From NCBI GenBank assembly GCA_001899635.1, contig MKVQ01000005.1:186001-250000 (forward strand): a stretch of DNA of 64,000 nucleotides, given 5' to 3'. Made by a program: the position numbers and the translations under genes. Source of the stretch: Myxococcales bacterium 68-20 (GTDB lineage Bacteria > Myxococcota_A > Polyangia > Polyangiales > Polyangiaceae). This document shows, one piece after another, positions 1-64,000 of this stretch. A model generated the notes under the pieces. It saw only the letters and a list, made by a program, of their open reading frames with translations. It had not been told where the DNA came from and searched no databases. The stretch's first letter is position 1. Each line of letters begins with the position of its first letter.

Positions 1-328
1 CGCCGATGCGCGGCGTCTCGTCGACGAGCGGCACACCGAGCGCCTTGAGCGTCGCGAGCGCGCCTTCGATGCCCTCGACCTCGATCGCGATGTGGTGGAG
101 CCCCGGGCCCTTCTTCTCGAGGAACTTCACGAGCCCGTCATTTCCCTTCGGCGAGATGAGCTCGAGGCTGGTCTCGCCGATCGGGAGGAGGGTCGCCTCC
201 GTCTTCTGCGATGCGACGACTTCGCGCACCTCCGGCTCGAGGCCGAGCACCTGCTTGTACTTGGCGATTGCCTCATCCGTGTCGGGAACGCAGATGGCCA
301 CGTGATCGATCTTCTTGATGCGGAGCAT
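1..328 (-). CDS. mce: Methylmalonyl-CoA epimerase (3' part lies outside the window)
   Basis: Reading the minus strand from the ATG at 328 gives a glyoxalase-fold protein beginning MLRIKKIDHVAICVPDTDEA, which is the usual start of methylmalonyl-CoA epimerase. The enzyme interconverts (S)- and (R)-methylmalonyl-CoA in propionate metabolism. Visible family landmarks are the first metal histidine in IDHVAI, the SLELISP glutamate strand and the GLHHIAIEV histidine; the last glutamate ligand falls outside. The frame is open to base 1, so about the last quarter is missing. It is divergent from the lipoprotein gene at 416. Confidence 0.88.
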   Translation of the reverse strand, partial: MLRIKKIDHVAICVPDTDEAIAKYKQVLGLEPEVREVVASQKTEATLLPIGETSLELISPKGNDGLVKFLEKKGPGLHHIAIEVEGIEGALATLKALGVPLVDETPRIG

Positions 329-401
329 GTTCGTATGCCTGGCTCGTTGTCGGTGCCGTACGAGTAGAGAGTAGCTCGTACTCTGCTCTCCGAGAGCATG
401 C

Positions 402-407
402 TAGAGT
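402..407 (+). promoter_or_regulatory. Candidate -10 element (TAGAGT) with near-zero leader
   Basis: TAGAGT, preceded by GC, ends 8 bases before the ATG at 416. A transcript starting 6-7 bases downstream would begin at or next to the start codon. The same arrangement recurs before many genes of this window. Confidence 0.4.
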
Positions 408-415
408 CCGCCGCC

Positions 416-1051
416 ATGAAGCGCCCCGCCGCTGTAGTCCTTATCGCTGCCGGTACCCTCCTCGCCCTCGTTGCCGGGACCGGCTGCAGCTCGAGCCTCG
501 CTCAGCCGTTCGAGGCAATGAAGAGCCAGCCCGTCACCGTCCATCGTCTCCTCAACTACGAGCAGCCTGCGGAGCAGGCCGGCACCGTGGGCGGGGTCCA
601 GATCCCAGCCCAGATCCAGCAGTGGCTGCAGGGCGCCGGCGCGCTCCTTCCCCCCGGGCTCATCCCGCCGGGTCTCCTCCCGGGAACGACGCCGCCCCCC
701 GCGGAGAACGTCCAGCGCTTCTACAACTTCCGCATCGTCGGGACGACGTCGGTGACCGACAGCAAGACCCACCAGGAGGTCCTCGAGCTCTTCGGTAAGG
801 AGTCGAACTTCCAGAACCCGCGGCAGTCGTGCATGTACGCCGAGTTCGGCTTCCAGATCGGGCAGCCGATGCCGGGCGGCTTCGTGCAGGGCGCGCCGAA
901 CCCGAACGCGCCGGCGGACATCCTCGTGTCGCTCTCCTGCGAGACGGTCCAGATGCACAACTACAACTGGCCGTACGGCACGAAGACGGGCCTGACGCCG
1001 GAAGCGAGCAAGAAGGTCCTCGAGATCGTCCGTAAGACGTTCGGCGGCTGA
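416..1051 (+). CDS. Putative lipoprotein of unknown function
   Basis: Start chosen at the ATG at 416 because MKRPAAVVLIAAGTLLALVAGTGC is a compact lipoprotein-type signal (two basic residues, a hydrophobic core, then Cys); an upstream in-frame ATG at 398 would overlap the promoter-like element. The lipobox is imperfect, with Gly at -3. The mature part (about 185 residues) has a proline-rich stretch (LLPPGLIPPGLLPG) and then a compact domain with NFRIVGTTSV and two cysteines, SCMYAEFGF and LSCETV, that could form a disulfide. I do not recognise a family. It is followed 37 bases later by the acyltransferase gene. Confidence 0.75.
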   Translation: MKRPAAVVLIAAGTLLALVAGTGCSSSLAQPFEAMKSQPVTVHRLLNYEQPAEQAGTVGGVQIPAQIQQWLQGAGALLPPGLIPPGLLPGTTPPPAENVQRFYNFRIVGTTSVTDSKTHQEVLELFGKESNFQNPRQSCMYAEFGFQIGQPMPGGFVQGAPNPNAPADILVSLSCETVQMHNYNWPYGTKTGLTPEASKKVLEIVRKTFGG

Positions 1052-1088
1052 TCCGCCAGCGATCGAGCGCGCGAGCGCGGAAGAGCGG

Positions 1089-3857
1089 GTGCCCGTCATG
1101 GGAAGCGGTCTCTCCTCGTACGAGCCCAACCCTGCGCTGGCGTGGATCTACCAGCGCTTCTTCGAGCACATCGAAGTCGATCAGGCATGGGCGAAGCAGG
1201 TCCGTGAGGCCGAGTCGCGCGGGACGGTCATCTACGTCCTGCGCAACCTGTCCTTCGTCGACTTCCTCGCGCTCGACTACCTGACGAAGAAGGAGCGCCT
1301 CCCGCGCGTCCGCTTCGCCAACGACCTCGGGCTCTGGGTCCTCGAGCCGGCGATGAGCAAGCGCGGCCTGCTCGGCTCGATCCTGCCCCGGAGCGAGGCC
1401 GACGACGTGCGCCGCCTCCGGCAGGCGATCGATGAAGGCGCTTCGGCGGCGCTGTTCCTGAAGCGGCCGCCGTCGGTCCTCGAGCCTCCCGCGATGGTGC
1501 GCCGTCGCGGAGGCGCAGCGCGCGCGATCCCGACGCGAGGCAAGACCGAGGGCGACACGTACCTCCGCGCGGTGCTCGAGGCGCAACGCGCATCGAGCAC
1601 GCCGATCCTGCTCGTTCCGCAGGTGTTCGTGTGGACGCGGAGCCCCGACGAGCGCAAGCACAACATCGTCGACTCGCTCTTCGGGCCGCGCGAGTGGCCC
1701 GGCAAGATCCGCACGGTCACTCAGTTCCTGATGAACTGGCGTCACGTCACGCTCCGGGCGGGCGAGCCGGTCGATCTCCAGCTGTTCCTCGAGCAGGAAG
1801 CGAAGCCGGACGACGACGGCAAGAGCCCGGGCGACGACGTCCTCGTCCGCCGCCTCACGTACACGCTCCTCCGGCGGCTCGAGCGGGAACGACAAGCGGT
1901 CGTCGGTCCGACCAAGAAGCCGGCCGACCGGCTCCGGGATCAGGTCGTCCGGAGCCCTCGCCTCCAGAAGGTCATCCGCGACATGGCCGGCGAGGGCGAG
2001 ACCGAGCGACGCGTGCTCGGATGGCGTGCGCTCGCGATGCTTCGCGAGCTCGAGACCGAGGTCGATCCGAACGCGCTCCGCGCCATGGACGCGGCGTTCG
2101 ATCAGACCGTCTCGCGGATGTACAGCGCCTTCGAGATCGACGAGAAGGGCCTCGAGCGCGTCCGAGCCGCCTCGAAGGACGGCACGCTCGTCCTGCTCCC
2201 GAGCCACAAGTCGCACGTCGACTACATCATCCTGACGCGCCTCTTCATGCACGCGAACATGCCCGTGCCGCTCGTCGCGGCCGGCGACAACCTCGCGTTC
2301 TTCCCGCTCGGTCCGATCCTCCGGCGCGGCGGCGCGTTCTTCATCCGGCGGAGCTTCCGCGGCGACCGCCTCTACGGCGCGGTCGTCGACGCGTACATGC
2401 GCCGGCTCATCATCGACGGCTGGCCGCTGGAGTTCTTCCTCGAGGGCGCGCGTTCGCGCACGGGCAAGCTCCTGCCTCCGAAGCTCGGCCTCCTCTCGAT
2501 CGTCGTCGACGCGGTGCTCGGAGCCGCCGAGCAGGGCGGCGCGGGGCCGGCCCGAAAGGTCTACTTCTGTCCGATCTCGATCGGCTACGAGCGCGTGGTC
2601 GAGGAGCGCGAGTACGTCCGAGAGCTCACCGGCGGCGAGAAGAAGAAGGAGGACGTCCGCGGCCTCGTGACGGCGGCCGAGACCGCGCTCGGCCGCTATG
2701 GCCGGCTCAACGTGCAGTTCGGCGACCTCCTCACCATCGACGGCGTGATGGCGGAGCTCGGCGAGAGCAAGCGCGCGTTCACACCGGCACGCCGGCGTGC
2801 GCTCGTCACCCGTCTCGCCTACCGCGTGATGAACGAGATCAACCGCGTGACGGCGATCACGCCGAGCGCGCTCGTCGCCGCCGCGCTCCTCACGCACGGG
2901 CGCCGGGGGATTCCGCACGCAGACCTCGTCCTGGCGTGCGAGCGCCTCGCCCGGATCCTCTGCGGGTACCAGGCACGGTTCACCCCTTCCCTCCTCGTGT
3001 CCGAGGCCCGCGCCATCGAATCGCGGTCCGTCGATCCCGCGGCCGCCCCCCAAAGCTCGAAGCCGATCCTTCGCCACGGCGCGATCCGCGAGGCGTGCGA
3101 GCTGTTCCACCGCGCGGGCCACGTCGAGACCCACCAGCCCGGCGTTCCCGTCGGCGAGCGGCACGAACGCCCGCGCCCCGGCCCCGAGGCGGTGTACGTC
3201 GTACCCGACGTCGCCCGGCTCTCGCTCGACATCTCGAAGAACCTGATGGTGCACTTCTTCGTGACGCGAGCGACGATCGCGACGTCGCTCCACGCGATTG
3301 CACCGGAAGGCATCACGCGGGCGCTCCTCGCGGAGCGCGTGCAGGCCCTCTCGCGCCTCTTCAAGTACGAGTTCCAGTTCCGCGCCGACGCGACCTTCGA
3401 GACGATCTTCACCGAGACGCTCGACGCGATGCTCGCCGACGGAGAGACCGAGACCGAGCCTCCGGGGCGCGCCGACGACGACACCGCGCTCATCCGCCTT
3501 GCACGGAGTGGGGAGGGCCGGGAGCGAGCGCTCCTTCACGTCCGGATGATCCAGAGCTTCGTCGAAGGCTATCGCGTGGCCGCGCGCGCCTGCACGGCGC
3601 TGCTCAAGGGCCCGCTCGCGCCGAAGGACCTCGCGAAGCGTGCGATCACGGTCGGAGAGCGCATGTTCCTCGCAGGAGAGATCGCCTGCCGCGAAGCGGT
3701 GAGCCGGCCCGTCATCGACAACGCGCTGCTCGCGTTCGTCGACCAGGGCTACCTCGGGCGGAGCGAGGGCAAATACGTCCTGCCCGAGAGCTACGCGAAC
3801 GCGGACGCGGTGCGCGTCATCGAAGGACGCATCGCGAGCTATCTCGCGCCGACCTAG
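1089..3857 (+). CDS. plsB: Glycerol-3-phosphate acyltransferase, PlsB-type
   Basis: Membrane-associated acyltransferase expected to acylate position 1 of glycerol-3-phosphate in phospholipid synthesis. The four glycerolipid acyltransferase blocks lie in order near residues 375-510: HKSHVD (H-x4-D catalytic motif), GGAFFIRR, FFLEGARSRTGK and FCPISIGYERV. At 922 residues it is somewhat longer than the roughly 800 of enterobacterial PlsB; a divergent N-terminal region of about 350 residues precedes the catalytic domain. The GTG start at 1089 is 5 bases after GGAAG (1079-1083); the ATG at 1098 is the alternative. A strong stem-loop follows the stop directly. A closely related DHAP acyltransferase role cannot be excluded. 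Confidence 0.88.
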   Translation: MPVMGSGLSSYEPNPALAWIYQRFFEHIEVDQAWAKQVREAESRGTVIYVLRNLSFVDFLALDYLTKKERLPRVRFANDLGLWVLEPAMSKRGLLGSILPRSEADDVRRLRQAIDEGASAALFLKRPPSVLEPPAMVRRRGGAARAIPTRGKTEGDTYLRAVLEAQRASSTPILLVPQVFVWTRSPDERKHNIVDSLFGPREWPGKIRTVTQFLMNWRHVTLRAGEPVDLQLFLEQEAKPDDDGKSPGDDVLVRRLTYTLLRRLERERQAVVGPTKKPADRLRDQVVRSPRLQKVIRDMAGEGETERRVLGWRALAMLRELETEVDPNALRAMDAAFDQTVSRMYSAFEIDEKGLERVRAASKDGTLVLLPSHKSHVDYIILTRLFMHANMPVPLVAAGDNLAFFPLGPILRRGGAFFIRRSFRGDRLYGAVVDAYMRRLIIDGWPLEFFLEGARSRTGKLLPPKLGLLSIVVDAVLGAAEQGGAGPARKVYFCPISIGYERVVEEREYVRELTGGEKKKEDVRGLVTAAETALGRYGRLNVQFGDLLTIDGVMAELGESKRAFTPARRRALVTRLAYRVMNEINRVTAITPSALVAAALLTHGRRGIPHADLVLACERLARILCGYQARFTPSLLVSEARAIESRSVDPAAAPQSSKPILRHGAIREACELFHRAGHVETHQPGVPVGERHERPRPGPEAVYVVPDVARLSLDISKNLMVHFFVTRATIATSLHAIAPEGITRALLAERVQALSRLFKYEFQFRADATFETIFTETLDAMLADGETETEPPGRADDDTALIRLARSGEGRERALLHVRMIQSFVEGYRVAARACTALLKGPLAPKDLAKRAITVGERMFLAGEIACREAVSRPVIDNALLAFVDQGYLGRSEGKYVLPESYANADAVRVIEGRIASYLAPT

Positions 3858-3891
3858 TACCTCGACCCATCGATTTCGATGGGTTGAGGTA
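3858..3891. terminator. Perfect-arm stem-loop directly after the plsB stop
   Basis: TACCTC and ACCCATCGA (3858-3873) are mirrored by CGATGGGT and GAGGTA (3877-3891), leaving one unpaired position in each arm and a tiny T-rich loop. It starts at the first base after the plsB stop codon. There is no long T-run, so it may be a Rho-independent terminator of weak type or part of the larger palindromic element that follows. Confidence 0.55.
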
Positions 3892-3894
3892 CGA

Positions 3895-4004
3895 CCATGA
3901 GAACGAAACTCCCGGACACAAGGCTGTGCGATGACGGGAGGTTCGTTCCGACCCCTCGCTTGTCGTGGGGTCGGAACGAACCGGTCGAACTCATGGTGTC
4001 CGGG
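3895..4004. repeat. Nested inverted-repeat element between plsB and the next genes
   Basis: Three pairs of complementary arms are nested or interleaved here. CCATGAG (3895-3901) pairs with CTCATGG (about 3990-3996). CCCGGACAC (3911-3919) pairs with GTGTCCGGG (3996-4004). Inside these, GTTCGTTCCGACCCC (3941-3955) pairs perfectly over 15 bases with 3967-3981 around an 11-base loop. Together with the preceding stem-loop this makes about 150 bases of nearly continuous potential structure with no coding signal. It could be a degenerate mobile palindrome (REP/MITE class) or a structured RNA. Confidence 0.6.
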
Positions 4005-4054
4005 TACCAGTCGCGCGCAAGCCCCGCGCCGCCTCGTCCGAGCAAGCAAGCGCA

Positions 4055-4183
4055 TCATTCGCGAACGAGCGTGATGTCGTCGACGAGCAGGCAATCACCG
4101 ACGGCGTCGCTGTATCCGCCGACGAGCGCGGCGGCAAGGTGCTCCCCCGGGCCCGCCTCCACGACGACCCGCACGCGCCCCAT
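4055..4183 (-). pseudogene. Possible remnant of a carbohydrate-binding-module gene
   Basis: A short minus-strand frame from an ATG at 4183 to a stop at 4055 encodes 42 residues ending GGYSDAVGDCLLVDDITLVRE. The -VDDI-L- ending is typical of the last strand of galactose-binding-fold carbohydrate-binding domains, but the rest of such a domain is absent: a stop lies in frame a few codons upstream of the ATG. I read it as a 3' gene fragment next to the palindromic element, suggesting past rearrangement. It could instead be chance coding-like sequence. Confidence 0.3.
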
Positions 4184-4288
4184 CCGGATCGCTCGCGGGG
4201 CTGGTCGTGCTGGGGTACCGCGCCGGGCCTAGCGGGGCCGAAACGAGGACGCGAGCTGGAAGCACAGCCTCGTTCGGAGCACTCGGGA

Positions 4289-4525
4289 CTAGATGACGGG
4301 GATCCGCTGCGAGTCGCGGACGGTCGCCTCGAGCTCGTCGACGAGGCTCGCGGCCATCGCGCGAACGATGCGCGTCGAGTGAGCACCCTGCATCCCGTCC
4401 CGACCCGAGACGACGGACTCGTCCTCGAGGAGCTCCTCGACCTCGCGCGCGAGGCGGAGGGCGCGGGCAAGCGCGGGTTCGTCTTCCCTGCGGTCATAGA
4501 CGAGCTGGGGTCCCTCGAGCACCAT
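4289..4525 (-). CDS. Small hypothetical protein
   Basis: A 78-residue acidic, probably helical protein (MVLEGPQLVYDRREDEPALA... ending RDSQRIPVI). The start is supported by GGAGGAG (complement of 4528-4534) 2-3 bases before the ATG at 4525, the best ribosome binding site nearby. No domain recognised, no signal peptide or membrane segment. It stands alone, convergent with plsB and divergent from the murein endopeptidase gene. Confidence 0.5.
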   Translation of the reverse strand: MVLEGPQLVYDRREDEPALARALRLAREVEELLEDESVVSGRDGMQGAHSTRIVRAMAASLVDELEATVRDSQRIPVI

Positions 4526-4758
4526 GACTCCTCCATCGCCTCGGGTTCGCCCGAACCTGCCGAGCCCCGGGAACCAAACCTGTAGCCGCTCGCGCCGGTC
4601 GTGCAAGCCGACGGAGGAACGTCCTCGACCGAATCGTGAGGCGCGTCAGATCGGCGCGTCGTCGGGGTCGCCGCGCTCCCTCGCCCCTTTCGCGCGGTCG
4701 AGCTCGGGGCTCGGCGCCGAGACCCGCGATGGGCTTCAGGCTTTCGGGCGTTTTCGGC

Positions 4759-4764
4759 TAGAAC
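4759..4764 (+). promoter_or_regulatory. Candidate -10 element (TAGAAC)
   Basis: GC followed by TAGAAC ends 7 bases before the GTG at 4772, implying a leaderless or nearly leaderless transcript for the endopeptidase gene. There is no purine-rich ribosome binding site in the short gap. Confidence 0.35.
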
Positions 4765-4771
4765 CCTGACC

Positions 4772-5686
4772 GTGGGCTCTCGACCCCTGCTCGGGCTCTC
4801 CGCGGCGCTGCTCCTCGCGAGCGGCTGCGCGCGCGCGCCCTCGCCCCTCGCCCCGCAGTTCGGGGGATCCATCGGGATGCCGCATCGCGGTGTCTTGACG
4901 GCGGCCGCCGAGCTGCCCGCCGAAGGCGAAGGCTACAGGTGGCTGCGACAGGACGATCGCCACCACGGGCTCCCGCGCTTCGTGAAGGCGATCGAGCGGG
5001 CCGCGGCCGTCGTCGCGCGCGAGCGGCCCGGCGCGATCCTCGGGGTCGGCGATCTCTCGGCGCGCAACGGTGGCCAGCTCCTGCCGCACCTCTCGCATCG
5101 CACCGGGCGCGACGCCGACCTCTTGCTCTACCTGACCACGCTCGATGGCGCCCCCGTCGAGAGCCCCGGCTTCATCCGCGTCGGCAACGATGGACTCGCC
5201 TGGGACGAGAAGGGCAAGCGGTTCCTCCGCTTCGACGTCGAGCGGACGTGGCTCCTCGTGAAGACCCTCGTCGAGGATCCCGACGCGCGCATCCAGTGGG
5301 CCTTCGCCAGCCGCAACGTCGAGGCGTTGCTCCTCGAGTGGGCACACGCCCGCGGCGAGACGGGCGAGACTCTCTCGCGCGCGATGGACGTCATGCTCCA
5401 GCCGCGCCCCGGCGGCCCGCACGACGACCACCTCCACATCCGCACGGCATGCTCTCCCGCGGAGATCGTCGCCGGATGCGAGCATACCGGCCCCGTGCGC
5501 CCTTGGATCGAAGCGCTCGATCGGGATGCAGGACACACCGCGTCCGACTGGGAGCTCGCCGACGCGCTCTTCCGACCCGCTGGAGGAGAGCTCGGGCCTC
5601 GCGCCCCAAGCCCCCGCAGTGGTGAGCCGACGGCGCACCTCGTGCCCACCTCGACGGCGAACGATGAGCACGCCGATCGTCGCTGA
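4772..5686 (+). CDS. mepA: Penicillin-insensitive murein endopeptidase (MepA, M74 family), lipoprotein
   Basis: Zinc endopeptidase that cuts D-Ala-mDAP cross-links in peptidoglycan. The LAS-type metal site is visible: GDLSARNGGQLLPHLSHRTG followed by RDADLL (first His and Asp ligands, residues about 91-117) and GPHDDHLHIR (final HxH pair, about residue 211). The N-terminus MGSRPLLGLSAALLLASGC has a clear lipobox (LASGC), so the enzyme is probably anchored in a membrane facing the periplasm, unlike soluble E. coli MepA. About 70 low-complexity residues follow the catalytic domain. The last 23 bases overlap the start of the methyltransferase gene, so the two are probably co-transcribed. Confidence 0.85.
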   Translation: MGSRPLLGLSAALLLASGCARAPSPLAPQFGGSIGMPHRGVLTAAAELPAEGEGYRWLRQDDRHHGLPRFVKAIERAAAVVARERPGAILGVGDLSARNGGQLLPHLSHRTGRDADLLLYLTTLDGAPVESPGFIRVGNDGLAWDEKGKRFLRFDVERTWLLVKTLVEDPDARIQWAFASRNVEALLLEWAHARGETGETLSRAMDVMLQPRPGGPHDDHLHIRTACSPAEIVAGCEHTGPVRPWIEALDRDAGHTASDWELADALFRPAGGELGPRAPSPRSGEPTAHLVPTSTANDEHADRR

Positions 5687-6572
5687 GGCGCACCTGCGGA
5701 GCGAGAACGTCCTCGTCCAGGCGGACGCCAAGGACCTCGGCTCGTTCGTCGCCGCCGGCAGCGCCGACCTCGCATATCTCGATCCGCCGTTCAAGGTGGA
5801 GAAGAGCTTCGGGGCGCGTCTGACGAAGGGCTCGTCTCGCGCACGCGGCCCGATCGCCTACGACGACACCTGGACGTCGCTCGAGGCCTATCTCGCGTGG
5901 CTCGAGGAGCGCATCGCCGTGGTCCGCGAGGCTCTCTCTCCGCGCGGGACGATGTGGCTCCACCTCGATCAACGCGCCGTCCACGAGGCCAAGATCGTGT
6001 GCGACCGCGTCTTCGGGGCGAAGCGCTTCCGGGGCGAGGTCGTGTGGGTCCCCGGAAACGGCAGCAAGAGCAAGACCGGCCCGGGGATGAGCCACCAGAC
6101 GATCCTCCTCTACGCGCGCGGCTCGGAGCCGATCTGGAACGCGAAGGCCCCCGCCCTGCGCGCGCCGTTCGCCGCAACGAGCCTCGACATGCACTTCACG
6201 AACGTCGACGACGACGGACGCCGATATCGCGACCGCGTCGTCGGCAACAAGACCTACCGCTACTACGCCGACGAGGGCCGCGCGCTCGGAAGCGTGTGGA
6301 CCGACTGCCCGTCGATGGCGGCGAACACGCCGCTCCGCGCAGAGACCACGGGCTACCCGACGCAGAAGCCGCTCAAGCTCCTCGACCGGATCGTCCGCGC
6401 GACGAGCGACGTCGGGTCGCTCGTCGTCGACCCGTTCTGCGGCTCGGGGACCACGCTCGTGGCTGCCGCCGCCGCCGACCGACGCTTTGCCGGATCCGAC
6501 GTCGGCGACCTCGCGATCCGGACCACCAGCAGCCGCCTCGACGCGAGCGGCATCACCTATCGCTCGCGCTGA
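5664..6572 (+). CDS. Solitary DNA methyltransferase, N6-adenine/N4-cytosine class (beta order)
   Basis: SAM-dependent DNA amino-methyltransferase of 302 residues. The catalytic motif DPPF (LAYLDPPFKVEKSFG, about residue 36) precedes the SAM-binding motif DPFCGSGTT (about residue 255), which is the beta-class order seen in the N6_N4_Mtase family. GYPTQKPLKLLDRIV, typical just before motif I, is also present. Start at the ATG at 5664, inside the end of mepA; a much longer in-frame extension upstream is only the shadow of mepA. No endonuclease gene is adjacent, so it looks like an orphan regulatory or protective methylase. Target sequence cannot be read from the protein. Confidence 0.85.
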   Translation: MSTPIVAEAHLRSENVLVQADAKDLGSFVAAGSADLAYLDPPFKVEKSFGARLTKGSSRARGPIAYDDTWTSLEAYLAWLEERIAVVREALSPRGTMWLHLDQRAVHEAKIVCDRVFGAKRFRGEVVWVPGNGSKSKTGPGMSHQTILLYARGSEPIWNAKAPALRAPFAATSLDMHFTNVDDDGRRYRDRVVGNKTYRYYADEGRALGSVWTDCPSMAANTPLRAETTGYPTQKPLKLLDRIVRATSDVGSLVVDPFCGSGTTLVAAAAADRRFAGSDVGDLAIRTTSSRLDASGITYRSR

Positions 6573-6603
6573 CGCCCCATCACGCCTACGAGACCGTCAT
6601 AGG

Positions 6604-7185
6604 ATGCCCGACGCGCCGCCCTCCCCGTACTTGCTCCCGCTCTTCCTCCGCCTCGCGGGCAAGGAGGTCCTCGTCGTCGGCGCGGGCACGGTGGCCGAGC
6701 GCAAGATCCAGGACCTGGTGGACAGCGGTGCCCGCGTTCGCGTCGTCGCGCGCGAAGCAACCTCCGCCGTCGCGAAGCTCGCCGCGGACGGCCGGATCGC
6801 GCTCTCCCTCCGCGCGTTCGAGGAGGCCGACGTCGACGGCGCCTGGTTCGTGGTCGCGGCCACCGCCGATCCCGACGTGCAGGCGCGCGCGTGCGCCCGA
6901 GCGGATCGCGCTCGCGTCTTCGCGCTCGCGGTCGACGATCCGCCCAACGGCACGGCCTACTCGGCGAGCGTGATCCGCCGTGGCCCGCTCACGATCGCGA
7001 TCTCCTCGACGGGTGAGGCACCTGCCCTCGCTCGCCTGCTCCGCGAAGTGCTCGAGCAAGCGCTCCCGGCTGACGACTGGGTCGAGGCTGCGCGTGCGTT
7101 GCGCGAGAAGTGGAAGGCCGAGGGCACGCCGATGACCTCCCGCTTCGCAGAGCTGGTGCGCGCCTTCAAGACCCGCGCGGGCTGA
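6604..7185 (+). CDS. Precorrin-2 dehydrogenase / siroheme synthase N-terminal-type protein
   Basis: NAD-dependent oxidation of precorrin-2 to sirohydrochlorin and possibly ferrochelation, as in Met8 or the CysG N-terminal half. The protein starts with PYLLPLFLRLAGKEVLVVGA, continues GTVAERKI (Rossmann nucleotide loop), and has ISSTGEAPALARLLREVLE, the hallmark of this family. It is 193 residues, the size of the stand-alone dehydrogenase. Start at ATG 6604; the upstream frame has only shadow sequence. It lies just outside the sulfur locus whose sulfite reductase needs siroheme, and the matching methyltransferase half is encoded separately at 8017-8853. Confidence 0.88.
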   Translation: MPDAPPSPYLLPLFLRLAGKEVLVVGAGTVAERKIQDLVDSGARVRVVAREATSAVAKLAADGRIALSLRAFEEADVDGAWFVVAATADPDVQARACARADRARVFALAVDDPPNGTAYSASVIRRGPLTIAISSTGEAPALARLLREVLEQALPADDWVEAARALREKWKAEGTPMTSRFAELVRAFKTRAG

Positions 7186-7188
7186 GGT

Positions 7189-7248
7189 CCGTCACGTCGG
7201 CGGCCGTTCCAACCGCCGATTCGGCCGGTTCGAGCGGGAGCGTGACGG
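7189..7248. terminator. Two-tier stem-loop between convergent genes
   Basis: CCGTCACG (7189-7196) pairs with CGTGACGG (7241-7248), and inside it TCGGCGG (7197-7203) pairs with CCGCCGA (7213-7219). It occupies most of the gap between two convergent genes, so a bidirectional terminator is the natural reading. Confidence 0.5.
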
Positions 7249-7254
7249 GCCCAC

Positions 7255-7866
7255 TCACTGCTGCTGCTGGAACAGCGTGACGCGCCAGACCTGCTGCTTC
7301 TTGTCCTTCGACTTGACCTCGACGTAGTACGGCTGGTCCCTCCGGAACGGGAGCGTCGGCGAGCCCTGCGTGATGTCGATGGGAGCCGAGCCGTCGGTCT
7401 CGACGAGCACGTTCACGTTGCCGGCGTACTGGACGTAGAAGCCGGTCGAGGCATCGCCGAGGGTGAACGTGAGGAAGTCACTCTCGGCGCCACCATCGAC
7501 GACCTTGATCACGCCGCATCGTGTGGGGTTCAGGTTGTTGGCCTCCTCGTGCGTGTCGTTCGGCTCCTCCTCGAGCTCGCCACCGACGACGCAGGGGATA
7601 CCGCCTTCGAACTCTTCGCCAGCGTCGAGGACGTTCGGCTCGCCGGCATCGTACAGCTTCACTCCCGTGTCGGCAGGACCGGCATCGTGCGGCCCGGAGT
7701 CCTTTTTCTCTTCCTCACCGCCGCTGTCCTTCTCGACGGCGCCCGTGTCCGTGCCGGCGTCCGTGGCGACCACGTCCTGGGTGTCGGAGCCTCCGCAGGC
7801 CCAGACTCCGGCGGCGGCGACGGCAGACAGCGTGAAGAACAAGCGAGCGAGGGGAGCCTTGCGCAT
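7255..7866 (-). CDS. Putative lipoprotein with a pre-peptidase C-terminal (PPC)-like domain
   Basis: MRKAPLARLFFTLSAVAAAG followed by VWAC is a lipoprotein signal; the start at 7866 is chosen for it. Residues about 25-95 are an Asp/Gly/Glu-rich linker (DAGTDTGA, DAGPADTG), common in secreted myxobacterial proteins. The last 110 residues contain EEEPNDTHEEANNL and SDFLTFTLGD, the pattern that opens pre-peptidase C-terminal beta-sandwich domains. No catalytic domain is attached. It ends in Gln repeats (FQQQQ). Function unknown; a surface-exposed binding role is plausible. Confidence 0.72.
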   Translation of the reverse strand: MRKAPLARLFFTLSAVAAAGVWACGGSDTQDVVATDAGTDTGAVEKDSGGEEEKKDSGPHDAGPADTGVKLYDAGEPNVLDAGEEFEGGIPCVVGGELEEEPNDTHEEANNLNPTRCGVIKVVDGGAESDFLTFTLGDASTGFYVQYAGNVNVLVETDGSAPIDITQGSPTLPFRRDQPYYVEVKSKDKKQQVWRVTLFQQQQ

Positions 7867-8016
7867 GAAGCAAAGGCTTGCACGAGACGGGCCGGACGGC
7901 CCAGTCCCGGGCAGACGCCGCTTTCCGCGCGATTTCCTACGAATGCCGGTCGCGGACCTCGGCGGATCCGTGTCTTGCATGATCCAGGGAGGGACCACCG
8001 GTGCGGGCCGCGGGCA

Positions 8017-8853
8017 TCACCCGCGCTGCACCTTCCGCACCGGGGCCGGGCCACCGCCAGTGCCGGTCAGCGGCGCGACCTGCTGCTGGGTGGGCACCAC
8101 GCGACGTGTGACGACTTCACCGACGATGACGAGCGCCGGCGTCGGCAGGGCGGCACGCTCGACGGCGTCCGCGATCGTCGCGAGGTCGGCGACGACGACG
8201 CGCTGGTCGGGCAACGTCGCGTGCGAGACGACGCAGGCCGGCGTCTCGAGCGGCCGGCCCGCCTCGACGAGGCCCCGCGCCGTCTCGCGCAGGGTCGAGA
8301 GCCCCATGTAGAGGACGAGCGTCCCCTCGGCGGGGACTCGGTTCGCGAGCGACGAGCCCTCCCCGGTCCTCTCGTCCTGCGCGCGGAGATGAGCGGTCGC
8401 GAACGTCACGCTCGAGGCCGCGTCGCGATGCGTGAGCGGGATGCCGGTGCTCGCCGCGGCGCCGAGCGCTGCGCTGATGCCGGGGACGACCTCGAACGGA
8501 ACGTGAAGCGCTGCGAGCTCGGCGGCCTCTTCGCCACCACGTCCGAAGATCATCGGATCGCCGCCCTTCAGCCGCACGACATCGAGCCCCGCGAGCGCAC
8601 GCTCGAGGACGGCCGGATGGATCGACGGCGCGTCGGGGCACGTCCCCCGGCGCCGTCCGACGGCGATGCGCTCCGCATCCGGGGAGACGAGCGCGAGGAT
8701 CTCCGGACCGACGAGCTCGTCGTAGGCGACGACCCGCGCGGTCGTGAGCAGGCGATGCGCTCGCAGCGTGAGGAGCTCCGGATCGCCCGGCCCCGCGCCG
8801 ACGAGGAAGACGCGCCCGCGCGGCGCGCTCCGTGCGATGGTGCCGTCGATCAC
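8017..8853 (-). CDS. cobA: Uroporphyrinogen-III C-methyltransferase
   Basis: Methylates uroporphyrinogen III at C2 and C7 to give precorrin-2, the first step towards siroheme and cobalamin. Both signatures of the family are intact: VFLVGAGPGDPELLTLRA (residues about 15-32) and VRLKGGDPMIFGRGGEEAAE (about 92-111). Length, 278 residues, is normal for a stand-alone SUMT. The ATG overlaps the stop of the upstream permease gene by ATGA, so it is the last gene of the minus-strand sulfur operon. That operon position suggests the siroheme supply is tuned to sulfur assimilation. Confidence 0.93.
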   Translation of the reverse strand: MIDGTIARSAPRGRVFLVGAGPGDPELLTLRAHRLLTTARVVAYDELVGPEILALVSPDAERIAVGRRRGTCPDAPSIHPAVLERALAGLDVVRLKGGDPMIFGRGGEEAAELAALHVPFEVVPGISAALGAAASTGIPLTHRDAASSVTFATAHLRAQDERTGEGSSLANRVPAEGTLVLYMGLSTLRETARGLVEAGRPLETPACVVSHATLPDQRVVVADLATIADAVERAALPTPALVIVGEVVTRRVVPTQQQVAPLTGTGGGPAPVRKVQRG

Positions 8854-9602
8854 GAGGCCACCGTCCCCCAGCGACGGGCGACGACGCGCTCGAGCGGTCC
8901 GAAGAGGACGCGCTCGCTCGCGCGGCTCGCAAGCACGATGACGACGACGACACCGAGGACGAGCGCGGTATCGGCGAGGTCGCGTCCCGTCTCGAGGAGC
9001 TGACCGAGCCCGCCGGAGACGAACAAGAGCTCGCCCGCCATCAGCGAACGAAGCGCGAACGTCCAGCCCATCTTCGCGCCGGTCAGGATCCCCGGGAGCG
9101 CCGCTGCCAAGAGCACGCGAAAGAGCAACGTCGGCCCCCTCGCGCCCATCGTCCGGGCAGCGCGCTCGATCGTGGGCGGGAGCTGTCGCACCGCGCTCTC
9201 CGTCGCGAGTGTCACCGGCAGCGCCGCGCCGAGCACGATCACGAGCTGGATCGCCGCCTCCGAGAGGCCGAACCAGACGATCGCGAGCGGGAGCCAGCAG
9301 ATCGACGGGACGCTCGACAGACCGAGCAACAGCGGGCCGAGCGCGCGCTTGATCGCGGGCGCACGCGCGAGCACGAGGCCGAGCGGCACGCCGATCGCGA
9401 GGGCGATCGCGTAACCCGCGAAGAGCCTGAGACCGCTCACGAGCACCGCTCGCCCGAGCGTGCCCTCGGCGGCCGCGCTCGCGAGCGAACGCGCGACCTC
9501 GAGCGGCCCGGGGAAGAGCGCGCTCCTCGCCGCTTCAGATGCCGCGGCCCAGATGCCGACGAGGATCGCCGCCGTCAGTCCTGTTCGTATTGCCCCACGC
9601 AC
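8850..9602 (-). CDS. ABC transporter permease, sulfonate/nitrate/taurine type
   Basis: About six hydrophobic segments in 250 residues and the family's cytoplasmic loop (ESAVRQLPPTIERAARTMGA, preceding LLFRVLLAAALPGI) identify a SsuC/TauC/NrtB-type permease. The GTG at 9602 is chosen because AGGAGG lies 6 bases upstream; the longer in-frame extension has no hydrophobic or conserved content. Its 5' end overlaps the ATPase gene by 68 bases, and its stop overlaps cobA. Substrate is probably an organosulfur compound or sulfate given the neighbours, but nitrate-type transporters share this fold. Confidence 0.87.
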   Translation of the reverse strand: MRGAIRTGLTAAILVGIWAAASEAARSALFPGPLEVARSLASAAAEGTLGRAVLVSGLRLFAGYAIALAIGVPLGLVLARAPAIKRALGPLLLGLSSVPSICWLPLAIVWFGLSEAAIQLVIVLGAALPVTLATESAVRQLPPTIERAARTMGARGPTLLFRVLLAAALPGILTGAKMGWTFALRSLMAGELLFVSGGLGQLLETGRDLADTALVLGVVVVIVLASRASERVLFGPLERVVARRWGTVAS

Positions 9603-10485
9603 CGTCTGCCTCCTCTCTCGCGACCTTGTCGACCTCGGCTCGGATCTCTTCGGCGATCCGCTGCGCGATGCGGACGGCCCGGACGTCCTCCACCGCGGCC
9701 TCGCCGATCGCTCCACGACGGGGCCGCGGCAGATCCACGTGCACCTCGGCGATCACGCGACCAGGCCGCGTGCCGATCAAGACGACCCGATCACCGAGGC
9801 GCACCGCTTCGTCGAGGGCATGGGTGACGAAGACCATCGTCGTGCGCGTGGCGCTGATGATCCGCTCGACCTCGCCCTGGAGAAGCTCGCGCATCTGGCC
9901 GTCGAGCGCCGCGAACGGCTCGTCGAACAGGATCATCCGCGGGCGGGTCGCAAGCGCACGCGCGATCGCGCCCCGCTGGCGCATGCCGCCGGAGAGCTCG
10001 TGCGGATACGCGGTCCGGAACCGCGAGAGGTGCACGAGGCGCAGCAGCTCGTCGACCCGCTCGACCCGCTCCGCGTGCGACGCCCCGGCGACCTCGAGCG
10101 GGAACGCGATGTTCTTCTCGAGCGTGAGCCATGGGAAGAGCGCAGCGTCCTGGAACACGACCGCGCGCTCCGGCCCCGGTCCCTGGATCGGAGCGCCGTC
10201 GAAGAGCACGCGCCCGCGCGTCGGCTTCGCCAGCCCGGCGAGCAGGTTCAGGATCGTGGACTTTCCGCCTCCGGACGGCCCGACGAGGCAGAGGGCTTCC
10301 CCGGGCGCCACCGAGATCGAGACGTCCTCGAGGATCGTCGTGCCGCCTTCGTACTCGAGAGACACCCCCTCGAGGGCGGCGCTCGCTCCCGAGGACGAGG
10401 GGCCCGGCCTGCTCTCCACCGGGCGGACCCTCGGCTCGGCGTCCGCCAGGGCCGGGGCGCCGAACGACTTCGATGTCACGAACAC
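9535..10485 (-). CDS. ABC transporter ATP-binding protein, sulfonate/nitrate/taurine type
   Basis: ATPase energising the permease at 8850. Walker A GPSGGGKST, signature LSGGMRQR and Walker B MILFDEPFAALD are intact, and the D-loop and switch region (FVTHALDEAVRLGDR) match the SsuB/TauB/NrtD branch. The first 40 residues are an extra proline/serine-rich extension. Start is a GTG at 10485 with a -10-like TATAAC 6 bases before it and no clear ribosome binding site. First gene of the operon ATPase-permease-cobA; the candidate solute-binding partner is encoded on the other strand at 14541. Confidence 0.9.
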   Translation of the reverse strand: MFVTSKSFGAPALADAEPRVRPVESRPGPSSSGASAALEGVSLEYEGGTTILEDVSISVAPGEALCLVGPSGGGKSTILNLLAGLAKPTRGRVLFDGAPIQGPGPERAVVFQDAALFPWLTLEKNIAFPLEVAGASHAERVERVDELLRLVHLSRFRTAYPHELSGGMRQRGAIARALATRPRMILFDEPFAALDGQMRELLQGEVERIISATRTTMVFVTHALDEAVRLGDRVVLIGTRPGRVIAEVHVDLPRPRRGAIGEAAVEDVRAVRIAQRIAEEIRAEVDKVAREEADGAWGNTNRTDGGDPRRHLGRGI

Positions 10486-10491
10486 GCGTTC

Positions 10492-10508
10492 GTTATAATA
10501 GACACAAC
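10492..10508 (-). promoter_or_regulatory. Promoter and candidate operator of the transporter-cobA operon
   Basis: On the minus strand TATAAC (10492-10497) sits 6 bases before the GTG at 10485, the short-leader pattern of this genome. Overlapping it, the plus strand reads TTATAATAGACACAAC (10493-10508). A near copy, TTATCCTAGACACAC, lies at 11411-11425 between the XRE regulator and cysC. The sharing of TTAT-NN-TAGACACA by the two sulfur promoters, and by no other place I noticed, suggests the binding site of the regulator at 10731. Confidence 0.45.
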
Positions 10509-10590
10509 CGAGACGAGCAAGCGCTGCGTGGGCGAGCGCCGCCTCGACGCCTCACGCGCGTGCTCCCCAATGCCATTCGTTCAAGCGAAT

Positions 10591-10680
10591 CGAGAGAGAT
10601 TCAACAGGAAGGCGGGGAGGCGGGAAGAGAGTTTGATCAATGAATTCTTCCCGTCTTCCCGCCTTCCTGTTTCTGTCTGC
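10591..10680. repeat. Dispersed palindromic repeat, uninterrupted copy
   Basis: A hairpin with about 24-base arms: CAGGAAGGCGGG... from 10605 is mirrored by ...CCCGCCTTCCTG ending at 10669, with only two imperfect positions, around a loop containing TTTGATCAATGAA. Flanking bases CGAGAGAGATTCAA (left) and TTTCTG (right) also belong to the unit, because a second copy at 46671 (left flank displaced to 44750-44763 by a group II intron) shares them. It lies between the regulator gene and the ABC ATPase, both minus strand, where it could act as a terminator. Confidence 0.8.
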
Positions 10681-10730
10681 ACCGAACGGTATTGCCCCCC
10701 ATGCTCGCGTCCGGAATCGCGGACGCGCGG

Positions 10731-11312
10731 TCAACGCTCGTACAAGATCACGTTGTGATAGCGGGCCTCCGACGACCCGGGGTTCTCGTACGAGTGCGCG
10801 CGGTCGGCGGGGAACGACACGCTGTCGCCGGCCATGAGCTCGATCTGGTCGCCGTCGACGTGGAGCCGGAGCGAGCCCGAGAGGACGATGAGGAACTCGT
10901 GGGTGCCGGGCGCGTGCGGCTCGGAGGCGTGGCTCGCACGTGCGGAGAGGCGTAGCTCGTAGATCTCGACGAGCGGGGAGGCACCGGCCGGCGCGAGCGG
11001 ACGGCTCTCGAGCTTCCCGTCCAGCGAGCGAAGGACCTGGGCGTCACCCCGCCGGAGGACGCTGATTCCCGTCTTCGGCTGCCCGAGGAGGTCGGCGAAG
11101 GGCACGCCGAGGCCGACCGCGATCTTCCAGAGGAGCCCGACGGTCGGGTTCGTCTTGCAGGTCTCGACCTGAGAGAGGGCCGCGCGGCTGACGCCGGAGG
11201 CCTTCGCGAGGTCGTCGAGCGACATCCCGCGGTGCTTCCGCTTGTGCCGCAGGTTCTCGGCCACCCGGCGCGCGAGCTCGGCCGCTCCGACGTCGTCTCC
11301 GAGCGTCTCCAT
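10731..11312 (-). CDS. XRE-family regulator with C-terminal cupin domain (SutR-like)
   Basis: Residues about 10-65 form a helix-turn-helix ([20 protein letters not shown], then [17 protein letters not shown]), followed by a small beta-barrel cupin ([20 protein letters not shown], later [13 protein letters not shown]) likely to sense a small molecule. This architecture includes E. coli SutR, which controls sulfur use, and the location between two sulfur operons supports the same job. The ATG at 11312 (GGAG 8 bases upstream) is preferred; an in-frame start at 11411-11423 would put 33-37 disordered residues in front and overlap the candidate operator. It probably represses its own promoter and those of cysC and the transporter. 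Confidence 0.85.
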
Positions 11313-11410
11313 GCTGCGCTCCGGGGCTCCTGCCGCGCTTCCCTTCGCGGAGGGCTCCGCCAAGGGCGATCGCCCAACATTGCGCTTGCGTCCCGCCAAC
11401 GTTGCCTCCA

Positions 11411-11425
11411 TTATCCTAGACACAC
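11411..11425. promoter_or_regulatory. Candidate operator between the regulator gene and cysC
   Basis: TTATCCTAGACACAC matches the box at 10493-10508 at 12 of the first 14 positions. It lies in the divergent gap, 7 bases before the cysC ATG at 11433 and about 100 bases upstream of the regulator start, a position from which one bound regulator could control both directions. The contained TAGACA could itself serve as cysC -10 element. Confidence 0.45.
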
Positions 11426-11432
11426 GATCATT

Positions 11433-12032
11433 ATGCTCAACAACCCCGCCGACACCACTTTAACACGACACGATCGAGGCGTCGTCGTGTGGTTCACCGG
11501 ACTGTCGGGAGCCGGCAAGACGACGATCGCGAGCGCGCTCGCGACCGAGCTCGTCACTGCAGGCAAGCGCGTCGAGCTCCTCGACGGCGACGTCGTCCGG
11601 ACGCACCTGTCGAAGGGGCTCGGATTCTCCCGAGAGGACCGGGACCTCAACGTGGGGCGGATCGCGTTTGTGGCCCACCTCCTCGCGCGCAATGGCGTCG
11701 CCGTCCTCGTGGCCGCGGTCTCTCCGTACAAGGAGGCCCGCGAGGCCGCACGGGAGACGATCGGCGCGTTCGTCGAGGTCCATGTAGCTCCGCCGCTCGG
11801 CGTGTGCATCGCGCGCGACACGAAGGGACTCTACGCGAAGGCTCGCGCGGGTGAGCTTCCAGAGCTCACCGGCGTCGGCGACCCCTACGAGGCACCGGAC
11901 GCTCCCGAGCTCACCATCGACACGAGCACGATCGATGTCGCGGCGAGCGTCCAGCAGGTCAGGGCGAAGCTCGTCGAGCTCGGCTACCTGCACGCGGTGA
12001 GCAGCGACGCCGGCGCGCAACACCGAGCCTGA
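11433..12032 (+). CDS. cysC: Adenylyl-sulfate (APS) kinase
   Basis: Phosphorylates APS to PAPS. P-loop GLSGAGKTT (residues about 25-33), [20 protein letters not shown] and [13 protein letters not shown] are the standard family blocks; the last third ([20 protein letters not shown]) covers the lid region. 199 residues, normal length. ATG at 11433 is the first in the frame after the divergent promoter. No ATP sulfurylase gene (sat or cysDN) is in the window, so the APS supply is encoded elsewhere. The next gene starts 35 bases on, so the four plus-strand sulfur genes look like one operon. Confidence 0.92.
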
Positions 12033-12067
12033 CGCAACTGCGGGCGGCCCCCGCGAATCGACGATCG

Positions 12068-13831
12068 ATGAACGGACACGGACACACCATGACCACGAGC
12101 ACGCTTCCTCGCTTCTCCGATCCCAGTGACATCGACGAGTTCGTCGCCAAGCTCGACGCCTTCGAGCGCGGCGCGATCGGCCCCGACGAGTTCCGCGCCT
12201 TCCGGCTCGTCCGCGGCGTCTACGGCCAACGTCAGGAAGGGACGCAAATGGTCCGCGTGAAGATCCCCTTCGGGCGGATCGACGAGGCCGGACTCTCGGC
12301 GCTCGCGGACGCGGCCGATCGCTGGTCGCGCGGGTTCGGTCACGTCACCACCCGACAGAACGTCCAGTTCCACTTCGTCGACATGGCGAACGTCGAGACG
12401 CTCATGCGCCGGATCGACGAGGCAGGCCTCACCACCCGCGAGGCCTGCGGCAACTCCGTCCGCGCGGTCACCGCATGCGAGCTCGCGGAGGTCTGCGCCA
12501 CCGCCCCGTTCGACGTGTCCCCCTACGCCGAGGCGATCACACGTCACTTCCTCCGCCATCCGCTAGCGGCGAGCCTGCCGCGCAAGTTCAAGATCGCCTT
12601 CAGCGGATGCGCGAACGACTGCGCGAAGGCGGCCATCCACGACCTCGGCTTCGTCGCCGAGATCCGCGAAGGCGTGAAGGGCTTCCGCGTCGTCGCCGGC
12701 GGCGGCCTCTCGTCGTCGCCGCGCAACGCGCTCGTCCTCCACGAGTGGGCCGCCGCCTCCGAGCTCGGGCGGGTCGGCGAGGCGGTCGTCCGGCTGTTCC
12801 ATCGCCTCGGCAATCGCGAGAACCGCGCGCGCGCCCGCCTCAAGTACGTGCTCAAAAAGCTGGGTGACGACGGATTCCGCGCCGCCTATGCGGAGGTCCG
12901 CGCCGAGGTCGACGCCGAGGCCGCCAGCGAGCTCGTCCTCCCCATCCCGTTCGCCGGCAAACCGGCCGCGCCCGTGCTCACGGAGGACGGCAAGCGGACA
13001 CCGGAGTACCTCGCGTGGCGCGCCTCGTCGGTCGTCGCGCAGAAACGCGCGAGCGGGGCCGACGCCCCGAGCGACGAGGACGAGTACGTCGCCGTCTACG
13101 TGCGACTCCTCCTCGGCGACATCACGAGCGCCCAGATGCGCGCGCTCGGACGGATCGCGAACGAGATCGGCGACGGCACCGTCCGCCTCACGATCGATCA
13201 GAACATCCTCCTCCCCTGGGTCCACAAGCGCTCGCTCCCTGCCCTCTTCGCGCGCCTCTCGGCGGTCGACCTCGCCCGGCTCGATCTTCATACCGCGCGC
13301 GATGTGACCAGCTGCCAGGGCGCCGACACCTGCAACCTCGCGGTCACGTCCTCGCGAGCCGTCGCGAAGGCGATCACGGAGAAGCTCGAGGCCGAGGGCC
13401 TCGGCGCGCACGGAGAGTCCGCGAAGACGCTCATCAAGATCAGCGGGTGCCCCAACTCCTGCGGGCAGCACCACATCGCCGACCTCGGCTTCCACGGCGG
13501 AGCGAAGACCGTCGGCGAGACGGCCGTCCCGGTCTACCAGCTCCACCTCGGTGGCGGCGTCGACGCGCGCGGCGCGCGCTTCGGGCGGCAGGTCGTGAAG
13601 ATCGTCGCCCGCCGCGTCCCGGACGCCGTCGTCCGCCTCCTCGCGCTCTACGACGCCGAGCACACGCCGGACGAGACCCCGGCCGCGTTCTTCGAGCGCG
13701 TCGACGGCAAGCGCGTGATCGCAGCGCTCGGCGAGATCGTCACCGCGCCTCCGCGCGCGGACGAGATCGCAGACGTCGGCGAGTCGGCCGGCTTCCTCGT
13801 CCAGACCGGCGCCGGGGAGTGCGCTGCGTGA
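12068..13831 (+). CDS. Ferredoxin-type siroheme sulfite (or nitrite) reductase
   Basis: Six-electron reduction of sulfite to sulfide with a siroheme-[4Fe-4S] centre. The four cluster cysteines are visible as TSCQGADTCNLA (C-x5-C) and ISGCPNSCGQHH (C-x3-C); the tandem-repeat fold is shown by two similar half-domains (RQNVQFHFV and DQNILLPWV). 587 residues fits the single-chain NirA/SirA/plant-type enzymes. Sequence alone does not separate sulfite from nitrite reductase, but APS kinase upstream and APS reductase overlapping downstream make sulfite the likely substrate. The GTG of cysH overlaps the stop. Confidence 0.9.
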   Translation: MNGHGHTMTTSTLPRFSDPSDIDEFVAKLDAFERGAIGPDEFRAFRLVRGVYGQRQEGTQMVRVKIPFGRIDEAGLSALADAADRWSRGFGHVTTRQNVQFHFVDMANVETLMRRIDEAGLTTREACGNSVRAVTACELAEVCATAPFDVSPYAEAITRHFLRHPLAASLPRKFKIAFSGCANDCAKAAIHDLGFVAEIREGVKGFRVVAGGGLSSSPRNALVLHEWAAASELGRVGEAVVRLFHRLGNRENRARARLKYVLKKLGDDGFRAAYAEVRAEVDAEAASELVLPIPFAGKPAAPVLTEDGKRTPEYLAWRASSVVAQKRASGADAPSDEDEYVAVYVRLLLGDITSAQMRALGRIANEIGDGTVRLTIDQNILLPWVHKRSLPALFARLSAVDLARLDLHTARDVTSCQGADTCNLAVTSSRAVAKAITEKLEAEGLGAHGESAKTLIKISGCPNSCGQHHIADLGFHGGAKTVGETAVPVYQLHLGGGVDARGARFGRQVVKIVARRVPDAVVRLLALYDAEHTPDETPAAFFERVDGKRVIAALGEIVTAPPRADEIADVGESAGFLVQTGAGECAA

Positions 13832-14544
13832 ACGGGGCGCACTCCGGCGACGCGCATTCACGCGAGCTCGCGCGCGCCAGCGAGCGCCTCGAGCGAGCGA
13901 CGCCCGCCGAACGTCTCGCCTTCGCCGTCGAGACGTTCGGCGAAGACCTCCTGTTCACGTCGTCCTTCGGGGCGCAGAGCGGCGTCCTCCTCCACCTGTG
14001 GAGCCAGGTCGCGAGGCACCTGCCCGTCATCTTCATCGACACGGGCTTCCTCTTCCCGGAGACGCTCGCCTACCGCGACCAGCTCGCCCGGCAGCTCGGC
14101 CTCACCGTCCGCGTCCTCCGGCCGGACGTGGCGAACGACGATTTCGTCGCCCGCTACGGGGAGGACGTCCAGCGGCGGGATCCCGACCTCTGTTGCGGCC
14201 TCAACAAGATCGCTCCCCTCGCCCCGCTCCGCGCGCGCGCGCGCGCCTGGGTCTCGGGACTGAGGCGCGATCAGAGCCGCGCCCGCCAGGACGTCGCCAT
14301 CCTCGAGCCTGACGGGCCCCTCGTCCGGGTCCACCCGCTCGCCACGCTCACGACCGCCGACGTCGCCCAGTACCTCGAGGCACACGCGATCCCGCAGCAT
14401 CCCCTGGTCAGCCGCCGGTATCTCTCGATCGGCTGTGCGCCGTGCACACGCGCGCTCGAGGACGGCGAGGACGAGCGCGCGGGCCGCTGGGCGTGGTCGA
14501 ACAAGACCGAGTGCGGTCTCCACGGGCGCGAAGGCCGACGATGA
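13828..14544 (+). CDS. cysH: Adenylyl-sulfate reductase, [4Fe-4S] type
   Basis: Thioredoxin-dependent reduction of APS to sulfite. The protein carries TSSFGAQSGVLLHL and IDTGFLFPETL of the PAPS/APS reductase family, and the paired cysteines CCGLNK and GCAPC that ligate the cluster of the APS-specific branch, plus the C-terminal ECGLH catalytic cysteine. 238 residues. Start is the GTG at 13828, which overlaps the preceding stop (GTGA). The presence of cluster cysteines implies that APS, not PAPS, is the reduced intermediate, leaving the co-encoded APS kinase for other PAPS needs or as an alternative route. Confidence 0.93.
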   Translation: MNGAHSGDAHSRELARASERLERATPAERLAFAVETFGEDLLFTSSFGAQSGVLLHLWSQVARHLPVIFIDTGFLFPETLAYRDQLARQLGLTVRVLRPDVANDDFVARYGEDVQRRDPDLCCGLNKIAPLAPLRARARAWVSGLRRDQSRARQDVAILEPDGPLVRVHPLATLTTADVAQYLEAHAIPQHPLVSRRYLSIGCAPCTRALEDGEDERAGRWAWSNKTECGLHGREGRR

Positions 14545-15536
14545 GCCGCGGGCTCGGCCGCCGCGCGCTCCTCGGAGGTCTCGCCGGAGCCGTCGCCGCA
14601 TCGGCCGCGGGAGCGGCGGTCTTGCACGGGAGCGCGGGCAGCGGCGAGCGTGCCTTCCGTGTGGGCGTCATGTCGAACCTCACTCACGCGCCGCTGCTCG
14701 CCGGGCTCGGCGCCGGTCGCATCGCGCGTGCCCTCGCTCCTCTGCGGGTCGAGACGCGCGTCTTCCGCGCCGGTCCGCGCGTGACCGAGGCGCTGATCGG
14801 CGGCGCGATCGACGCAGGCACCGCCGGTCCAGCCCCGGTCGTGATCCATCATGCACGTCACACGCGCCACGGACGCGGTGGCCTTCGCATCGTCGCCGGA
14901 TGCTGCTCCGGCGGCGCATCACTCGTCGTCGGCCGTACGAGCGGCATCGCCCGTCCCTCCGACCTTCACGGTAAGCGCATCGCGGTCACGCAGATCGGCA
15001 CCACGCAGGACGTCGCCCTGCGGATGTTCCTCCGCGACGCGGGGCTGCGCGAGACGACGTCGGGAGGCGACGTCACCGTGCTCGCGATCTCGGGCGCGAC
15101 GATCCTCGAGCAGATGAAGCGTGGCGAGCTCCACGGCGCGTGGCTCCCCGAACCGTGGGCGACCCGGGTCGTCGCCGACCTCTCCGCAATCCGCCTCGTG
15201 GACGAACGCGACCTCTGGCCGGACAAGCGCTTCTCGACGGCAGTGCTCGTCACACGCGCGGAGGACGCCGCCGCTCCGTTCGTCCTCCGCCTCGCGAGCG
15301 CGCTCGAGGACGAGGTGACGCGCGCGCTCGCCGATCCCCGAGCGACGCTCGCGGAGGCGCACGCCGAGCTCGCGCGGCACGTCGGAAACCCGGGCGCGCT
15401 CCGGATCTTCGAGCAGGCCGCACAGCTGATCGACTTCACCAGCGACCCGCTCCAGGCTTCGATCGAGCGCTTCGGTGACGCCGCCGCCTCGCTGGGCCTG
15501 TGCCCGCCGCGGCCAGCGATGGGCCTCTTCGCCTGA
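14541..15536 (+). CDS. ABC transporter solute-binding protein, sulfonate/nitrate/taurine type, Tat-exported
   Basis: Periplasmic binding protein of the SsuA/NrtA class (331 residues): NLTHAPLLAGLGAGRIARAL, DLHGKRIAVTQIGTTQDVAL and MKRGELHGAWLPEPWATR are the typical blocks. The N-terminus GLGRRALLGGLAGAVAASAA is a twin-arginine signal. It overlaps cysH by ATGA. No ATPase or permease follows, so it presumably works with the transporter encoded on the opposite strand at 8850-10485; the system is split over two divergent operons under one probable regulator. Confidence 0.85.
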   Translation: MSRGLGRRALLGGLAGAVAASAAGAAVLHGSAGSGERAFRVGVMSNLTHAPLLAGLGAGRIARALAPLRVETRVFRAGPRVTEALIGGAIDAGTAGPAPVVIHHARHTRHGRGGLRIVAGCCSGGASLVVGRTSGIARPSDLHGKRIAVTQIGTTQDVALRMFLRDAGLRETTSGGDVTVLAISGATILEQMKRGELHGAWLPEPWATRVVADLSAIRLVDERDLWPDKRFSTAVLVTRAEDAAAPFVLRLASALEDEVTRALADPRATLAEAHAELARHVGNPGALRIFEQAAQLIDFTSDPLQASIERFGDAAASLGLCPPRPAMGLFA

Positions 15537-15630
15537 CGAAGACGCCGCCCCCCGAGCCTGGGATCGAGCGAGGTGGATCCGTACGGATCCAGTGCCCGCA
15601 AGCGATTCGCTCGGAGGTCCCGGAGCGCGC

Positions 15631-15636
15631 TACGCT
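15631..15636 (+). promoter_or_regulatory. Candidate -10 element (TACGCT)
   Basis: GC-TACGCT ends 6 bases before the GTG at 15643, so the kinase message would be leaderless. The same hexamer precedes the kinase genes at 18468 and 31915. Confidence 0.45.
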
Positions 15637-15642
15637 CGTAGC

Positions 15643-16941
15643 GTGGCGCGAGTGGCGAGCCCAGATGCGCTTCAGCCAGGGACGCTCCTCTCCGGGCGAT
15701 ACCGAGTGGAGCGGCTCCTCGGGCAAGGCTCGATGGGCGTCGTGCTCGAGGCGCTCGACGTCCCGCTCCAGCGCCGTGTCGCGGTGAAGCTGATGGCACC
15801 CGAGCGTGCGAACAGCGAGGAGGCGCGAAAGCGCTTCCTCCGTGAGGCGCGCGCGGCGGTCCGCCTGTCGAGCGAGCACGTGACCCGACTCCTCGACGTG
15901 GGCGAGCTCCACGACGGAACGCCTTTCCTCGTCATGGAGTACCTCGAAGGCGCGAACCTCGAGGTGGTGCTCATGCGTGACGGTCCGCCCCGTATCGACG
16001 TCGCCGTGGACTGGGTGCTCCAGGCGCTCGACGGCGTCGCCGAGGCCCATCGCGCTGGCCTCGTTCACCGCGATCTGAAGCCGGAGAACCTCTTCCTCTG
16101 CGAGCGACCGGGCCGACCGCCGATCGTGAAGGTCCTCGACTTCGGCACGGTGAAGGATCTCGTCACGAAAGGAACGAAGCTGACGCGCACGGGCTCGACG
16201 ATGGGCTCGCCGGCGTACATGCCGCCGGAGCAAGTGCGTGCAGAGGAGATCGATCAGCGCGCCGACGTCTGGGCGATGGGCGTGACGCTCTACGAGCTCC
16301 TCACCGGACACCTCCCCTTCGGCGGCCAGTCGGTGGTGCAGACACTGGCGGCGATCCTGCGCGACGAGCCCGTGCCCCTCCGCTCGCGCTGCCCCGCGGT
16401 TCCCTCGGAGCTCGAGGCGATCGTCACCTGCGCGCTCTCGAAGTCCCCGGCCGCCCGCTACGCGTCGGCGAACGAGCTCCTCGCCGCACTCGCCGGCGTG
16501 CGCGCGAAGATGCCCCGCACGACACGCGCGACGAGGACGGTCCACATGGGCCGGAACCTCGCCCTACCGCGGCCCGAGGCGTTCGCGGACACGACCGACA
16601 TGAACCAGTTCTCGGAGCTCGACGCGAGCCGCGTGCGCCGAGTCCCCGTGAGCGCGCTCGCCCATCCGCCCACGCCGCCGCCCGCCGCCCAATCGCGCGC
16701 GTCCGCGTATCTCGTGCCCATCCTGCTCGGGCTCGCCGGCGCCGTGGCGATCGCCGTCATCGGAGGCTTCATCCTCGCGCGGCGCCATTCACCGAGACCG
16801 GCAGAGGTCACGGTGACCGCGCCCGCGACGAACCTGGGCGCAGCTCCGCCGGTCACCGCAGACTCGTCGCCGGCCGCAGCCATCACGCCGTCGGGCGCAA
16901 TGCCACCGGCGACGCCGCACCGCCCCCGACCACCGAAGTGA
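15643..16941 (+). CDS. Ser/Thr protein kinase with one membrane span
   Basis: Complete Hanks-type kinase domain in residues about 15-275: Gly loop LGQGSMGVV, VAVKLM lysine, catalytic HRDLKPEN, metal-binding DFG (in the form DFGTVKD), GSPAYMPPEQV and the DVWAMGVTLYELLTG block. A hydrophobic segment, LVPILLGLAGAVAIAVIGGF, lies near residue 365, followed by a Pro/Ala-rich extracytoplasmic tail of about 55 residues with no sensor domain. GTG start at 15643 is fixed by the kinase boundary and the promoter element; the upstream frame is shadow. Convergent with trmFO, 6 bases apart. Confidence 0.92.
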   Translation: MARVASPDALQPGTLLSGRYRVERLLGQGSMGVVLEALDVPLQRRVAVKLMAPERANSEEARKRFLREARAAVRLSSEHVTRLLDVGELHDGTPFLVMEYLEGANLEVVLMRDGPPRIDVAVDWVLQALDGVAEAHRAGLVHRDLKPENLFLCERPGRPPIVKVLDFGTVKDLVTKGTKLTRTGSTMGSPAYMPPEQVRAEEIDQRADVWAMGVTLYELLTGHLPFGGQSVVQTLAAILRDEPVPLRSRCPAVPSELEAIVTCALSKSPAARYASANELLAALAGVRAKMPRTTRATRTVHMGRNLALPRPEAFADTTDMNQFSELDASRVRRVPVSALAHPPTPPPAAQSRASAYLVPILLGLAGAVAIAVIGGFILARRHSPRPAEVTVTAPATNLGAAPPVTADSSPAAAITPSGAMPPATPHRPRPPK

Positions 16942-16947
16942 GGGCGC

Positions 16948-18372
16948 TCAGCCGTTCGTCGCGCTTGCTCGCGCGAGCGGAGCGGTCGCGAGCCACGCAT
17001 CGAGATCGGCGAGCGCGCGATCGGCCATCGCCTGGTAGCGCTCGCGCTTTCGCAGCTTCGTGTCGGCCGGAGGCGGGATGCACGCCCAGGTGATGTTGGA
17101 CGGCTGGAAACGCTCGGTCTCACGCGACAAGTGCGTCCGGATCCCTCCGAGCGCGGTCGTCTCCGGCGGCGGCGTCACGTGCTCGCCGCGGAGCGACTGC
17201 GCCAGCATGATCGCGCAGAGGAGACCGCCGGCGCAGCTCTCGACATAGCCCTCGACGCCGGTGACCTGGCCGGCAAGGAAGACGTTCGGGGCGGCCTTGA
17301 GCTGCATCCGCTCGTCGAGCATGCGCGGCGCATCGACGAAGGTGTTCCGGTGCACGCTACCAAAGCGCAGGATCTCGACCTCCTCGAGGCCGGGGATCAT
17401 CCGGAAGATGCGCGTCTGTTCGCCGTACGTCATGCGCGTCTGGAAGCCGACGAGGTTGTACGCCGTCATCGCCTGGTCCTCCGGGCGGAGCTGGACCACC
17501 GCGTACGGCCGGCGCCCCGTGCGAGGATCGGTGAGCCCGACCGGCTTCATCGGACCGAACGCGAGCGTGCGCTCGCCGCGCGACGCCATCACCTCGATCG
17601 GAAGGCACCCTTCGAAGTAGCGGGTGTCCTCGAACGATCGCGGCTCGACCTTCTGCGCATCGACGATCGCGCGGACGAACGCGAAGTAGCCCTCCTTCTC
17701 GAACGGGCAGTTGACGTAGGCCTCGTCCCCCTTCGCCGTCGCATCGCGCGTGTCCGACGACTTCTCCGAGGCCTCCTCCTCCGCACCGTTCGCCGCCATC
17801 GGATCCGGCTCAGCGCCCTTGCCCCAGCGCGACTGCTTGAACACCTTCGACCAGTCGATCGAGTCCGCGCTGATGATCGGCGCGATCGCGTCGTAGTACG
17901 CAAGGTGCGCGGCGCCGACGACACGCGCGATGTCGGCCGCGAGCGCATCGCCCGTGAGCGGACCGGTCGCGATGATGACCGGCTGCTCGGCGGTCGCCTC
18001 CGGGATCCGCTCGACGATCTCGTGGCGGATCCGGATCCGCGGGTGCTTCGAGATCCGCTCGGTGACCGTCGCCGCGAACACGTCGCGATCGACCGCGAGC
18101 GCACCACCGGCAGGGACCCGCGCAACCTCAGCCGCAGCCATCACGAGCGATCCCGCTCGCCGCAGCTCTTCCTTCAAGAGACCGACGGCGTTGACGAGCG
18201 CTGCGCCGCGCATGGAATTCGAGCAGACGAGCTCACACAGCGCATCGGTGCTCTGGGCCGGCGTACGAGCCTTCGGCTTCTGCTCCACGAGCTCGACGTC
18301 GATCCCGCGCTCCGCGAGCTGGAATGCTGCCTCACAACCGGCAAGGCCGGCGCCTACCACAACGACCCTCAT
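16948..18372 (-). CDS. trmFO: Folate/FAD-dependent tRNA (uracil-54-C5) methyltransferase TrmFO
   Basis: Makes ribothymidine-54 in tRNA using methylenetetrahydrofolate. FAD-binding motif [20 protein letters not shown] at the N-terminus, and the family blocks [42 protein letters not shown] and [20 protein letters not shown] are present. Residues about 192-222 (from GAEPDP to ATAKGDEA) are a charged low-complexity insertion not seen in the usual enzyme, between conserved blocks. ATG 18372 has TTGGAG 6 bases upstream; a GTG at 18378 is the alternative. Divergent from the next kinase. Confidence 0.93.
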
Positions 18373-18452
18373 TGGCACTCCAAGGCATCGCCTCTACCCA
18401 TTGGCCGCACTGGCGTCCAGCCCTCGTCGCAGGACCGCGGTCAGGGTCGTGG

Positions 18453-18458
18453 TACGCT
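18453..18458 (+). promoter_or_regulatory. Candidate -10 element (TACGCT)
   Basis: TACGCT ends 9 bases before the ATG at 18468. GGGGCAGG between them could also serve as a weak ribosome binding site, so this gene may have either a very short or no leader. Confidence 0.4.
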
Positions 18459-18467
18459 CGGGGCAGG

Positions 18468-19916
18468 ATGCTGGGGGGCGCCGTCAAGCCCGGCGACGTG
18501 TTGGGCGGCAAGTACGCGGTCGAGCGCGTCCTCGGCGCGGGCGGGATGGGCGTGGTCGTCGCGGCGAAGCACGTCGACCTCGGTCAACGTGTCGCCATCA
18601 AGTTCATGCTCGCGGAGGCGATGACCGATCCTGCACACGCCGAGCGCTTCCTCCGCGAGGCGAGGTCGGCGGTGCGCCTCAAGAGCGCGCACGCAGCCCG
18701 CGTGCTCGACGTCGGCCGTCTCGGGAACGGCGAGCCGTTCATGGTCATGGAGTACCTCGAGGGTCGCGATCTCGACGCGGAGCTCCAAGCTCGCGGGCCG
18801 CTCCCGCCTCACGTCGCGATCGACTATGTCCTCCAGGTCAGCGAGGCGCTCGCCGAGGCGCACGGTCTTGGGATGATCCACCGAGACGTGAAGCTCAAGA
18901 ACCTGTTCCTCACGGCGTCGGTCGACGGCAGACCGCTCGTGAAGGTGCTCGATTTCGGTCTCGCCAAGACGATCGGCCCGCACGGAGACGTCTCCCTCAC
19001 CGCAACGAGCTCCGTCTTCGGATCACCGCAGTACATGTCGCCGGAGCAGATGCGGTCCGCGAAGGACGTCGACTCCCGGAGCGACGTCTGGTCGCTCGGC
19101 GTCTGCCTCTACGAGCTCCTGACGGGACGTGTGCCGTTCGATGCCCCGAGCGTCGCCGAGATCTGCGCGATGGTGCTCAAGGAGCCCGCTCCCCCACCCT
19201 CGCAACACATGCGCGGCCTCTCGGTCGAGCTCGACGACGTTGTCCTGAAGTGCCTCGAGAAGGACCTCTCGCGGCGCTTCCAGTCGGTGGCGGAGCTCGC
19301 ATTCGCGCTTCAAGCCTTCACGACGGACGAAGGAGCCGCGCGACGCATCCTGCACGTCATGCGGTCGGCGCAAGAGATCGCCCACGCGCCCCCCAAGGTC
19401 GTCGTGAACGACGCAGAGGAGCTCGCCACCAGCGGCGCGACCACGATGAAGGCAAGGGACTCGGGCGCCCCGACGCGGCGCGCCGACGAGCGGCTCATGC
19501 GCCCGCAGCACATCGGCGCGTTCGTCGGGATCGCCTTGATGGGCTTCGTCGGCGCGGGCGGGATCACGATGGCTGTGACGACACGCGCGGCGCGACCCGC
19601 GGAGAGCGCGCCATCGCCATCGCCATCGCCATCGCCGGCGGCGTCCTCGTCGGCGGAGAGGCGCGAGGCGAGCCCGGCTCCGAGCAGCCGGAGCACGAAG
19701 GAGCCCCCTCCGTCCTCCGCGACGGAGGAGCCTGCGGGACCGGCGGCGAAGGCGGCGAAGACCACGCCTGCGGGTGGACGCCCGAAGCCGAGCGCGCCCG
19801 GACGCCCCGCCTCGCCACCGCCGGCGAAGGCGACGGCGACGGCGACGGCGAGCACCGTACGAACGCCGCCGGAAAAGCCGAAGACCGGACCCGGCAGCGG
19901 CGGCGATTACATGTAG
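18468..19916 (+). CDS. Ser/Thr protein kinase with one membrane span
   Basis: Kinase domain in residues about 12-275 with LGAGGMGVV, VAIKFM, DFGLAKT, SPQYMSPEQ and SDVWSLGVCLYELLTG. The catalytic loop reads HRDVKLKN: the proline of the usual HRDxKPxN is leucine, while the essential Asp and Asn remain, so activity is likely. A membrane span lies near residue 350 (FVGIALMGFVGAGGITMAV). The outer tail of about 110 residues is Pro/Ala/Ser-rich and includes a (CCATCG)-type hexanucleotide run around 19612-19640 encoding Ser-Pro repeats. It is followed 71 bases later by a secreted TPR protein. Confidence 0.9.
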   Translation: MLGGAVKPGDVLGGKYAVERVLGAGGMGVVVAAKHVDLGQRVAIKFMLAEAMTDPAHAERFLREARSAVRLKSAHAARVLDVGRLGNGEPFMVMEYLEGRDLDAELQARGPLPPHVAIDYVLQVSEALAEAHGLGMIHRDVKLKNLFLTASVDGRPLVKVLDFGLAKTIGPHGDVSLTATSSVFGSPQYMSPEQMRSAKDVDSRSDVWSLGVCLYELLTGRVPFDAPSVAEICAMVLKEPAPPPSQHMRGLSVELDDVVLKCLEKDLSRRFQSVAELAFALQAFTTDEGAARRILHVMRSAQEIAHAPPKVVVNDAEELATSGATTMKARDSGAPTRRADERLMRPQHIGAFVGIALMGFVGAGGITMAVTTRAARPAESAPSPSPSPSPAASSSAERREASPAPSSRSTKEPPPSSATEEPAGPAAKAAKTTPAGGRPKPSAPGRPASPPPAKATATATASTVRTPPEKPKTGPGSGGDYM

Positions 19917-19987
19917 CGCGCGAGGCAGCCGTGCCGCCGCGGGTAGTTGGAGCGCGAGCCCCAACTTTCGAGGACAATGAGCTCGTG

Positions 19988-21028
19988 ATGCGTGGGGGCG
20001 TCGTACTCGGCTGCGCGCTGGTGGGCCTTCTCGTCGGGGAGACGGAGGCGCGCGCCGACATGGAGACGGCACGCAGGCACTTCGAGGCGGGAAAGAAGCT
20101 GCGCGACGCAGGCGACTGCACGCGCGCGATCGCGGAGTTCGAGAGGAGCGTCGCGGCCGACGAATCGATCGGCGGCCACTACAACCTCGGGTACTGCCAC
20201 GAGCAGCTCCTGCATCGACAGGACGCCTACGAGGCCTACAAGCGAGCGCAGCACCTCGCGAGCGTGAAGAAGGACGAGCGCCTCCGCGAGATCAGCGGCG
20301 CGCTCGCGGCGCTCCTCCAGACGCCGCACATCCGACTCGTCCTCCCCCAGCCGTTGCCCGACGGGCTCCGGATCGAAGTCGACGGTCGGCTCGTTCCCGA
20401 GACCTTCCATGCCGCGGAGACCGTCGTCTTCATCGAGCGCGCGAGCAGGGCCCACTCCGTCAGGGTCACCGCTCCGGGCTACGAGGAGCGACGCGCGCTC
20501 GTCGAGAACAGGCAAGTGAGACCGATCGAGCTTCGCCGATCGATCGAGACGACGACGACGCCCGCCCCGATCGCGCCCCCGCCCGACGGCGGCAGCGGCT
20601 CGACGTGGCAGCACTGGACCGGCCTCGGCGTCGGCGCCACGGGCGTCGCCCTCTTCACGGTCGGGAGCGCGATGTTCGTCTCCTACCTGATCGAGGAGCG
20701 GGATCTCGGACGGCAGTACGACGCCGCGAACCGTTGCGACAAGCGGCCTGGCAAGAACGGAGAGTCGGATCCGTGCAGCGATCCGAGCGCCGAGGCGGTG
20801 CGGCTGAATCGCGAGCGGTCGTACATGGCCAACGAGGACGACGCGAAGAAGCAGGCGCCGCTCATCCTGGGGACGACAATCGGAGGCGCCCTCCTCGTGG
20901 GAGGCGGGCTCGTGCTCTACCTGACGGCCCCGCGGCCGCGCGCGCACGCCGCGACCGACACACGGGTCCAGGTCCTTCCGATCCTCGGGACGACGACCCG
21001 CGGCGTCGCTCTGACCGGCACGTTCTGA
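19988..21028 (+). CDS. Secreted/membrane TPR protein with PEGA-like domain
   Basis: Signal peptide (VLGCALVGLLVGETEARA), then TPR-like helices (residues about 26-115: ARRHFEAGKKLRDAGDCTRA, YNLGYCHEQLLHRQDAY), a PEGA-like beta domain (LRIEVDGRLV, HSVRVTAPGYEERR), a Thr/Pro linker and two hydrophobic segments near residues 210-235 and 295-320. The same layout is found in the protein at 55615-56670. Function unknown; these proteins often accompany Ser/Thr kinases in myxobacteria and may be envelope scaffolds. ATG at 19988 chosen for the signal peptide; GTG at 19985 is possible. Confidence 0.75.
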   Translation: MRGGVVLGCALVGLLVGETEARADMETARRHFEAGKKLRDAGDCTRAIAEFERSVAADESIGGHYNLGYCHEQLLHRQDAYEAYKRAQHLASVKKDERLREISGALAALLQTPHIRLVLPQPLPDGLRIEVDGRLVPETFHAAETVVFIERASRAHSVRVTAPGYEERRALVENRQVRPIELRRSIETTTTPAPIAPPPDGGSGSTWQHWTGLGVGATGVALFTVGSAMFVSYLIEERDLGRQYDAANRCDKRPGKNGESDPCSDPSAEAVRLNRERSYMANEDDAKKQAPLILGTTIGGALLVGGGLVLYLTAPRPRAHAATDTRVQVLPILGTTTRGVALTGTF

Positions 21029-21122
21029 TCGCTCGGCCGACCGACGGTTCGAGACGACCCACCTCGACGACGACTTCGTTCGCGTCGACCTCTGGCCCGT
21101 CGAACGACCGCCGGTCGATCAG
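21026..21122. terminator. Long imperfect inverted repeat between convergent stops
   Basis: Starting in the stop of the TPR gene, TGATCG...GACCG...GGTTCGA is mirrored by TCGAAC...CCGGTCGATCA ending in the stop of the rel gene. The arms are about 22-27 bases with several mismatches. It spans the whole convergent gap and could end transcription both ways. Confidence 0.35.
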
Positions 21123-23284
21123 GCGCGCTCGACCGCGACGACGCCCTGCACCTTCTGGAGCGCCTTCATCACGTTCTTCAGCTGGGTGAGGTCGGAACAG
21201 ACGAACGTGAAGACGTTCACCGCCTTGCCGTCGTCTCCCGCGCGGCAGTTCGCCTCGCTGATGTTGATCCCCATGTGACTGAACGTGTGGCCGACCGTCG
21301 CGAGGATGCCGGGACGATTCGCGGTCACGACGCGGAGCTGGACGGCGCGGTTGATCTTCGCCTTCGAGTCCCACGTGATCTCGACCCGGCGCTCGGGATC
21401 GGTGTCGAACGCCTTCACGCAGCCCCGGCGGTGGATGGTGACGCCGCGGCCGCGCGTGATGAAGCCGAGGATGTCGTCGCCCGGCAGCGGATTGCAGCAC
21501 TTGGCGTAGCGGACGAGGACGTCGTCGATGCCGTTGAGACGGATGCCGCCGTCGTCGCCCTTGATGACCTTGCGGACGAACCCCGCGATGCGCCCCTCAC
21601 GGAGCTGCTCGGGGGGGATGGTCTCCTTCCCGTCGATCGACGGCGGCGCGAGCACTTCGAGGACGTCCTTCGGATCGATCTTGCCGTAGCCGATGCCGAT
21701 GAACAGCTCGTCGACGTTGCCGATCGAGAGGACCTCGAGGACCTTCCGGAGCTCGTTCTCGTTTCGGAGGAGCTTGCTGAGCGAGACGGTCGCCTTCTGG
21801 AACTCGCGCTCGAGGAGCTCACGCCCGAGTCGAAGCGACTTCTCGCGCTGCTCCGCGCGCAGGAAATTGCGGATCTTCGCGCGGGCGCGCGTGGTGACGA
21901 CGAAGTCGAGCCAGTCCTTGTTCGGCTGCTGGTTCGAGCTCGTCACCACCTCGATGACGTCGCCGTTGCGGAGCTTGTAGCGGAGCGGCTCGAGCTTGCC
22001 GTTCACGCGCGCGCCGGTGATGTGCTCGCCGAGCTGCGAGTGGATCGCGAACGCGAAGTCGACAGGCGTCGAACCGCGCGGGAAGACGCGGACCTCGCCC
22101 TTCGGCGTGAAGACGTAGACCTCGTCCTGGAAGAGGTCGACCTTCACTCCCTCGAGGAACTCGGCCGGATCCTTGAGATCCTTCTGCCATTCCATCAGCT
22201 GGCGGAGCCAACCGAACTTCTGCGCGTCGCTGTCGGCGATGCCGCCGCCGCCCTTGTCCTTGTACTTCCAGTGGGCGGCGATACCCCGCTCCGCGACGCG
22301 GTGCATGTCGTGCGTGCGGATCTGGATCTCGATGCGCTCGCGCCCGGGGCCGATGACCGTCGTGTGGAGCGACTGGTACATGTTCGGCTTCGGCAGCGCG
22401 ATGTAGTCCTTGAAGCGGCCCGGCACGGGCGTCCACTTCGAGTGAATCACGCCGAGGGCGGCGTAACAGTCGCTCACGCTCTCGACGAGCACGCGGAACG
22501 CGATGATGTCGTGGATCTGGTCGATCGACGAGTCGTTCGCCTTCATCTTCCGCCAGATCGAATAGAGGTGCTTCGCGCGGCCGGTGACGTCGGCGGCGAA
22601 GCCCTGCTCCGCGAGGCGGCTCGAGAGCGTCTTCGACACCTCGAGGATGTACTTGTCGCGCTCCCTCTTCGTCTTCTGGACGCCTTCCTTGACCTCGGCG
22701 TACCCCTCGGGCTCGAGCCAGCGGAAGGACAGGTCCTCGAGCTCGCTCTTGAACGCCTGGATGCCGAGGCGGTTGGCGAGCGGCGCATAGATCTCGAGCG
22801 TCTCGCGGGCGATGCGCTCCTGCGCCTCGGGCTTCATGTGCTCGAGCGTCCGCATGTTGTCGACGCGGTCGCAGAGCTTGATCAGCAGCACGCGGATGTC
22901 GCGCGCCATCGCGACGACCATCTTGCGGAAGTTCTCCGCCTGACGGTCCTCCTTCGACGTGAAGTTGATCTTGCCGAGCTTGGTGACCCCGTCGACGAGC
23001 GACGCGATCTCACCGCCGAACTCGCGCTCGATGTCCTTCGTCGTCGCGAGCGTGTCCTCGACGACGTCGTGGAGCAGACCGGCGCAGACACTCGCGGTGT
23101 CGAGGCGGAGCTCGGTGATGATCCCGGCTACCGAGGCGGGATGGATGAAGTAGGGGTCACCCGACTTTCGCTTCTGGCCCGTGTGAGCCTTCTCGCTGAA
23201 GTCGTAGGCGCGCTTGAGCAGATCCGCGTCGGCCGCGGGCTGATACGCACGAACACGGTCGATGAGATCCGAGGACTCGATCAT
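21119..23284 (-). CDS. Bifunctional (p)ppGpp synthetase/hydrolase Rel/SpoT
   Basis: Stringent-response enzyme of 721 residues with full domain order: HD hydrolase (FIHPASVAGIITELRLDTAS, LLHDVVEDT, KLCDRVDNMRTL, residues about 45-160), synthetase (LYSIWRKMK, HDIIAFRVLV, RFKDYIALPKPNMYQSLHTT), TGS domain (DEVYVFTPKGEVRVFPRGST), the CCNPLPGDDILGF zinc-finger-type block and a C-terminal ACT domain (VVTANRPGILATVGHTFSHM). The RFKD loop and intact HD residues favour a bifunctional enzyme. ATG at 23284 is preceded 5 bases upstream by a -10-like TAGCTT. A longer in-frame extension upstream has no conserved content. Confidence 0.95.
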   Translation of the reverse strand: MIESSDLIDRVRAYQPAADADLLKRAYDFSEKAHTGQKRKSGDPYFIHPASVAGIITELRLDTASVCAGLLHDVVEDTLATTKDIEREFGGEIASLVDGVTKLGKINFTSKEDRQAENFRKMVVAMARDIRVLLIKLCDRVDNMRTLEHMKPEAQERIARETLEIYAPLANRLGIQAFKSELEDLSFRWLEPEGYAEVKEGVQKTKRERDKYILEVSKTLSSRLAEQGFAADVTGRAKHLYSIWRKMKANDSSIDQIHDIIAFRVLVESVSDCYAALGVIHSKWTPVPGRFKDYIALPKPNMYQSLHTTVIGPGRERIEIQIRTHDMHRVAERGIAAHWKYKDKGGGGIADSDAQKFGWLRQLMEWQKDLKDPAEFLEGVKVDLFQDEVYVFTPKGEVRVFPRGSTPVDFAFAIHSQLGEHITGARVNGKLEPLRYKLRNGDVIEVVTSSNQQPNKDWLDFVVTTRARAKIRNFLRAEQREKSLRLGRELLEREFQKATVSLSKLLRNENELRKVLEVLSIGNVDELFIGIGYGKIDPKDVLEVLAPPSIDGKETIPPEQLREGRIAGFVRKVIKGDDGGIRLNGIDDVLVRYAKCCNPLPGDDILGFITRGRGVTIHRRGCVKAFDTDPERRVEITWDSKAKINRAVQLRVVTANRPGILATVGHTFSHMGINISEANCRAGDDGKAVNVFTFVCSDLTQLKNVMKALQKVQGVVAVERA

Positions 23285-23596
23285 GAGCAAAGCTAGAGGG
23301 CTTGCGTCGGAGACAACCGGGCAAAACCCTAGTTTCGAAGGTAACACCGCCGAAAAATACGGGCAACGTAGCCGCAGGTGTCGGCGCGCAGGTCCTGCGC
23401 CGGTTTCCATACGTCCCACCGCCGCCAGGGATCTTTGGGTGCGTCCGATGAGTCCGGGGGGCTCACGGGCTCCGCTGTCCCCTCCTCTTCTATTTTTCTT
23501 CCCCCCTCCCTGCGCGCTACCGGCTCGGCTCCGCTGGTAGACTCGACGGACAGCCATGTCCGATGCCAGGCCGCCGCGGAATCCGGAGGAGCCGGG
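23285..23596. other. Divergent promoter region between rel and a kinase-like gene
   Basis: Non-coding, 312 bases. On the minus side the complement of 23290-23295 (TAGCTT) is a candidate rel promoter with almost no leader. On the plus side TAGACT at 23538-23543 and a partly complementary flank (CTACCGGC / GCTGGTAG around 23515-23540) precede the kinase-like gene. A pyrimidine-rich tract lies at about 23478-23516. No ORF with coding character. Confidence 0.45.
23290..23295 (-). promoter_or_regulatory. Candidate -10 element of rel (TAGCTT)
   Basis: TAGCTT on the minus strand, preceded by CTC, ends 5 bases before the ATG at 23284, matching the short-leader pattern of this window. Confidence 0.35.
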
Positions 23597-24334
23597 ATGG
23601 TAGGGGGCGCTCGGCCCCCCGCCCCGTCGGCGTCGTTGGCCGGCCGAACGATCGCGCGGTACGCGGTCGAGGCGCTCATCGGCAGAGGCGGCATGGGCGA
23701 GGTCTACCGGGCCGTCGACCCCCGCCTCCGGCGGAAGGTCGCGCTCAAGATCATCCGCCCCGACAGGAATCGATCGGACGCGGTCGACGGGCTCTTCCGT
23801 GAAGCACGTGCGGCCGCCGCGCTGACTCATCCGAACACGGTCGCGATCCACGACCTCGGCGAGAGCGACGGCCTCTTCTACATAGTGATGGAGTTAGTGA
23901 ACGGCATGCCGCTGCTCGCCTACGTCGGCGACGAGCGCGTGCCCCTCGCGCGCAAGCTCCGCTGGTGCGCCGACATCGCGCGAGCGCTCGCGTCCGCCAC
24001 GAGCGTGACGCCGCCCGCAACGCTCGAGCTCCACGGTGGCGTCGAGGCGCCGGCGGCCGCCACGCCGCTCGAGCCTCCACCGTGCGCAAGGGCGCGCGAG
24101 ACTCGGGCGTCGAAACGACCGGACGCGATCATCGAGGCGCTCGAGGCGGAGTGCAGGAACGCAGGCGGCAGGAACGCAGGCGGAACATTGACCGAAGCCG
24201 CGCCGCTTCCGGCGGCTACACTCGCGGCCCCTCCCCGCACGACGCCGCCAGCGGCTACAGTCTCGGCCCCCCACCCCGCGCCGATACCGACGCCGACACC
24301 GCGCCGTACGGACGGCTTCCAGAACGCGCGCTGA
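23597..24334 (+). CDS. Truncated Ser/Thr kinase: N-lobe without catalytic loop
   Basis: The ATG at 23597 has GGAGGAG 5 bases upstream. Residues about 18-125 are a clean kinase N-lobe: IGRGGMGEVYRAV, VALKIIRPD, FREARAAAALTHPNTVAIHD, LFYIVMELVNG and the start of helix E (LRWCADIARALASA). There the homology stops: no HRD loop, DFG or C-lobe. A segment (SKRPDAIIEALEAEC) resembles the very end of a kinase domain, which suggests an internal deletion of roughly 150 residues. The remaining Pro/Thr/Ala-rich tail contains two promoter-like TACACT/TACAGT boxes and may really be the hemW promoter region. Probably inactive as a kinase. Confidence 0.6.
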   Translation: MVGGARPPAPSASLAGRTIARYAVEALIGRGGMGEVYRAVDPRLRRKVALKIIRPDRNRSDAVDGLFREARAAAALTHPNTVAIHDLGESDGLFYIVMELVNGMPLLAYVGDERVPLARKLRWCADIARALASATSVTPPATLELHGGVEAPAAATPLEPPPCARARETRASKRPDAIIEALEAECRNAGGRNAGGTLTEAAPLPAATLAAPPRTTPPAATVSAPHPAPIPTPTPRRTDGFQNAR

Positions 24335-24345
24335 CGAACCTCCCC

Positions 24346-25563
24346 GTGGCATCCATCTACATTCATTTTCCCTGGTGCTTGGCGAAGTGCCCCTATTGCG
24401 ACTTCGTCAGCTACGCGACCGAGCGCGACGACATCGATCACGCCGGCTACGCCGACGCAATCATCCGCGAGGCCGAAGCGCGAGCGCGCTACCTGGAGAC
24501 CGACGGCTCCGACGCGCGCCGGATCGGGAGCGTCTTCTTCGGCGGCGGGACGCCAAGCTTGTGGGATCCGCGTGAGCTCGGCCGTGTGCTCGAGCGCCTG
24601 CGCGGGCTCTTCGCGATCGACGGCGATGCCGAGATCACCGTCGAGTGCAACCCGACCTCGCTCGACGGCGATCGCGCCCGCGCGCTCGTCGATGCCGGCG
24701 CCAACCGGCTCTCGATCGGGACCCAGTCGCTCCGCCAAGAGCAACTCCGCTACCTCGGCCGGTTGCACGATCCGGCCGGAGCGCAGGCCGCCGTCGCGGC
24801 AGCGATCGAGGCCGGCGTCCCGCGCGTCTCGACCGATCTCATCTTCGGCCTTCCCAACCAGACGCCCGAGGACGCGCGCGACCAGGCCGAGACGCTCGCC
24901 AGCGCCGGGCTCCGGCATCTCTCCTGCTATCAGCTCACGATCGAGCCCGGGACGCAGTTCGGGGAGCGAAAGAAGCGCGGCCTCCTCCCGATGGCCGACG
25001 AGGGCGCGGTCGCCGACTCCTTCCTCGCGATCGACGAGGCGCTCGAGCGACACGGGCTCCGGCACTACGAGATCTCGAACTACGCCGCGCCGGGCCATGA
25101 GGCCCGCCACAACCTCGCCTACTGGCGCGGCGACGAATACGTCGGCCTCGGCTGCGGCGCGTTCGGCTACGTGCGAAACCGACGAGGCGAGAACGGTGAA
25201 GACGGCAGCCGCTCGACCGGCGTCCGCTGGCGCAACGCGATCGTCCCGAAGGACTACGTCGCGCGCACGAAGTCGATGCGCTCGGACGCGATCGACGAGG
25301 GCGACGGCGTGACCGTGATGCGCGAGGACCTCTCTTCCGAGTCCCTCCTCCGCGAGCGCATCATGCTCGGCCTTCGCATCGCCGAAGGCGTCGATCTCGC
25401 CCGCGCGGCGGACGACCTCGGGATCGATCCGTGGACCCCCGAGCGTCTCCGCACGATCGACGCGCTCGCCGAGCGCGGTCGCGTCGTGCGCGAAGGCGAC
25501 GTCCTCCGCGTTCCCCGCGCAGCGTGGCTCTTCACGGACGACACGGCGTCACGGCTGTTCTGA
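24346..25563 (+). CDS. hemW: HemW-like radical SAM heme chaperone
   Basis: Radical SAM protein of the HemW branch, once annotated as oxygen-independent coproporphyrinogen oxidase. The cluster motif is CLAKCPYCDF near residue 12, followed by SVFFGGGTPSLWDP, ANRLSIGTQSLRQEQLRYLG and TDLIFGLPNQTPEDARDQAE; the C-terminal HemN_C part is complete (405 residues). HemW binds heme and hands it to apoproteins rather than making porphyrin, and the CxxxCxxC followed by DF fits both. The GTG at 24346 is chosen because the family starts right at the IYIHFPWC strand; no clear ribosome binding site. Confidence 0.88.
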   Translation: MASIYIHFPWCLAKCPYCDFVSYATERDDIDHAGYADAIIREAEARARYLETDGSDARRIGSVFFGGGTPSLWDPRELGRVLERLRGLFAIDGDAEITVECNPTSLDGDRARALVDAGANRLSIGTQSLRQEQLRYLGRLHDPAGAQAAVAAAIEAGVPRVSTDLIFGLPNQTPEDARDQAETLASAGLRHLSCYQLTIEPGTQFGERKKRGLLPMADEGAVADSFLAIDEALERHGLRHYEISNYAAPGHEARHNLAYWRGDEYVGLGCGAFGYVRNRRGENGEDGSRSTGVRWRNAIVPKDYVARTKSMRSDAIDEGDGVTVMREDLSSESLLRERIMLGLRIAEGVDLARAADDLGIDPWTPERLRTIDALAERGRVVREGDVLRVPRAAWLFTDDTASRLF

Positions 25564-25572
25564 CACGGCCGC

Positions 25573-27171
25573 TCATTTCCGATCGGAGAGCGCCCGACTC
25601 GGAGGCTCCACCGGAGCGGTCGCCGGCGCAGTCGCCTGCGTCGGCGCCGACACGGACGGAGGCGCCGAGGGTGCCGGCTCCTCCGCCAGGACGGTCGACG
25701 CCGTCGGCGCGGGGGGCGGCGTGGTCGCCGGCGCTGCCGCGCTCGGCTCGATCGTGGCGGCGGCACGCTCCGCTTCGCGCTTTCGGTCAGACTCGTGCTC
25801 GCCGTCGGGGCGCATGACGATCGTGTTGAGGACGACGCCCGCGATCGCGAGGACGGAGATGCCCGCGGCCAGCATCAGGACGAGGCGGGCGCTCGACGAA
25901 CGCGAAGGCTCGCCGAACGTCGTTGCAGAGGCGGCCGGCATCGACACGACCGGGGCGACCTGGGCGCTTGCCCGAGCCGGGAGCGCGCCGCGCACGAGCC
26001 CCGCCACGCGGAGGATGCGCTCGATCGACGTCCGCGCGGTTTCGGGCGCCACCGGCTCGAGCGCGAGTGCGAGGTCGGCGACGCTGGCGAGCCGCTGGTG
26101 CGGTGACTTGGCGAGGCATCGGAAGATGATCTCCTCCAGGATCGCCGACGCGTGAGGAGCGTACTGGCGGAGCGGCGGCGTGGGGGCGGTCGCGATGAGC
26201 GCGCAGAGGCCCTGCACGGTGTCGGCCGTCCAGAGGGGCCTTCCCGTCACGAGCTCGTAGAGAATGACGCCGAGTGCCCAGACGTCCGTCCGCGCGTCGA
26301 CGTCCTTCGCGGAGACCATCTGCTCGGGCGACATGTAGCGCGGCGAGCCCATCAGCATCGACGTGCTCGTGAGCTGCGTCTGCGACCCGCCTTCGGCCTT
26401 CGAGATGCCGAAGTCGAGGACCTTCACGAGCGGCGAGCCGTCCTTCCGCCGTGTGAGGAAGAGGTTCGCCGGCTTGAGGTCGCGGTGGACGATGCCGAGC
26501 TGGTGGGCCTCGACGATCGCCTCGCACGCCTGGAGGACGTAATCGACCGCCTCGGCGGGATCGAGCGGGCCACGCTCCACGATCCCTCCGAGATCGGATC
26601 CCTCGAGGAACTCCATCACGAGGTACGGCGAGCCGTTCTCGAGGACGCCGGTATCGACGACACGCGCGACGTGCTCGCTCGTGATCGCGGCGGCTGCCTT
26701 CCCTTCCCGGAGGAAGCGCGCGGTCGCGCCCGGCGCCTCGCAGGCGGCCGGGAGCAGGAACTTTAGGGCGAACCGCTGATCGAGCTGCGTGTGCCGCGCC
26801 GCCACGACGACGCCCATTCCGCCAACGCCGAGGACGCGCTCCACTCGGTATTTACCGGCGAGGAGGTCTCCCGCGCGGACGGGCGCGGATGCGAGCGGCG
26901 GGCTCGACCTCGGCGCGGCGAACGCGACCTGCGCCCCGAGACCGCCCTGAGCCGGGGTCGTCGGGGCCATCGCCGGGTCGACCGTGGGTCTCATCTGCGT
27001 CGGCTCGGGGACCTCGCGGGGCGAGACGAGCGAAGACCGCGCCACCGCCGAGATGAGCGCGCGACACTCGTCGCACTCGCCCATGTGCGCCTCGACGCCC
27101 GGACGCTTTTCGGCCGCCATGCTTCCACGGCAGAACGAGAGGATGGCTTCTTCGTCGAGGCACTCGGTCAT
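25573..27171 (-). CDS. Zinc-finger Ser/Thr protein kinase, divergent from a sigma factor
   Basis: Residues 1-50 form a putative anti-sigma-type zinc finger: HMGECDEC (H-x3-C-x2-C) with an upstream Cys pair region. After a linker comes a complete kinase domain (residues about 103-370: LGVGGMGVVVAA, FALKFL, HRDLKPAN, DFGISKA, SPRYMSPEQM, DVWALGVILYELVTG), a membrane span near 435 (LVLMLAAGISVLAIAGVVL) and a Pro/Ala-rich tail. The gene starts 63 bases from the divergent sigma factor gene. The zinc finger plus kinase suggests direct control of that sigma factor by binding and/or phosphorylation (inference). Confidence 0.9.
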   Translation of the reverse strand: MTECLDEEAILSFCRGSMAAEKRPGVEAHMGECDECRALISAVARSSLVSPREVPEPTQMRPTVDPAMAPTTPAQGGLGAQVAFAAPRSSPPLASAPVRAGDLLAGKYRVERVLGVGGMGVVVAARHTQLDQRFALKFLLPAACEAPGATARFLREGKAAAAITSEHVARVVDTGVLENGSPYLVMEFLEGSDLGGIVERGPLDPAEAVDYVLQACEAIVEAHQLGIVHRDLKPANLFLTRRKDGSPLVKVLDFGISKAEGGSQTQLTSTSMLMGSPRYMSPEQMVSAKDVDARTDVWALGVILYELVTGRPLWTADTVQGLCALIATAPTPPLRQYAPHASAILEEIIFRCLAKSPHQRLASVADLALALEPVAPETARTSIERILRVAGLVRGALPARASAQVAPVVSMPAASATTFGEPSRSSSARLVLMLAAGISVLAIAGVVLNTIVMRPDGEHESDRKREAERAAATIEPSAAAPATTPPPAPTASTVLAEEPAPSAPPSVSAPTQATAPATAPVEPPSRALSDRK

Positions 27172-27222
27172 GAGGGGGACGGATCCTGATCGGGGGCCGA
27201 GGCCACCCGAGCATGATCAGGC

Positions 27223-27228
27223 TATAGT
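27223..27228 (+). promoter_or_regulatory. Candidate -10 element (TATAGT) of the sigma factor gene
   Basis: GC-TATAGT ends 6 bases before the GTG at 27235. The complement reads ACTATAGC, so a minus-strand promoter for the zinc-finger kinase may overlap it with a leader of about 45 bases. Confidence 0.45.
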
Positions 27229-27234
27229 GTTCGC

Positions 27235-28125
27235 GTGATTCCCGCGCGACCCCTTTCGAGCGCCTATGCGCGCGGTGCGGGGACCGGCGCGCATCTCGAT
27301 GCGGCCACAAACCTGGAGCGCCTGGAGCGCCTGGAGCGCGACCTCGACGGGGTCGTTGCGCGGGCCTCGGCGGCATGGCCGGAGGTGCGGATCGATGCCG
27401 TGGTCTTCGCCGAGTTCCTCGGGGGGCGCGTCAGCCCGGAGGACCTTCCGCAGGCGCGGGCCGAGGACCTCTGGATCGCCTGCGCGACGGCGCACGCCAA
27501 TCCCAAGGCCCTCACGGTGGTCGAGGCGCGCTACCTCCCCGACGTCCACGCGGCGCTCGGGAAGATGGGGCTCGGCCAGGACCGGATCGCGGAGGTGAAG
27601 CAGGGGCTCCGGCGTCTCCTCTTCGTCGGCGACGAGCAGAGCCCGCCCCGCATCAGCGAGTACCGCGGCGCCGGCGACCTCCGCGCCTGGATGCGGGTCA
27701 CCGCGATGCGCGCCGCGCTCAAGCTCATACGCAAGGACGGCCGCGAGACGAGCTCCGACGACGCGCTCCTCGAGGCGCGGGCGCCGGAGGACGATCCCGA
27801 GCTCGCCTACATGAAGGCTGCCTATCGCGCCGCGTTCAAGACCGCGTTCCAGGAGGCCCTCGAGTCGCTCGAGGGTCGCGAGCGAACGCTGCTCAAGCAG
27901 CAGATCGTGGACGGCCTCGGCATCGACGAGCTGGGCGCCCTCTACGACGTGCACCGCGCGACCGCCGCGCGCTGGGTCGCGGCCGCGCGGGAGAAGCTCC
28001 TCCAGCGCACCCGCCGCATGTTCATGTTGAGGGCACGCATCTCGAGCGACGAGTGCGAGAGCATCATGCGGATGGTCCGGAGCCAGCTCGACGTCTCGCT
28101 CCACCGCCGCCTCGCCGCGGACTGA
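27235..28125 (+). CDS. RNA polymerase sigma-70-type factor, myxobacterial family
   Basis: 296 residues with a region-2-like part (ISEYRGAGDLRAWMRVTAMR then AALKLIRKDGRE) and a region-4 helix-turn-helix (LEGRERTLLKQQIVDGLGID then ELGALYDVHRATAARWVAAA). The long N-terminal part (VRIDAVVFAEFLGGRV, DLWIACATAHANPKAL) and the YLPDVHAALGKMG segment match my memory of the Myxococcales-restricted Sig-70_gmx1 family rather than ordinary ECF factors. GTG start at 27235 with a -10 element 6 bases upstream. The divergent zinc-finger kinase is the likely regulator. Confidence 0.85.
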   Translation: MIPARPLSSAYARGAGTGAHLDAATNLERLERLERDLDGVVARASAAWPEVRIDAVVFAEFLGGRVSPEDLPQARAEDLWIACATAHANPKALTVVEARYLPDVHAALGKMGLGQDRIAEVKQGLRRLLFVGDEQSPPRISEYRGAGDLRAWMRVTAMRAALKLIRKDGRETSSDDALLEARAPEDDPELAYMKAAYRAAFKTAFQEALESLEGRERTLLKQQIVDGLGIDELGALYDVHRATAARWVAAAREKLLQRTRRMFMLRARISSDECESIMRMVRSQLDVSLHRRLAAD

Positions 28126-28217
28126 CCGGCACGCGGGGCATCGAGTGCGGCGTGACGCCGAGCCCGGCGTCGGTTTTCGTGCGCGGCAGGGACGGCCGAC
28201 GGTGATACACAGGGGCC

Positions 28218-29750
28218 ATGCGCTTCGTCGCACCTCACGCACTTCTCGCGGCCGCCCTGCTGACGGCGACCGCCGCGCGCGCCGTTCCCGAGGATCCGAA
28301 AGCGCCGCCGAAGCCGCGTCCCGCGACGACGGCCCCCGCCCCGACGGCCGCGAAGCCCGCAGAGAAGCCCGCGGCCCCCGCGCCGGCCGCGAAGCCGGCG
28401 GAGAAGCCCGCGGCCCCCGCGAAGCCTGCGGAGAACAAGCCCGCGGCCACGCCGGCGAGCGAGCCGAAGCTCCACTTCGACGTGAAGCGCGCGACGCTCC
28501 CGAATGGACTTCGCATCGTAATGCTCGTCGATCACACGTCGCCGACGGTCGCCGTCGACGTCGTCTACGACGTCGGCGGGCGCAACGAGGAGCGTGGTCG
28601 CTCGGGCTTCGCGCACCTGTTCGAGCACATGATGTTCCAGGGCTCGGCGAACGTTCCGCGTGGCGATCACTTCCGGCTGGTGACGAGCCACGGCGGCACG
28701 CTGAACGGAACGACGAGCGAGGACCGCACGAACTACTTCGAGATGCTCCCGTCCGGCGAGCTCGCGCTCGGGCTCTGGCTCGAGGCCGACCGGATGAAGT
28801 CGCTCGACGTCTCGCAGAAGAACTTCGAGAACCAGCGCGCGGTCGTGAAGGAGGAGTACCGGATGCGCGTCGAGAACGCCGCGTACGTTCCGGCCGCGAT
28901 CCGCCTCCAGGAGCTCACGTACCAGGGCTATTGGCCCTACGAGCACTCCGCGATCGGCACGATGCGCGACCTCGACGCCGCGGAGCTCGGATGGGTGCGC
29001 GCCTTCCACCAGGCCTATTACGCGCCCAACAACGCCGTGCTCTCGATCGCCGGCGACTTCGACCCGGACCAGGCGATGGCGCTCGTCCGGAAGTACTTCG
29101 GCGACGCCAAGCCCGCCTCCGTGCCGAAGCTCGAGCTGCCGCCCGTCCCGGAGCAGACCGCTCCGCGGAGCGTCGTCATCGAGGATCCTCACGCCAAGCT
29201 GCCGGCGCTCTTCGAGGGCTGGGTGATCCCCGCGAGCGTCGAGCCGGATCACTACGCGCTCGAGCTCGCCGCGATGCTCCTCGGCGACGGGGAGAGCTCG
29301 CGCCTCCACCGCGCGCTCGTTCGCGAGCGGAGCCTCGCGGTCGAGGCCGAAGCGGCGACGGAGAACTTCCGCGGTCCGGACATGTTCGCGGTCGTGGTGA
29401 AGCTCGCGAGCGGGGCGAAGATCGATCAGGTGAAGAAGCTGGTCGACTCGCAGATCGGCGACGTCGCACGCCTCGGTCCGAGCGACGAGGACATGAAGAA
29501 GCTCCGCGCGAGGATCCAGGCGCGCTTCCTCCTCGGTCTCCAGTCGAACTTCGCCCGCGCGCAGAAGCTCGCGGAGCTCGAGCTCTATCGCGGCGACGCG
29601 GCTCTCCTGAACGGCGAGCTCGATCGGTACCTCGCGGTGACGAAGGACGACATCAAACGCGCCGTCGCGAAGTACCTCACGCCGAGCCGGAGGAACGTCG
29701 TCGAGGTGAAACCTGGCGAGAAGCGCGAAGCCGCGGGAGAGAAGAAATGA
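28218..29750 (+). CDS. M16-family zinc protease (catalytic partner), exported
   Basis: Signal peptide (MRFVAPHALLAAALLTATAARA), then an Ala/Pro/Lys-rich linker of repeated AAKPAEKPAAP, then a two-domain M16 peptidase. The inverted zinc motif HLFEHMMF (H-x2-E-H) with the distal glutamate in VVKEEYRM is intact, and the second domain has LLGDGESSRLHRALVRERSL. 510 residues. Promoter-like GATACACA lies 6 bases before ATG 28218. Its stop overlaps the next gene (ATGA), which encodes the non-catalytic partner; such pairs usually form a heterodimer that degrades peptides in the periplasm. Confidence 0.9.
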   Translation: MRFVAPHALLAAALLTATAARAVPEDPKAPPKPRPATTAPAPTAAKPAEKPAAPAPAAKPAEKPAAPAKPAENKPAATPASEPKLHFDVKRATLPNGLRIVMLVDHTSPTVAVDVVYDVGGRNEERGRSGFAHLFEHMMFQGSANVPRGDHFRLVTSHGGTLNGTTSEDRTNYFEMLPSGELALGLWLEADRMKSLDVSQKNFENQRAVVKEEYRMRVENAAYVPAAIRLQELTYQGYWPYEHSAIGTMRDLDAAELGWVRAFHQAYYAPNNAVLSIAGDFDPDQAMALVRKYFGDAKPASVPKLELPPVPEQTAPRSVVIEDPHAKLPALFEGWVIPASVEPDHYALELAAMLLGDGESSRLHRALVRERSLAVEAEAATENFRGPDMFAVVVKLASGAKIDQVKKLVDSQIGDVARLGPSDEDMKKLRARIQARFLLGLQSNFARAQKLAELELYRGDAALLNGELDRYLAVTKDDIKRAVAKYLTPSRRNVVEVKPGEKREAAGEKK

Positions 29751-31285
29751 GAGGCTCGTACTCGTTCACGGTCTCCGCGGCGCTCGCGCTCGTCGCGGCG
29801 CTCGCGGCCTGCGGTGGTCCGACGGTCGCCTCCAGCGGTCCCGCGAAGGTCGATCTCCCCACGACCGACGGGCTCACGAAGGCCAAGAAAGCGGCGGGGC
29901 CGGCGCGGCAGAGCCCGCCGCCGTCGGGCATGACGAAGGAGTCGCCCTTCCCGGCGGTCGCACGCACGAAGCTCGCCAACGGCCTCGGCGTCGCGGTCAT
30001 CACGTCCCGGGCGCTCCCGATCGTCCAGGTGCGCCTCTTCGTGAAGGCCGGCTCGAACTACGGCGGCACGCCCGGCGTCGGCGAGCTCAGCGCGCAGATG
30101 CTGAAAGACGGCGGCACGCGCGCGATGTCGAGCAACGAGGTCCTCCGCAAGGTCGAGACGCTCGGCTCCGATCTCTCGGTCACGAGCGACACCGATGGCA
30201 CCGTCCTCGGAATGGCGCTGACGAAGGACAAGGTCGACGGCGGTCTCGCGATCCTCTCGCAGGTCGTCCGCGAGCCGCGCTTCGACGCCGCGGAGCTGAC
30301 GAAGCTGAAGGCGCGCTCGATCGACGAGGCCGAGGACGCCGCGCGGTCGAACGGCGGCTGGACGGCGACGCGCGTGGTGTGGAGCCAGCTCTACCCCGAG
30401 AAGCACCCCTACGCGACGTACGGCCTGGTCCCTTCGCAGATCGCGAAGATCGACGGCGCGCAGATCCGCGACTGGCACCGCCGGTTCGTCGTCCCGAAGA
30501 ACGCGACGCTCGTCATCGCCGGTGACATCGACGAGGCCACCGCGAAGGAGCTCGCGCAGAAGCACTTCGGCGGGTGGACGGGCGGAGAGCCGCCGAAGGT
30601 GGACTTCCCTGCCCCGAAGCCGCCGCAGAAGGCGCAGGTGTTCATCGCGCACCGCCCGAAGAGCGTCCAGTCGGACGTGTTCGTCGCGACCCTCGCGCCG
30701 GAGAGGCGCTCCGCGCGCTGGGCGGACATCCGCGTCGCCAACCAGGTGCTCGGTGGCGGCGTCGCCAGCCGACTGTTCGCCGACGTCCGCGAGCAGCGCT
30801 CGCTTGCATACCGCACGAGCGCGCAGGTCCTCGAGGTGGCGCACGGCGAGCAGCCGCTCGTCCTCTACGCCGGGACCGAGTCGAGCAAGACCGGCGAGGC
30901 AGTGGCGGGCCTGCTCGAGAACGTCGAGAAGATGAAATCCAGCCCGCCCTCGACGGACGAGACGGCGACCGCGCGCCGGTACCTGAGCGACATCTTCGCG
31001 ATCCGCATGGAGACGATCGGCTCGATCGCCGGGATGCTGGTCACCCAGGAGGAGCTCGGGCTGCCCGACGGCTACTGGGACACCTACCGGAAGCAGCTCC
31101 GCGCGATCGAAGCGAAGGACGTCGACGCGATCGTCCCGACGCTCTACGGAGGCAAGCACCTCATCGTCGTCGCCGGAGACGCCGACGCGATCGGCAGCGA
31201 GCTCTCCCGCTTCGGCGAGGTGACGGTCCTCGACCCCGAAAAAGAATTCAAGACCATCAAGACGATCCCCCACGCAGCGAAGTGA
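29747..31285 (+). CDS. M16-family protease homologue lacking the zinc motif, lipoprotein
   Basis: MRGSYSFTVSAALALVAALAAC is a lipoprotein signal with lipobox LAAC. The M16 fold is clear (KLANGLGVAVITSRALPIVQ, VVPKNATLVIAGDIDEATAK, LGGGVASRLFADVREQRSLA), but where HxxEH should be the sequence is VGELSAQMLKDGG, so it cannot bind zinc in the usual way. It retains the substrate-gripping R/Y-rich region near FADVREQRSLAYRTSAQ, as expected for the regulatory or substrate-binding half of an M16 pair. ATGA overlap with the catalytic partner supports stoichiometric expression. The YhbY gene follows closely. Confidence 0.9.
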   Translation: MRGSYSFTVSAALALVAALAACGGPTVASSGPAKVDLPTTDGLTKAKKAAGPARQSPPPSGMTKESPFPAVARTKLANGLGVAVITSRALPIVQVRLFVKAGSNYGGTPGVGELSAQMLKDGGTRAMSSNEVLRKVETLGSDLSVTSDTDGTVLGMALTKDKVDGGLAILSQVVREPRFDAAELTKLKARSIDEAEDAARSNGGWTATRVVWSQLYPEKHPYATYGLVPSQIAKIDGAQIRDWHRRFVVPKNATLVIAGDIDEATAKELAQKHFGGWTGGEPPKVDFPAPKPPQKAQVFIAHRPKSVQSDVFVATLAPERRSARWADIRVANQVLGGGVASRLFADVREQRSLAYRTSAQVLEVAHGEQPLVLYAGTESSKTGEAVAGLLENVEKMKSSPPSTDETATARRYLSDIFAIRMETIGSIAGMLVTQEELGLPDGYWDTYRKQLRAIEAKDVDAIVPTLYGGKHLIVVAGDADAIGSELSRFGEVTVLDPEKEFKTIKTIPHAAK

Positions 31286-31287
31286 CG

Positions 31288-31800
31288 ATGACGCGCCCCC
31301 GTACGCAAACGACAAAGAAGAAGACCACCGGCCCCGGCCCCAAGCGCCAGCGGGCGATCGCCGACGCCGGTCCGAAGACGGCTGCTGCCGGTCCGAAGAC
31401 GGCCGCCGCCGGTCCGAAGAAAAAGAAGAACAAGGGTGACCTCCGCCGCGTTCGTGCGGCCGAGCCGAAGACCGACGCCGAGAAGGTCGCGGCGCAGGAG
31501 GCGCGCGCGCTGTCCGGCAGGGCGACTCGCTACCTTCGCGGGCTCGGGCACCACCTCGAGCCGACCGTACAGATCGGGAAGGACGGCATCACCGATGGCG
31601 TCGTGGCGGCGACCCGCGAGGCGCTGCTCGCCCACGAGCTCGTGAAGGTCCGTATCCTGACCGAGGCTCCGGTCGAGCGGAAGGAAGCCGGTGCGGAGCT
31701 CGCCGAGCGCGCCGGCGCCGCCCTCGCGCAGACGCTCGGTCGCACGCTCCTCCTCTACAAGCGCCACCCGCACAAGCCGAAGATCGTCCTCCCCCGCTGA
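31288..31800 (+). CDS. yhbY: CRS1-YhbY domain RNA-binding protein with basic N-terminal tail
   Basis: The last 95 residues are a YhbY/CRM domain (LSGRATRYLRGLGHHLEPTV, QIGKDGITDGVVAATREALL, AHELVKVRIL), associated with pre-50S ribosomes. The preceding 65-75 residues are lysine-rich and repetitive (GPKTAAAGPKTAAAGPKKKK), an extension absent from E. coli YhbY that could add non-specific RNA binding. ATG at 31288 is used; a GTG at 31282 overlaps the upstream stop (GTGA) and is equally possible, which would couple translation to the M16 pair. Confidence 0.87.
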   Translation: MTRPRTQTTKKKTTGPGPKRQRAIADAGPKTAAAGPKTAAAGPKKKKNKGDLRRVRAAEPKTDAEKVAAQEARALSGRATRYLRGLGHHLEPTVQIGKDGITDGVVAATREALLAHELVKVRILTEAPVERKEAGAELAERAGAALAQTLGRTLLLYKRHPHKPKIVLPR

Positions 31801-31901
31801 ACGCGCGCGGGGGCGCCTCCGAGAGCTCTCGGCGCCGAAGCGAAGAGCGCCGGCGCCGAGATCGTCCCTCGGCGGCGATGCGCGGGTGCCCCCAAGTACG
31901 C

Positions 31902-31907
31902 TACGCT
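31902..31907 (+). promoter_or_regulatory. Candidate -10 element (TACGCT)
   Basis: GC-TACGCT ends 7 bases before the ATG at 31915, again implying a leaderless kinase transcript. Confidence 0.45.
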
Positions 31908-31914
31908 CGGCGCG

Positions 31915-33600
31915 ATGGTGCAGCAGTGCCGCCGGTGCGGTCAGATGCACGACGCCTATACGGGCTGTACGCTTGCCGTCCGGGTCGCGAGGCGTTCGAC
32001 CGTCATCGGTGAGGACGAGGCACTCGTCGGCAACATCGTCGCCGACCGCTATCAGATCGGCGATCTCATCGGCGTCGGGTCGACCGGCACCGTGTTCGGC
32101 GTCGAGCACGTGACGTTCGGACGGCCGGCGGCGATGAAGGTGCTCCGGCCCCGCTTCGCCGACGCCGATCTGGTGAGCCGCGTCTTCCACGGCGAGGCAC
32201 GCGCCGCATGGAGCGTGAGCCACCCGTGCATCTGCGAGGTCTTCGACATCGGCACGCTGCCGGACGGGAGCCCGTTCTTCGTGATGGAGCATCTCGCGGG
32301 CGAGACCCTCGCGGCGCGCATCGCGCGAGAGCGCCTGTCGCTGGCCTCCGCGGTCGACGTGATGATGCAGATGCTCTCGGCGATCGCCGCGATTCACGCG
32401 CGCGACCTCCTCCTCCGCGATCTCCGCCCTCGGAACGTCTATCTCGCGCATCGTCGTGGCTGCAGGCCGCTGCTCAAGATCCTCGACTTCGGCCTCGCCC
32501 GGCTCACTCCGCTCGACCGGATCCAGGAAGAGTGGGACGCGCTCCATGAGGGCGTGAGCCCGAGCGAGGGCGTCGGATCGACGGCGATCCCTTACTACCT
32601 CTCGCCCGAGCGGACGCGCGGCGAGCACGACATCGAGCCCGCGAGCGACCTCTTCGTCGCCGCCGTCATCTTCTACGAGGCGCTGGCCGGCGAGCGCCCG
32701 TTCACCTCGAGCTCGTTCAACGGCGTCCTCGTGCAGATCGCCCAGGGCAAGCCGGTGCCGCTGCACGAGCGACGTCCCGACGTATCACCGGAGCTGAGCG
32801 CGTTCGTCTCGCGTGCCCTCTCCGCCAATCCCCGCGCGCGACCGGCGTCGGCAAAGGAGATGCAGGACGAGCTGCGCGCCATCTTCGAGGGCGCACGCAA
32901 GGGATCGTCGGCCGTCGCATCGAGCGCCATCGCAGGCGGCCCGAGCACCACCGATGCCGCTCGAGCCGAGGAGTCGACGTTCGCGTCGATCGCGGCGCCG
33001 CCGATCTCCTGGGCCGCGGCCCTCGCACCGAAGGGCCGCCCGCGAACCGAGCCGCCCGCGCATGCCAGCTCCGCGCCGCCGACGAGGCCGGTCAGGACGA
33101 GCCGGCCGCCGAGCGGATCGTACGAGCGCGACGCCGCTCGCCCGCGGCAGACCGGCGACGAGGCGATGTACGAGGACGAGACGGCGACCCAGCGCGAGGC
33201 GCTCGAAGCCGGGGCGCTCCCGAAGCTCTATGCCGACGAACCGGACGACGAGCTCGCCACCGAAGCACGGCGGCCTCCGCACATGCCTCGAGACGAGGCA
33301 TCCGCCGACAACGCCGCTCGGACAGTGCCCCCTCCCGCTACGAACGACACCGCGATCGACGTGGACGTGAGCTTCGACGATCGGACGGCGCAGACGAAGG
33401 ATCGACGGAGCGCCGCCGCCGCCGCCGCGCACGCGCGTTTGGCCGAGGACGACGAGACGGAGACGATGGCGCTGTCGCCCGAGCTTCGCGCGCGTGTGGA
33501 CCACCTTTTGGCGACGCATCCCGCACCGCGGCCGGCTCCCCTCCCACATCCTGCGCCGCTACCGCCGAACCGCGGCACGAAGCCGCCCCGACGTCGCTGA
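31915..33600 (+). CDS. Atypical Ser/Thr kinase or pseudokinase with N-terminal Cys cluster
   Basis: 561 residues. The kinase domain (about 45-320) keeps the VGSTGTVFG loop, AAMKVL lysine, DFGLARL and SPERTRG, but the catalytic loop reads LRDLRPRN instead of HRDLKPEN: His and Lys are replaced, only the Asp and Asn remain. The segment before the activation loop end (EEWDALHEGVSPSEGVG) is also unusual. Residues 5-18 contain CRRCGQMHDAYTGC, a possible small metal site. No membrane span; the C-terminal 240 residues are disordered and rich in Pro, Ala and acidic residues with possible phosphorylation sites (DETETMAL). Activity is uncertain. Confidence 0.82.
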   Translation: MVQQCRRCGQMHDAYTGCTLAVRVARRSTVIGEDEALVGNIVADRYQIGDLIGVGSTGTVFGVEHVTFGRPAAMKVLRPRFADADLVSRVFHGEARAAWSVSHPCICEVFDIGTLPDGSPFFVMEHLAGETLAARIARERLSLASAVDVMMQMLSAIAAIHARDLLLRDLRPRNVYLAHRRGCRPLLKILDFGLARLTPLDRIQEEWDALHEGVSPSEGVGSTAIPYYLSPERTRGEHDIEPASDLFVAAVIFYEALAGERPFTSSSFNGVLVQIAQGKPVPLHERRPDVSPELSAFVSRALSANPRARPASAKEMQDELRAIFEGARKGSSAVASSAIAGGPSTTDAARAEESTFASIAAPPISWAAALAPKGRPRTEPPAHASSAPPTRPVRTSRPPSGSYERDAARPRQTGDEAMYEDETATQREALEAGALPKLYADEPDDELATEARRPPHMPRDEASADNAARTVPPPATNDTAIDVDVSFDDRTAQTKDRRSAAAAAAHARLAEDDETETMALSPELRARVDHLLATHPAPRPAPLPHPAPLPPNRGTKPPRRR

Positions 33601-34490
33601 GCGCCGCGGCTCTGGTGTCCGCTGCGGCGACGGACCTCTACGGGTGGTAGGTCGCGCCGCGGATGGGTTCGTCCACAGGGGTGGACTAATTTGTGGAAAA
33701 CACCTGAACGGACTGGGGCTGCTTAGTTGGATAGTGGCGGGCGCACCTGAACAGAGGTGAGTCTTGTCGCGCGTTTAGGTTCAGTGGGTAAGCTGGGGCT
33801 CGAAGGCGCGTTTGGCCCGCGATCTAGGTACCAGATGATGGATGCATTTATTCTGGACACCACAACATGTTGAGGTTAGAAAGGTGCCTCGCCCGTCCGC
33901 GAGTACACGAACGTACGCGTCGACAGGGCTCGTCTTTCGGGCCTTCTGCATTAAGCTTGTTCAGTAGAGCCGACCACGGCCATTCAATCCAGACAGTCCT
34001 GAACACGGACCTCACAGTCCTGAACAGGACCGTCCCAGCCCTGAGCTGGGACTCGTGACCCCCTGAGCGGGGACTCATGACTGGAGAGAGAACGCTGAAC
34101 AACCCCACTCCTCCGTCTCACCTCGTTTTTCGGGGTCGGTCGGCGAGGTGGGAACGGAACCGGAGGACATGCGCCAACGGCGAGCTGGGGAACGTGCCTC
34201 AGCGGCTCAATGGCCCTCAGCAGAGGGGGTGGGTGTGGAGGTCGATCTCTGGCGCTTCGCGTCAGGGTCTTCGGCCCTGAGCGGAATGGTTTGCGTTGGC
34301 GGTGCCGAACGCAGCCCATTCCTCTCTGGGCCGGGGTGATGGTGGCAACGCAACGCCGAAGCTCGAGCGAGCGCCCTCTTCCTCGTCGGTCGCGAGGAAC
34401 GAGCCGCACACGGTCGAGCTGAAGCTGCGCGATGAACGCAATCCCGAGGAGCTGGAGGGCGCTCCCGGTTGCTCGCGAAGGAGTCGGAGA
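33601..34490. other. Long non-coding, structured leader upstream of nrdJ
   Basis: About 890 bases without a convincing gene, and locally less GC-rich than the surroundings (33680-33880). It holds a perfect palindrome CAACATGTTG (33863-33872), the tandem stem-loops at 33997-34073, and a hairpin TCAGGGTCTTCGGCCCTGA near 34263. In-frame ATGs upstream of the nrdJ start have neither a ribosome binding site nor conserved protein content. I looked for a cobalamin riboswitch, which would suit a B12-dependent enzyme, and did not find its conserved core. It may contain the nrdJ promoter and an uncharacterised regulatory RNA. Confidence 0.5.
33997..34073. repeat. Four tandem degenerate stem-loops
   Basis: Stem 1: GTCC/GGAC (33997-34011). 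Stem 2: GTCCT-GAAC-AGGAC (34018-34031). Stem 3: GTCCCAGC-CCTGA-GCTGGGAC (34033-34053), 8 perfect pairs. Stem 4: CCCC-TGAGC-GGGG (34061-34073). All four share CTGARC in or beside the loop, and units 1 and 2 are direct repeats (CAGTCCTGAACA). The spacing of roughly 20 bases and the loop conservation despite changing stems indicate compensatory evolution of an RNA or repeated protein-binding site. Confidence 0.6.
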
Positions 34491-37400
34491 ATGGCTACGT
34501 CTTTCGGAATCGGTTCGCGTGGAGACGAGAGGACCCAGAACACCGGGGCGCGCTCGGGGCGCTCGGACGCTGACAAGATGCGAACGAAGGGACAATCCGG
34601 ACAGAAGGCGCAAGCGCGACCGGCTCCGGCCCAGCCGAAGGCGAAGGCGAAGCAGGAAAACGGTCAGGCGAAGGCCCAGCACGCTGGCGACAAGAGCAGC
34701 AAGGCCCGCAGCACACGCGGCGTGACGGTCGCGCGGATGTTCACGCGCCCGCACGTCGACCCGCTCGAGAGCGGAGCGCCGGGCCTCCCCACGGCGACGG
34801 GCCAGCCGACCGAGCTCGTCTACGAGCGCCGCTCCTCGATCATCACGAACCCCGACGGCTCGATCGTCTTCAAGATGGAAGGGGCCGAGATCCCGTCGAC
34901 CTGGAGCCAGCTCGCGACGGACATCGTCATCTCGAAGTACTTCCGTAAGGCCGGGCTCCACGGTGACGCCAAGCAGGGCGAGAAAAGCGTCCGCCAGGTC
35001 GTGCACCGCATCGCGCACACGATCCGTGAGGCGGGCGACAAGTTCGGCGGCTACTTCGCGACCAAGGCCGACGCCGACGCGTTCGAGGCCGAGCTCTCCT
35101 TCCTGATGACCCATCAGGTCGGCGCGTTCAACTCGCCGGTCTGGTTCAACTGCGGGCTCTGGGCTCAGTACGGAATCACCGGCTCCGGCGGCAACTGGGC
35201 GTGGGATTGGAACGAGCCCAAGGCGTCGAACGTCTTCGAGACGGAAAACGCCTACGAGCGCCCGCAGTGCTCGGCGTGCTTCATCCAGGCGTCCACCGAC
35301 GACCTGATGGGCATCTACGAGCTCATCAAGTCCGAGGCGCGCCTCTTCAAGTACGGCTCGGGCACGGGCTCGAACTTCAGCGCGATCCGCGGGCGCCAGG
35401 AGAAGCTCTCCGGCGGCGGCACCTCGAGCGGCCTCATGAGCTTCCTCGAGGTCTTCGATCGCGCCGCCGGCGCGACGAAGTCGGGCGGGACCACGCGGCG
35501 CGCCGCGAAGATGGTCTGCCTCGACATGGACCATCCCGAGATCGTCGACTTCATCAACTGGAAGGTTCGCGAGGAGAAGAAAGCCCTCGCGCTCATCGCC
35601 GCGGGTTACCCGAACGACTTCAACGGCGAGGCCTACCACACGATCAGCGGCCAGAATTCGAACAACTCGGTCCGCGTGACCGACGACTTCATGAAGGCCG
35701 TCCTCGCTGGCGGGAAGTGGCAGACGATCATGCGCACGACCGGCGAGGTCTGCGAGACGTACGACGCGAAGGACCTCTGGCACCAGATCGCCGAGGCCGC
35801 GTGGGGGTGCGCCGACCCGGGAGTGCAGTACGACAGCACGATCAACAAGTGGCACACGTGCCCGAACTCGGGGAAGATCAACGCGTCGAACCCGTGCTCC
35901 GAGTACATGTTCCTCGACGACACGGCGTGCAACCTCGCGTCGATCAACCTCACGAAGTTCCTTCGTGAGAGCCCGGACGGCGCACAGTCCTTCGACGTCG
36001 ACGGCTTCCGCCATGCGTGCGGGATCTTCTTCATGGCCCAGGAGATCCTCGTCGACCTCTCGAGCTACCCGACGAAGGACATCGCGAAGAACAGCCACGA
36101 CTACCGGCCCCTCGGCCTCGGCTACGCGAACCTCGGCTCGCTCCTGATGCAGATGGGCGTTCCGTACGACTCGGACGAGGGCCGCGCGATCGCCGCCGCG
36201 CTCACCGCCATCATGTGCGGCAAGGCCTATGCGACGAGCGCCGAGATGGCGTCGTCGAAGGGCGCGTTCAACGGCTTCGCCAAGAACCGTGAGCCGATGC
36301 TCAAGGTCATGGGGATGCACCGCGATGCGGCCTACCAGATCGACCGCGACAAGTGCCCCGCCGACCTCTACCGCGCCGCGTGCGCGGACTGGGACAAGGC
36401 CGTCCACCTCGGTGAGCAGCACGGCTACCGGAACGCGCAGGCGACGGTGCTCGCGCCGACCGGCACGATCGGCCTGCTGATGGACTGCGACACCACCGGT
36501 GTCGAGCCCGACTTCGCGCTCGTGAAGTACAAGAAGCTCGCCGGTGGCGGCTACTTCAAGATCGTCAACCAGTCGGTGCCGAGCGCGCTCAAGAAGCTCG
36601 GGTACAGCGCGTCGGAGATCCAGGAGATCGTCGCGTACGTCACCGGCACCAACACGCTCCTCGCAGCGCCGAACGTCAACCGCAAGACGCTGAAGGATCG
36701 CGGCCTGCTCGACGCAGAGCTCGCGAAGGCCGAGGCCGCCCTCTCCGGCATCTTCGAGCTCGATCAGGCGTTCGCGCCGTGGGTCCTCGGTGAGGACACC
36801 TACGAGCGCCTCGGCATCACGAAGGAGGCCCGCTCGGCGCGTGGCTTCTCGCTGCTCCAGTCGCTCGGCTTCACGAAGGCCCAGATCGAAGAGGCGGGCG
36901 ACCACATCATCGGCCGCATGACGATCGAGGGCGCGCCGTACCTCAAGCCGTCGCACTACCCGGTGTTCGACTGCGCGAACCGCTGCGGCAAGACCGGCCA
37001 GCGCTTCCTCCCGGCGATGAGCCACGTCCACATGATGGCGGCGGTTCAGCCGTTCCTCTCCGGCGCGATCTCGAAGACGGTCAACCTCCCGAACGACGCC
37101 ACGATCGAGGACGTCCAGGAGGTCTACGAGGAGGGCTGGCGCCTGCAGCTCAAGGCCGTCGCGCTCTACCGCGACGGATGCAAGGCCTCGCAGCCGCTCT
37201 CGACGACGTCGAAGGAGAAGGACGAGAAGAAGGTCGAGGCCGAGGCGAAGCACGAGACGATGCTCGAAGGCCTCGCGCCGATCCCGAAGACGACCGAGCC
37301 GCAGGATCCGACGCAGCTCACGCTCGGCATCACGCCGTTCGCCACGGGCTCGCGACCGAAGGGCCTCCGCGTCCGTCTCCCGAAGAAGCGTGTCGGCTTC

Positions 37401-38066
37401 ACCCAGGAGGCGCGCGTCGGTGGGCACAAGATCTTCCTCCGCACCGGCCAGTACGAGGACGGCACGCTGGGCGAGATCTTCATCGACATGCACAAGGAAG
37501 GCGCCGCCTTCCGCTCGATGATGAACTGCTTCGCCATGAGCGTCTCGATCGGCCTCCAGTACGGCGTGCCGCTCCAGACCTACGTGGAGCAGTTCACGTT
37601 CACGCGCTTCGAGCCGCAGGGCATCGTCGAGGGTCACCCCTACGTGAAGATGGCGACGTCGATCGTCGACTACCTCTTCCGCACCCTCGCCGTCGAATAC
37701 CTCGGCCGCTACGACCTCGCGCACGTGAAGCCCGAAGGCGAAGCCGCCATCTCGCACGTCGGCTTCCTCGGCGGCGGGAACAAGGAAGACCGCGTGAGCG
37801 AGAGCGAGCTCCCGCACTCGCTGGCGTACACGAAGGAGGCGGTCGAGCGCTCCGCGGCCGAGGCCGCAACGCTCGAGGCGCCGCCGGCGGCCTCGCTCCC
37901 CGGCAAGCACCACGAGCCGGCGACGGGGGCGGTCAACCCGCTCGACGCGCAGCTCGACGCGATGATGGGCGACGCTCCGGTCTGCGACGTGTGCGGCCAC
38001 ATCACCGTCCGCAACGGCGCTTGCTACAAGTGCCTCAACTGCGGCAACTCGATGGGCTGCTCCTGA
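34491..38066 (+). CDS. nrdJ: Class II (adenosylcobalamin-dependent) ribonucleotide reductase
   Basis: Makes deoxyribonucleotides with B12 instead of a tyrosyl radical, independent of oxygen. Class II/I catalytic core is plain: NASNPCSEYMFLDDTACNLA (radical Cys and Glu), PTGTIGLLMDCDTTGVEPD (phosphate loop), NSNNSVRVTDDFM and LFKYGSGTGSNFSAIRG. The C-terminal tail CDVCGHITVRNGACYKCLNC carries the redox and zinc-type cysteines of the long NrdJ form. ATG at 34491 is supported by AAGGAG 7 bases upstream; the first 80 residues are lysine/alanine-rich and disordered. 1191 residues. No class I or III genes are nearby. Confidence 0.95.
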   Translation: MATSFGIGSRGDERTQNTGARSGRSDADKMRTKGQSGQKAQARPAPAQPKAKAKQENGQAKAQHAGDKSSKARSTRGVTVARMFTRPHVDPLESGAPGLPTATGQPTELVYERRSSIITNPDGSIVFKMEGAEIPSTWSQLATDIVISKYFRKAGLHGDAKQGEKSVRQVVHRIAHTIREAGDKFGGYFATKADADAFEAELSFLMTHQVGAFNSPVWFNCGLWAQYGITGSGGNWAWDWNEPKASNVFETENAYERPQCSACFIQASTDDLMGIYELIKSEARLFKYGSGTGSNFSAIRGRQEKLSGGGTSSGLMSFLEVFDRAAGATKSGGTTRRAAKMVCLDMDHPEIVDFINWKVREEKKALALIAAGYPNDFNGEAYHTISGQNSNNSVRVTDDFMKAVLAGGKWQTIMRTTGEVCETYDAKDLWHQIAEAAWGCADPGVQYDSTINKWHTCPNSGKINASNPCSEYMFLDDTACNLASINLTKFLRESPDGAQSFDVDGFRHACGIFFMAQEILVDLSSYPTKDIAKNSHDYRPLGLGYANLGSLLMQMGVPYDSDEGRAIAAALTAIMCGKAYATSAEMASSKGAFNGFAKNREPMLKVMGMHRDAAYQIDRDKCPADLYRAACADWDKAVHLGEQHGYRNAQATVLAPTGTIGLLMDCDTTGVEPDFALVKYKKLAGGGYFKIVNQSVPSALKKLGYSASEIQEIVAYVTGTNTLLAAPNVNRKTLKDRGLLDAELAKAEAALSGIFELDQAFAPWVLGEDTYERLGITKEARSARGFSLLQSLGFTKAQIEEAGDHIIGRMTIEGAPYLKPSHYPVFDCANRCGKTGQRFLPAMSHVHMMAAVQPFLSGAISKTVNLPNDATIEDVQEVYEEGWRLQLKAVALYRDGCKASQPLSTTSKEKDEKKVEAEAKHETMLEGLAPIPKTTEPQDPTQLTLGITPFATGSRPKGLRVRLPKKRVGFTQEARVGGHKIFLRTGQYEDGTLGEIFIDMHKEGAAFRSMMNCFAMSVSIGLQYGVPLQTYVEQFTFTRFEPQGIVEGHPYVKMATSIVDYLFRTLAVEYLGRYDLAHVKPEGEAAISHVGFLGGGNKEDRVSESELPHSLAYTKEAVERSAAEAATLEAPPAASLPGKHHEPATGAVNPLDAQLDAMMGDAPVCDVCGHITVRNGACYKCLNCGNSMGCS

Positions 38067-38224
38067 TCGCCGGCCCGTCCGGCGTCAGCGAGTAGCGTTC
38101 GCTTCGAGAGCGCTCCTGGGCCGCGGCCATCGCCACGCCTCTCGCCTTCTGGCGTAAGCGTGCCGATCCCGCGGCTCAGGGGCTCCATGGATGACGGCGG
38201 GGACACGCCGTCTGGAGCGTGGGG

Positions 38225-39178
38225 ATGGGACATCAGGGGAAGAGCGAAGCGCGAGACGAGGAGCAGCTCCGACGCTGGCCAGCGGCGACCGAGTCGCGGC
38301 GCCACCGACCGGCATCCGAGCTCCGGTTCGCAAAGGTAACGTCGCCCGTCGCGCGCTCGGCGGCGGCGATCGATCTGCTGGAGCTCCCGCCTAGCGCCGC
38401 GCCGACCGGGACGCTGACGAGCGATCTCCGCACGGCGCTCTGGGAGATCGCGCGCGGAGCGCTCTTCGCGCCGCACGCCGGAGCGCTCCGCGAGGATGAT
38501 GCGCCCGCGTCTCGGACCGTGCAGGCTGACGGGGCGCGCGGCGCCGTCATTCGTCGTGTCTGGACCGCGGCGCCGATCGGTGGAGCGGCCGACCGCATCC
38601 CCGAGGACGTCACCGAGCTGCTCGAGGGATGGTTCTCGCTCGTGGAGCGCGCGGACGTCTACGCGTTCCTCGAGGCCGTCCACGATGCGATCGAGGCGCC
38701 GCTCCAGCCGCGCTTCGCGACCACCGTCAACGCGGCGCTCGAGCGAGGTCTCTCCGAACATCGCTTCGTGCTCGCGAGGCTCGTGCCGATGGCGTCGCGG
38801 GCCGACGCCGCGGCGATCGAGCGCGCGTTCGCAGCGTGCAGGTCGGCTCGATGGGTCGAGGTGGAAGAGCAGCTCCAGCACGCGTTCGCGCGCCTTGCGG
38901 CCAAGCCCGAGGCCGACTCGCGCGGCGCGATCAACGCGTCGCTCCGTGCCGTGAGGCAGGCCGCGGCCGCCCTCACGAAGGAGCACTACATCGATCTCGA
39001 CGACGCCCTCGACGACCTCGCAGCGAAGGGACACATCGCCGGGGTCCTCGTGAGCGCGTACACGGGGCTGTTCGGCTCCGTTGCGAGCTCGACACGGAAG
39101 ACGACCGCCAACGACGCTCGACTCGTTCTCGTGATGTGCGCGGGGCTCATCGCCCACCTCGCGTCGCAGCTCGACTGA
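38225..39178 (+). CDS. AbiJ N-terminal-domain-4-like protein (candidate abortive-infection relative)
   Basis: 317 residues. After a disordered N-terminus, the block order matches AbiJ_NTD4 proteins as I remember them: DLRTALWEIA, LLEGWFSLVERADVYAFLEA, VNAALERGLSEHRFVLARLV followed by PMASRADAAAIERAF, then a HEPN-like helical C-terminus (SRGAINASLRAVRQAAAALT, LDDALDDLAAKGHIAGVLVS, DARLVLVMCAGLIAHL). In typical members a GIRHA motif sits before the last helix; here the equivalent reads STRKT, so the putative catalytic His is missing. Stand-alone, no toxin-antitoxin partner. ATG 38225 has GGAG 7 bases upstream; a GTG at 38219 is the alternative. Confidence 0.65.
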   Translation: MGHQGKSEARDEEQLRRWPAATESRRHRPASELRFAKVTSPVARSAAAIDLLELPPSAAPTGTLTSDLRTALWEIARGALFAPHAGALREDDAPASRTVQADGARGAVIRRVWTAAPIGGAADRIPEDVTELLEGWFSLVERADVYAFLEAVHDAIEAPLQPRFATTVNAALERGLSEHRFVLARLVPMASRADAAAIERAFAACRSARWVEVEEQLQHAFARLAAKPEADSRGAINASLRAVRQAAAALTKEHYIDLDDALDDLAAKGHIAGVLVSAYTGLFGSVASSTRKTTANDARLVLVMCAGLIAHLASQLD

Positions 39179-39271
39179 GCCGCGCCGGCGCGCGCCGTGC
39201 TGGCGCCGCGACGTCCCACTGGAAGCTGCGGTACGCCGCCACTAAGATGCGCGCCGGAGGCAGCTCGCTCG

Positions 39272-39622
39272 ATGGCTCGGCGTTCCTGGTTCGAGGCGGT
39301 GCAAGGCGAGCGCGAGGGAGATCCGGCCGGGAGCTCGCCGTTCTCCGGGTCGGTCGACCGGCTCGAGAGCTGGCAGCGCGCGATCGAGGACGGCGTCATC
39401 GAGCCCCACGAGGTCGCCGAGCAGAAGGACCGCGTCGTGAGCCTCCTTCGCGACCTCGAGCCGATGCTCGACGACGCGCAACACGAGCAGGTGACGCGCG
39501 TGCTCGAGGAGTGGGCCGTCCTCCAGGCGATGCACGGAACGCTCCTCGTCGAGGAGTTCGCGAGCGGCGCCGCAGGACGGAGGCCCGACGCCGTCTCGAG
39601 CGAGGAGCCCGAGGACGCATGA
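39272..39622 (+). CDS. Small helical protein of unknown function, first gene of a zinc-ribbon/M48 operon
   Basis: 116 residues, acidic, mostly predicted helix (RLESWQRAIEDGVIEPHEVA, LLRDLEPMLDDAQHEQVTRV). The ATG at 39272 is preceded by CCGGAGG about 13 bases upstream and a TAAGAT box at 39243. Its stop overlaps the ATG of the next gene (ATGA), so the two are translationally coupled. No recognised domain; the helix-rich, charged make-up suggests a binding partner for the zinc-ribbon protein. Confidence 0.72.
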   Translation: MARRSWFEAVQGEREGDPAGSSPFSGSVDRLESWQRAIEDGVIEPHEVAEQKDRVVSLLRDLEPMLDDAQHEQVTRVLEEWAVLQAMHGTLLVEEFASGAAGRRPDAVSSEEPEDA

Positions 39623-40335
39623 AGGCGCGCGGCTACCCCGTCGTCGGGGCCGACCTCATGCAGGTCGCGACGCTCATCCACGCGGACCTCTCGCGCGACG
39701 GCTTCGACGTCCGCATCGCGCCGGTGCCACCGCCGCGCGGCGGCCTCGTCGTGGAGATCCGCCGCGCGCGCGGCCTCCTCCAGCGGAGCACCGGCCAGGG
39801 CGCCGTGCTCAAGGCGTGGCTCACCCCCACCCCCGTCGGGTTCTCCGTGCAGGTGGGGACCGACCGCGTCGGAGACGCCGCCGCCGGCGCGGTCGAGTGG
39901 CTCCTCGCCACGCCGGTGCTCGTCACCGAGGGCTACGCCGCGTTCCAGCAAGCGCAGGTCGACGAGCGCGTCTTCCGCGTCGTCGACCACTGGGCTACGA
40001 CGGTGGCACGCGTCCCCGTCAATCGCACGGCGGCCAAGGTCCCCGAGGTCGGCGCTTGCGCGAGCTGCCGGACACCGATGCCGTACGGCGCGCGTTTCTG
40101 TCCGCGCTGCGGCCACGACGCGAAGAGCAAGCTTGCAGCGGCCGCCGCCTGCCCCGGCTGCCGTGGCCCCGTCGCGCTCGACGCCGTGTTCTGTCCGCAC
40201 TGCGGAAAGAAGGTGGCGAGCGCGCCGACGTCCAAGGCTTGCGTGAAATGCGCCGCTTCGCTCGAGGTGGACGCGATGTTCTGCTCGGGATGTGGCGCGC
40301 GCCAGGACGCGGCGCCGATCTCGCCTGATGCGTGA
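39619..40335 (+). CDS. Protein with three C-terminal zinc ribbons
   Basis: 238 residues. The first 145 form an unrecognised alpha/beta domain (MQVATLIHADLSRDGFDVRI, AVEWLLATPVLVTEGYAAFQ). Three consecutive zinc ribbons follow: CASCRTPMPYGARFCPRCG, CPGCRGPVALDAVFCPHCG and CVKCAASLEVDAMFCSGCG. The same triple-ribbon tail is found on the M48 protease encoded next, 32 bases downstream, which argues that the two proteins act in one complex. ATGA overlap with the upstream gene. Confidence 0.8.
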   Translation: MKARGYPVVGADLMQVATLIHADLSRDGFDVRIAPVPPPRGGLVVEIRRARGLLQRSTGQGAVLKAWLTPTPVGFSVQVGTDRVGDAAAGAVEWLLATPVLVTEGYAAFQQAQVDERVFRVVDHWATTVARVPVNRTAAKVPEVGACASCRTPMPYGARFCPRCGHDAKSKLAAAAACPGCRGPVALDAVFCPHCGKKVASAPTSKACVKCAASLEVDAMFCSGCGARQDAAPISPDA

Positions 40336-40367
40336 TGCCTGACGCCTGACGCCGTGATGGAGAAGCG

Positions 40368-41519
40368 ATGAGAGAGCTGCCGAAGACCGCATCGGGCAAG
40401 AAGACGTTCCCGCAGATGAGCGCCCTCGCCTTCCAGCACAAGGCGGACCTCGAGGCGCTCGAGGCGTTCAAGAAGGTGCCGATGGCGGCCACCATCATGC
40501 GCAAGGTGAACGAGCTGTGGACCGAGAAGCTCTTCTACGTGAAGACGATCGGCGACGACCTGCGCCTCGGACCGAACCAGTACCCGCACATCTGGGAGAT
40601 GTACGTCGAGGCGGCGCGGATCCTCGACGTTCCGCAGCTCCCCGACCTCTACCTCGACACATCGTACGAGGTGAACGCGTTCGCTTTCGGAATGAAGAAG
40701 TACACGATCGTCCTCAACTCCGGCCTCGTCGACCTCCTCGACGACACCGAGCTGATGGCGGTCCTCGGTCACGAGCTCGGACACGTGAAGTGCGAGCATG
40801 CGCTCTACAAATCGCTCGCGGCGATCCTCACCGACCTCGGCGGCGACGTGCTCACCAGCTTCTTCGGGGTCACGCAGCTCATCATGCTCCCCATCCAGGC
40901 CGCGCTCTTCGCGTGGTCACGAAAGGCGGAGCTGTCGTGCGATCGGGCCGCGCTCCTCTGCACGCAAGATCCCCAGGCGACCGCGCGCGCGCTCGCGAAG
41001 CTCGGAGGCGGCGGACTCCGTAAGCGACAGGACACGCTCAACCTCGACGAGGTGATCGCCCAGGCAAAGGACTACGAGAAGCTCGACGACAGCATTCTCT
41101 TGAAGGGCATGCAGCTCTACCAGCACTGGCACAGCTCGCACCCGTATCCGATCTACCGCGCGAAGCTGATCTCCGAGTGGGCCGCGACCGAGGAGTACAC
41201 AAAGATCCTCGCCGGCGAGTACGTCACCCATGCAGAGGCCGCGGCGATCCGGCGCGGACAGTCGACGTCGTGCCCACGCTGCTCGATGGGGCTGGCGCCG
41301 AACACCGCCTTCTGCCCCGGCTGCGGCGAGCGGATCGCGATGGGCCCCGCGGGATGCCCGGGCTGCCGCCAGCCGGTCGATCCGTCGTGGGCCGTCTGTA
41401 CGGCGTGCGGCACGCGCCTCGCGGGCGCGGCCGCGACGACGTGCGCGTGCGGGACGACGATCAAGCCCGGCTGGAAGTTCTGTCAGAAGTGCGGGGCCTC
41501 CTCGCCCGTCTCGACTTGA
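40368..41519 (+). CDS. M48-family metalloprotease with three C-terminal zinc ribbons
   Basis: 383 residues. Active site LGHELGHVKCEH (HExxH) at about residue 137, third ligand in ELSCDRAALL, and VNAFAFGMKKYTIVLNSGLV as the edge strand of the M48 fold. No N-terminal signal; one hydrophobic segment (GVTQLIMLPIQAALFAW) may dip into a membrane. Residues about 305-383 form three zinc ribbons (CPRCSMGLAPNTAFCPGCG, CPGCRQPVDPSWAVCTACG, CACGTTIKPGWKFCQKCG). ATG with GGAG 7 bases upstream. Likely cytosolic or membrane-peripheral proteolysis; the ribbons probably select partners or substrates. Confidence 0.88.
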   Translation: MRELPKTASGKKTFPQMSALAFQHKADLEALEAFKKVPMAATIMRKVNELWTEKLFYVKTIGDDLRLGPNQYPHIWEMYVEAARILDVPQLPDLYLDTSYEVNAFAFGMKKYTIVLNSGLVDLLDDTELMAVLGHELGHVKCEHALYKSLAAILTDLGGDVLTSFFGVTQLIMLPIQAALFAWSRKAELSCDRAALLCTQDPQATARALAKLGGGGLRKRQDTLNLDEVIAQAKDYEKLDDSILLKGMQLYQHWHSSHPYPIYRAKLISEWAATEEYTKILAGEYVTHAEAAAIRRGQSTSCPRCSMGLAPNTAFCPGCGERIAMGPAGCPGCRQPVDPSWAVCTACGTRLAGAAATTCACGTTIKPGWKFCQKCGASSPVST

Positions 41520-41547
41520 GCCGAGCGTCGCCTCCGCGCCGCGCCGA

Positions 41548-42447
41548 TCAGCCGAACTGCGCCGACCGGCGGGTGAACGACGATCCGTTCCAGAACCCGG
41601 TGATCGGAAACGTCACCTCGCTCCTTCCACGCGCTGACGCGGCCGCCGCTGCGACGATCGCCGGGGCGAAGTGCTCGTGCGTGGGGTGAGCGAGCCGCGC
41701 CGCCGGCGCACGCGCGCGGAAGTCGACGAGCGCGTCGACGTCCCGCTTCGCGAGCGTCTCGGTGCACCACTCGTCGAACTCGAGGGCCCAGGCCGGCGTC
41801 GGCTGCCCCATCGATCGCATGTTGTGCGTGAGGAATCCGCTTCCGACGACGAGCACGCCCTCGTCGGCGAGCGGGGCCAGCGCGCGACCGAAGGACGCCA
41901 GCGTCGCTGGGTCGAGGCCCGGGAGCGAGAGCTGGAGGACCGGGACGTTCGCCTCCGGATACATCCCGAGGAGCGGCACGAACGCGCCATGATCGAGCCC
42001 GCGCTCGGGATCGTCTCCGTGTGCGATCGACGCGCCATCGAGAAGCGACCGAACGCGCGACGCCAGCGCCGGCGCTCCCGGAGCCGGGTAGGTCGTCTGG
42101 TAGTAGCGCTCCGGGAAGCCGTAGAAGTCGTAGACGAGAGGAACGGCCCGGACGGCACCGAGCTTCGCTGGCCTCGTGTCCCAGTGCGCAGAGAGCATCA
42201 GGACCGACGAGGGCCGCGGCATCCGCTTCGCCCACGCCGAGAGCTCGCCCATCCACGCGGAGTCGTCGAGCAGTGGCGGCGCGCCGTGCGCGAGGAACAC
42301 GACGGGCATCTTCTCGTTCGGCCCCGCGGCGAGCCCGGACGCCGCCGACGGATCAGACTTCGAGCCTCCCGCGCTCGACGGCGCCGAGCGGGAGCAGGCC
42401 GCGGTCGCAGCAGCGGCAAGCCATCGGAGCGCACCACGTCGATCCAT
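41548..42447 (-). CDS. LigB/DODA-family extradiol dioxygenase-like protein with an export signal
   Basis: 299 residues. The core matches the YgiD/DOPA 4,5-dioxygenase family: VVFLAHGAPPLLDDSAW, MLSAHWDTRP, GLDHGAFVPLLGMYPEANVP and HPTHEHFAPAIVAA contain the metal-ligand and catalytic histidines. Unlike the cytoplasmic relatives it begins MMDRRGALRWLAAAATAAC, a twin-arginine-like lipoprotein signal. The start at 42447 (or GTG 42450) lies 7-10 bases after a TAGGCT box. Substrate unknown; an aromatic catechol outside the cytoplasm is the inference. Confidence 0.85.
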   Translation of the reverse strand: MDRRGALRWLAAAATAACSRSAPSSAGGSKSDPSAASGLAAGPNEKMPVVFLAHGAPPLLDDSAWMGELSAWAKRMPRPSSVLMLSAHWDTRPAKLGAVRAVPLVYDFYGFPERYYQTTYPAPGAPALASRVRSLLDGASIAHGDDPERGLDHGAFVPLLGMYPEANVPVLQLSLPGLDPATLASFGRALAPLADEGVLVVGSGFLTHNMRSMGQPTPAWALEFDEWCTETLAKRDVDALVDFRARAPAARLAHPTHEHFAPAIVAAAAASARGRSEVTFPITGFWNGSSFTRRSAQFG

Positions 42448-42457
42448 CACGCCCCAG

Positions 42458-42463
42458 AGCCTA
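42458..42463 (-). promoter_or_regulatory. Candidate -10 element (TAGGCT) of the dioxygenase gene
   Basis: TAGGCT on the minus strand ends 7 bases before the GTG at 42450 and 10 before the ATG at 42447, another short-leader arrangement. Confidence 0.35.
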
Positions 42464-42566
42464 CGTTCCCGGCCGTGCGAACAGAAGACCTGGCCATCGA
42501 ACGCACCGTTGCACTCTCGCGACAATCGGGCGGTCGCGGCCATCGCAGGCGCGCGACCGCGCGTCG

Positions 42567-43547
42567 TCAGAGCCGCCGGAGCGACGACATCGGGAACGGG
42601 CGCCAGAACGGCGTCTCGACGACCGCCGCGCCGGGCTCGATGATGAACCAAGGCGATCCGCCGTTCGCGAGGACCTGGAAGCTCTGCGCTGGCATGTAGC
42701 TCTGGCCGATGAGAAGCGCCGTCCGACCGCGCTCGTCCTTCGCCACGTCGAGGATGAGCACCGCGTGGCCGAACGGCACTCCGCTCAGCACGAAGAAGTC
42801 GCCCGCCGTCATCTCCGACGGCGAGGCCACCTTCTTCCCGTCACGCTCGAGCGACGCCGTGCCTGCCCACGAGAAGACGTCGTCGAGCCAGCCGCGGAAG
42901 AGCGCGTGGTCGTCCTTCTTCGCAGGAGCGGCACGCCGGATGGCGATGTCCTTCCCGGCGAGGAACGCGCGATCACCGGCGACGTAGCCGCGATACGAGA
43001 GGGGCTGGCCGGAGACGGCGCGGTAGGTGATGTCGCGCTCTCCGCGACCGTAGCGCCACTCGGCGTGGAGCCGGATGATCGCGTCGGCACATTGCTGGAG
43101 GTCCTTCGCGCCGATGTCGATGTCGGCCACCGCCACGATCCCGGGATGGCGGCCGCCGTCGTAGAGCTTGTTGCCTCGGTAGTCGACGACCGGCGCGCCT
43201 TCGGCCTGGAGCGGGAGCGAGCGCAGGAACTCGGCGAAGCTCCCTCGCGCCACGTCGACGCGCGTGAAGCCTGCAGGCGGCGAACGGAAGCGCCCGTCGA
43301 GACGATCCACCGGTGCACTGGCGCGCGGCCCCCACGGATAGACGGCCGTGACGGGCGGGAGCGACGCCGCGACGTCGGACGGCGCCGTCGGCGCCGGCGG
43401 CGTCGCGGGCGCGTTCGCCGGCTGGCTCGTGGTGCTCGCAGGCGCGTTCGACGCTGCGGGGGCGGGCGCCTTCGCAGGCTCGTTCCGGGCCTCGGACCTG
43501 CTGCAGGCCGTGAGGAGCGCGATCAGGAGAAGGGCGCGAAAGCGCAT
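42567..43547 (-). CDS. DUF4846-family lipoprotein
   Basis: MRFRALLLIALLTAC is a short lipoprotein signal (lipobox LLTAC), followed by 55 residues rich in Ala/Pro/Thr. The remaining 265 residues match the DUF4846 pattern as I remember it: PPAGFTRVDVARGSFAEFLR, LPLQAEGAPVVDY, VAVADIDIGAKDLQQCADAI (then IRLHAEW) and GDFFVLSGVPFGHAVLILDV. The histidine and cysteine in these blocks might be catalytic but no activity is known to me. CCTCCCC precedes the ATG at 43547, with TAGAGT 13 bases upstream. Confidence 0.82.
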   Translation of the reverse strand: MRFRALLLIALLTACSRSEARNEPAKAPAPAASNAPASTTSQPANAPATPPAPTAPSDVAASLPPVTAVYPWGPRASAPVDRLDGRFRSPPAGFTRVDVARGSFAEFLRSLPLQAEGAPVVDYRGNKLYDGGRHPGIVAVADIDIGAKDLQQCADAIIRLHAEWRYGRGERDITYRAVSGQPLSYRGYVAGDRAFLAGKDIAIRRAAPAKKDDHALFRGWLDDVFSWAGTASLERDGKKVASPSEMTAGDFFVLSGVPFGHAVLILDVAKDERGRTALLIGQSYMPAQSFQVLANGGSPWFIIEPGAAVVETPFWRPFPMSSLRRL

Positions 43548-43718
43548 GGGGAGGCCCCTCACTCTACCCGGTCCACGTCGATACGGCCGAACGGATCCCG
43601 CGTACGTGAATGCGTGTTGCGTCGTGTGCATGCCGAACCATCGTTCGAGGTCCGCGATCCGTGACCGACATGGCACCGGCGCTCGCGGGTCGGCGCACGA
43701 CCGCGACGAGCTCATCCG

Positions 43719-44669
43719 TCAATCCCGCGTCGCGGCCGGGCTCACGTGGGCGGGAGGCACCGCACGGGCCTCTGCCTTGCCCTCGGAGATGTTGTCGAAG
43801 CGACGCGTGGTCGGGTACGCGAACCCCACGCTTTCGAGCTTCGAGAAGGCGTCGAGGACCTCCTCCCAGATCTCGGAGGCCGAGCTCCGGCGCAAGCGAG
43901 ACTTGCAGAGATAGCGCATCGTGAGGCGCACGCCGTTCTCGACGACGGTGGTCCAGACCGCCGGCGTGAGCTTGGGGAACTTGATGTGGAGCGTGTGGGC
44001 GGCCTGATCGACGCGCGCCTTCACCTCGTCGTCGATCGTCCGCGACTGGCGGACCAGGATCGCCTCGAGCGTCTGCTTCGCCGTTCGCCAGTCGCTCTCG
44101 AACGTCACCGTCAGCTCGAGCTCGTTCCAGATGTAACCGAACGCCTCGTCGTAGTTGGCGATCGTGTTCTTGAAGACGAAGCCGTTGGGGACGTGCAGGA
44201 TCCGACCGGTGCCCTGATCGGCGTGGACCCAGTTGCCGACTTCGAGCATCACGAAGCGGAGCGGCCGGATGTCGACGACGTCGCCGATCTGCGTGCCGAC
44301 CTGGATCCGATCGCCGACGCGGAAGGGACGCCGGAGGAGGATGAACAACCAACCGGCGATGTTCGTCAGCGGATCCTGAAGGGCGATCGCGATCCCCGCC
44401 GACAGGAGGCCGAAGTACGTGGCGATGCCGCTGATCCCCTGGATCCAGAGGCGTGCGACAGCGACGATCGCCACCGCGCCGAGCACGTAGCCACTGACTC
44501 GCGACATCTGGAAGCGGGCGGCCGAGTCATCGACGGTGCGCGCGACCAGCCGGCGGCTAAGCCTCCCGAGCACGAGCCAGAGCGCGATCACCGCGACGGT
44601 GCCGGCGATCCGCCCGAGCGTCTCTACTGGAATCCCGAGCGCCGCGGAGAGGCGATCCACGCTATCCAT
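43719..44669 (-). CDS. mscS: Small-conductance mechanosensitive channel, MscS family
   Basis: 316 residues. Two or three N-terminal hydrophobic helices, then the pore helix and beta domain signature GLLSAGIAIALQDPLTNIAG and RPFRVGDRIQVGTQIGDVVD followed by HVPNGFVFKNTIANY. The C-terminal part is a typical MscS alpha/beta vestibule. Releases solutes under hypo-osmotic shock. TATCCT (complement of 44679-44684) lies 9 bases before the ATG, so a short leader is likely. The group II intron starts its 3' end about 95 bases upstream. Confidence 0.92.
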   Translation of the reverse strand: MDSVDRLSAALGIPVETLGRIAGTVAVIALWLVLGRLSRRLVARTVDDSAARFQMSRVSGYVLGAVAIVAVARLWIQGISGIATYFGLLSAGIAIALQDPLTNIAGWLFILLRRPFRVGDRIQVGTQIGDVVDIRPLRFVMLEVGNWVHADQGTGRILHVPNGFVFKNTIANYDEAFGYIWNELELTVTFESDWRTAKQTLEAILVRQSRTIDDEVKARVDQAAHTLHIKFPKLTPAVWTTVVENGVRLTMRYLCKSRLRRSSASEIWEEVLDAFSKLESVGFAYPTTRRFDNISEGKAEARAVPPAHVSPAATRD

Positions 44670-44803
44670 CCAGCGCGCAGGATACTCGAATGGGCGGACG
44701 CCGATCGTAGGGACTGGATCACCGATCCAATGCAGTTCGGATGAACAGAGCGAGAAAATTCAAGTCGGGTAGCCCCGGGAGGTCGCCCACCCGGAGCCCC
44801 CAC

Positions 44804-44837
44804 AGATCCGGACGTGCGGAACTACCGCATCCGGCTC
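44804..44837 (-). other. Group II intron domain V
   Basis: 34 bases on the minus strand: GAGCCGGATGCGGTAG, then TTCCGCACGTCCGGATCT. The arms GAGCCGGATGCGG and CCGCACGTCCGGATCT pair with the two-base bulge expected of domain V, around a four-base loop. Forty bases later the intron ends. Confidence 0.9.
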
Positions 44838-44854
44838 CTCGTGCGGCAGGTTCG

Positions 44855-46204
44855 CTAGGCGCGGAGGGAACGCAGTTTCGTGACTGCGGGAGTCGGCAGC
44901 GGGTGGTGAGCTTCGAGCTTCCTCATCCGTGCCCAGGTCACCCGGGCCCGTTGCGACCGGCGGTTGAGCCACGATCGCCAGGTCCGGTAGACCGCCTTGC
45001 CGAAGCGCCAGAGTGCCGTCGCGTTGCCCACGACCCCGAAGTAATTGTAGTGCCCTCGGAGCTTGCGCGTGAGTACGGCGCATTGATCGGCGACGGGCGT
45101 GTGGCGATAGCGTCGGCACCAGTCTCCGATCCGCTTCACCGCCGCGCTGAAGCGGCTCTTCGCCGTCTTCAGCATGACCACCCAGTAGCCTTTCCCTGAC
45201 CGCGCCCAGTGGTGGGTGAATCCGAGGAAGTCGAAGCTGCTTGCTCCGCCGTTTCCGCCCTCGTCGTCCTTGTCAGACGTCGAGCTCGAGTGCGTGAAGC
45301 GTACGAGCTTCGTCTTCACCGGATGCAGCGTCAGCCCGTACTTGCCGAATCGCTTCGGCAGTACGTCCAGGACTTTGCGTGCATCATCTTCCCGCTTGAA
45401 GATGATGATGAAGTCGTCGGCGTAGCGGACCAGCTCAGCTCGGCCCTTCAGTCGCGGCTTCACCTCGCGCTCGAACCATCGGTCGAGCACTTCGTGCAGG
45501 TAGATGTTCGCCAGGATCGGCGAGATCACGCCGCCCTGTGGTGTCCCGGCTTCGGGGTGTTGGAGCTCGAGGCCCTCCATCACCCCGGCGTTCAGCCATT
45601 TCCCGATGTAACGGATCAGCGACCCGTCGCCTATCCGTCGGGCCAGCGCCTCCCGCAGGTGGGCGTGGTCCAGCGTGTCGAAGAAACGCTGGATGTCCAC
45701 CTCCAGGATCCATCCGCCGCGCATGCTCATCGTCGCTTCGCGCAACGCTTTCAGTGCATCATGCGTTGAGCGACCGGGGCGGAAGCCATACGAGCAGTCC
45801 AGAAACTCCTGCTCGTACACAGCCTCCAGCACCATCGCGACCGCGCGCTGCAGGATCTTGTCCTCGAAGGTTGGAATGCCGATTGGGCGCGTGCGCCCGT
45901 CGCTCTTCGGGATGTTGACTCTGCGGACCGGTGGGGCCCGATACGTCCCCGCCTTCGCCCGCTCGTAGAGCGAGCGAAGGTTCTTGTCCAGGTCGCGTGC
46001 GTAGTCGTCCGCTGAAACGCCGTCGACGCCCTTCGCCCCGTCCTTCCGGGTGCGTCGGTGCGCCTCCTTCAGCCAGTCGACGTCGATGTGATGCGCGAGC
46101 GTGCGCAGCGCCATGTCCGGCGCTTCTCTCGCCCGTTTCGCTATCCGTTCGAGTTTCGTTGAGACAGTTTGTGAGGGCGGTGCCTCTTCCATCTTTCCTG
46201 CCAA
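44855..46204 (-). CDS. ltrA: Group II intron-encoded reverse transcriptase/maturase
   Basis: 449 residues. Reverse transcriptase blocks are complete: RVNIPKSDGRTRPIGIPTFE, YGFRPGRSTHDALKAL, GWILEVDIQRFFDTLDH, GTPQGGVISPILANIYL and the catalytic RYADDFIII. The maturase X domain follows (RKLRGHYNYFGVVGN, WLNRRSQRARVTW). There is no C-terminal HNH endonuclease, so target cleavage would depend on replication forks or the hairpin target, as for bacterial class C introns. ATG at 46204; a short in-frame extension is not needed. Confidence 0.95.
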   Translation of the reverse strand: MAGKMEEAPPSQTVSTKLERIAKRAREAPDMALRTLAHHIDVDWLKEAHRRTRKDGAKGVDGVSADDYARDLDKNLRSLYERAKAGTYRAPPVRRVNIPKSDGRTRPIGIPTFEDKILQRAVAMVLEAVYEQEFLDCSYGFRPGRSTHDALKALREATMSMRGGWILEVDIQRFFDTLDHAHLREALARRIGDGSLIRYIGKWLNAGVMEGLELQHPEAGTPQGGVISPILANIYLHEVLDRWFEREVKPRLKGRAELVRYADDFIIIFKREDDARKVLDVLPKRFGKYGLTLHPVKTKLVRFTHSSSTSDKDDEGGNGGASSFDFLGFTHHWARSGKGYWVVMLKTAKSRFSAAVKRIGDWCRRYRHTPVADQCAVLTRKLRGHYNYFGVVGNATALWRFGKAVYRTWRSWLNRRSQRARVTWARMRKLEAHHPLPTPAVTKLRSLRA

Positions 46205-46670
46205 CGGTTCTGCTTCACGGCGCCGCCTTCCCTTCGGCGGGTCCCTCCGGAGAAGGTTCCCCGCGTTCTTCGGTACTACGCAGCGCTCCGACTTCCCGCC
46301 GACCGTCCTTTGGCGCTTCGTTGCCTTCGCACCTCAGTACCGCCCTCTCCGGCGGAGTCGTCGGGATCTCCCAAGTTCCTGAGGAGCCCTCGCATACGTG
46401 CCCCGCTCTATGACCCCGGTGGAGCTGCTCGCGCAGTGCTGCCTTCCGCCTTCCTGACGGCGTCGGCCTCCACGTATGGTTCTCGGAGCTCGATCACGCG
46501 GCCCACATGCTCGCTGTCTACGCTTCACCGCCGCGGTCACCCGCGTCGCTGCAAGACTCGCTTCCCGCTGTCCCGTGTGGGCTTTGTCGGGGTGACGTCC
46601 AGCGTCACGGGGCTCCGGGTGAGGTTTAGATCTTCGTGTTCACCTCCTCACTCGGGCTTGCTTGGCGCAC

Positions 46671-46740
46671 CAGGAAGACGAGAAGGCGGGAAGAGGCTTT
46701 GATCAATGAAGTCCTTCTCGTCTTCCCGCCTTCCTGTTTC
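46671..46740. repeat. Dispersed palindromic repeat, copy interrupted by the intron
   Basis: CAGGAAGACGAGAAGGCGGGAAGAG on the left is mirrored, with G-T and A-C exchanges, by CTTCTCGTCTTCCCGCCTTCCTG on the right around TTTGATCAATGAA. The first 13 bases of the unit (CGAGAAAATTCAA) were moved to 44751-44763 by the intron. Across the shared length it resembles the copy at 10591 at most positions. The arms are built of GAAGRCGR octamers. Confidence 0.85.
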
Positions 46741-46792
46741 TCTCCCTGACGCGGACGTCCTAGCTGAACGGCATTGGAGTACGACCGCAACC

Positions 46793-46828
46793 GTCGAGCC
46801 GGTCGAGCCGGTCGAGCCGGTCGAGCCG
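46793..46828. repeat. Four perfect tandem copies of GTCGAGCCG
   Basis: A 9-base unit repeated four times without error just before the candidate start codons of the lipoprotein gene. In the coding frame it would give Arg-Ala-Gly repeats, out of keeping with a signal peptide, so it is treated as non-coding leader. Copy number could vary between strains. Confidence 0.7.
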
Positions 46829-46848
46829 TGATGATACCGTCTTCCTCG

Positions 46849-47403
46849 ATGCGCTCGTGTCCGGCGACCTCGTTCGGCTCGAAGACGTCGCGCGTGCAGC
46901 GGCCGGGTGCGCTGCTCCTCGTGCTGCTCGCGGCATGCGGCGGCGATCCGAGCCGTCGCTCCGCTGAAGCGCCCCGCGCGGCCGAAGGCAACGGAGCGGC
47001 CCTCGAGGCTCCGGCCCCGATGTCGTCCGCTTCCGCCATGCCCTCGGGCGCGCCGAGCGCGGGCATGACGTCAGGCACGCCGTGCATCGTCGTTCAGGGC
47101 GAGTACGGCGGCACCACGGTATCGGTCGAGGGCGTGCTCATCGCCGCAACGAGCACACGAGGGATGTCGACTCCCCTCGCCCTTCGGCTGACCGGACCGC
47201 GCTGTGTGATCGGCCTCCCGCGCGCCTCGGTCCTCACCGAGGTCGCGATCGCGACCGCCGGTCCCGACCTGCGACCGTTCCTCGATACGCGCGTCCGCAT
47301 CACCGGCGAAGCGGTCGGCGGCGCGAGCGATCTCGGAGGTCCCGCCGTCGTGATCCTCGCGAAGGACGTCGCTCGCCTCGAGCCGAAGGCCACCGAGCCC
47401 TGA
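46849..47403 (+). CDS. Putative lipoprotein with an OB-like (DUF4431-like) domain
   Basis: A signal of the form MRSCPATSFGSKTSRVQRPG followed by ALLLVLLAAC gives a lipobox at LLAAC. After a Ser/Ala/Pro linker, residues about 85-180 look like a small beta barrel: VSVEGVLIAATSTRGMSTPL, ALRLTGPRCVIGLP, LDTRVRITGEAVGG. LxLxxPxCVxG is reminiscent of DUF4431 proteins. Start uncertain: ATG at 46849 is preferred, ATG at 46831 (six residues longer, directly after the 9-base repeats) is possible. Confidence 0.65.
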   Translation: MRSCPATSFGSKTSRVQRPGALLLVLLAACGGDPSRRSAEAPRAAEGNGAALEAPAPMSSASAMPSGAPSAGMTSGTPCIVVQGEYGGTTVSVEGVLIAATSTRGMSTPLALRLTGPRCVIGLPRASVLTEVAIATAGPDLRPFLDTRVRITGEAVGGASDLGGPAVVILAKDVARLEPKATEP

Positions 47404-47568
47404 TCCACATCATGGCCGGCGCCGCGGCCAGCTCGATGACGTCGAGCTCCGACCTATGAGGCGCGAGCTCCGCTGACGTCGCGGGCTCGCATGGGTCGAG
47501 CTGATCCGAGCCGACGCGCGGTCCGCCTGGCGCGCGCTCTGCACTCGTCGCCGGCGGAGGAATCGACC

Positions 47569-48048
47569 ATGCACCGTACCCCGCTCGCCCTCGCAGCCGT
47601 CCCCGTCATCCTCGCGCTGGTGTCCGCCTGCAAGCACGAGGATGGCCGGCCCGCGACCACCGTGACCACCAGCGGGACGCTCGAGGCCGTCCGCGCGGCG
47701 AGCACGCCCGACCCCACCACCGAGAAGGAACGGTCGGCGGGTCGAATCGCGGCAGCGCTATGCAACCAGGAGCGCCTGTGCGTGAGCGCAGAGCTGCCCA
47801 ACGTGAGCCCCGAGGCAACTCTGCTCAGCGAGGCGGCCTGCATCGCGGAGCTCCAGCCCCTAGCGAGAGACAGCGTCGAGTCGTGGGACTGCTCCCCCGC
47901 CGTCGCGCGGGCCGGGTTCAAGGAGTGCCTCGCGGCCGTGAGCGCGGAGATCCGCTGCCGTGACGTCTTGCTCGGTGAGGCAAGCCCGGTCGTCGAATGC
48001 CGCCCCTCGAGCATCTGTCACAAGGGTCAGGGCATCGTGAGCCGGTGA
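47569..48048 (+). CDS. Cysteine-containing lipoprotein (DUF6184-like)
   Basis: MHRTPLALAAVPVILALVSAC is a clear lipoprotein signal. The mature part has the cysteine spacing RIAAALCNQERLC, AACIAELQPL, SWDCSPAVARAGFKECLAAV and IRCRD, the pattern I recall from DUF6184 lipoproteins found in myxobacteria, sometimes near natural-product genes. The ATG at 47569 has GGAGGA 8 bases upstream. No biosynthetic genes are next to it here. Confidence 0.75.
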   Translation: MHRTPLALAAVPVILALVSACKHEDGRPATTVTTSGTLEAVRAASTPDPTTEKERSAGRIAAALCNQERLCVSAELPNVSPEATLLSEAACIAELQPLARDSVESWDCSPAVARAGFKECLAAVSAEIRCRDVLLGEASPVVECRPSSICHKGQGIVSR

Positions 48049-48305
48049 ACGCTTCGCGCCGGCGCTCGCGCTCCCGCATCCCGAGCTGCCCGAGCGCGGC
48101 GCTCCGCCGTGGAGCGGGCTCGTCGCGTCGATCGGCGACGCGGTCCGGTGACAACGATCCGCGCCGCCTCGGCGACGCGTTCGGTGACGCGGGCACGGGT
48201 GACGAGATCGATCCGCGCCGGCACCGGCGATGCGTTGGCGGCGCAGGCAAGCGGCCACATCGGTCGAGCTCTCCTTCGAAGCGGGTCGCCCGCAGAGGTT
48301 GGCGC

Positions 48306-48311
48306 TATCCT
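48306..48311 (+). promoter_or_regulatory. Candidate -10 element (TATCCT)
   Basis: GC-TATCCT ends 6 bases before the ATG pair at 48318/48321. The 250 bases upstream are GC-rich with no gene, so this is the only visible signal for the TPR gene. Confidence 0.4.
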
Positions 48312-48317
48312 TCCAGC

Positions 48318-48971
48318 ATGATGCGGGACGTCTGGACAGGGCTCCGCCCGCTCGCCGCGACGGCGGCCGCGCTGCTGATCCTCGGCTCCGCGCGCCCCGC
48401 CTCGGCGTCGGCATCGAGCGCGCTCGAGCTGGTGCGGAGCGCCCGCGCGCTCGAGCAGACGCACCAGGAGGACCTCGCGCTCCGGCGCTACATGGAAGCG
48501 CTGTCGCTCGATCCGACGTGCGAAGAAGCGTACCTCGGCCTCGGTAGCCTGCGCGCTCGCCGCGGCGATCTCCGCGAGTCGGAGCGTGTCTACTCGGTGG
48601 CGCTGGAGCGCGTACCCGGGCTCCGCGCGGCGCGCCTCGCGCGCGCGTACGTGAGGCGCGCGCTCGGAGCGAACGCCGAGGCGATCGAAGACCTCCTCAC
48701 CGGCGCCGAGGACGACGTGGACACGCTTCGCATCCTCGCCTCCTGGCACGGTGCAGACGGCCAGGCGCCGGCGCAGCTCTCCGTCTGGCGCCGGGTCGCG
48801 GCGCGGGCGGAAGAGATCCGGCACGCAGCGCTGCTCCGCGAGGCCCGGACGATGATCCGCGCGCTCGTGATCCTCGTCGGCACGGCGGATCCGGCAGCCT
48901 CACCGCCGGACGACGGCGAGCGCGGAGTCCGACGGACCATGAGCGTCCTCGCGAAGCGCGGCGGCGCCTGA
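48318..48971 (+). CDS. Exported TPR-repeat protein
   Basis: 217 residues. Signal peptide (MMRDVWTGLRPLAATAAALL to ASASA), then three to four TPR-like helix pairs: LEQTHQEDLALRRYMEALSL, EEAYLGLGSLRARRGDLRES, LRAARLARAYVRRALGANAE. Probably a periplasmic adaptor. The leader is practically absent (see the -10 element). Convergent with the aspartokinase gene, 13 bases apart. Confidence 0.8.
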   Translation: MMRDVWTGLRPLAATAAALLILGSARPASASASSALELVRSARALEQTHQEDLALRRYMEALSLDPTCEEAYLGLGSLRARRGDLRESERVYSVALERVPGLRAARLARAYVRRALGANAEAIEDLLTGAEDDVDTLRILASWHGADGQAPAQLSVWRRVAARAEEIRHAALLREARTMIRALVILVGTADPAASPPDDGERGVRRTMSVLAKRGGA

Positions 48972-48984
48972 CGATCGCCGCGCT

Positions 48985-50214
48985 TCAGCCGACGAACGCG
49001 ACGTGGAGCGCACGCTCGGCACCGGCGAGCCTCGCCGGATCGATCGTCGCCGAGATGCGCAGCGGCCCGGCGGTGAGCGCCGCGGCCGGGAGCGCGCCCT
49101 CGCCGTCGAGGATCGAGAGGAACCTCCCGATCGCCCCGCTCGCGCCGGTGAGCCCGTAGCCGACGACGCTCACGACCGCGTGCGGCCCGCTGAAGGCCGC
49201 GCCGCCGGCGGTCAGACGCTCGATCTCGCGCGCGCAGCGCGACCAGTCCGGGACGTTGAGGAGCGGCACGTGGACGAACACGTCGTCTCCTGCGCCGACG
49301 ACGTCGCCGACGGAGAGCTCGAGCTTCGTCGCGGCATCGAGGAGGGCGGGCAGGCTCTTCGCCGACGTCCGCGCAAGGATCACGTTGGACGCCCCGACGA
49401 TCGCGCGCACGTTCCGGCCCTGATCCGCGCTCCGCGCGACCTCGCCGTCGTCGTGATCGCGCGCGATCGTCTCGCGGCTCGGACCGGCGATCGGGTCGGA
49501 TGTCCTGCGCGCCACGATCGCGACCTTGTTGCGCCGGGCCCACTCGACTGCCTGCGCGTTGACGACCTTCGCGCCGGCCTCGGCCATCTCCGCGAGGACC
49601 GCCAGATCGAGCTCCGGCAAGTGCTTCGGCTCGGCGACGACGCGCGGGTCGGCGGAGTACACGCCGTCGACGTCGCTGTAGATCTCGCATCGCTCCGCGC
49701 CGAGGGCCGCCGCGAGGGCAACCGCCGTCGTGTCGGAGCCGCCACGCCCGAGCGTGGTGATCTCACGCTTGTAGCTCATGCCCTGGTAGCCCGCGACGAT
49801 GACGACCTTGCCACGAGCGAGCTCGTCTTCGATCCGGTGCGGGCGCACCTCGATGATGCGCGCATCGAAGTGGCGATCGTTCGTGAGGATGCCGGACTGG
49901 CTGCCGGTGAAGCTGATCGCGTCGAGCCCACGCGCATGGATCGCGATCGAGAGCAGCGCCATCGTCACGCGCTCGCCGGTCGAGACGAGCATGTCGAGCT
50001 CTCGCCGCGGCGGCTCACCGGTCGCGTCGGCGGACGTAGCCGCCGAGCGACGCGCGAGCGTGATGAGCTCGTCGGTGGTCTTGCCCATCGCGCTGACGAC
50101 CACGACCACGTCGTGGCCGGCGCGCCTCGTCGCCACTACCCGCTCGGCCACCTGCGCGATCTTCTGCACGTCGGCGACCGACGAGCCGCCGAACTTCTGG
50201 ACGATGACCGCCAT
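48985..50214 (-). CDS. lysC: Aspartate kinase
   Basis: First step of the aspartate pathway to Lys, Thr and Met. Kinase core: [64 protein letters not shown] and [16 protein letters not shown]. Two C-terminal ACT domains are present but divergent ([40 protein letters not shown]). 409 residues, normal for a monofunctional enzyme. ATG 50214 has AAGGAG 8 bases upstream. Feedback control by lysine or threonine is likely but the effector cannot be told from sequence by eye. Confidence 0.95.
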
Positions 50215-50305
50215 GGACCGAGCTCCTTCCGCCGTCTCGCCCGACCGATGACGGCCGGGACTACGGGACCAAGAGCGGCCAGTCTAATCGATCCCGAGGA
50301 GGCGC

Positions 50306-51205
50306 TCAGACGGGTCTGTAGGCTTCGACGCCGAAATTCCCGAACGCAAAGAGGCAACCGCGCGCGCCGTCCCATCGGAGGAACGTCACCGTGCAGGCCT
50401 CACCGTCGTCCTCGGCCTTCGTCCCGCGCGGATCGATCTCCGCGATGATGCGCGCCTCGCCGTCCGGCTGGATCCGGACGATGAAAGCCCGCGCGCGGTC
50501 GGGCGTCGCCAGCGCGACGACCACGCTGCCGCCGGGGACGAACGTGGCGGCCATCGCCCGCCCGCTCGCTTCGAGCCGCTTCCACGCAGCGTCACGGACG
50601 TTCGCCTCGGCGTCCTCCCCCGGAAGCGCGGGCACGCCGCTGTCATCGGCCTCGTCGACCGGAGGAACGTCCGCGGTCGCGCGCGCCCAGGCGCGATCGT
50701 CCCAGCGGAGGTCCTCGTCGGTGGCGATGGCGATGGCTCCGCGGTCGAAGAGGTCCTCGTCCGGGACGTCGCCGTCCTCGTCTGCATCGAGGGCCGGGAG
50801 GTCCTCCTCACGGAGCTCCTCGTCCGCGGCGAGCGGACCTTCCTCGCCGCCGTCGGCGACGAAGGCCTCGTCGGTGGAGATGAGATCCTCGAGGCCGGCC
50901 CGGGTGTCCGCCTCGACATCGTCGAGCACGCTGCCCTCAGGCGCGATCGCCACGTCGAACGCCCCGACGTCGAGCGTCCCGTCCAGCTCGGCGTCGAGGA
51001 GCCAGCCTCCCTCCGCCCCCTCCACCGCGAGCTCGTCGATCGGCGCGTCCTCCCCCGTCGCGTCGTCGAACGCGTCGGTCCCATCCTGCTCCTCGCCCAA
51101 GTCGAGGGCGTCGTGTCCGAGCTCCTCGAGCGTGCCTTCGTCCTCTCCGTCGAGGGCGGGCAAGTCGAGGTCGAAGTCGTCGGCGTTTTCGGGAGACTGG
51201 CGCAT
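50306..51205 (-). CDS. Highly acidic protein with a C-terminal globular domain
   Basis: 299 residues. The first about 205 are extremely rich in Asp and Glu (PALDGEDEGTLEELGHDALD, EEGPLAADEELREEDLPALD) with hardly any Lys. The last about 95 look folded (AAWKRLEASGRAMAATFVPG, VALATPDRARAFIVRIQPDG, VTFLRWDGARGCLFAFGNFG) and could be a beta-sheet domain. ATG at 51205 chosen as the first in the acidic stretch. No family recognised. Such acidic tails can bind basic proteins, nucleoid factors or Ca2+. Confidence 0.72.
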   Translation of the reverse strand: MRQSPENADDFDLDLPALDGEDEGTLEELGHDALDLGEEQDGTDAFDDATGEDAPIDELAVEGAEGGWLLDAELDGTLDVGAFDVAIAPEGSVLDDVEADTRAGLEDLISTDEAFVADGGEEGPLAADEELREEDLPALDADEDGDVPDEDLFDRGAIAIATDEDLRWDDRAWARATADVPPVDEADDSGVPALPGEDAEANVRDAAWKRLEASGRAMAATFVPGGSVVVALATPDRARAFIVRIQPDGEARIIAEIDPRGTKAEDDGEACTVTFLRWDGARGCLFAFGNFGVEAYRPV

Positions 51206-51596
51206 GGGGGTCCGGTCGCAAGAGGCGCGAAGGTGCCAAGAGGACACCTCGGCGGAGTCCCCCATTCGTACCAGGCGAGCTCGCCCTGTCCTAGAGACCT
51301 GGGTGCTCGCGCTCGGCGATCGCGCGGCGCGGCGAGGCCTGCCGGGTACGACGGGAGCTCTCCGGTGGAGCTCGATACGGCTGACCTCTCGTCGTACGTC
51401 CCAGAGCCTCGAGCAGCGGCGGCCGACGTGGGCTGAGCCGCAGGGATGCGTGCGTGCGTGCTGCGGGACCTCACGCGTGGCCGCCGTGAGACAGGGTCGA
51501 TGCCGTCGCGCTCCACGGAAGGCCGTCTTTCACGTCCGGAGGCCGCCGGATCCGTCCCCGGCGCGCGAGGCACGCACGCTGCATCCCTCGGATGCG
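51206..51596. other. Gene-free stretch with one inverted repeat
   Basis: About 390 bases with open frames in several phases but none with a start signal and protein-like content that convinced me. The one clear structure is GTACGACGGGAG (51346-51357) opposite CTCTCGTCGTAC (51386-51397), 11 of 12 pairs, enclosing a GAGCTC direct repeat. It could be an operator or a hairpin upstream of either neighbour. Confidence 0.4.
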
Positions 51597-51854
51597 ATGT
51601 CCGCGCGTGCGCATCTCGGCTTGCGGCTATCCGGCTTGCTCCTGCTGCTCGCGGTGACAGTCTGGCCGCGCTCGCGAGGCGAGCACCATGATCGCGCGGT
51701 CGCTGGCGTGGCAACGCCGGCACACCTCGCCGTGACGACCGCCGCCCGCCTCGAGGTCGACGAAGCCCCACGCCCGCGCGCGGCACGAGCCGCCGACGAC
51801 TCGGATGACGGCGACCTCGATGCACCGGTCGTCGAGCCAGACATCCTTCATTGA
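51597..51854 (+). CDS. Small secreted protein
   Basis: 85 residues. MSARAHLGLRLSGLLLLLAV followed by TVWPRSRGE is a signal peptide or membrane anchor; the rest is polar and ends acidic (ADDSDDGDLDAPVVEPDILH). Codon third positions are strongly G/C, as in the neighbours, which favours this strand over an antisense frame in the same place. No obvious ribosome binding site. Function unknown. Confidence 0.45.
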   Translation: MSARAHLGLRLSGLLLLLAVTVWPRSRGEHHDRAVAGVATPAHLAVTTAARLEVDEAPRPRAARAADDSDDGDLDAPVVEPDILH

Positions 51855-52005
51855 AATCCATCACTTAGCCAACCATGACGCCCGGCGCTCATGCTCGAGC
51901 TCGAGGGGAGGTCTCGGATGCACCGCATTCGTCGGCCGACGCATCCCCTGAGAGAAGACGGTGGACGCCCTCGCCGGAGTGTACCTACGCTCCGTCTGCC
52001 CGGCG

Positions 52006-53004
52006 ATGCGCCTCCTCGTACTCTCTCGAAACGCGAGTCTCTATTCGACGAGCCGTCTCGTGCTCGCTGCCCGGTCGCGCGGTCACGAAGTGACCGTTGC
52101 GGATCCGCTCCACTTCCAGGTGGTGATCTCACGCGGTCGTCCGGCGATGTTCCTCGGCGACCGGCTGCTCCCGGCGGTCGACATGGTGCTGCCTCGAATC
52201 GGCGCGTCGATCACGAACTACGGGCTCGCGGTCGTCCGCCAGTTCGACCTGATGGGGATCCCGGTCCTCAACAACGCGATCGCAATCGCCCGCTCACGCG
52301 ACAAGCTCCGCGCGATGCAGCTGCTCACGAAGAAGGACATCGACGTCCCGAAGACCGTGTGCGCCCGCACGCCGGACTCGGTCGACGCCGCCCTCGACTT
52401 CATCGGCGGCACGCCTGCGATCGTGAAGCTCCATCAGGGCACGCAGGGGATCGGGACGATGATCGCCGATACCCCGCAGGCGGTGACCTCGCTCCTCGAG
52501 ACGCTCTGGGCGATGGGCCAGGACATCATCCTCCAGGAGTACATCGCCGAGTCGAAGGGGCGCGACTACCGCGCGATCGTCGTCGGCGGCAGGGTCATCG
52601 CCGCGATGCGACGACAGGCGAAGAAGGGCGAGTTCCGCTCGAACCTCCACCGCGGTGGCCTCGGCGTGCGCGTGGATCTCCCGAAGGAGTACCGCCAGGC
52701 GGCGATCGCCGCGGCCAAGGTGATGGGCCTCGAGGTCGCGGGCGTCGACATGCTCCAGGGCCGAGACGGTCCGAAGATCCTCGAGATCAACAGCTCGCCC
52801 GGGCTCGAGGGGATCGAGCGTACGAGCGGCATCGACGTCGCCGGAGCGATCATCGGCCACGCAGAGAAGTTCCTCGCGCGCCGGAAGAAGCGGCGCCCGA
52901 GCCGCGATCCCGTCGTCGAGGCCGAGCAGCGCAACACGCGCGTGCGCCCGACGGAGCTCGCGCGCGCGGGCTCGACCGGACGACGCGCCCGAAGCGGCGG
53001 CTGA
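52006..53004 (+). CDS. rimK: RimK-type ATP-grasp ligase (ribosomal protein S6 glutamate ligase)
   Basis: 332 residues. ATP-grasp signatures of RimK: VLPRIGASITNYGLAVVRQF, IARSRDKLRAMQLL, VKLHQGTQGIGTMIADT, LQEYIAESKGRDYRAIVVGG, FRSNLHRGG and LEINSSPGLEGIE. Adds glutamate to the C-terminus of ribosomal protein S6 or related targets. The last 40 residues are a basic extension (RRKKRRPSRDP) beyond the usual end. ATG at 52006; TACGCT lies 14 bases upstream. The crotonase gene follows after 4 bases. Confidence 0.92.
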   Translation: MRLLVLSRNASLYSTSRLVLAARSRGHEVTVADPLHFQVVISRGRPAMFLGDRLLPAVDMVLPRIGASITNYGLAVVRQFDLMGIPVLNNAIAIARSRDKLRAMQLLTKKDIDVPKTVCARTPDSVDAALDFIGGTPAIVKLHQGTQGIGTMIADTPQAVTSLLETLWAMGQDIILQEYIAESKGRDYRAIVVGGRVIAAMRRQAKKGEFRSNLHRGGLGVRVDLPKEYRQAAIAAAKVMGLEVAGVDMLQGRDGPKILEINSSPGLEGIERTSGIDVAGAIIGHAEKFLARRKKRRPSRDPVVEAEQRNTRVRPTELARAGSTGRRARSGG

Positions 53005-53008
53005 CGTC

Positions 53009-53776
53009 GTGCTGCGCACCGAGCGGCACGCCGACATCGCCGTCTGGACGGTCGATCGCCCCGAGGCGAAGAACGCGCTCGACCACGCCACGCTCGCCGC
53101 GTTCGTTGCCACGGTGCGCGACGCGGCGAAGGACCGAACGCTCCGCGCCGCCGTGATCGCGGGCGCCGGTGACGTCTTCGTCTCCGGCGGCGATCTGCGG
53201 GAGCTCCGGTATCGCAGCTCGGCCGAGGACGCCGAACACCTGAGCGACGCCGGCTTCGCGCTCACCTCGGCGATCGGCGAGCTTCCCTTCCCCGTCATCG
53301 CCGCAATCGAAGGTCCGGCGATCGGCGGCGGAGCCGAGCTTGCGGTCGCTTGCGACCTGCGCATCGCCGACGTTGCCGCGCGCATCTCCTTCAAGCAGGT
53401 GCGAATGGGCGTGACGACGGCGTGGGGCACCGTCCCGCGCTTGACCGCGCTCGTCGGCGCAGGGGCCGCGGCGCGCCTCCTCTACACCGGACAGGACATC
53501 TCCGCGACCGAGTGCAGGCGACTCGGCCTGGTCGACGAGGTCACCGACGAGGGCCAGGCCCATGCGACGGCCCTCGCCTGGGCCGCCGACATCGCGCGGG
53601 GCTCCCCGAAGGCGGTCGCCGAGACGAAGCGCCTCCTCCGCGAGGCGACGACCACCGCTCGCAACGTGCGCGCGCTCGAACGACAGGCGTTCATCGACAC
53701 CTGGAGCGGCCCGGACCACAGCGACGCGATCGAAGCGTACTTCGAGCGCCGGCCTCCGCGCTGGCAGGCTCGCTGA
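53009..53776 (+). CDS. Enoyl-CoA hydratase/isomerase (crotonase) family protein
   Basis: 255 residues starting at a GTG. The oxyanion-hole blocks VIAGAGDVFVSGGDLREL and AIEGPAIGGGAELAVACDLR are intact. At the place where hydratases have their first catalytic glutamate (F-x-x-x-E) this protein reads FKQVRMG, so the acid appears to be replaced by Arg; this points away from plain enoyl-CoA hydration towards another crotonase reaction. Co-transcribed with rimK by spacing, though the functional link is unclear. Confidence 0.87.
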   Translation: MLRTERHADIAVWTVDRPEAKNALDHATLAAFVATVRDAAKDRTLRAAVIAGAGDVFVSGGDLRELRYRSSAEDAEHLSDAGFALTSAIGELPFPVIAAIEGPAIGGGAELAVACDLRIADVAARISFKQVRMGVTTAWGTVPRLTALVGAGAAARLLYTGQDISATECRRLGLVDEVTDEGQAHATALAWAADIARGSPKAVAETKRLLREATTTARNVRALERQAFIDTWSGPDHSDAIEAYFERRPPRWQAR

Positions 53777-53906
53777 GCCCCTCTTCCTGTCGTCGAGAAG
53801 AGCCGCGCACTCGATTGGAATAGAGCGGTGACGGCGCTTCCCGAGCACCGTCGACCGCCGCCACGGTCACCTTTCCTCGCGCCCGCGGCTCAGGCAGAGT
53901 GCGGCC

Positions 53907-55250
53907 GTGAACCGCTTGTTCGGAACGTCTGCTTGGACAGCGTCGGCTCGTCGTCTCCCGGTCGTCATCGCCCTGCTCGCGGCGCTCGGCATGGCGTGCC
54001 GCCGTCCGGCCCCGAGCGAGACGGAGACGCAGAAGCCGGATACGCCGGAGGCGAGCGCGGCGAGCGCGGCGGTCGCGACGGACGCGGCGGTCGCGACAGG
54101 TACGTCCGACCCTCGCGACGGAGGAATCGCGACGACGGCCTCCAGCCCGACGCCCGAGCCCCCCGAGCCCGCGCTCGAGGGAGCACTGTTCACGAAGCAG
54201 GTCCAGGCGGCCTTTCGCGTCGCGGGTTGCGGCGGCGACGATTCGTTCATCCCGGCGCACATCGACAAGGAGCTGGTCGATGCGCACTGCGCGACGCTGA
54301 CGAGCAGCTACGACGAGTACAGGCGTGAGTGGCTCGACGTCGCCGTGCCCTTCATCGCGAAGCTGCGACCGGCGGAGCTCCCGACCACGGTCGTCTACCC
54401 GTTCGGCGGTGGCGATCTCGTGAGCGCACTCGCGACGTTCCCCGACGCGACGGAGATCACCACCATCTCGCTCGAGATCGCCGGCGACGTCCGTGCGATC
54501 GACAAGGCCGACAAGAAGCGCCTCGGCTCCGAGCTCACGCAGCTCCGCGATCACCTCGGGAAGCTCTTTCTCAAGGCGCATAGCCGCACCGTCAACCTCG
54601 ACATCGAGACGCACGGCGCCATCCCGGGCGAGGTCGCGTACACCATGGCGGCGCTCGTCATCCACGGGTACGAGCCGATCACGCTTCGCTACTTCGCGTT
54701 TGCGCCCGACGGCTCCGTCGAGTGGCTGACCGAAGAGGCCATCGCGAAGGACCATCGCCGGGGACGCCAGGGCCCGTTCGCGAATGCCGAGATCCGCTTC
54801 CGCAAGCGCGGCGAGTCGAAGGTGAGGGCCCTTCGTCACGTCGCCTTCGATCTCTCCGACGGAAGCCTGAGGAGCGCTCCGTTCCTCCTGAAGCACCTCA
54901 AGGCGAAGGGGAAGGTCGCCGCAATGACGAAGGCGGCGAGCTACCTGCTCTGGGACGACGCGCACTTCTCGGTCATCCGCGACTACCTGATGAAGAACAC
55001 GGACTGGATGATCTCGGACACGACCGGTGTCCCCCCGCGGATCGCGAAGAAGCACGGCTTCGTCCAGGACGTCTACGGCGCCTTCGAGCGGCCCGAGCCG
55101 TTCGGCCCGGTGAACAACGCCGACGCGAAGGCCTACAGCGACCTGTTCAAGACGGCGACTCCGATCTCGTTTCGCTACGGCTACCCGGACGACAAGAGCC
55201 GCGGCCACATCGTCGTGACCCGCAAGCCCGAGGTCGTCGCGAAGCACTGA
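53907..55250 (+). CDS. Large lipoprotein of unknown function
   Basis: 447 residues from a GTG. The lipoprotein signal ends at LLAALGMAC, followed by 65 residues rich in Ala/Thr/Glu/Pro. The 370-residue mature domain contains VVYPFGGGDLVSALATFPDA, TTISLEIAGDV, HGAIPGEVAYTMAALVIHGY and KNTDWMISDTTGVPPRIAKK; it is well conserved in style (balanced composition, buried hydrophobics) but I do not recognise the family. It could be an envelope enzyme. The gene stands alone, with a CAGAGT box 7 bases before the start. Confidence 0.78.
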   Translation: MNRLFGTSAWTASARRLPVVIALLAALGMACRRPAPSETETQKPDTPEASAASAAVATDAAVATGTSDPRDGGIATTASSPTPEPPEPALEGALFTKQVQAAFRVAGCGGDDSFIPAHIDKELVDAHCATLTSSYDEYRREWLDVAVPFIAKLRPAELPTTVVYPFGGGDLVSALATFPDATEITTISLEIAGDVRAIDKADKKRLGSELTQLRDHLGKLFLKAHSRTVNLDIETHGAIPGEVAYTMAALVIHGYEPITLRYFAFAPDGSVEWLTEEAIAKDHRRGRQGPFANAEIRFRKRGESKVRALRHVAFDLSDGSLRSAPFLLKHLKAKGKVAAMTKAASYLLWDDAHFSVIRDYLMKNTDWMISDTTGVPPRIAKKHGFVQDVYGAFERPEPFGPVNNADAKAYSDLFKTATPISFRYGYPDDKSRGHIVVTRKPEVVAKH

Positions 55251-55614
55251 TCGCGCCCCGATCGCACGTCACGAGTTACGTCCGTTCGAGATCCGTCGGC
55301 GCGGGTGGCGGCTCACGAGGGCGCCCGAGCCCGTGATCGCGCCTCACTCGGAACGACGCGATGGGGCTGCAGGCGCGCGTCGGGAACGAGCGCGCAGCCG
55401 CGCGCGCGCTGTGGCGGTTCTGCCCATGCGTGAATCACCGGCTCGAACGCGCTCGTCCGAGGAGTCATGCACTTTCCTCCGACGGTGCAGATGGATCGAC
55501 ATTCGCATCGAACGACACCGAAACGATGCGGTCGATGGCAGCACAGAGCGAGAGGACGCCCGCGACACCGATCGTGCACCGCGGTGATGCTCGCGCGCAG
55601 CTCGAGGAACGCGG
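55251..55614. other. Gene-free stretch before the TPR/Cys-rich operon
   Basis: About 360 bases. The best candidate is a 51-codon minus-strand frame from an ATG at 55468 to 55313 with GGAGGAAA upstream, but its product is arginine-rich and featureless, so I do not call it. Nothing else stands out; the promoter of the 55615 gene presumably lies in the last 100 bases. Confidence 0.35.
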
Positions 55615-56670
55615 ATGAAGCGCGGTACGGCTCTCGCCGCAGCTACGCTCTACCTCGCGTACGGAGCGATCGCTCACGCCGAGCCAAAGGCCGCGAATGA
55701 CGCCCCGTCGGTCGCGCGGGCGCTCTTCTACGAGGCTCGCGCCCTCATGAAGGACGGCAAGTACCAGCTCGCCTGCCCGAAGCTCGAGGAGAGCCTGCGC
55801 CTCGATCACGGCATCGGCACCGAGTTCAACCTTGCAGATTGCAACGAAAAGATCGGGAAGCTGGCAACGGCCTGGTCGGGCTTCCTCAGCGTCGCCGCGA
55901 CCGCGAAGACGCAGAACCAGACGGAGCGAGAGAAGGTCGCCCGGGACCGAGCGGACCACCTCGAGCCGCGTCTGCCGACGCTCGTCATCGATGTCCCCTC
56001 CACAGCCCCGCCCGGGCTCGAGGTGAAGCGCGATGGGGCCGTCGTAGCCGCGACGGACTTCGGACGCGCCGCGCCGGTCGACCCCGGGCCTCACCGGATC
56101 GTGGTCTCGGCGCCTGGAAAGAAGCCATGGCTGGGCACGGTCAACGCGAGCGCGGGGACGCTCGTTCGGATCGCCGTCCCGAGCGCGCTGCTGGACGCTG
56201 CGCCAGTGGCCGACGAGCTGCCCGGGATCGTCACGCCGACGCCGGCCGGCGAGCCCGGCCTGCCACGACAGGCCGTCCTGCCCTTCCCCGCCCCCATCGT
56301 CGAAGAGCCGGGATCGCGGCAGCGAACGATCGCGTGGATCGTCGGTGGCCTCGGGGTGGTGGGCGTCGGCGTCGGCGCGGGCTTCGGCCTCGACTCGCTT
56401 CGGAAGCGCGAACGTTCGAAGGAGCACTGCGTCGCCGATCTGTGTGACGTGGAGGGCGTATCGCTGCGGGACAAGGCGATCCGGAGCGGCAATGTCGCGA
56501 CGGTCGCGACCAGCATCGGAGCCGCGGCGGTCCTCGGCGGCGTCGTCCTCCTGCTCACCGCGCCTCGCGGTTCGGGTCGCAAGGAGGGATCACCGACCAC
56601 GTCGATCCGAGCCGTGCCTCACGTCGCCACCACGGGAGGCGGTATCTCGGTCCAGGGGGTCTTGCCGTGA
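55615..56670 (+). CDS. Secreted/membrane TPR protein with PEGA-like domain
   Basis: 351 residues. Signal peptide (MKRGTALAAATLYLAYGAIA then HA), TPR-like region (ALFYEARALMKDGKYQLACP, FNLADCNEKIGKLATAWSGF), a PEGA-like strand set (GLEVKRDGAVVAATDFGRAA, HRIVVSAPGKKPW), a Pro-rich linker and two hydrophobic segments (TIAWIVGGLGVVGVGVGAGF; VATSIGAAAVLGGVVLLLTA). It has the same plan as the protein at 19988-21028. GAGGA lies 8 bases before the ATG. The next gene overlaps by GTGA. Confidence 0.77.
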   Translation: MKRGTALAAATLYLAYGAIAHAEPKAANDAPSVARALFYEARALMKDGKYQLACPKLEESLRLDHGIGTEFNLADCNEKIGKLATAWSGFLSVAATAKTQNQTEREKVARDRADHLEPRLPTLVIDVPSTAPPGLEVKRDGAVVAATDFGRAAPVDPGPHRIVVSAPGKKPWLGTVNASAGTLVRIAVPSALLDAAPVADELPGIVTPTPAGEPGLPRQAVLPFPAPIVEEPGSRQRTIAWIVGGLGVVGVGVGAGFGLDSLRKRERSKEHCVADLCDVEGVSLRDKAIRSGNVATVATSIGAAAVLGGVVLLLTAPRGSGRKEGSPTTSIRAVPHVATTGGGISVQGVLP

Positions 56671-57578
56671 TCCGCGCGCTGCTCGTTCGCTGCCTCGTCG
56701 TCGCCGCCGTCGTCGCCGGCTGCAACACGATCCTCGACAACCGGCCTGGAACGCTCGACCCGAAGAAGACGACCGGCGGGGCGACGGCGCAGCCGTCGGA
56801 CGACGACCGACGCGACGGTGCCGCGGGCGCACTGACGTGTGCGCCGAGCGAGCACGAGTGCCATGGCCGCTGCGTGGCGGTGAGCGATCCGACCTACGGA
56901 TGCGGCGCTCCCTCGTGCGAGCCCTGTACGGTTCGCCACGGAACGGCCACGTGCGAGGCGAGCCGGTGCGCGGTGCAAGCCTGCGACCAGGGCTACGCCG
57001 ACTGCAACCAAGACCCGACGGATGGCTGCGAGGTCGATCTCTCGAAGGCGACGAGCTGCGGCTCGTGCAACATGACCTGCCCCGCCGCAACGCCCGTCTG
57101 CGCGCCGGCGGACACCTCGTTCCAGTGCGCCACGGGCTGCCCCGCGGACGCGCCCCTCCGCTGCGGGAACGACTGCGTGTCGCCGGTCACCAGCACGAGC
57201 CACTGCGGGGACTGCAACGCGAAGTGCGCCGATGTCGAGCACGCGGACGTCGCGTGCGCGGCCAGCAAGTGCACGTTCACCTGCAAGGCGAGCTATCACG
57301 CCTGTGGCGGCAAGTGCGTGGTCGACACCGATCCGACAGCGTGCGGTCCCAGCTGCACCGAGTGCCCGATACCGACGAACGCCGTCGCGCTCTGCAAGGG
57401 GAACGCGTGCGCCTTCGAGTGCAAGGCCGGGTTCGGCAACTGCAACGACAAGGTCTCGGACGGCTGCGAGGCTAGCTTCGCGACCGATCCATCGAACTGC
57501 GGCGCGTGCGGGAAGGCGTGCGACAGCGGCACCTGCAAGGCCGGCGAGTGCCTGCAGGCCGCCGACGCGGAGCCCTGA
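56667..57578 (+). CDS. Cysteine-rich lipoprotein
   Basis: 303 residues with about 40 cysteines. MIRALLVRCLVVAAVVAGC gives a lipobox at VAGC. The mature protein is a chain of small disulfide-type modules with recurring phrases ADCNQDPTDGCEVD / GNCNDKVSDGCEAS, SCGSCNMTC / HCGDCNAKC / NCGACGKAC, and CHGRC / CGNDC / CGGKC. This is typical of extracellular adhesin-like proteins of Polyangia. The GTG start overlaps the stop of the TPR gene, indicating one operon and perhaps one envelope complex. The 3' end is duplicated downstream. Confidence 0.82.
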   Translation: MIRALLVRCLVVAAVVAGCNTILDNRPGTLDPKKTTGGATAQPSDDDRRDGAAGALTCAPSEHECHGRCVAVSDPTYGCGAPSCEPCTVRHGTATCEASRCAVQACDQGYADCNQDPTDGCEVDLSKATSCGSCNMTCPAATPVCAPADTSFQCATGCPADAPLRCGNDCVSPVTSTSHCGDCNAKCADVEHADVACAASKCTFTCKASYHACGGKCVVDTDPTACGPSCTECPIPTNAVALCKGNACAFECKAGFGNCNDKVSDGCEASFATDPSNCGACGKACDSGTCKAGECLQAADAEP

Positions 57579-57660
57579 GCCGGAAGCGTGCTGGGCGCGG
57601 CAGGCGGCGAGTGCGTGCAAGCCGCCGACGCGGAGCCCTCAGCCGGCAGCGCGCTGGGCG
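57543..57660. repeat. Imperfect tandem duplication of the 3' end of the Cys-rich gene
   Basis: 57543-57597 (GGCGAGTGCCTGCAGGCCGC... onward) and 57606-57660 are the same 55 bases with five substitutions, offset by 63 bases, a multiple of three. The first copy carries the TGA stop; at the matching place the second has TCA. The duplication sits between two convergent genes. Confidence 0.8.
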
Positions 57661-57661
57661 C

Positions 57662-58693
57662 TCAGCGACGGCGCTCGAGCGGCCGCGCGCCCTGCTTCGC
57701 GTCGAACCACGACGTGCGCAGCCGGCGGCGAAGCGCGGAGGCGTAGAGGCAATCGCGCAGGCTGTTCAGCTCGCGCGTCACGGTGCCGTGCGTGAGCTGC
57801 GTTCGAATGCTCACCGCCTCGGCGTTCGTGAGCTCCTCGCGCGAGAGCGTGCCCTCCACCGTCTCGCGCGCGACCGTCACTCCAGCCTGCTCGAGCTCTG
57901 CGAAGAGGCGGCGTGTGTTCGTCTCCGTCGTCCCCGCGGTGAAGTAGGAGACGAGCTTGTGCCGCGACGACATCGGCTTGCCGCGTCCGGCGACCACCCA
58001 GTCGCGAAAGACCTCGGTGTCGGCGTAGAGGGCGTCGAAGAGATAGACCTCGTGGACCTTCACGCCACCGACGCGGACCGCGCAAGCCGCGGCGTGGTAG
58101 CCGCCAGAGTGGGCCGAAACGCAGAGCCGACCAGGCGTCGACCCCGGCTTCGGCGCCGACGCGCCGAGCGCGGCGCGGGCCTCACGGGTGGAGAGCGTGG
58201 CGAGGACGTCGTCGAGCATTCGCGCGAAGGCGCCCTGCGTCTCGAGCTTCCCTGCGGAGGAGTCCGCCGCGAGCGCGGCGAGCTCGGGCACGACGAGGAT
58301 CGCGTTCTGCTTGCTGTCGAAGAGCTGCTCGCGGAGCTGGTGCGCCACCGTCGCGCGCTCGACGGTGGAGTTGTGTCCGTGGAAGTGCACGACGAGCTGA
58401 ATCGCTCCGCCCGGCGCAGGTCGATGATGCTGGGGCACGAAGACGAGCACGGTCGAGTCGCGATGCCACGAGCCCGGCGCCGGAAATGGTGCGTGCTCGA
58501 GCTCCATCATCAACGTCACGCCACGTTCGTCGCTCGTGACACGAGTGATCCGTGAGGCGCCCTTCGATCCCGCCGTCGGCGGCGTGGGCTTCGCCGGCGT
58601 CACATCCGCGCGGGCGGCGGGCGCGACCGCCATGAGTCCGAGCGAAGCGGCGACCGAGAGGAGGGCTCGTCGAGACAGCTGGTGGGACGACAT
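57662..58693 (-). CDS. Tat-exported alpha/beta-hydrolase-like protein
   Basis: 343 residues. The N-terminus MSSHQLSRRALLSVAASLG is a twin-arginine signal. Hydrolase landmarks are LVVHFHGHNSTVERAT (oxyanion HG) and LCVSAHSGGYHAAA (nucleophile elbow S-x-S-x-G in place of the common G-x-S-x-G), then YLFDALYADTEVF. The ATG at 58693 has GGGAGG 7 bases upstream. Likely an extracytoplasmic esterase, lipase or peptidase-like enzyme; the substrate cannot be inferred. Confidence 0.75.
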   Translation of the reverse strand: MSSHQLSRRALLSVAASLGLMAVAPAARADVTPAKPTPPTAGSKGASRITRVTSDERGVTLMMELEHAPFPAPGSWHRDSTVLVFVPQHHRPAPGGAIQLVVHFHGHNSTVERATVAHQLREQLFDSKQNAILVVPELAALAADSSAGKLETQGAFARMLDDVLATLSTREARAALGASAPKPGSTPGRLCVSAHSGGYHAAACAVRVGGVKVHEVYLFDALYADTEVFRDWVVAGRGKPMSSRHKLVSYFTAGTTETNTRRLFAELEQAGVTVARETVEGTLSREELTNAEAVSIRTQLTHGTVTRELNSLRDCLYASALRRRLRTSWFDAKQGARPLERRR

Positions 58694-58836
58694 GATGAAA
58701 CCTCCCACCGACCCTCAGGGAAACGCGGTCGATCGGCCAACTTTTCTCCGAACGCCCCCGCGCTTCAGGAAGGACCTATCGAAGCGCGCAACCGTCCGGT
58801 ACCGGCGAGACCCGACACTCGCCCGCTCCACGTCCT

Positions 58837-59874
58837 CTACGGCGCGTCCCACTCGACGCGCGCCGGCTCGCCGGCGTCGACCGAAGCGACGAGCTGGCCG
58901 ACGTAGAGCACGACGCGTCCCTTCGGCAGGCGCGGAGGCTGACAGGCCGGCTCGGGCCCGCCACCACGCCCGCCGTCGTGCACACCGGGGCCCGACGCAG
59001 CGCGCGCCGCCGAGGAAGCGCCGGAGCTCGCCGCGCCGGAGCTCGCCGCACCGCAGCTCCGATCGAGCCGCTTCGCGATCCGCGGATCGACCGCGAGGCG
59101 GGCTCGAGCCGCGCCGCCCGGCGCGAGGCGAATGCGTGCACTATGCACGCGCGAGAGCGAGGAGCCAGCGTCGAGACCGAGGTCGAAGTCGCCGAGCCCG
59201 AGGGAGCGGAGCACCGACGCAGCGCCAGCATCGATCGGTGGGGCTTCGCCCGGTGAATCGTTCGACGGCGGCTCGAGCACGTAGACGGCCTTCTGCTCCG
59301 ACTCGGCAAGGACGGTGAACGCGAGCTCGGGTCGGCCTGGGTGAAAGCGAAGCGGCACCACGACCGGCACGGTTCCGGCGTTCACGAGCGACAGGACGAC
59401 GTGATCGCCATCGCGCCGCGCTTCCTGGCGAAGCGTTCCGCGACCGCTCGTTTTGGCTGATCCGCCGGTGCGAGCGCCGCCGTCACGCACCTGGACCGAT
59501 GCGTCCTCTTGCATCGCGCGCCACTCGCGCTCGGAGACGGCGCAGCGCGGGTCGACGGCTGCAGCGAGGAGCGAGAGCTCACCGCCTTCGCATGGCGTGT
59601 CGTGGCCGCCCGCGTCGCGTCGCGCTTCGCCCGCGCGAGCCGCGACGCCCCCGGCATCGCGGTCGGCAGCATCCTCGCCGACCGCGACCGAGTCTCCGGA
59701 CGGCGACGGCGACGGCGCAGGCGCGGACGCGGTCGCGGTCGCAGGAGCGCCCCCGGTGCCGTCACCGGCCGAGCCGGGCGCCTCCCTGCGACACCCGGCG
59801 AACAATGTCCCGCTCGAGCCGAGCGCCACGAGTCCGAGCGTGAGCAGTGCGCGAAGCTTCGACGACGCGGTCAC
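58837..59874 (-). CDS. Putative lipoprotein of unknown function
   Basis: 345 residues from a GTG. Signal MTASSKLRALLTLGLVALGS ending SGTLFAGC. A low-complexity Ala/Pro/Ser/Asp linker (residues about 30-95) precedes two folded-looking parts: VVLSLVNAGTVPVVVPLRFH with FTVLAESEQKAVYVLEP, and ARIRLAPGGAARARLAVDPR with RLPKGRVVLYVGQLVASVDA. The beta-rich pattern suggests an immunoglobulin-like fold. Minus-strand -10-like TAGAAG lies 6 bases before the start. Confidence 0.7.
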   Translation of the reverse strand: MTASSKLRALLTLGLVALGSSGTLFAGCRREAPGSAGDGTGGAPATATASAPAPSPSPSGDSVAVGEDAADRDAGGVAARAGEARRDAGGHDTPCEGGELSLLAAAVDPRCAVSEREWRAMQEDASVQVRDGGARTGGSAKTSGRGTLRQEARRDGDHVVLSLVNAGTVPVVVPLRFHPGRPELAFTVLAESEQKAVYVLEPPSNDSPGEAPPIDAGAASVLRSLGLGDFDLGLDAGSSLSRVHSARIRLAPGGAARARLAVDPRIAKRLDRSCGAASSGAASSGASSAARAASGPGVHDGGRGGGPEPACQPPRLPKGRVVLYVGQLVASVDAGEPARVEWDAP

Positions 59875-59880
59875 GCGCTG

Positions 59881-59886
59881 CTTCTA
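59881..59886 (-). promoter_or_regulatory. Candidate -10 element (TAGAAG)
   Basis: GC-TAGAAG on the minus strand ends 6 bases before the GTG at 59874, once more a leaderless arrangement. Confidence 0.4.
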
Positions 59887-59935
59887 GCACGACCGCGAGC
59901 GGCGCTCGGGCACCGCGCTTCCAGCGACCTCCAGC

Positions 59936-60235
59936 CTATGCCGGGGTGCCGTGCTCCGAGCCGGTCCGCGGCGTGGCCAATCGCGGCGGCGGAGGCACCG
60001 GGGCTGCGCACTCGGAGCACGTCCACGAGGTCGCCCGCTGGACGAGCATGCCGGTGATCGTCGCGAGCAAGAGCCAAGCGACGAGGAGCATGAACCCCCA
60101 CCCGGGTCCGATCGCTGCGCCGATACCGAAGAGCAGACTGAAGACCCAGAAGGTCACGATGAGCACCCAGTAGCCGTGGTTGGGCGGCTTCGGTTCGACG
60201 TCCTTGTTGCAAGCCGAACACGGGACGAGCGTCAT
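59936..60235 (-). CDS. Small membrane protein with split CxxC zinc site (LITAF-like layout)
   Basis: 99 residues. PCSACNKDV near the N-terminus and WTCSECAAP after two adjacent hydrophobic segments (WVLIVTFWVFSLLFGIGAAI; WGFMLLVAWLLLATITGMLV) give C-x2-C, membrane hairpin, C-x2-C. This is the layout of LITAF-type proteins, where the two halves join into one zinc ribbon at the membrane face, though sequence similarity is weak. AAGGAG lies 7 bases before the ATG at 60235. Function unknown. Confidence 0.72.
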   Translation of the reverse strand: MTLVPCSACNKDVEPKPPNHGYWVLIVTFWVFSLLFGIGAAIGPGWGFMLLVAWLLLATITGMLVQRATSWTCSECAAPVPPPPRLATPRTGSEHGTPA

Positions 60236-60447
60236 CACTCTGCTCCTTTCGCCAGTGAAGAGACCGATGCATGCGGCGCGCCGACGCTCGTGTGGAGACA
60301 CGGACGAGCACGAGCACGAGCACGGGCATGCGCTCTGCCGTGAGGGGACACGTGACGAAGTGCTCGCAGCCGAACCCGACCTATGAGCACGGTCCTCGGC
60401 TGGACGGACGAGATGCCCGCCCACCGAAGGCCGCTCGCGCTGCGCGA

Positions 60448-61860
60448 TCATCGCGTGACCTGGAACGGAATGCGGAGGCGCGTCGTGACGCCCGGGCGCG
60501 TCCGATCCTGGCGCTGCCGGCGTACGGCTGGGTCGGGGCTCGCCGCATCCGCGACCTCGACACGCGGCGATGCCGAGAGATCGGCGATGTGGTCGCCGAG
60601 ATCCAACTTGGGAAGACCGAGCTGGGCGAGCCGACCGAGCGGGACCTCGTGCTCCGCCGTGAGGACACGGAACCGCGCGCCGCCACGCGCCGTGTCGACG
60701 ACGGTCAGCGTGTAGAGGGCGCCGACGTCCATCGCCGACCACTCGAAGCCGAGCCCGCGCTGGGAGAAGCTTCCGCCTGTCTCGGGCCGCACCATCTCTG
60801 GCCCCGCCGCCAGCTCGAGCGCGATCGGATGCACCGAGAGAGGCCGCGCGCCCGACCAGACCTCGGTCGAGCGATGAAAAGCTCCGCGCGCGTCGCTCTG
60901 CGGGTGGCGAGCCGAGACCGTGGCGCGCACCTCCACTCGCGGGATGAGCGGCAGGCGAATCGTCATGGATGCGGCGGGCGCCGCCGCGAAGACGAAGCCC
61001 GGAGCCTGGCTGGCGCGAGCTCCCGACACGTCGAGAGCCACCGACGTCGTCCAGCTCCAGTCGACGAGCGCTTCACCACCGCCCTTCGCCCCGATGTCGA
61101 CCGCGTCCGTCGCGGGCACCGGCTCTGGAGCGACGACGCCCACGTCCAGCGTGTCGCCGGGAGCAGAGGCCACACCGTCGATGCGCGCGTAGGCGAACGA
61201 CGCGTTCGAAGCATCGTCCACGAGGACGTGCACGTCGATGAGCTCGTCGGGCTGGAGCGCGAGGCCTCGCCACCCGTGCGCGACGTCGACCACGAGCACG
61301 CCGTCGCCCTTCCCGCACGGGACCGTCGTGGTCCCCGCCCCCGACGGCGAGGTCGTCACGACGGTGACACGACACGATGCTCCACACCCCGGCGCGCGGA
61401 CGCCGACACGGATCGTCTGGCGCGCGGGAGAAGGCGTCGGGCCGTCACGCTCGAAGATCTCGATGTACGGATCCGGACGCAGGAGCCCGAGATGGACCGT
61501 CGCCGGACTGGACGCGCCCGGCGCGACGACGAGGTCGTACGGCACGGCGACTTCGCCGGTCGCAAAGCGACCACGACCGTCCGTCACGACGTCGTATCGA
61601 GCGCCTCGCGCATCGACGATCCTGACCGTCCGACCGCCGATCGGCTCGTCGAGATCGGTCGCGACCCAGCCGGAGACGTCGACCCGCTCGACGACGGCCT
61701 CTCGCTCAGCAGGTGTCTCTTCCGGGACGGCAACACGTGGCGGCGTCTCCGTCGGAGCGGCCCTCGGCACCTGCCCTCCTTCGCTCCCGCACGCAGCAGA
61801 GAGTCCGACGGAGAGAACGACGAACAGAGCCTGACAGCCGGCGGCAACGAGTCTTCGCAT
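60448..61860 (-). CDS. Lipoprotein with carboxypeptidase-regulatory-like beta domain
   Basis: 470 residues. MRRLVAAGCQALFVVLSVGL followed by SAACG is a lipoprotein signal. Residues about 60-125 (VDVSGWVATDLDEPIGGRTV, RYDVVTDGRGRFATGEVAVP) have the pattern of carboxypeptidase-regulatory / CNA-B-like domains. The rest is beta-rich without recognisable enzymes (GLGFEWSAMDVGALYTLTVV). The start at 61860 is fixed by the signal; the frame is open far beyond on both sides but that is antisense shadow of the next gene. Confidence 0.75.
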   Translation of the reverse strand: MRRLVAAGCQALFVVLSVGLSAACGSEGGQVPRAAPTETPPRVAVPEETPAEREAVVERVDVSGWVATDLDEPIGGRTVRIVDARGARYDVVTDGRGRFATGEVAVPYDLVVAPGASSPATVHLGLLRPDPYIEIFERDGPTPSPARQTIRVGVRAPGCGASCRVTVVTTSPSGAGTTTVPCGKGDGVLVVDVAHGWRGLALQPDELIDVHVLVDDASNASFAYARIDGVASAPGDTLDVGVVAPEPVPATDAVDIGAKGGGEALVDWSWTTSVALDVSGARASQAPGFVFAAAPAASMTIRLPLIPRVEVRATVSARHPQSDARGAFHRSTEVWSGARPLSVHPIALELAAGPEMVRPETGGSFSQRGLGFEWSAMDVGALYTLTVVDTARGGARFRVLTAEHEVPLGRLAQLGLPKLDLGDHIADLSASPRVEVADAASPDPAVRRQRQDRTRPGVTTRLRIPFQVTR

Positions 61861-62157
61861 GCGCGGCCCTCGAACAAGCTCCGTGCCGCCGGCTCGATCG
61901 CGCGATGTCGGCGAGTTGCGATGTTTCCCCCCCTGGCCCGCGCCAGATCGGGCCTGGCCCGGGCCACCCCGGAGCAGGACCAGGACCATCGGAGCCGAGT
62001 GGGGGCGGAACGTTCTATCCGCCGCGCGACAGCGTCTCTCCGCGAGCAGCGACGGGCCATGACCTACGCCAGCGCTCATGAGCACGCACCGACGCGATCG
62101 TGCGCGGTCTCGAGCGAATCGTTGCATCCACGGCCTCGGACGCTGTATTCGGGGCCG

Positions 62158-63492
62158 ATGACCGAACTCTCTCGGGCCGTGAACGATCTCGTAGCCGCTG
62201 CCACGCACGGGGTCGAGCCGCGCGCGTTGAAGAGCACCGTCGAGAAGATGCTCGACGCGTTCGACGCATCCGCCGCTCCCGGGCGCGACGCTGCCATCCG
62301 CTCGATCGGACGTGCCCTCGGCAAGGTCGACGGCCGCGGAGCGCAGATCCTCGCGCTCGCGCTCGGCGCGCTCGTCGAGAGCGGCGCCTCGCCCGAGGTC
62401 GCATGGCCGGCCGTCGGCAAGGGCCTCTCCGACCTCCTCGATCAGGCGACGGCCTTCGCCAGTGCCGCCGTGAAGCACGCACGAGACGAGCACGTCGACA
62501 CCGCGATCGAGTCGTCCGGCGCCGCCGTGGCGAAGAAGATGCCGCGTGAAGGAGAGGCCTGGAAGGCGCTGCCCTCGCGATGCCTCGCTGCCGTCGCGTG
62601 CCTCACCCGCTCGAAGCAGATCCGGAAGCGCGCCGGCAAGGACGAGACACTCGTGGAAGCGGCATGGCCGCTCTCGGATGTCGTGTCCGAGGTCGGCTAT
62701 CTGTTGCAGGCGCTCCGCATCGTCGACGACGAGACCTTCGTCGTCCTCGCGCCGGGCGCGCACCGTGGATGGCGCGTCACCGTCGACGCGATGGCCTCGA
62801 ATGCCGAGCTCTATGTCCTGCTCGCCGACGCCCTCGTGGGCGAGGGCAAGCCAGGCCCCAAGACGAAAGCCCCCGCGCGGCTCCCGGGCAAGCGGCCAGA
62901 TCCAAGGGCGGTCGCCGCGATTCGCGAAGGCGCACACCCACCGAAGGGTGCGTCTTCGGTGAAGGTTCCGTTCCACCTCGTCGCGTGGACCGCGGTCGAG
63001 GAAGGTGGCCTCCCGCCGACCACGCCACACGAGACCGATCACTGGATCCGGATGGAGGGCATCCCCGCGGACATCCCGCTTGGGGCCGGCAAGGAGCGCG
63101 TCGTCCTTCTGCAGGACGCCCCGTATCCGGAGCCCATCCCCGTCGCGCCGTCGTTCGAATCGCTCCGGCCCGAGGTGCGGATCGAACGGGAGCTCTCGGC
63201 CTCCGAGGTCGACCGCGCGATGCTCACGCTTGGAAAGGCGGCGGCGAAGGCGCGTCCGACGACGGCGGAAGCCCCGACGAACGCGAAGACGAAAGCTCCG
63301 ACGAAGGCGAAGACGAAAGCCCCGACGAAGGCGAAGACGAAAGCCCCGACGAAGGCGAAGACGAAAGCCCCGACGAAGGCGAAGACGAAAGCCCCGACGA
63401 AGGCGAAGGCGAAAGCTCCGACGAAGGCGAAGACGAAAGCTCCGACGAAGGCGAAGGCGAAAGCCCCGACGAAGGCGAAGGCGAAGGCCTGA
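62158..63492 (+). CDS. Protein with histone-H1-like lysine/alanine/proline repeat tail
   Basis: 444 residues. Residues 1-370 form a soluble, mostly helical then alpha/beta domain (LSRAVNDLVAAATHGVEPRA, GWRVTVDAMASNAELYVLLA, HLVAWTAVEEGGLPPTTPHE) that I cannot assign. The tail from about residue 373 is nine copies of PTKAK[T/A]KA, encoded by a 24-base repeat. Such tails (as in AlgP or bacterial H1-like proteins) bind DNA. ATG at 62158 lies 8 bases after TGTATT. The tail overlaps, antisense, the end of the nuclease gene that follows on the minus strand. Confidence 0.78.
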   Translation: MTELSRAVNDLVAAATHGVEPRALKSTVEKMLDAFDASAAPGRDAAIRSIGRALGKVDGRGAQILALALGALVESGASPEVAWPAVGKGLSDLLDQATAFASAAVKHARDEHVDTAIESSGAAVAKKMPREGEAWKALPSRCLAAVACLTRSKQIRKRAGKDETLVEAAWPLSDVVSEVGYLLQALRIVDDETFVVLAPGAHRGWRVTVDAMASNAELYVLLADALVGEGKPGPKTKAPARLPGKRPDPRAVAAIREGAHPPKGASSVKVPFHLVAWTAVEEGGLPPTTPHETDHWIRMEGIPADIPLGAGKERVVLLQDAPYPEPIPVAPSFESLRPEVRIERELSASEVDRAMLTLGKAAAKARPTTAEAPTNAKTKAPTKAKTKAPTKAKTKAPTKAKTKAPTKAKTKAPTKAKAKAPTKAKTKAPTKAKAKAPTKAKAKA

Positions 63493-64000
63493 GGCCGCCC
63501 GAGGCCGCCCGAAGCGCCGCGGCATACAGACTGAACGCGTCGATCGCGCCACGGTAGGGCACCACCGCGGGCGACTCGACGGAGATGAAACGCGCGTCGA
63601 CACATACGAGCATCGGGACACCGAGCGCAGCGGCCGCCGCGAGCTTGCACTCCAGATACTCCGGCGTCGCGAACGGCACGACGTCGACCAGGACCCTCTG
63701 CGCCGACCACTCCAAGGCGAAGTCGGGGAGGACGAGCGTCGATCCCGCACGCACCGGCTCGGGGTGCAGGTCGACGCGGACGCCGGCGGAGCGAAGGGCG
63801 CGGGCGACTCGGCGCGCGAGCCTTCCGTCCGGCGCCGCCGGCACCGTCGACGCGAACGCGATCGCGCCGTCGCGTTCGAGAGCGAGCACCGCGCTCCGAT
63901 CGCCGAGCGTGACCCGCGCGCGAAGCGACCACGACGGCGCCGCCATGAGCGCGGGTACGAAGCGCGCGATCATGCGCCCATACTTCGCGGTGTCGTGGAA
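63224..64000 (-). CDS. DUF790-type nuclease (Bax1-like), 5' end outside the window
   Basis: The minus frame is open to base 64000 and beyond: the first residues, FHDTAKYGRMIARFVPALMA, fit the lead-in of DUF790/Bax1 proteins, so the ATG at 63973 is internal. The nuclease-type core TLVLPDFALEWSAQRVLVDV then VPFATPEYLECK resembles a PD-(D/E)xK site, and LGVPMLVCVDARF follows. In archaea and some bacteria this family pairs with the XPB helicase. After SLYAAALRA the frame enters the antisense of the neighbour's 24-base repeats and ends in a Ser/Pro-rich tail (LSPSPSSEL, SSSPSSGL), stopping at 63224. Confidence 0.78.
   Translation of the reverse strand, partial: FHDTAKYGRMIARFVPALMAAPSWSLRARVTLGDRSAVLALERDGAIAFASTVPAAPDGRLARRVARALRSAGVRVDLHPEPVRAGSTLVLPDFALEWSAQRVLVDVVPFATPEYLECKLAAAAALGVPMLVCVDARFISVESPAVVPYRGAIDAFSLYAAALRAASGGLRPSPSPSSGLSPSPSSELSSSPSSELSPSPSSGLSSSPSSGLSSSPSSGLSSSPSSGLSSSPSSELSSSRSSGLPPSSDAPSPPPFQA
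63274..63489. repeat. Nine tandem copies of a 24-base coding repeat
   Basis: The unit is CCGACGAAGGCGAAGACGAA followed by AGCC, with a few substitutions (AAC for AAG in the first copy, GCG for ACG in the sixth, eighth and ninth). Plus-strand reading gives PTKAKTKA; minus-strand reading in the nuclease frame gives Ser/Pro-rich octamers. The low divergence points to recent expansion. Confidence 0.9.

Follow-up and report, generated by a model that had tools for sequence, protein, structure and literature searches.

The intron that interrupts a palindromic repeat in Myxococcales bacterium 68-20 raises the question of what set its place of insertion, the hairpin that the repeat can form or the base pairing between intron and exon. 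The window analysed is a stretch of 64,000 nucleotides (contig MKVQ01000005.1, positions 186,001 to 250,000), and its own numbering is used throughout (Table 1). Very probably, an IIB-like, endonuclease-less (En-less) group II retroelement was inserted once into one copy of a MITE-like element, at a site set by base pairing and with the hairpin probably incidental. The locus is best read as a tidy case of nested elements, in which targeting is, as far as the evidence goes, ordinary base pairing and not a new mode.

Table 1. Positions of the intron, its parts and pairing motifs, and the two copies of the host element in the window
Feature	Position	Strand	Sequence details and basis
Complete group II intron, 1907 nt	44764..46670	-	Starts GTGCG, ends CTACCCGAC; RF02005, RF00029, sequence, flank joining
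Ribozyme core, domains I to IV (Rfam D1D4-6)	46404..46599	-	RF02005, 110.3 bits, the best domain I match
Domains V and VI	44764..44839	-	Domain V starts GAGCCGG (AGC triad); RF00029
Intron-encoded reverse transcriptase/maturase, 449 aa	44855..46204	-	YADD motif; TIGR04416, Pfam, translation
EBS1, hairpin loop in domain I, intron position 215	46451..46456	-	CAGGAA; 6/6 with IBS1
EBS2 candidate, intron position 186	46480..46485	-	CGAGAA; 6/6 with IBS2
IBS1, closing six bases of the 5' exon; at the base of the 3' arm of the palindrome	46671..46676	-	TTCCTG
IBS2, palindrome's 3' arm, two bases above IBS1	46679..46684	-	TTCTCG
Occupied MITE-like element, first part: outer repeat, left arm, core palindrome to the insertion point	46671..46776	-	Outer repeat CAATGCCGTTCA
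Occupied MITE-like element, remainder to the outer repeat	44728..44763	-	TTGAAT... to CGAACTGCATTG
Empty copy of the element in the window, 127 bp	10568..10694	-	

The ends that the initial annotation had given for the intron are correct, since the match to RF00029 covers all 77 model positions and stops exactly at 44764 (40.0 bits, equal to the gathering score), GTGCG stands at 46670 and the joined flanks agree. The element is intact and has what defines a group II retroelement, namely a 5' GTGYG, domain I, domains V and VI, a 3' end in AY and an uninterrupted RT/maturase ORF. The branch-point A is probably that of CTACCC in the domain VI region, as assigned by reading. The ORF reaches 368.8 bits with TIGR04416 (cut-off 300) and contains PF00078 (RVT_1), with PF08388 (GIIM) slightly below its cut-off (22.2 against 23 bits). 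An HNH endonuclease domain was absent from the maturase in searches with the TIGR04416 and Pfam profiles, in agreement with the original claim. One copy of the intron was found in the assembly, both by DNA search (40 of 121 first-look candidates scored) and by a protein search of the same genome with the RT, which gave a single match (20/20 candidates scored).

Removal of the intron joins CTTCCTG to TTGAAT exactly as in the empty copies of the repeat; this had been proposed from the one uninterrupted copy in the window, and holds across the aligned empty copies. A search of the 11.9-Mb assembly (52 contigs) for the repeat unit returned 13 near-full core copies (E <= 1.3e-18), 12 empty and one occupied, and the pattern CTTCCTGTTGAATC with at most one mismatch has 15 genomic sites (8 exact) against 1 for its reversed control. 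The view of the target as a dispersed, mobile-looking palindrome with empty copies elsewhere is thus borne out by the genome search and by alignment of the elements. The extent first given to the repeat needs enlarging: a limit of 46740 takes in the core hairpin only, whereas the whole element measures about 140 bp and has outer inverted repeats that end at 46776 and 44728. One genome in which a single occupied copy stands beside many empty ones is a clean natural experiment, where the pairing rules can be read from the sequence.

In the aligned copies, an outer repeat like CAATGCCGTTCG precedes the left arm; the palindrome, rich in purines and built around ATTGATCAA, comes next, and TTGAATCTCTCTCGGTTCG leads on to the outer repeat CGAACGGCATTG. 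Core-type elements with correctly defined ends (n=7) measure 127-147 bp, and the family accordingly combines shortness and terminal inverted repeats with many copies (the 13 near-full cores). The repeat is called MITE-like because perfect direct repeats flank 2 of the 11 elements with defined ends, L006 (10 bp) and L182 (12 bp), the latter belonging to a second subfamily; real border pairs were matched by permuted ones in 1 of 5000 trials. The input to this test was 14 elements, three of which (L007, L011 and L026) have undefined ends, with L008, L009, L013 and L022 left out; for L004 the pattern placed the right end wrongly, which gave a score of 0, where its flanks agree by eye in 9/10 positions. 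The occupied element is without a flanking direct repeat. Sites of the form CVATGCCGTTCG number 72 against 11 for the reversed control, 16 of them being exact CAATGCCGTTCG, and most start with CG or CC, which is foreign to the element. Inspection of eight loci with such sites outside or beside core copies identified three as elements and five without a second end close by.

Elements of the second subfamily (L175, L176 and L182) have the same ends but another inner hairpin. This hairpin resembles GGGAACAGGGAACGGGGAA, and the elements lie at 1517-1765 in L175, around 1465 in L176 and around 1605 in L182, where the element directly adjoins one of the core type and carries the 12-bp direct repeat at its flanks. 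With a 136-bp element as query, 5 of 57 relatives gave any match (58 genomes including the bacterium's own), as did 0 of 11 genomes of the same genus. Among the exact CAATGCCGTTCG ends listed, no inverted pair enclosed a gap the size of a gene, as a parent transposon would. On contig 16, a pair of repeat arms separated by 1.4 kb was considered as the ends of such a transposon and rejected, the ORFs between them being unlike a transposase by reading alone. The family is described here as one of which no earlier account was met among the open-licence papers listed on myxobacterial repeats.

Base pairing gives the first part of the answer to the question of placement. EBS1 pairs at all six positions with the CTTCCTG flank, a check that the initial annotation had left to be made, and the candidate EBS2 pairs at all six positions with the bases just above it in the arm. 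Moreover, both pairings covary with the exons among relatives of the intron. Across 33 introns including that of the window, EBS1-IBS1 pairing averages 5.36 of 6, as opposed to 3.17 +- 0.15 with permuted exons (reached in 0 of 2000); 28 introns score at least 5, and those below are L069, L091, L089, L105 and L115, with the minimum in L105 (2.0). EBS2-IBS2 pairing averages 4.93 in 30 introns against 4.19 +- 0.10 permuted (again 0 of 2000), with at least 5 in 20/30; here the best of three offsets was taken for real and permuted pairs alike, and the set omits L084, L115 and L038. EBS2 gives a weaker signal than EBS1, and its position shifts by some bases among the relatives. Both means are nearly unchanged once the window intron is set aside (5.34 for EBS1 and 4.90 for EBS2). 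The lineage set comprises 33 of 84 matches, kept if the model start was at most 3, the end at least 290 and the exon at least 45 nt, with L090 excluded as a copy of L041, and L039 and L139 excluded for short flanks; 13 of the 33 introns lack GTG at the model-predicted 5' end, and their junctions are less sure.

The 14-nt target that spans IBS2 and IBS1, TTCTCGTCTTCCTG, occurs exactly once in the 11.9 Mb, at the occupied copy. One mismatch admits 17 further sites, one being the other arm of the occupied copy, against 11 for the reversed pattern. In 14 aligned empty copies, IBS1 is perfect in nine and IBS2 in none, the best IBS2 reaching 5 of 6 (four copies). It had been suggested that each further copy of the repeat is a potential landing site: IBS1 is perfect in nine copies, but none of the 14 has a perfect IBS2 or is occupied, which leaves the suggestion weak. 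The proposed tie, by which the intron would spread as the repeat spreads, is possible but has no support, with one copy occupied and 0 of the 14 empty copies examined matching fully. It is improbable that an IIB-like lineage has begun to home to the MITE family as a platform scattered over the genome, with IBS1 provided by many copies and drift in IBS2 selecting the cognate one; if it had, spread of the MITE would seed future intron sites.

The hairpin is the second possible determinant of the site. The stem at the window junction scores 60.7, where the local mean is 20.1 (P = 0 within its own upstream sequence), and ends exactly at the insertion junction. In 30 relatives the same test gives a mean P of 0.49, with P < 0.05 in 2/30 (L081 and L113, both P = 0); a wider stem setting gives P < 0.05 in 3/29, where L071 also has P = 0. 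The power of the test is middling, as judged from group IIC controls, four of which reach P = 0 and the other four 0.095, 0.26, 0.385 and 0.825. In a folding test on 29 relatives, junction windows did not differ from control windows (Wilcoxon P = 0.48), and strongly folded 60-nt exons occur in 3 of 32 relatives (L074, L110 and L075). From these 32, L076 and L115 were too short of flank for the stem test, and L076, L072 and L115 for the folding test. By eye, none of the other 32 exons of the lineage ends in the arm present at the window junction. The occupied hairpin is of no unusual stability, coming 12th among the 15 copies, and the single-stranded DNA folds of the two window copies are -15.8 (occupied) and -24.7 kcal/mol (empty). 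The hairpin is probably incidental to the choice of site.

A more moderate role, in which an IIB-like intron had its site choice aided by the hairpin, for example through single-strand extrusion that exposes IBS2, is unlikely. In the predicted fold of the occupied copy IBS2 is indeed unpaired in a bulge, a single case, and upstream secondary structure has been the subject of speculation for IIB introns beside attC sites, class E among them, in the part of PMC7923331 drawn on here. However, IBS1 is paired in the stem of that same fold, the occupied hairpin is among the less stable of its family, and the relatives are without hairpin enrichment.

The initial annotation had held that the endonuclease-less maturase and the hairpin target fit group IIC behaviour. 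Group IIC introns insert at terminators or attC sites, as stated in the section of PMC4424553 used here, and the available text of PMC7923331 gives them an EBS1-IBS1 pairing of 3-4 bp and a stem-loop upstream, and finds no evidence for an EBS2. The controls for this class were nine GsI-IIC-like loci, found via the sequence of the solved structure. Domain I of the window intron is of the D1D4-6 type, whereas eight of the nine control loci have D1D4-3 and the ninth (L190) matched no intron family. The D1D4-6 type also occurs in four comparison loci: L183 (a Halomonas plasmid), L041, L067 and L082. The domain V triad is AGC (GAGCCGG), as against CGC (CCGCCG) in the four IIC controls read. In an RT tree of 88 rows, the window protein falls, with support of 100/98, in a set of 32 rows from which the five IIC control rows are absent; these represent five of the nine control loci, LtrA is absent, probably through the length filter, and the deep part of the tree is limited by long branches. 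No T tract follows the window stem, and one is present in some form or nearly so in 6/8 controls whose junction was read.

A group IIC intron that recognises hairpins, and has here taken a mobile palindrome in place of a terminator or attC site, is thus a most improbable reading, for all that no endonuclease domain was found and a strong stem ends at the insertion point. Group IIC identity was rejected on the D1D4-6 domain I, the AGC triad, the 6-bp EBS1 together with EBS2, which depart from the 3-4 bp pairing of that class, and the lack of hairpin insertion as a trait of the lineage. Neither the IIC behaviour nor a hairpin target of the IIC style is upheld, the latter because insertion sites in the 30 relatives open to the test are not enriched for hairpins. 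The initial annotation had itself named an intron of the IIA/IIB type with a homing site unrelated to the hairpin as grounds for refutation, and this is largely what was found. A maturase without endonuclease and a hairpin at the junction are insufficient grounds for calling an intron IIC. As expected of IIB introns, EBS1 and EBS2 each pair with their IBS over about 6 bp, a feature also common to IIA introns; assignment to IIB would rest on the En-less IEP and on the relatives, with T as the first base of the 3' exon. One point counts against the IIB-like reading, namely that some introns with IEP types near class C (g6, U1 and U2) are also inserted after terminators, according to the portion of PMC8919778 consulted; the comparison made here took its references from GsI-IIC-like introns.

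That the intron was carried here inside the element as MITE cargo, and not inserted on site, deserves hardly any credence: the direct-repeat borders of two family elements would suit it, but a single intron copy was found, the occupied element has no such border and 1.9 kb is, in our judgement, large for a 140-bp element.

For the IIB-like intron placed by base pairing, the course was very probably a single event of reverse splicing that put it into one MITE-like palindrome copy, within the 3' arm. The site is explained by the pairing of EBS1 CAGGAA with IBS1 TTCCTG and of EBS2 CGAGAA with IBS2 TTCTCG, although targeting as such cannot be shown from one event. Reverse splicing would take place at the DNA level, and a nascent strand at the replication fork would serve as primer, the route described for En-minus introns; the relevant extract of PMC4424553 names the replication fork as the source of the primer for En-less introns. 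Because the palindrome is apparently intergenic, it would offer a dispersed and tolerant landing place, of which the occupied copy matches both EBS1 and EBS2.

Each of the two flanking ORFs has, by reading, the element on its upstream side, and the insertion therefore probably disrupts no gene. An MscS-like gene (PF00924) starts at 44669 on the minus strand, and an ORF at 46831 on the plus strand has a lipoprotein-like start and no Pfam match. A role of the palindrome as transcription terminator at this locus was considered and is unlikely, given the absence of a T tract and its position upstream of both ORFs. A terminator scan found one site against 1.6 expected, away from the palindrome; it covered loops of 3-8 only and so is uninformative on the palindrome. 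A short tandem repeat (GGTCGAGCC) occupies 46792-46829, directly past the left end of the occupied element. Within 46677-46722, the proximal 3' arm CCTTCTCGTC is, by reading, the reverse complement of the distal part of the 5' arm and not of the part that faces it, an arrangement that is possibly the scar of a template switch in a quasi-palindrome.

Among known systems, the window intron shares its D1D4-6 core and RT/maturase with En-less IIB-like bacterial introns, and the best plasmid match of the RT is in Halomonas sp. PA16-9 (54% RT identity). The relatives L067 and L082 have an AGC domain V like its own, and the EBS1 and EBS2 pairings run through the lineage; it differs from its D1D4-6 relatives in its host site, a MITE-like palindrome whose arm is absent from the other exons among the 33. 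With the group IIC introns B.h.I1, GsI-IIC and S.ma.I2 it has in common the lack of an endonuclease domain and a stem 5' of the junction, but they differ from it in the types of domains I and V, in EBS1 length and in EBS2. Additionally, IBS1 lies inside the stem in the window, whereas IIC controls such as L188 and L187 have a tail between the stem and the junction. REP elements, which serve as targets of insertion sequences, are likewise dispersed extragenic palindromes with a defined insertion point; however, as far as the material from PMC1525189 goes, that case concerns DNA transposons, with all type 1 IS copies in REPs, and the present one a retro-intron and one event. The 'MITEtron' of Thiomargarita is also a nesting of intron and MITE, but in the account taken from PMC4853749 the MITE sits inside a group I intron, and here a group II intron sits inside a MITE-like element. 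Among the open-licence papers listed, none was found to describe a MITE that harbours a group II intron.

Two observations concern relatives of the intron. Locus L041 (G026) looks identical to L090 (JAJZQG010000288.1), which comes from a MAG labelled Myxococcales. At 208-372, both show two exact direct repeats of CRISPR-like kind (37 nt, start spacing 74); the intron relative follows about 54 nt further downstream, and a degenerate third repeat begins just before the junction. Nearly identical intron proteins occur in L073 and L079, from MAGs labelled Phycisphaerales and Polyangiaceae, and this similarity reflects either a recent transfer or a binning error.
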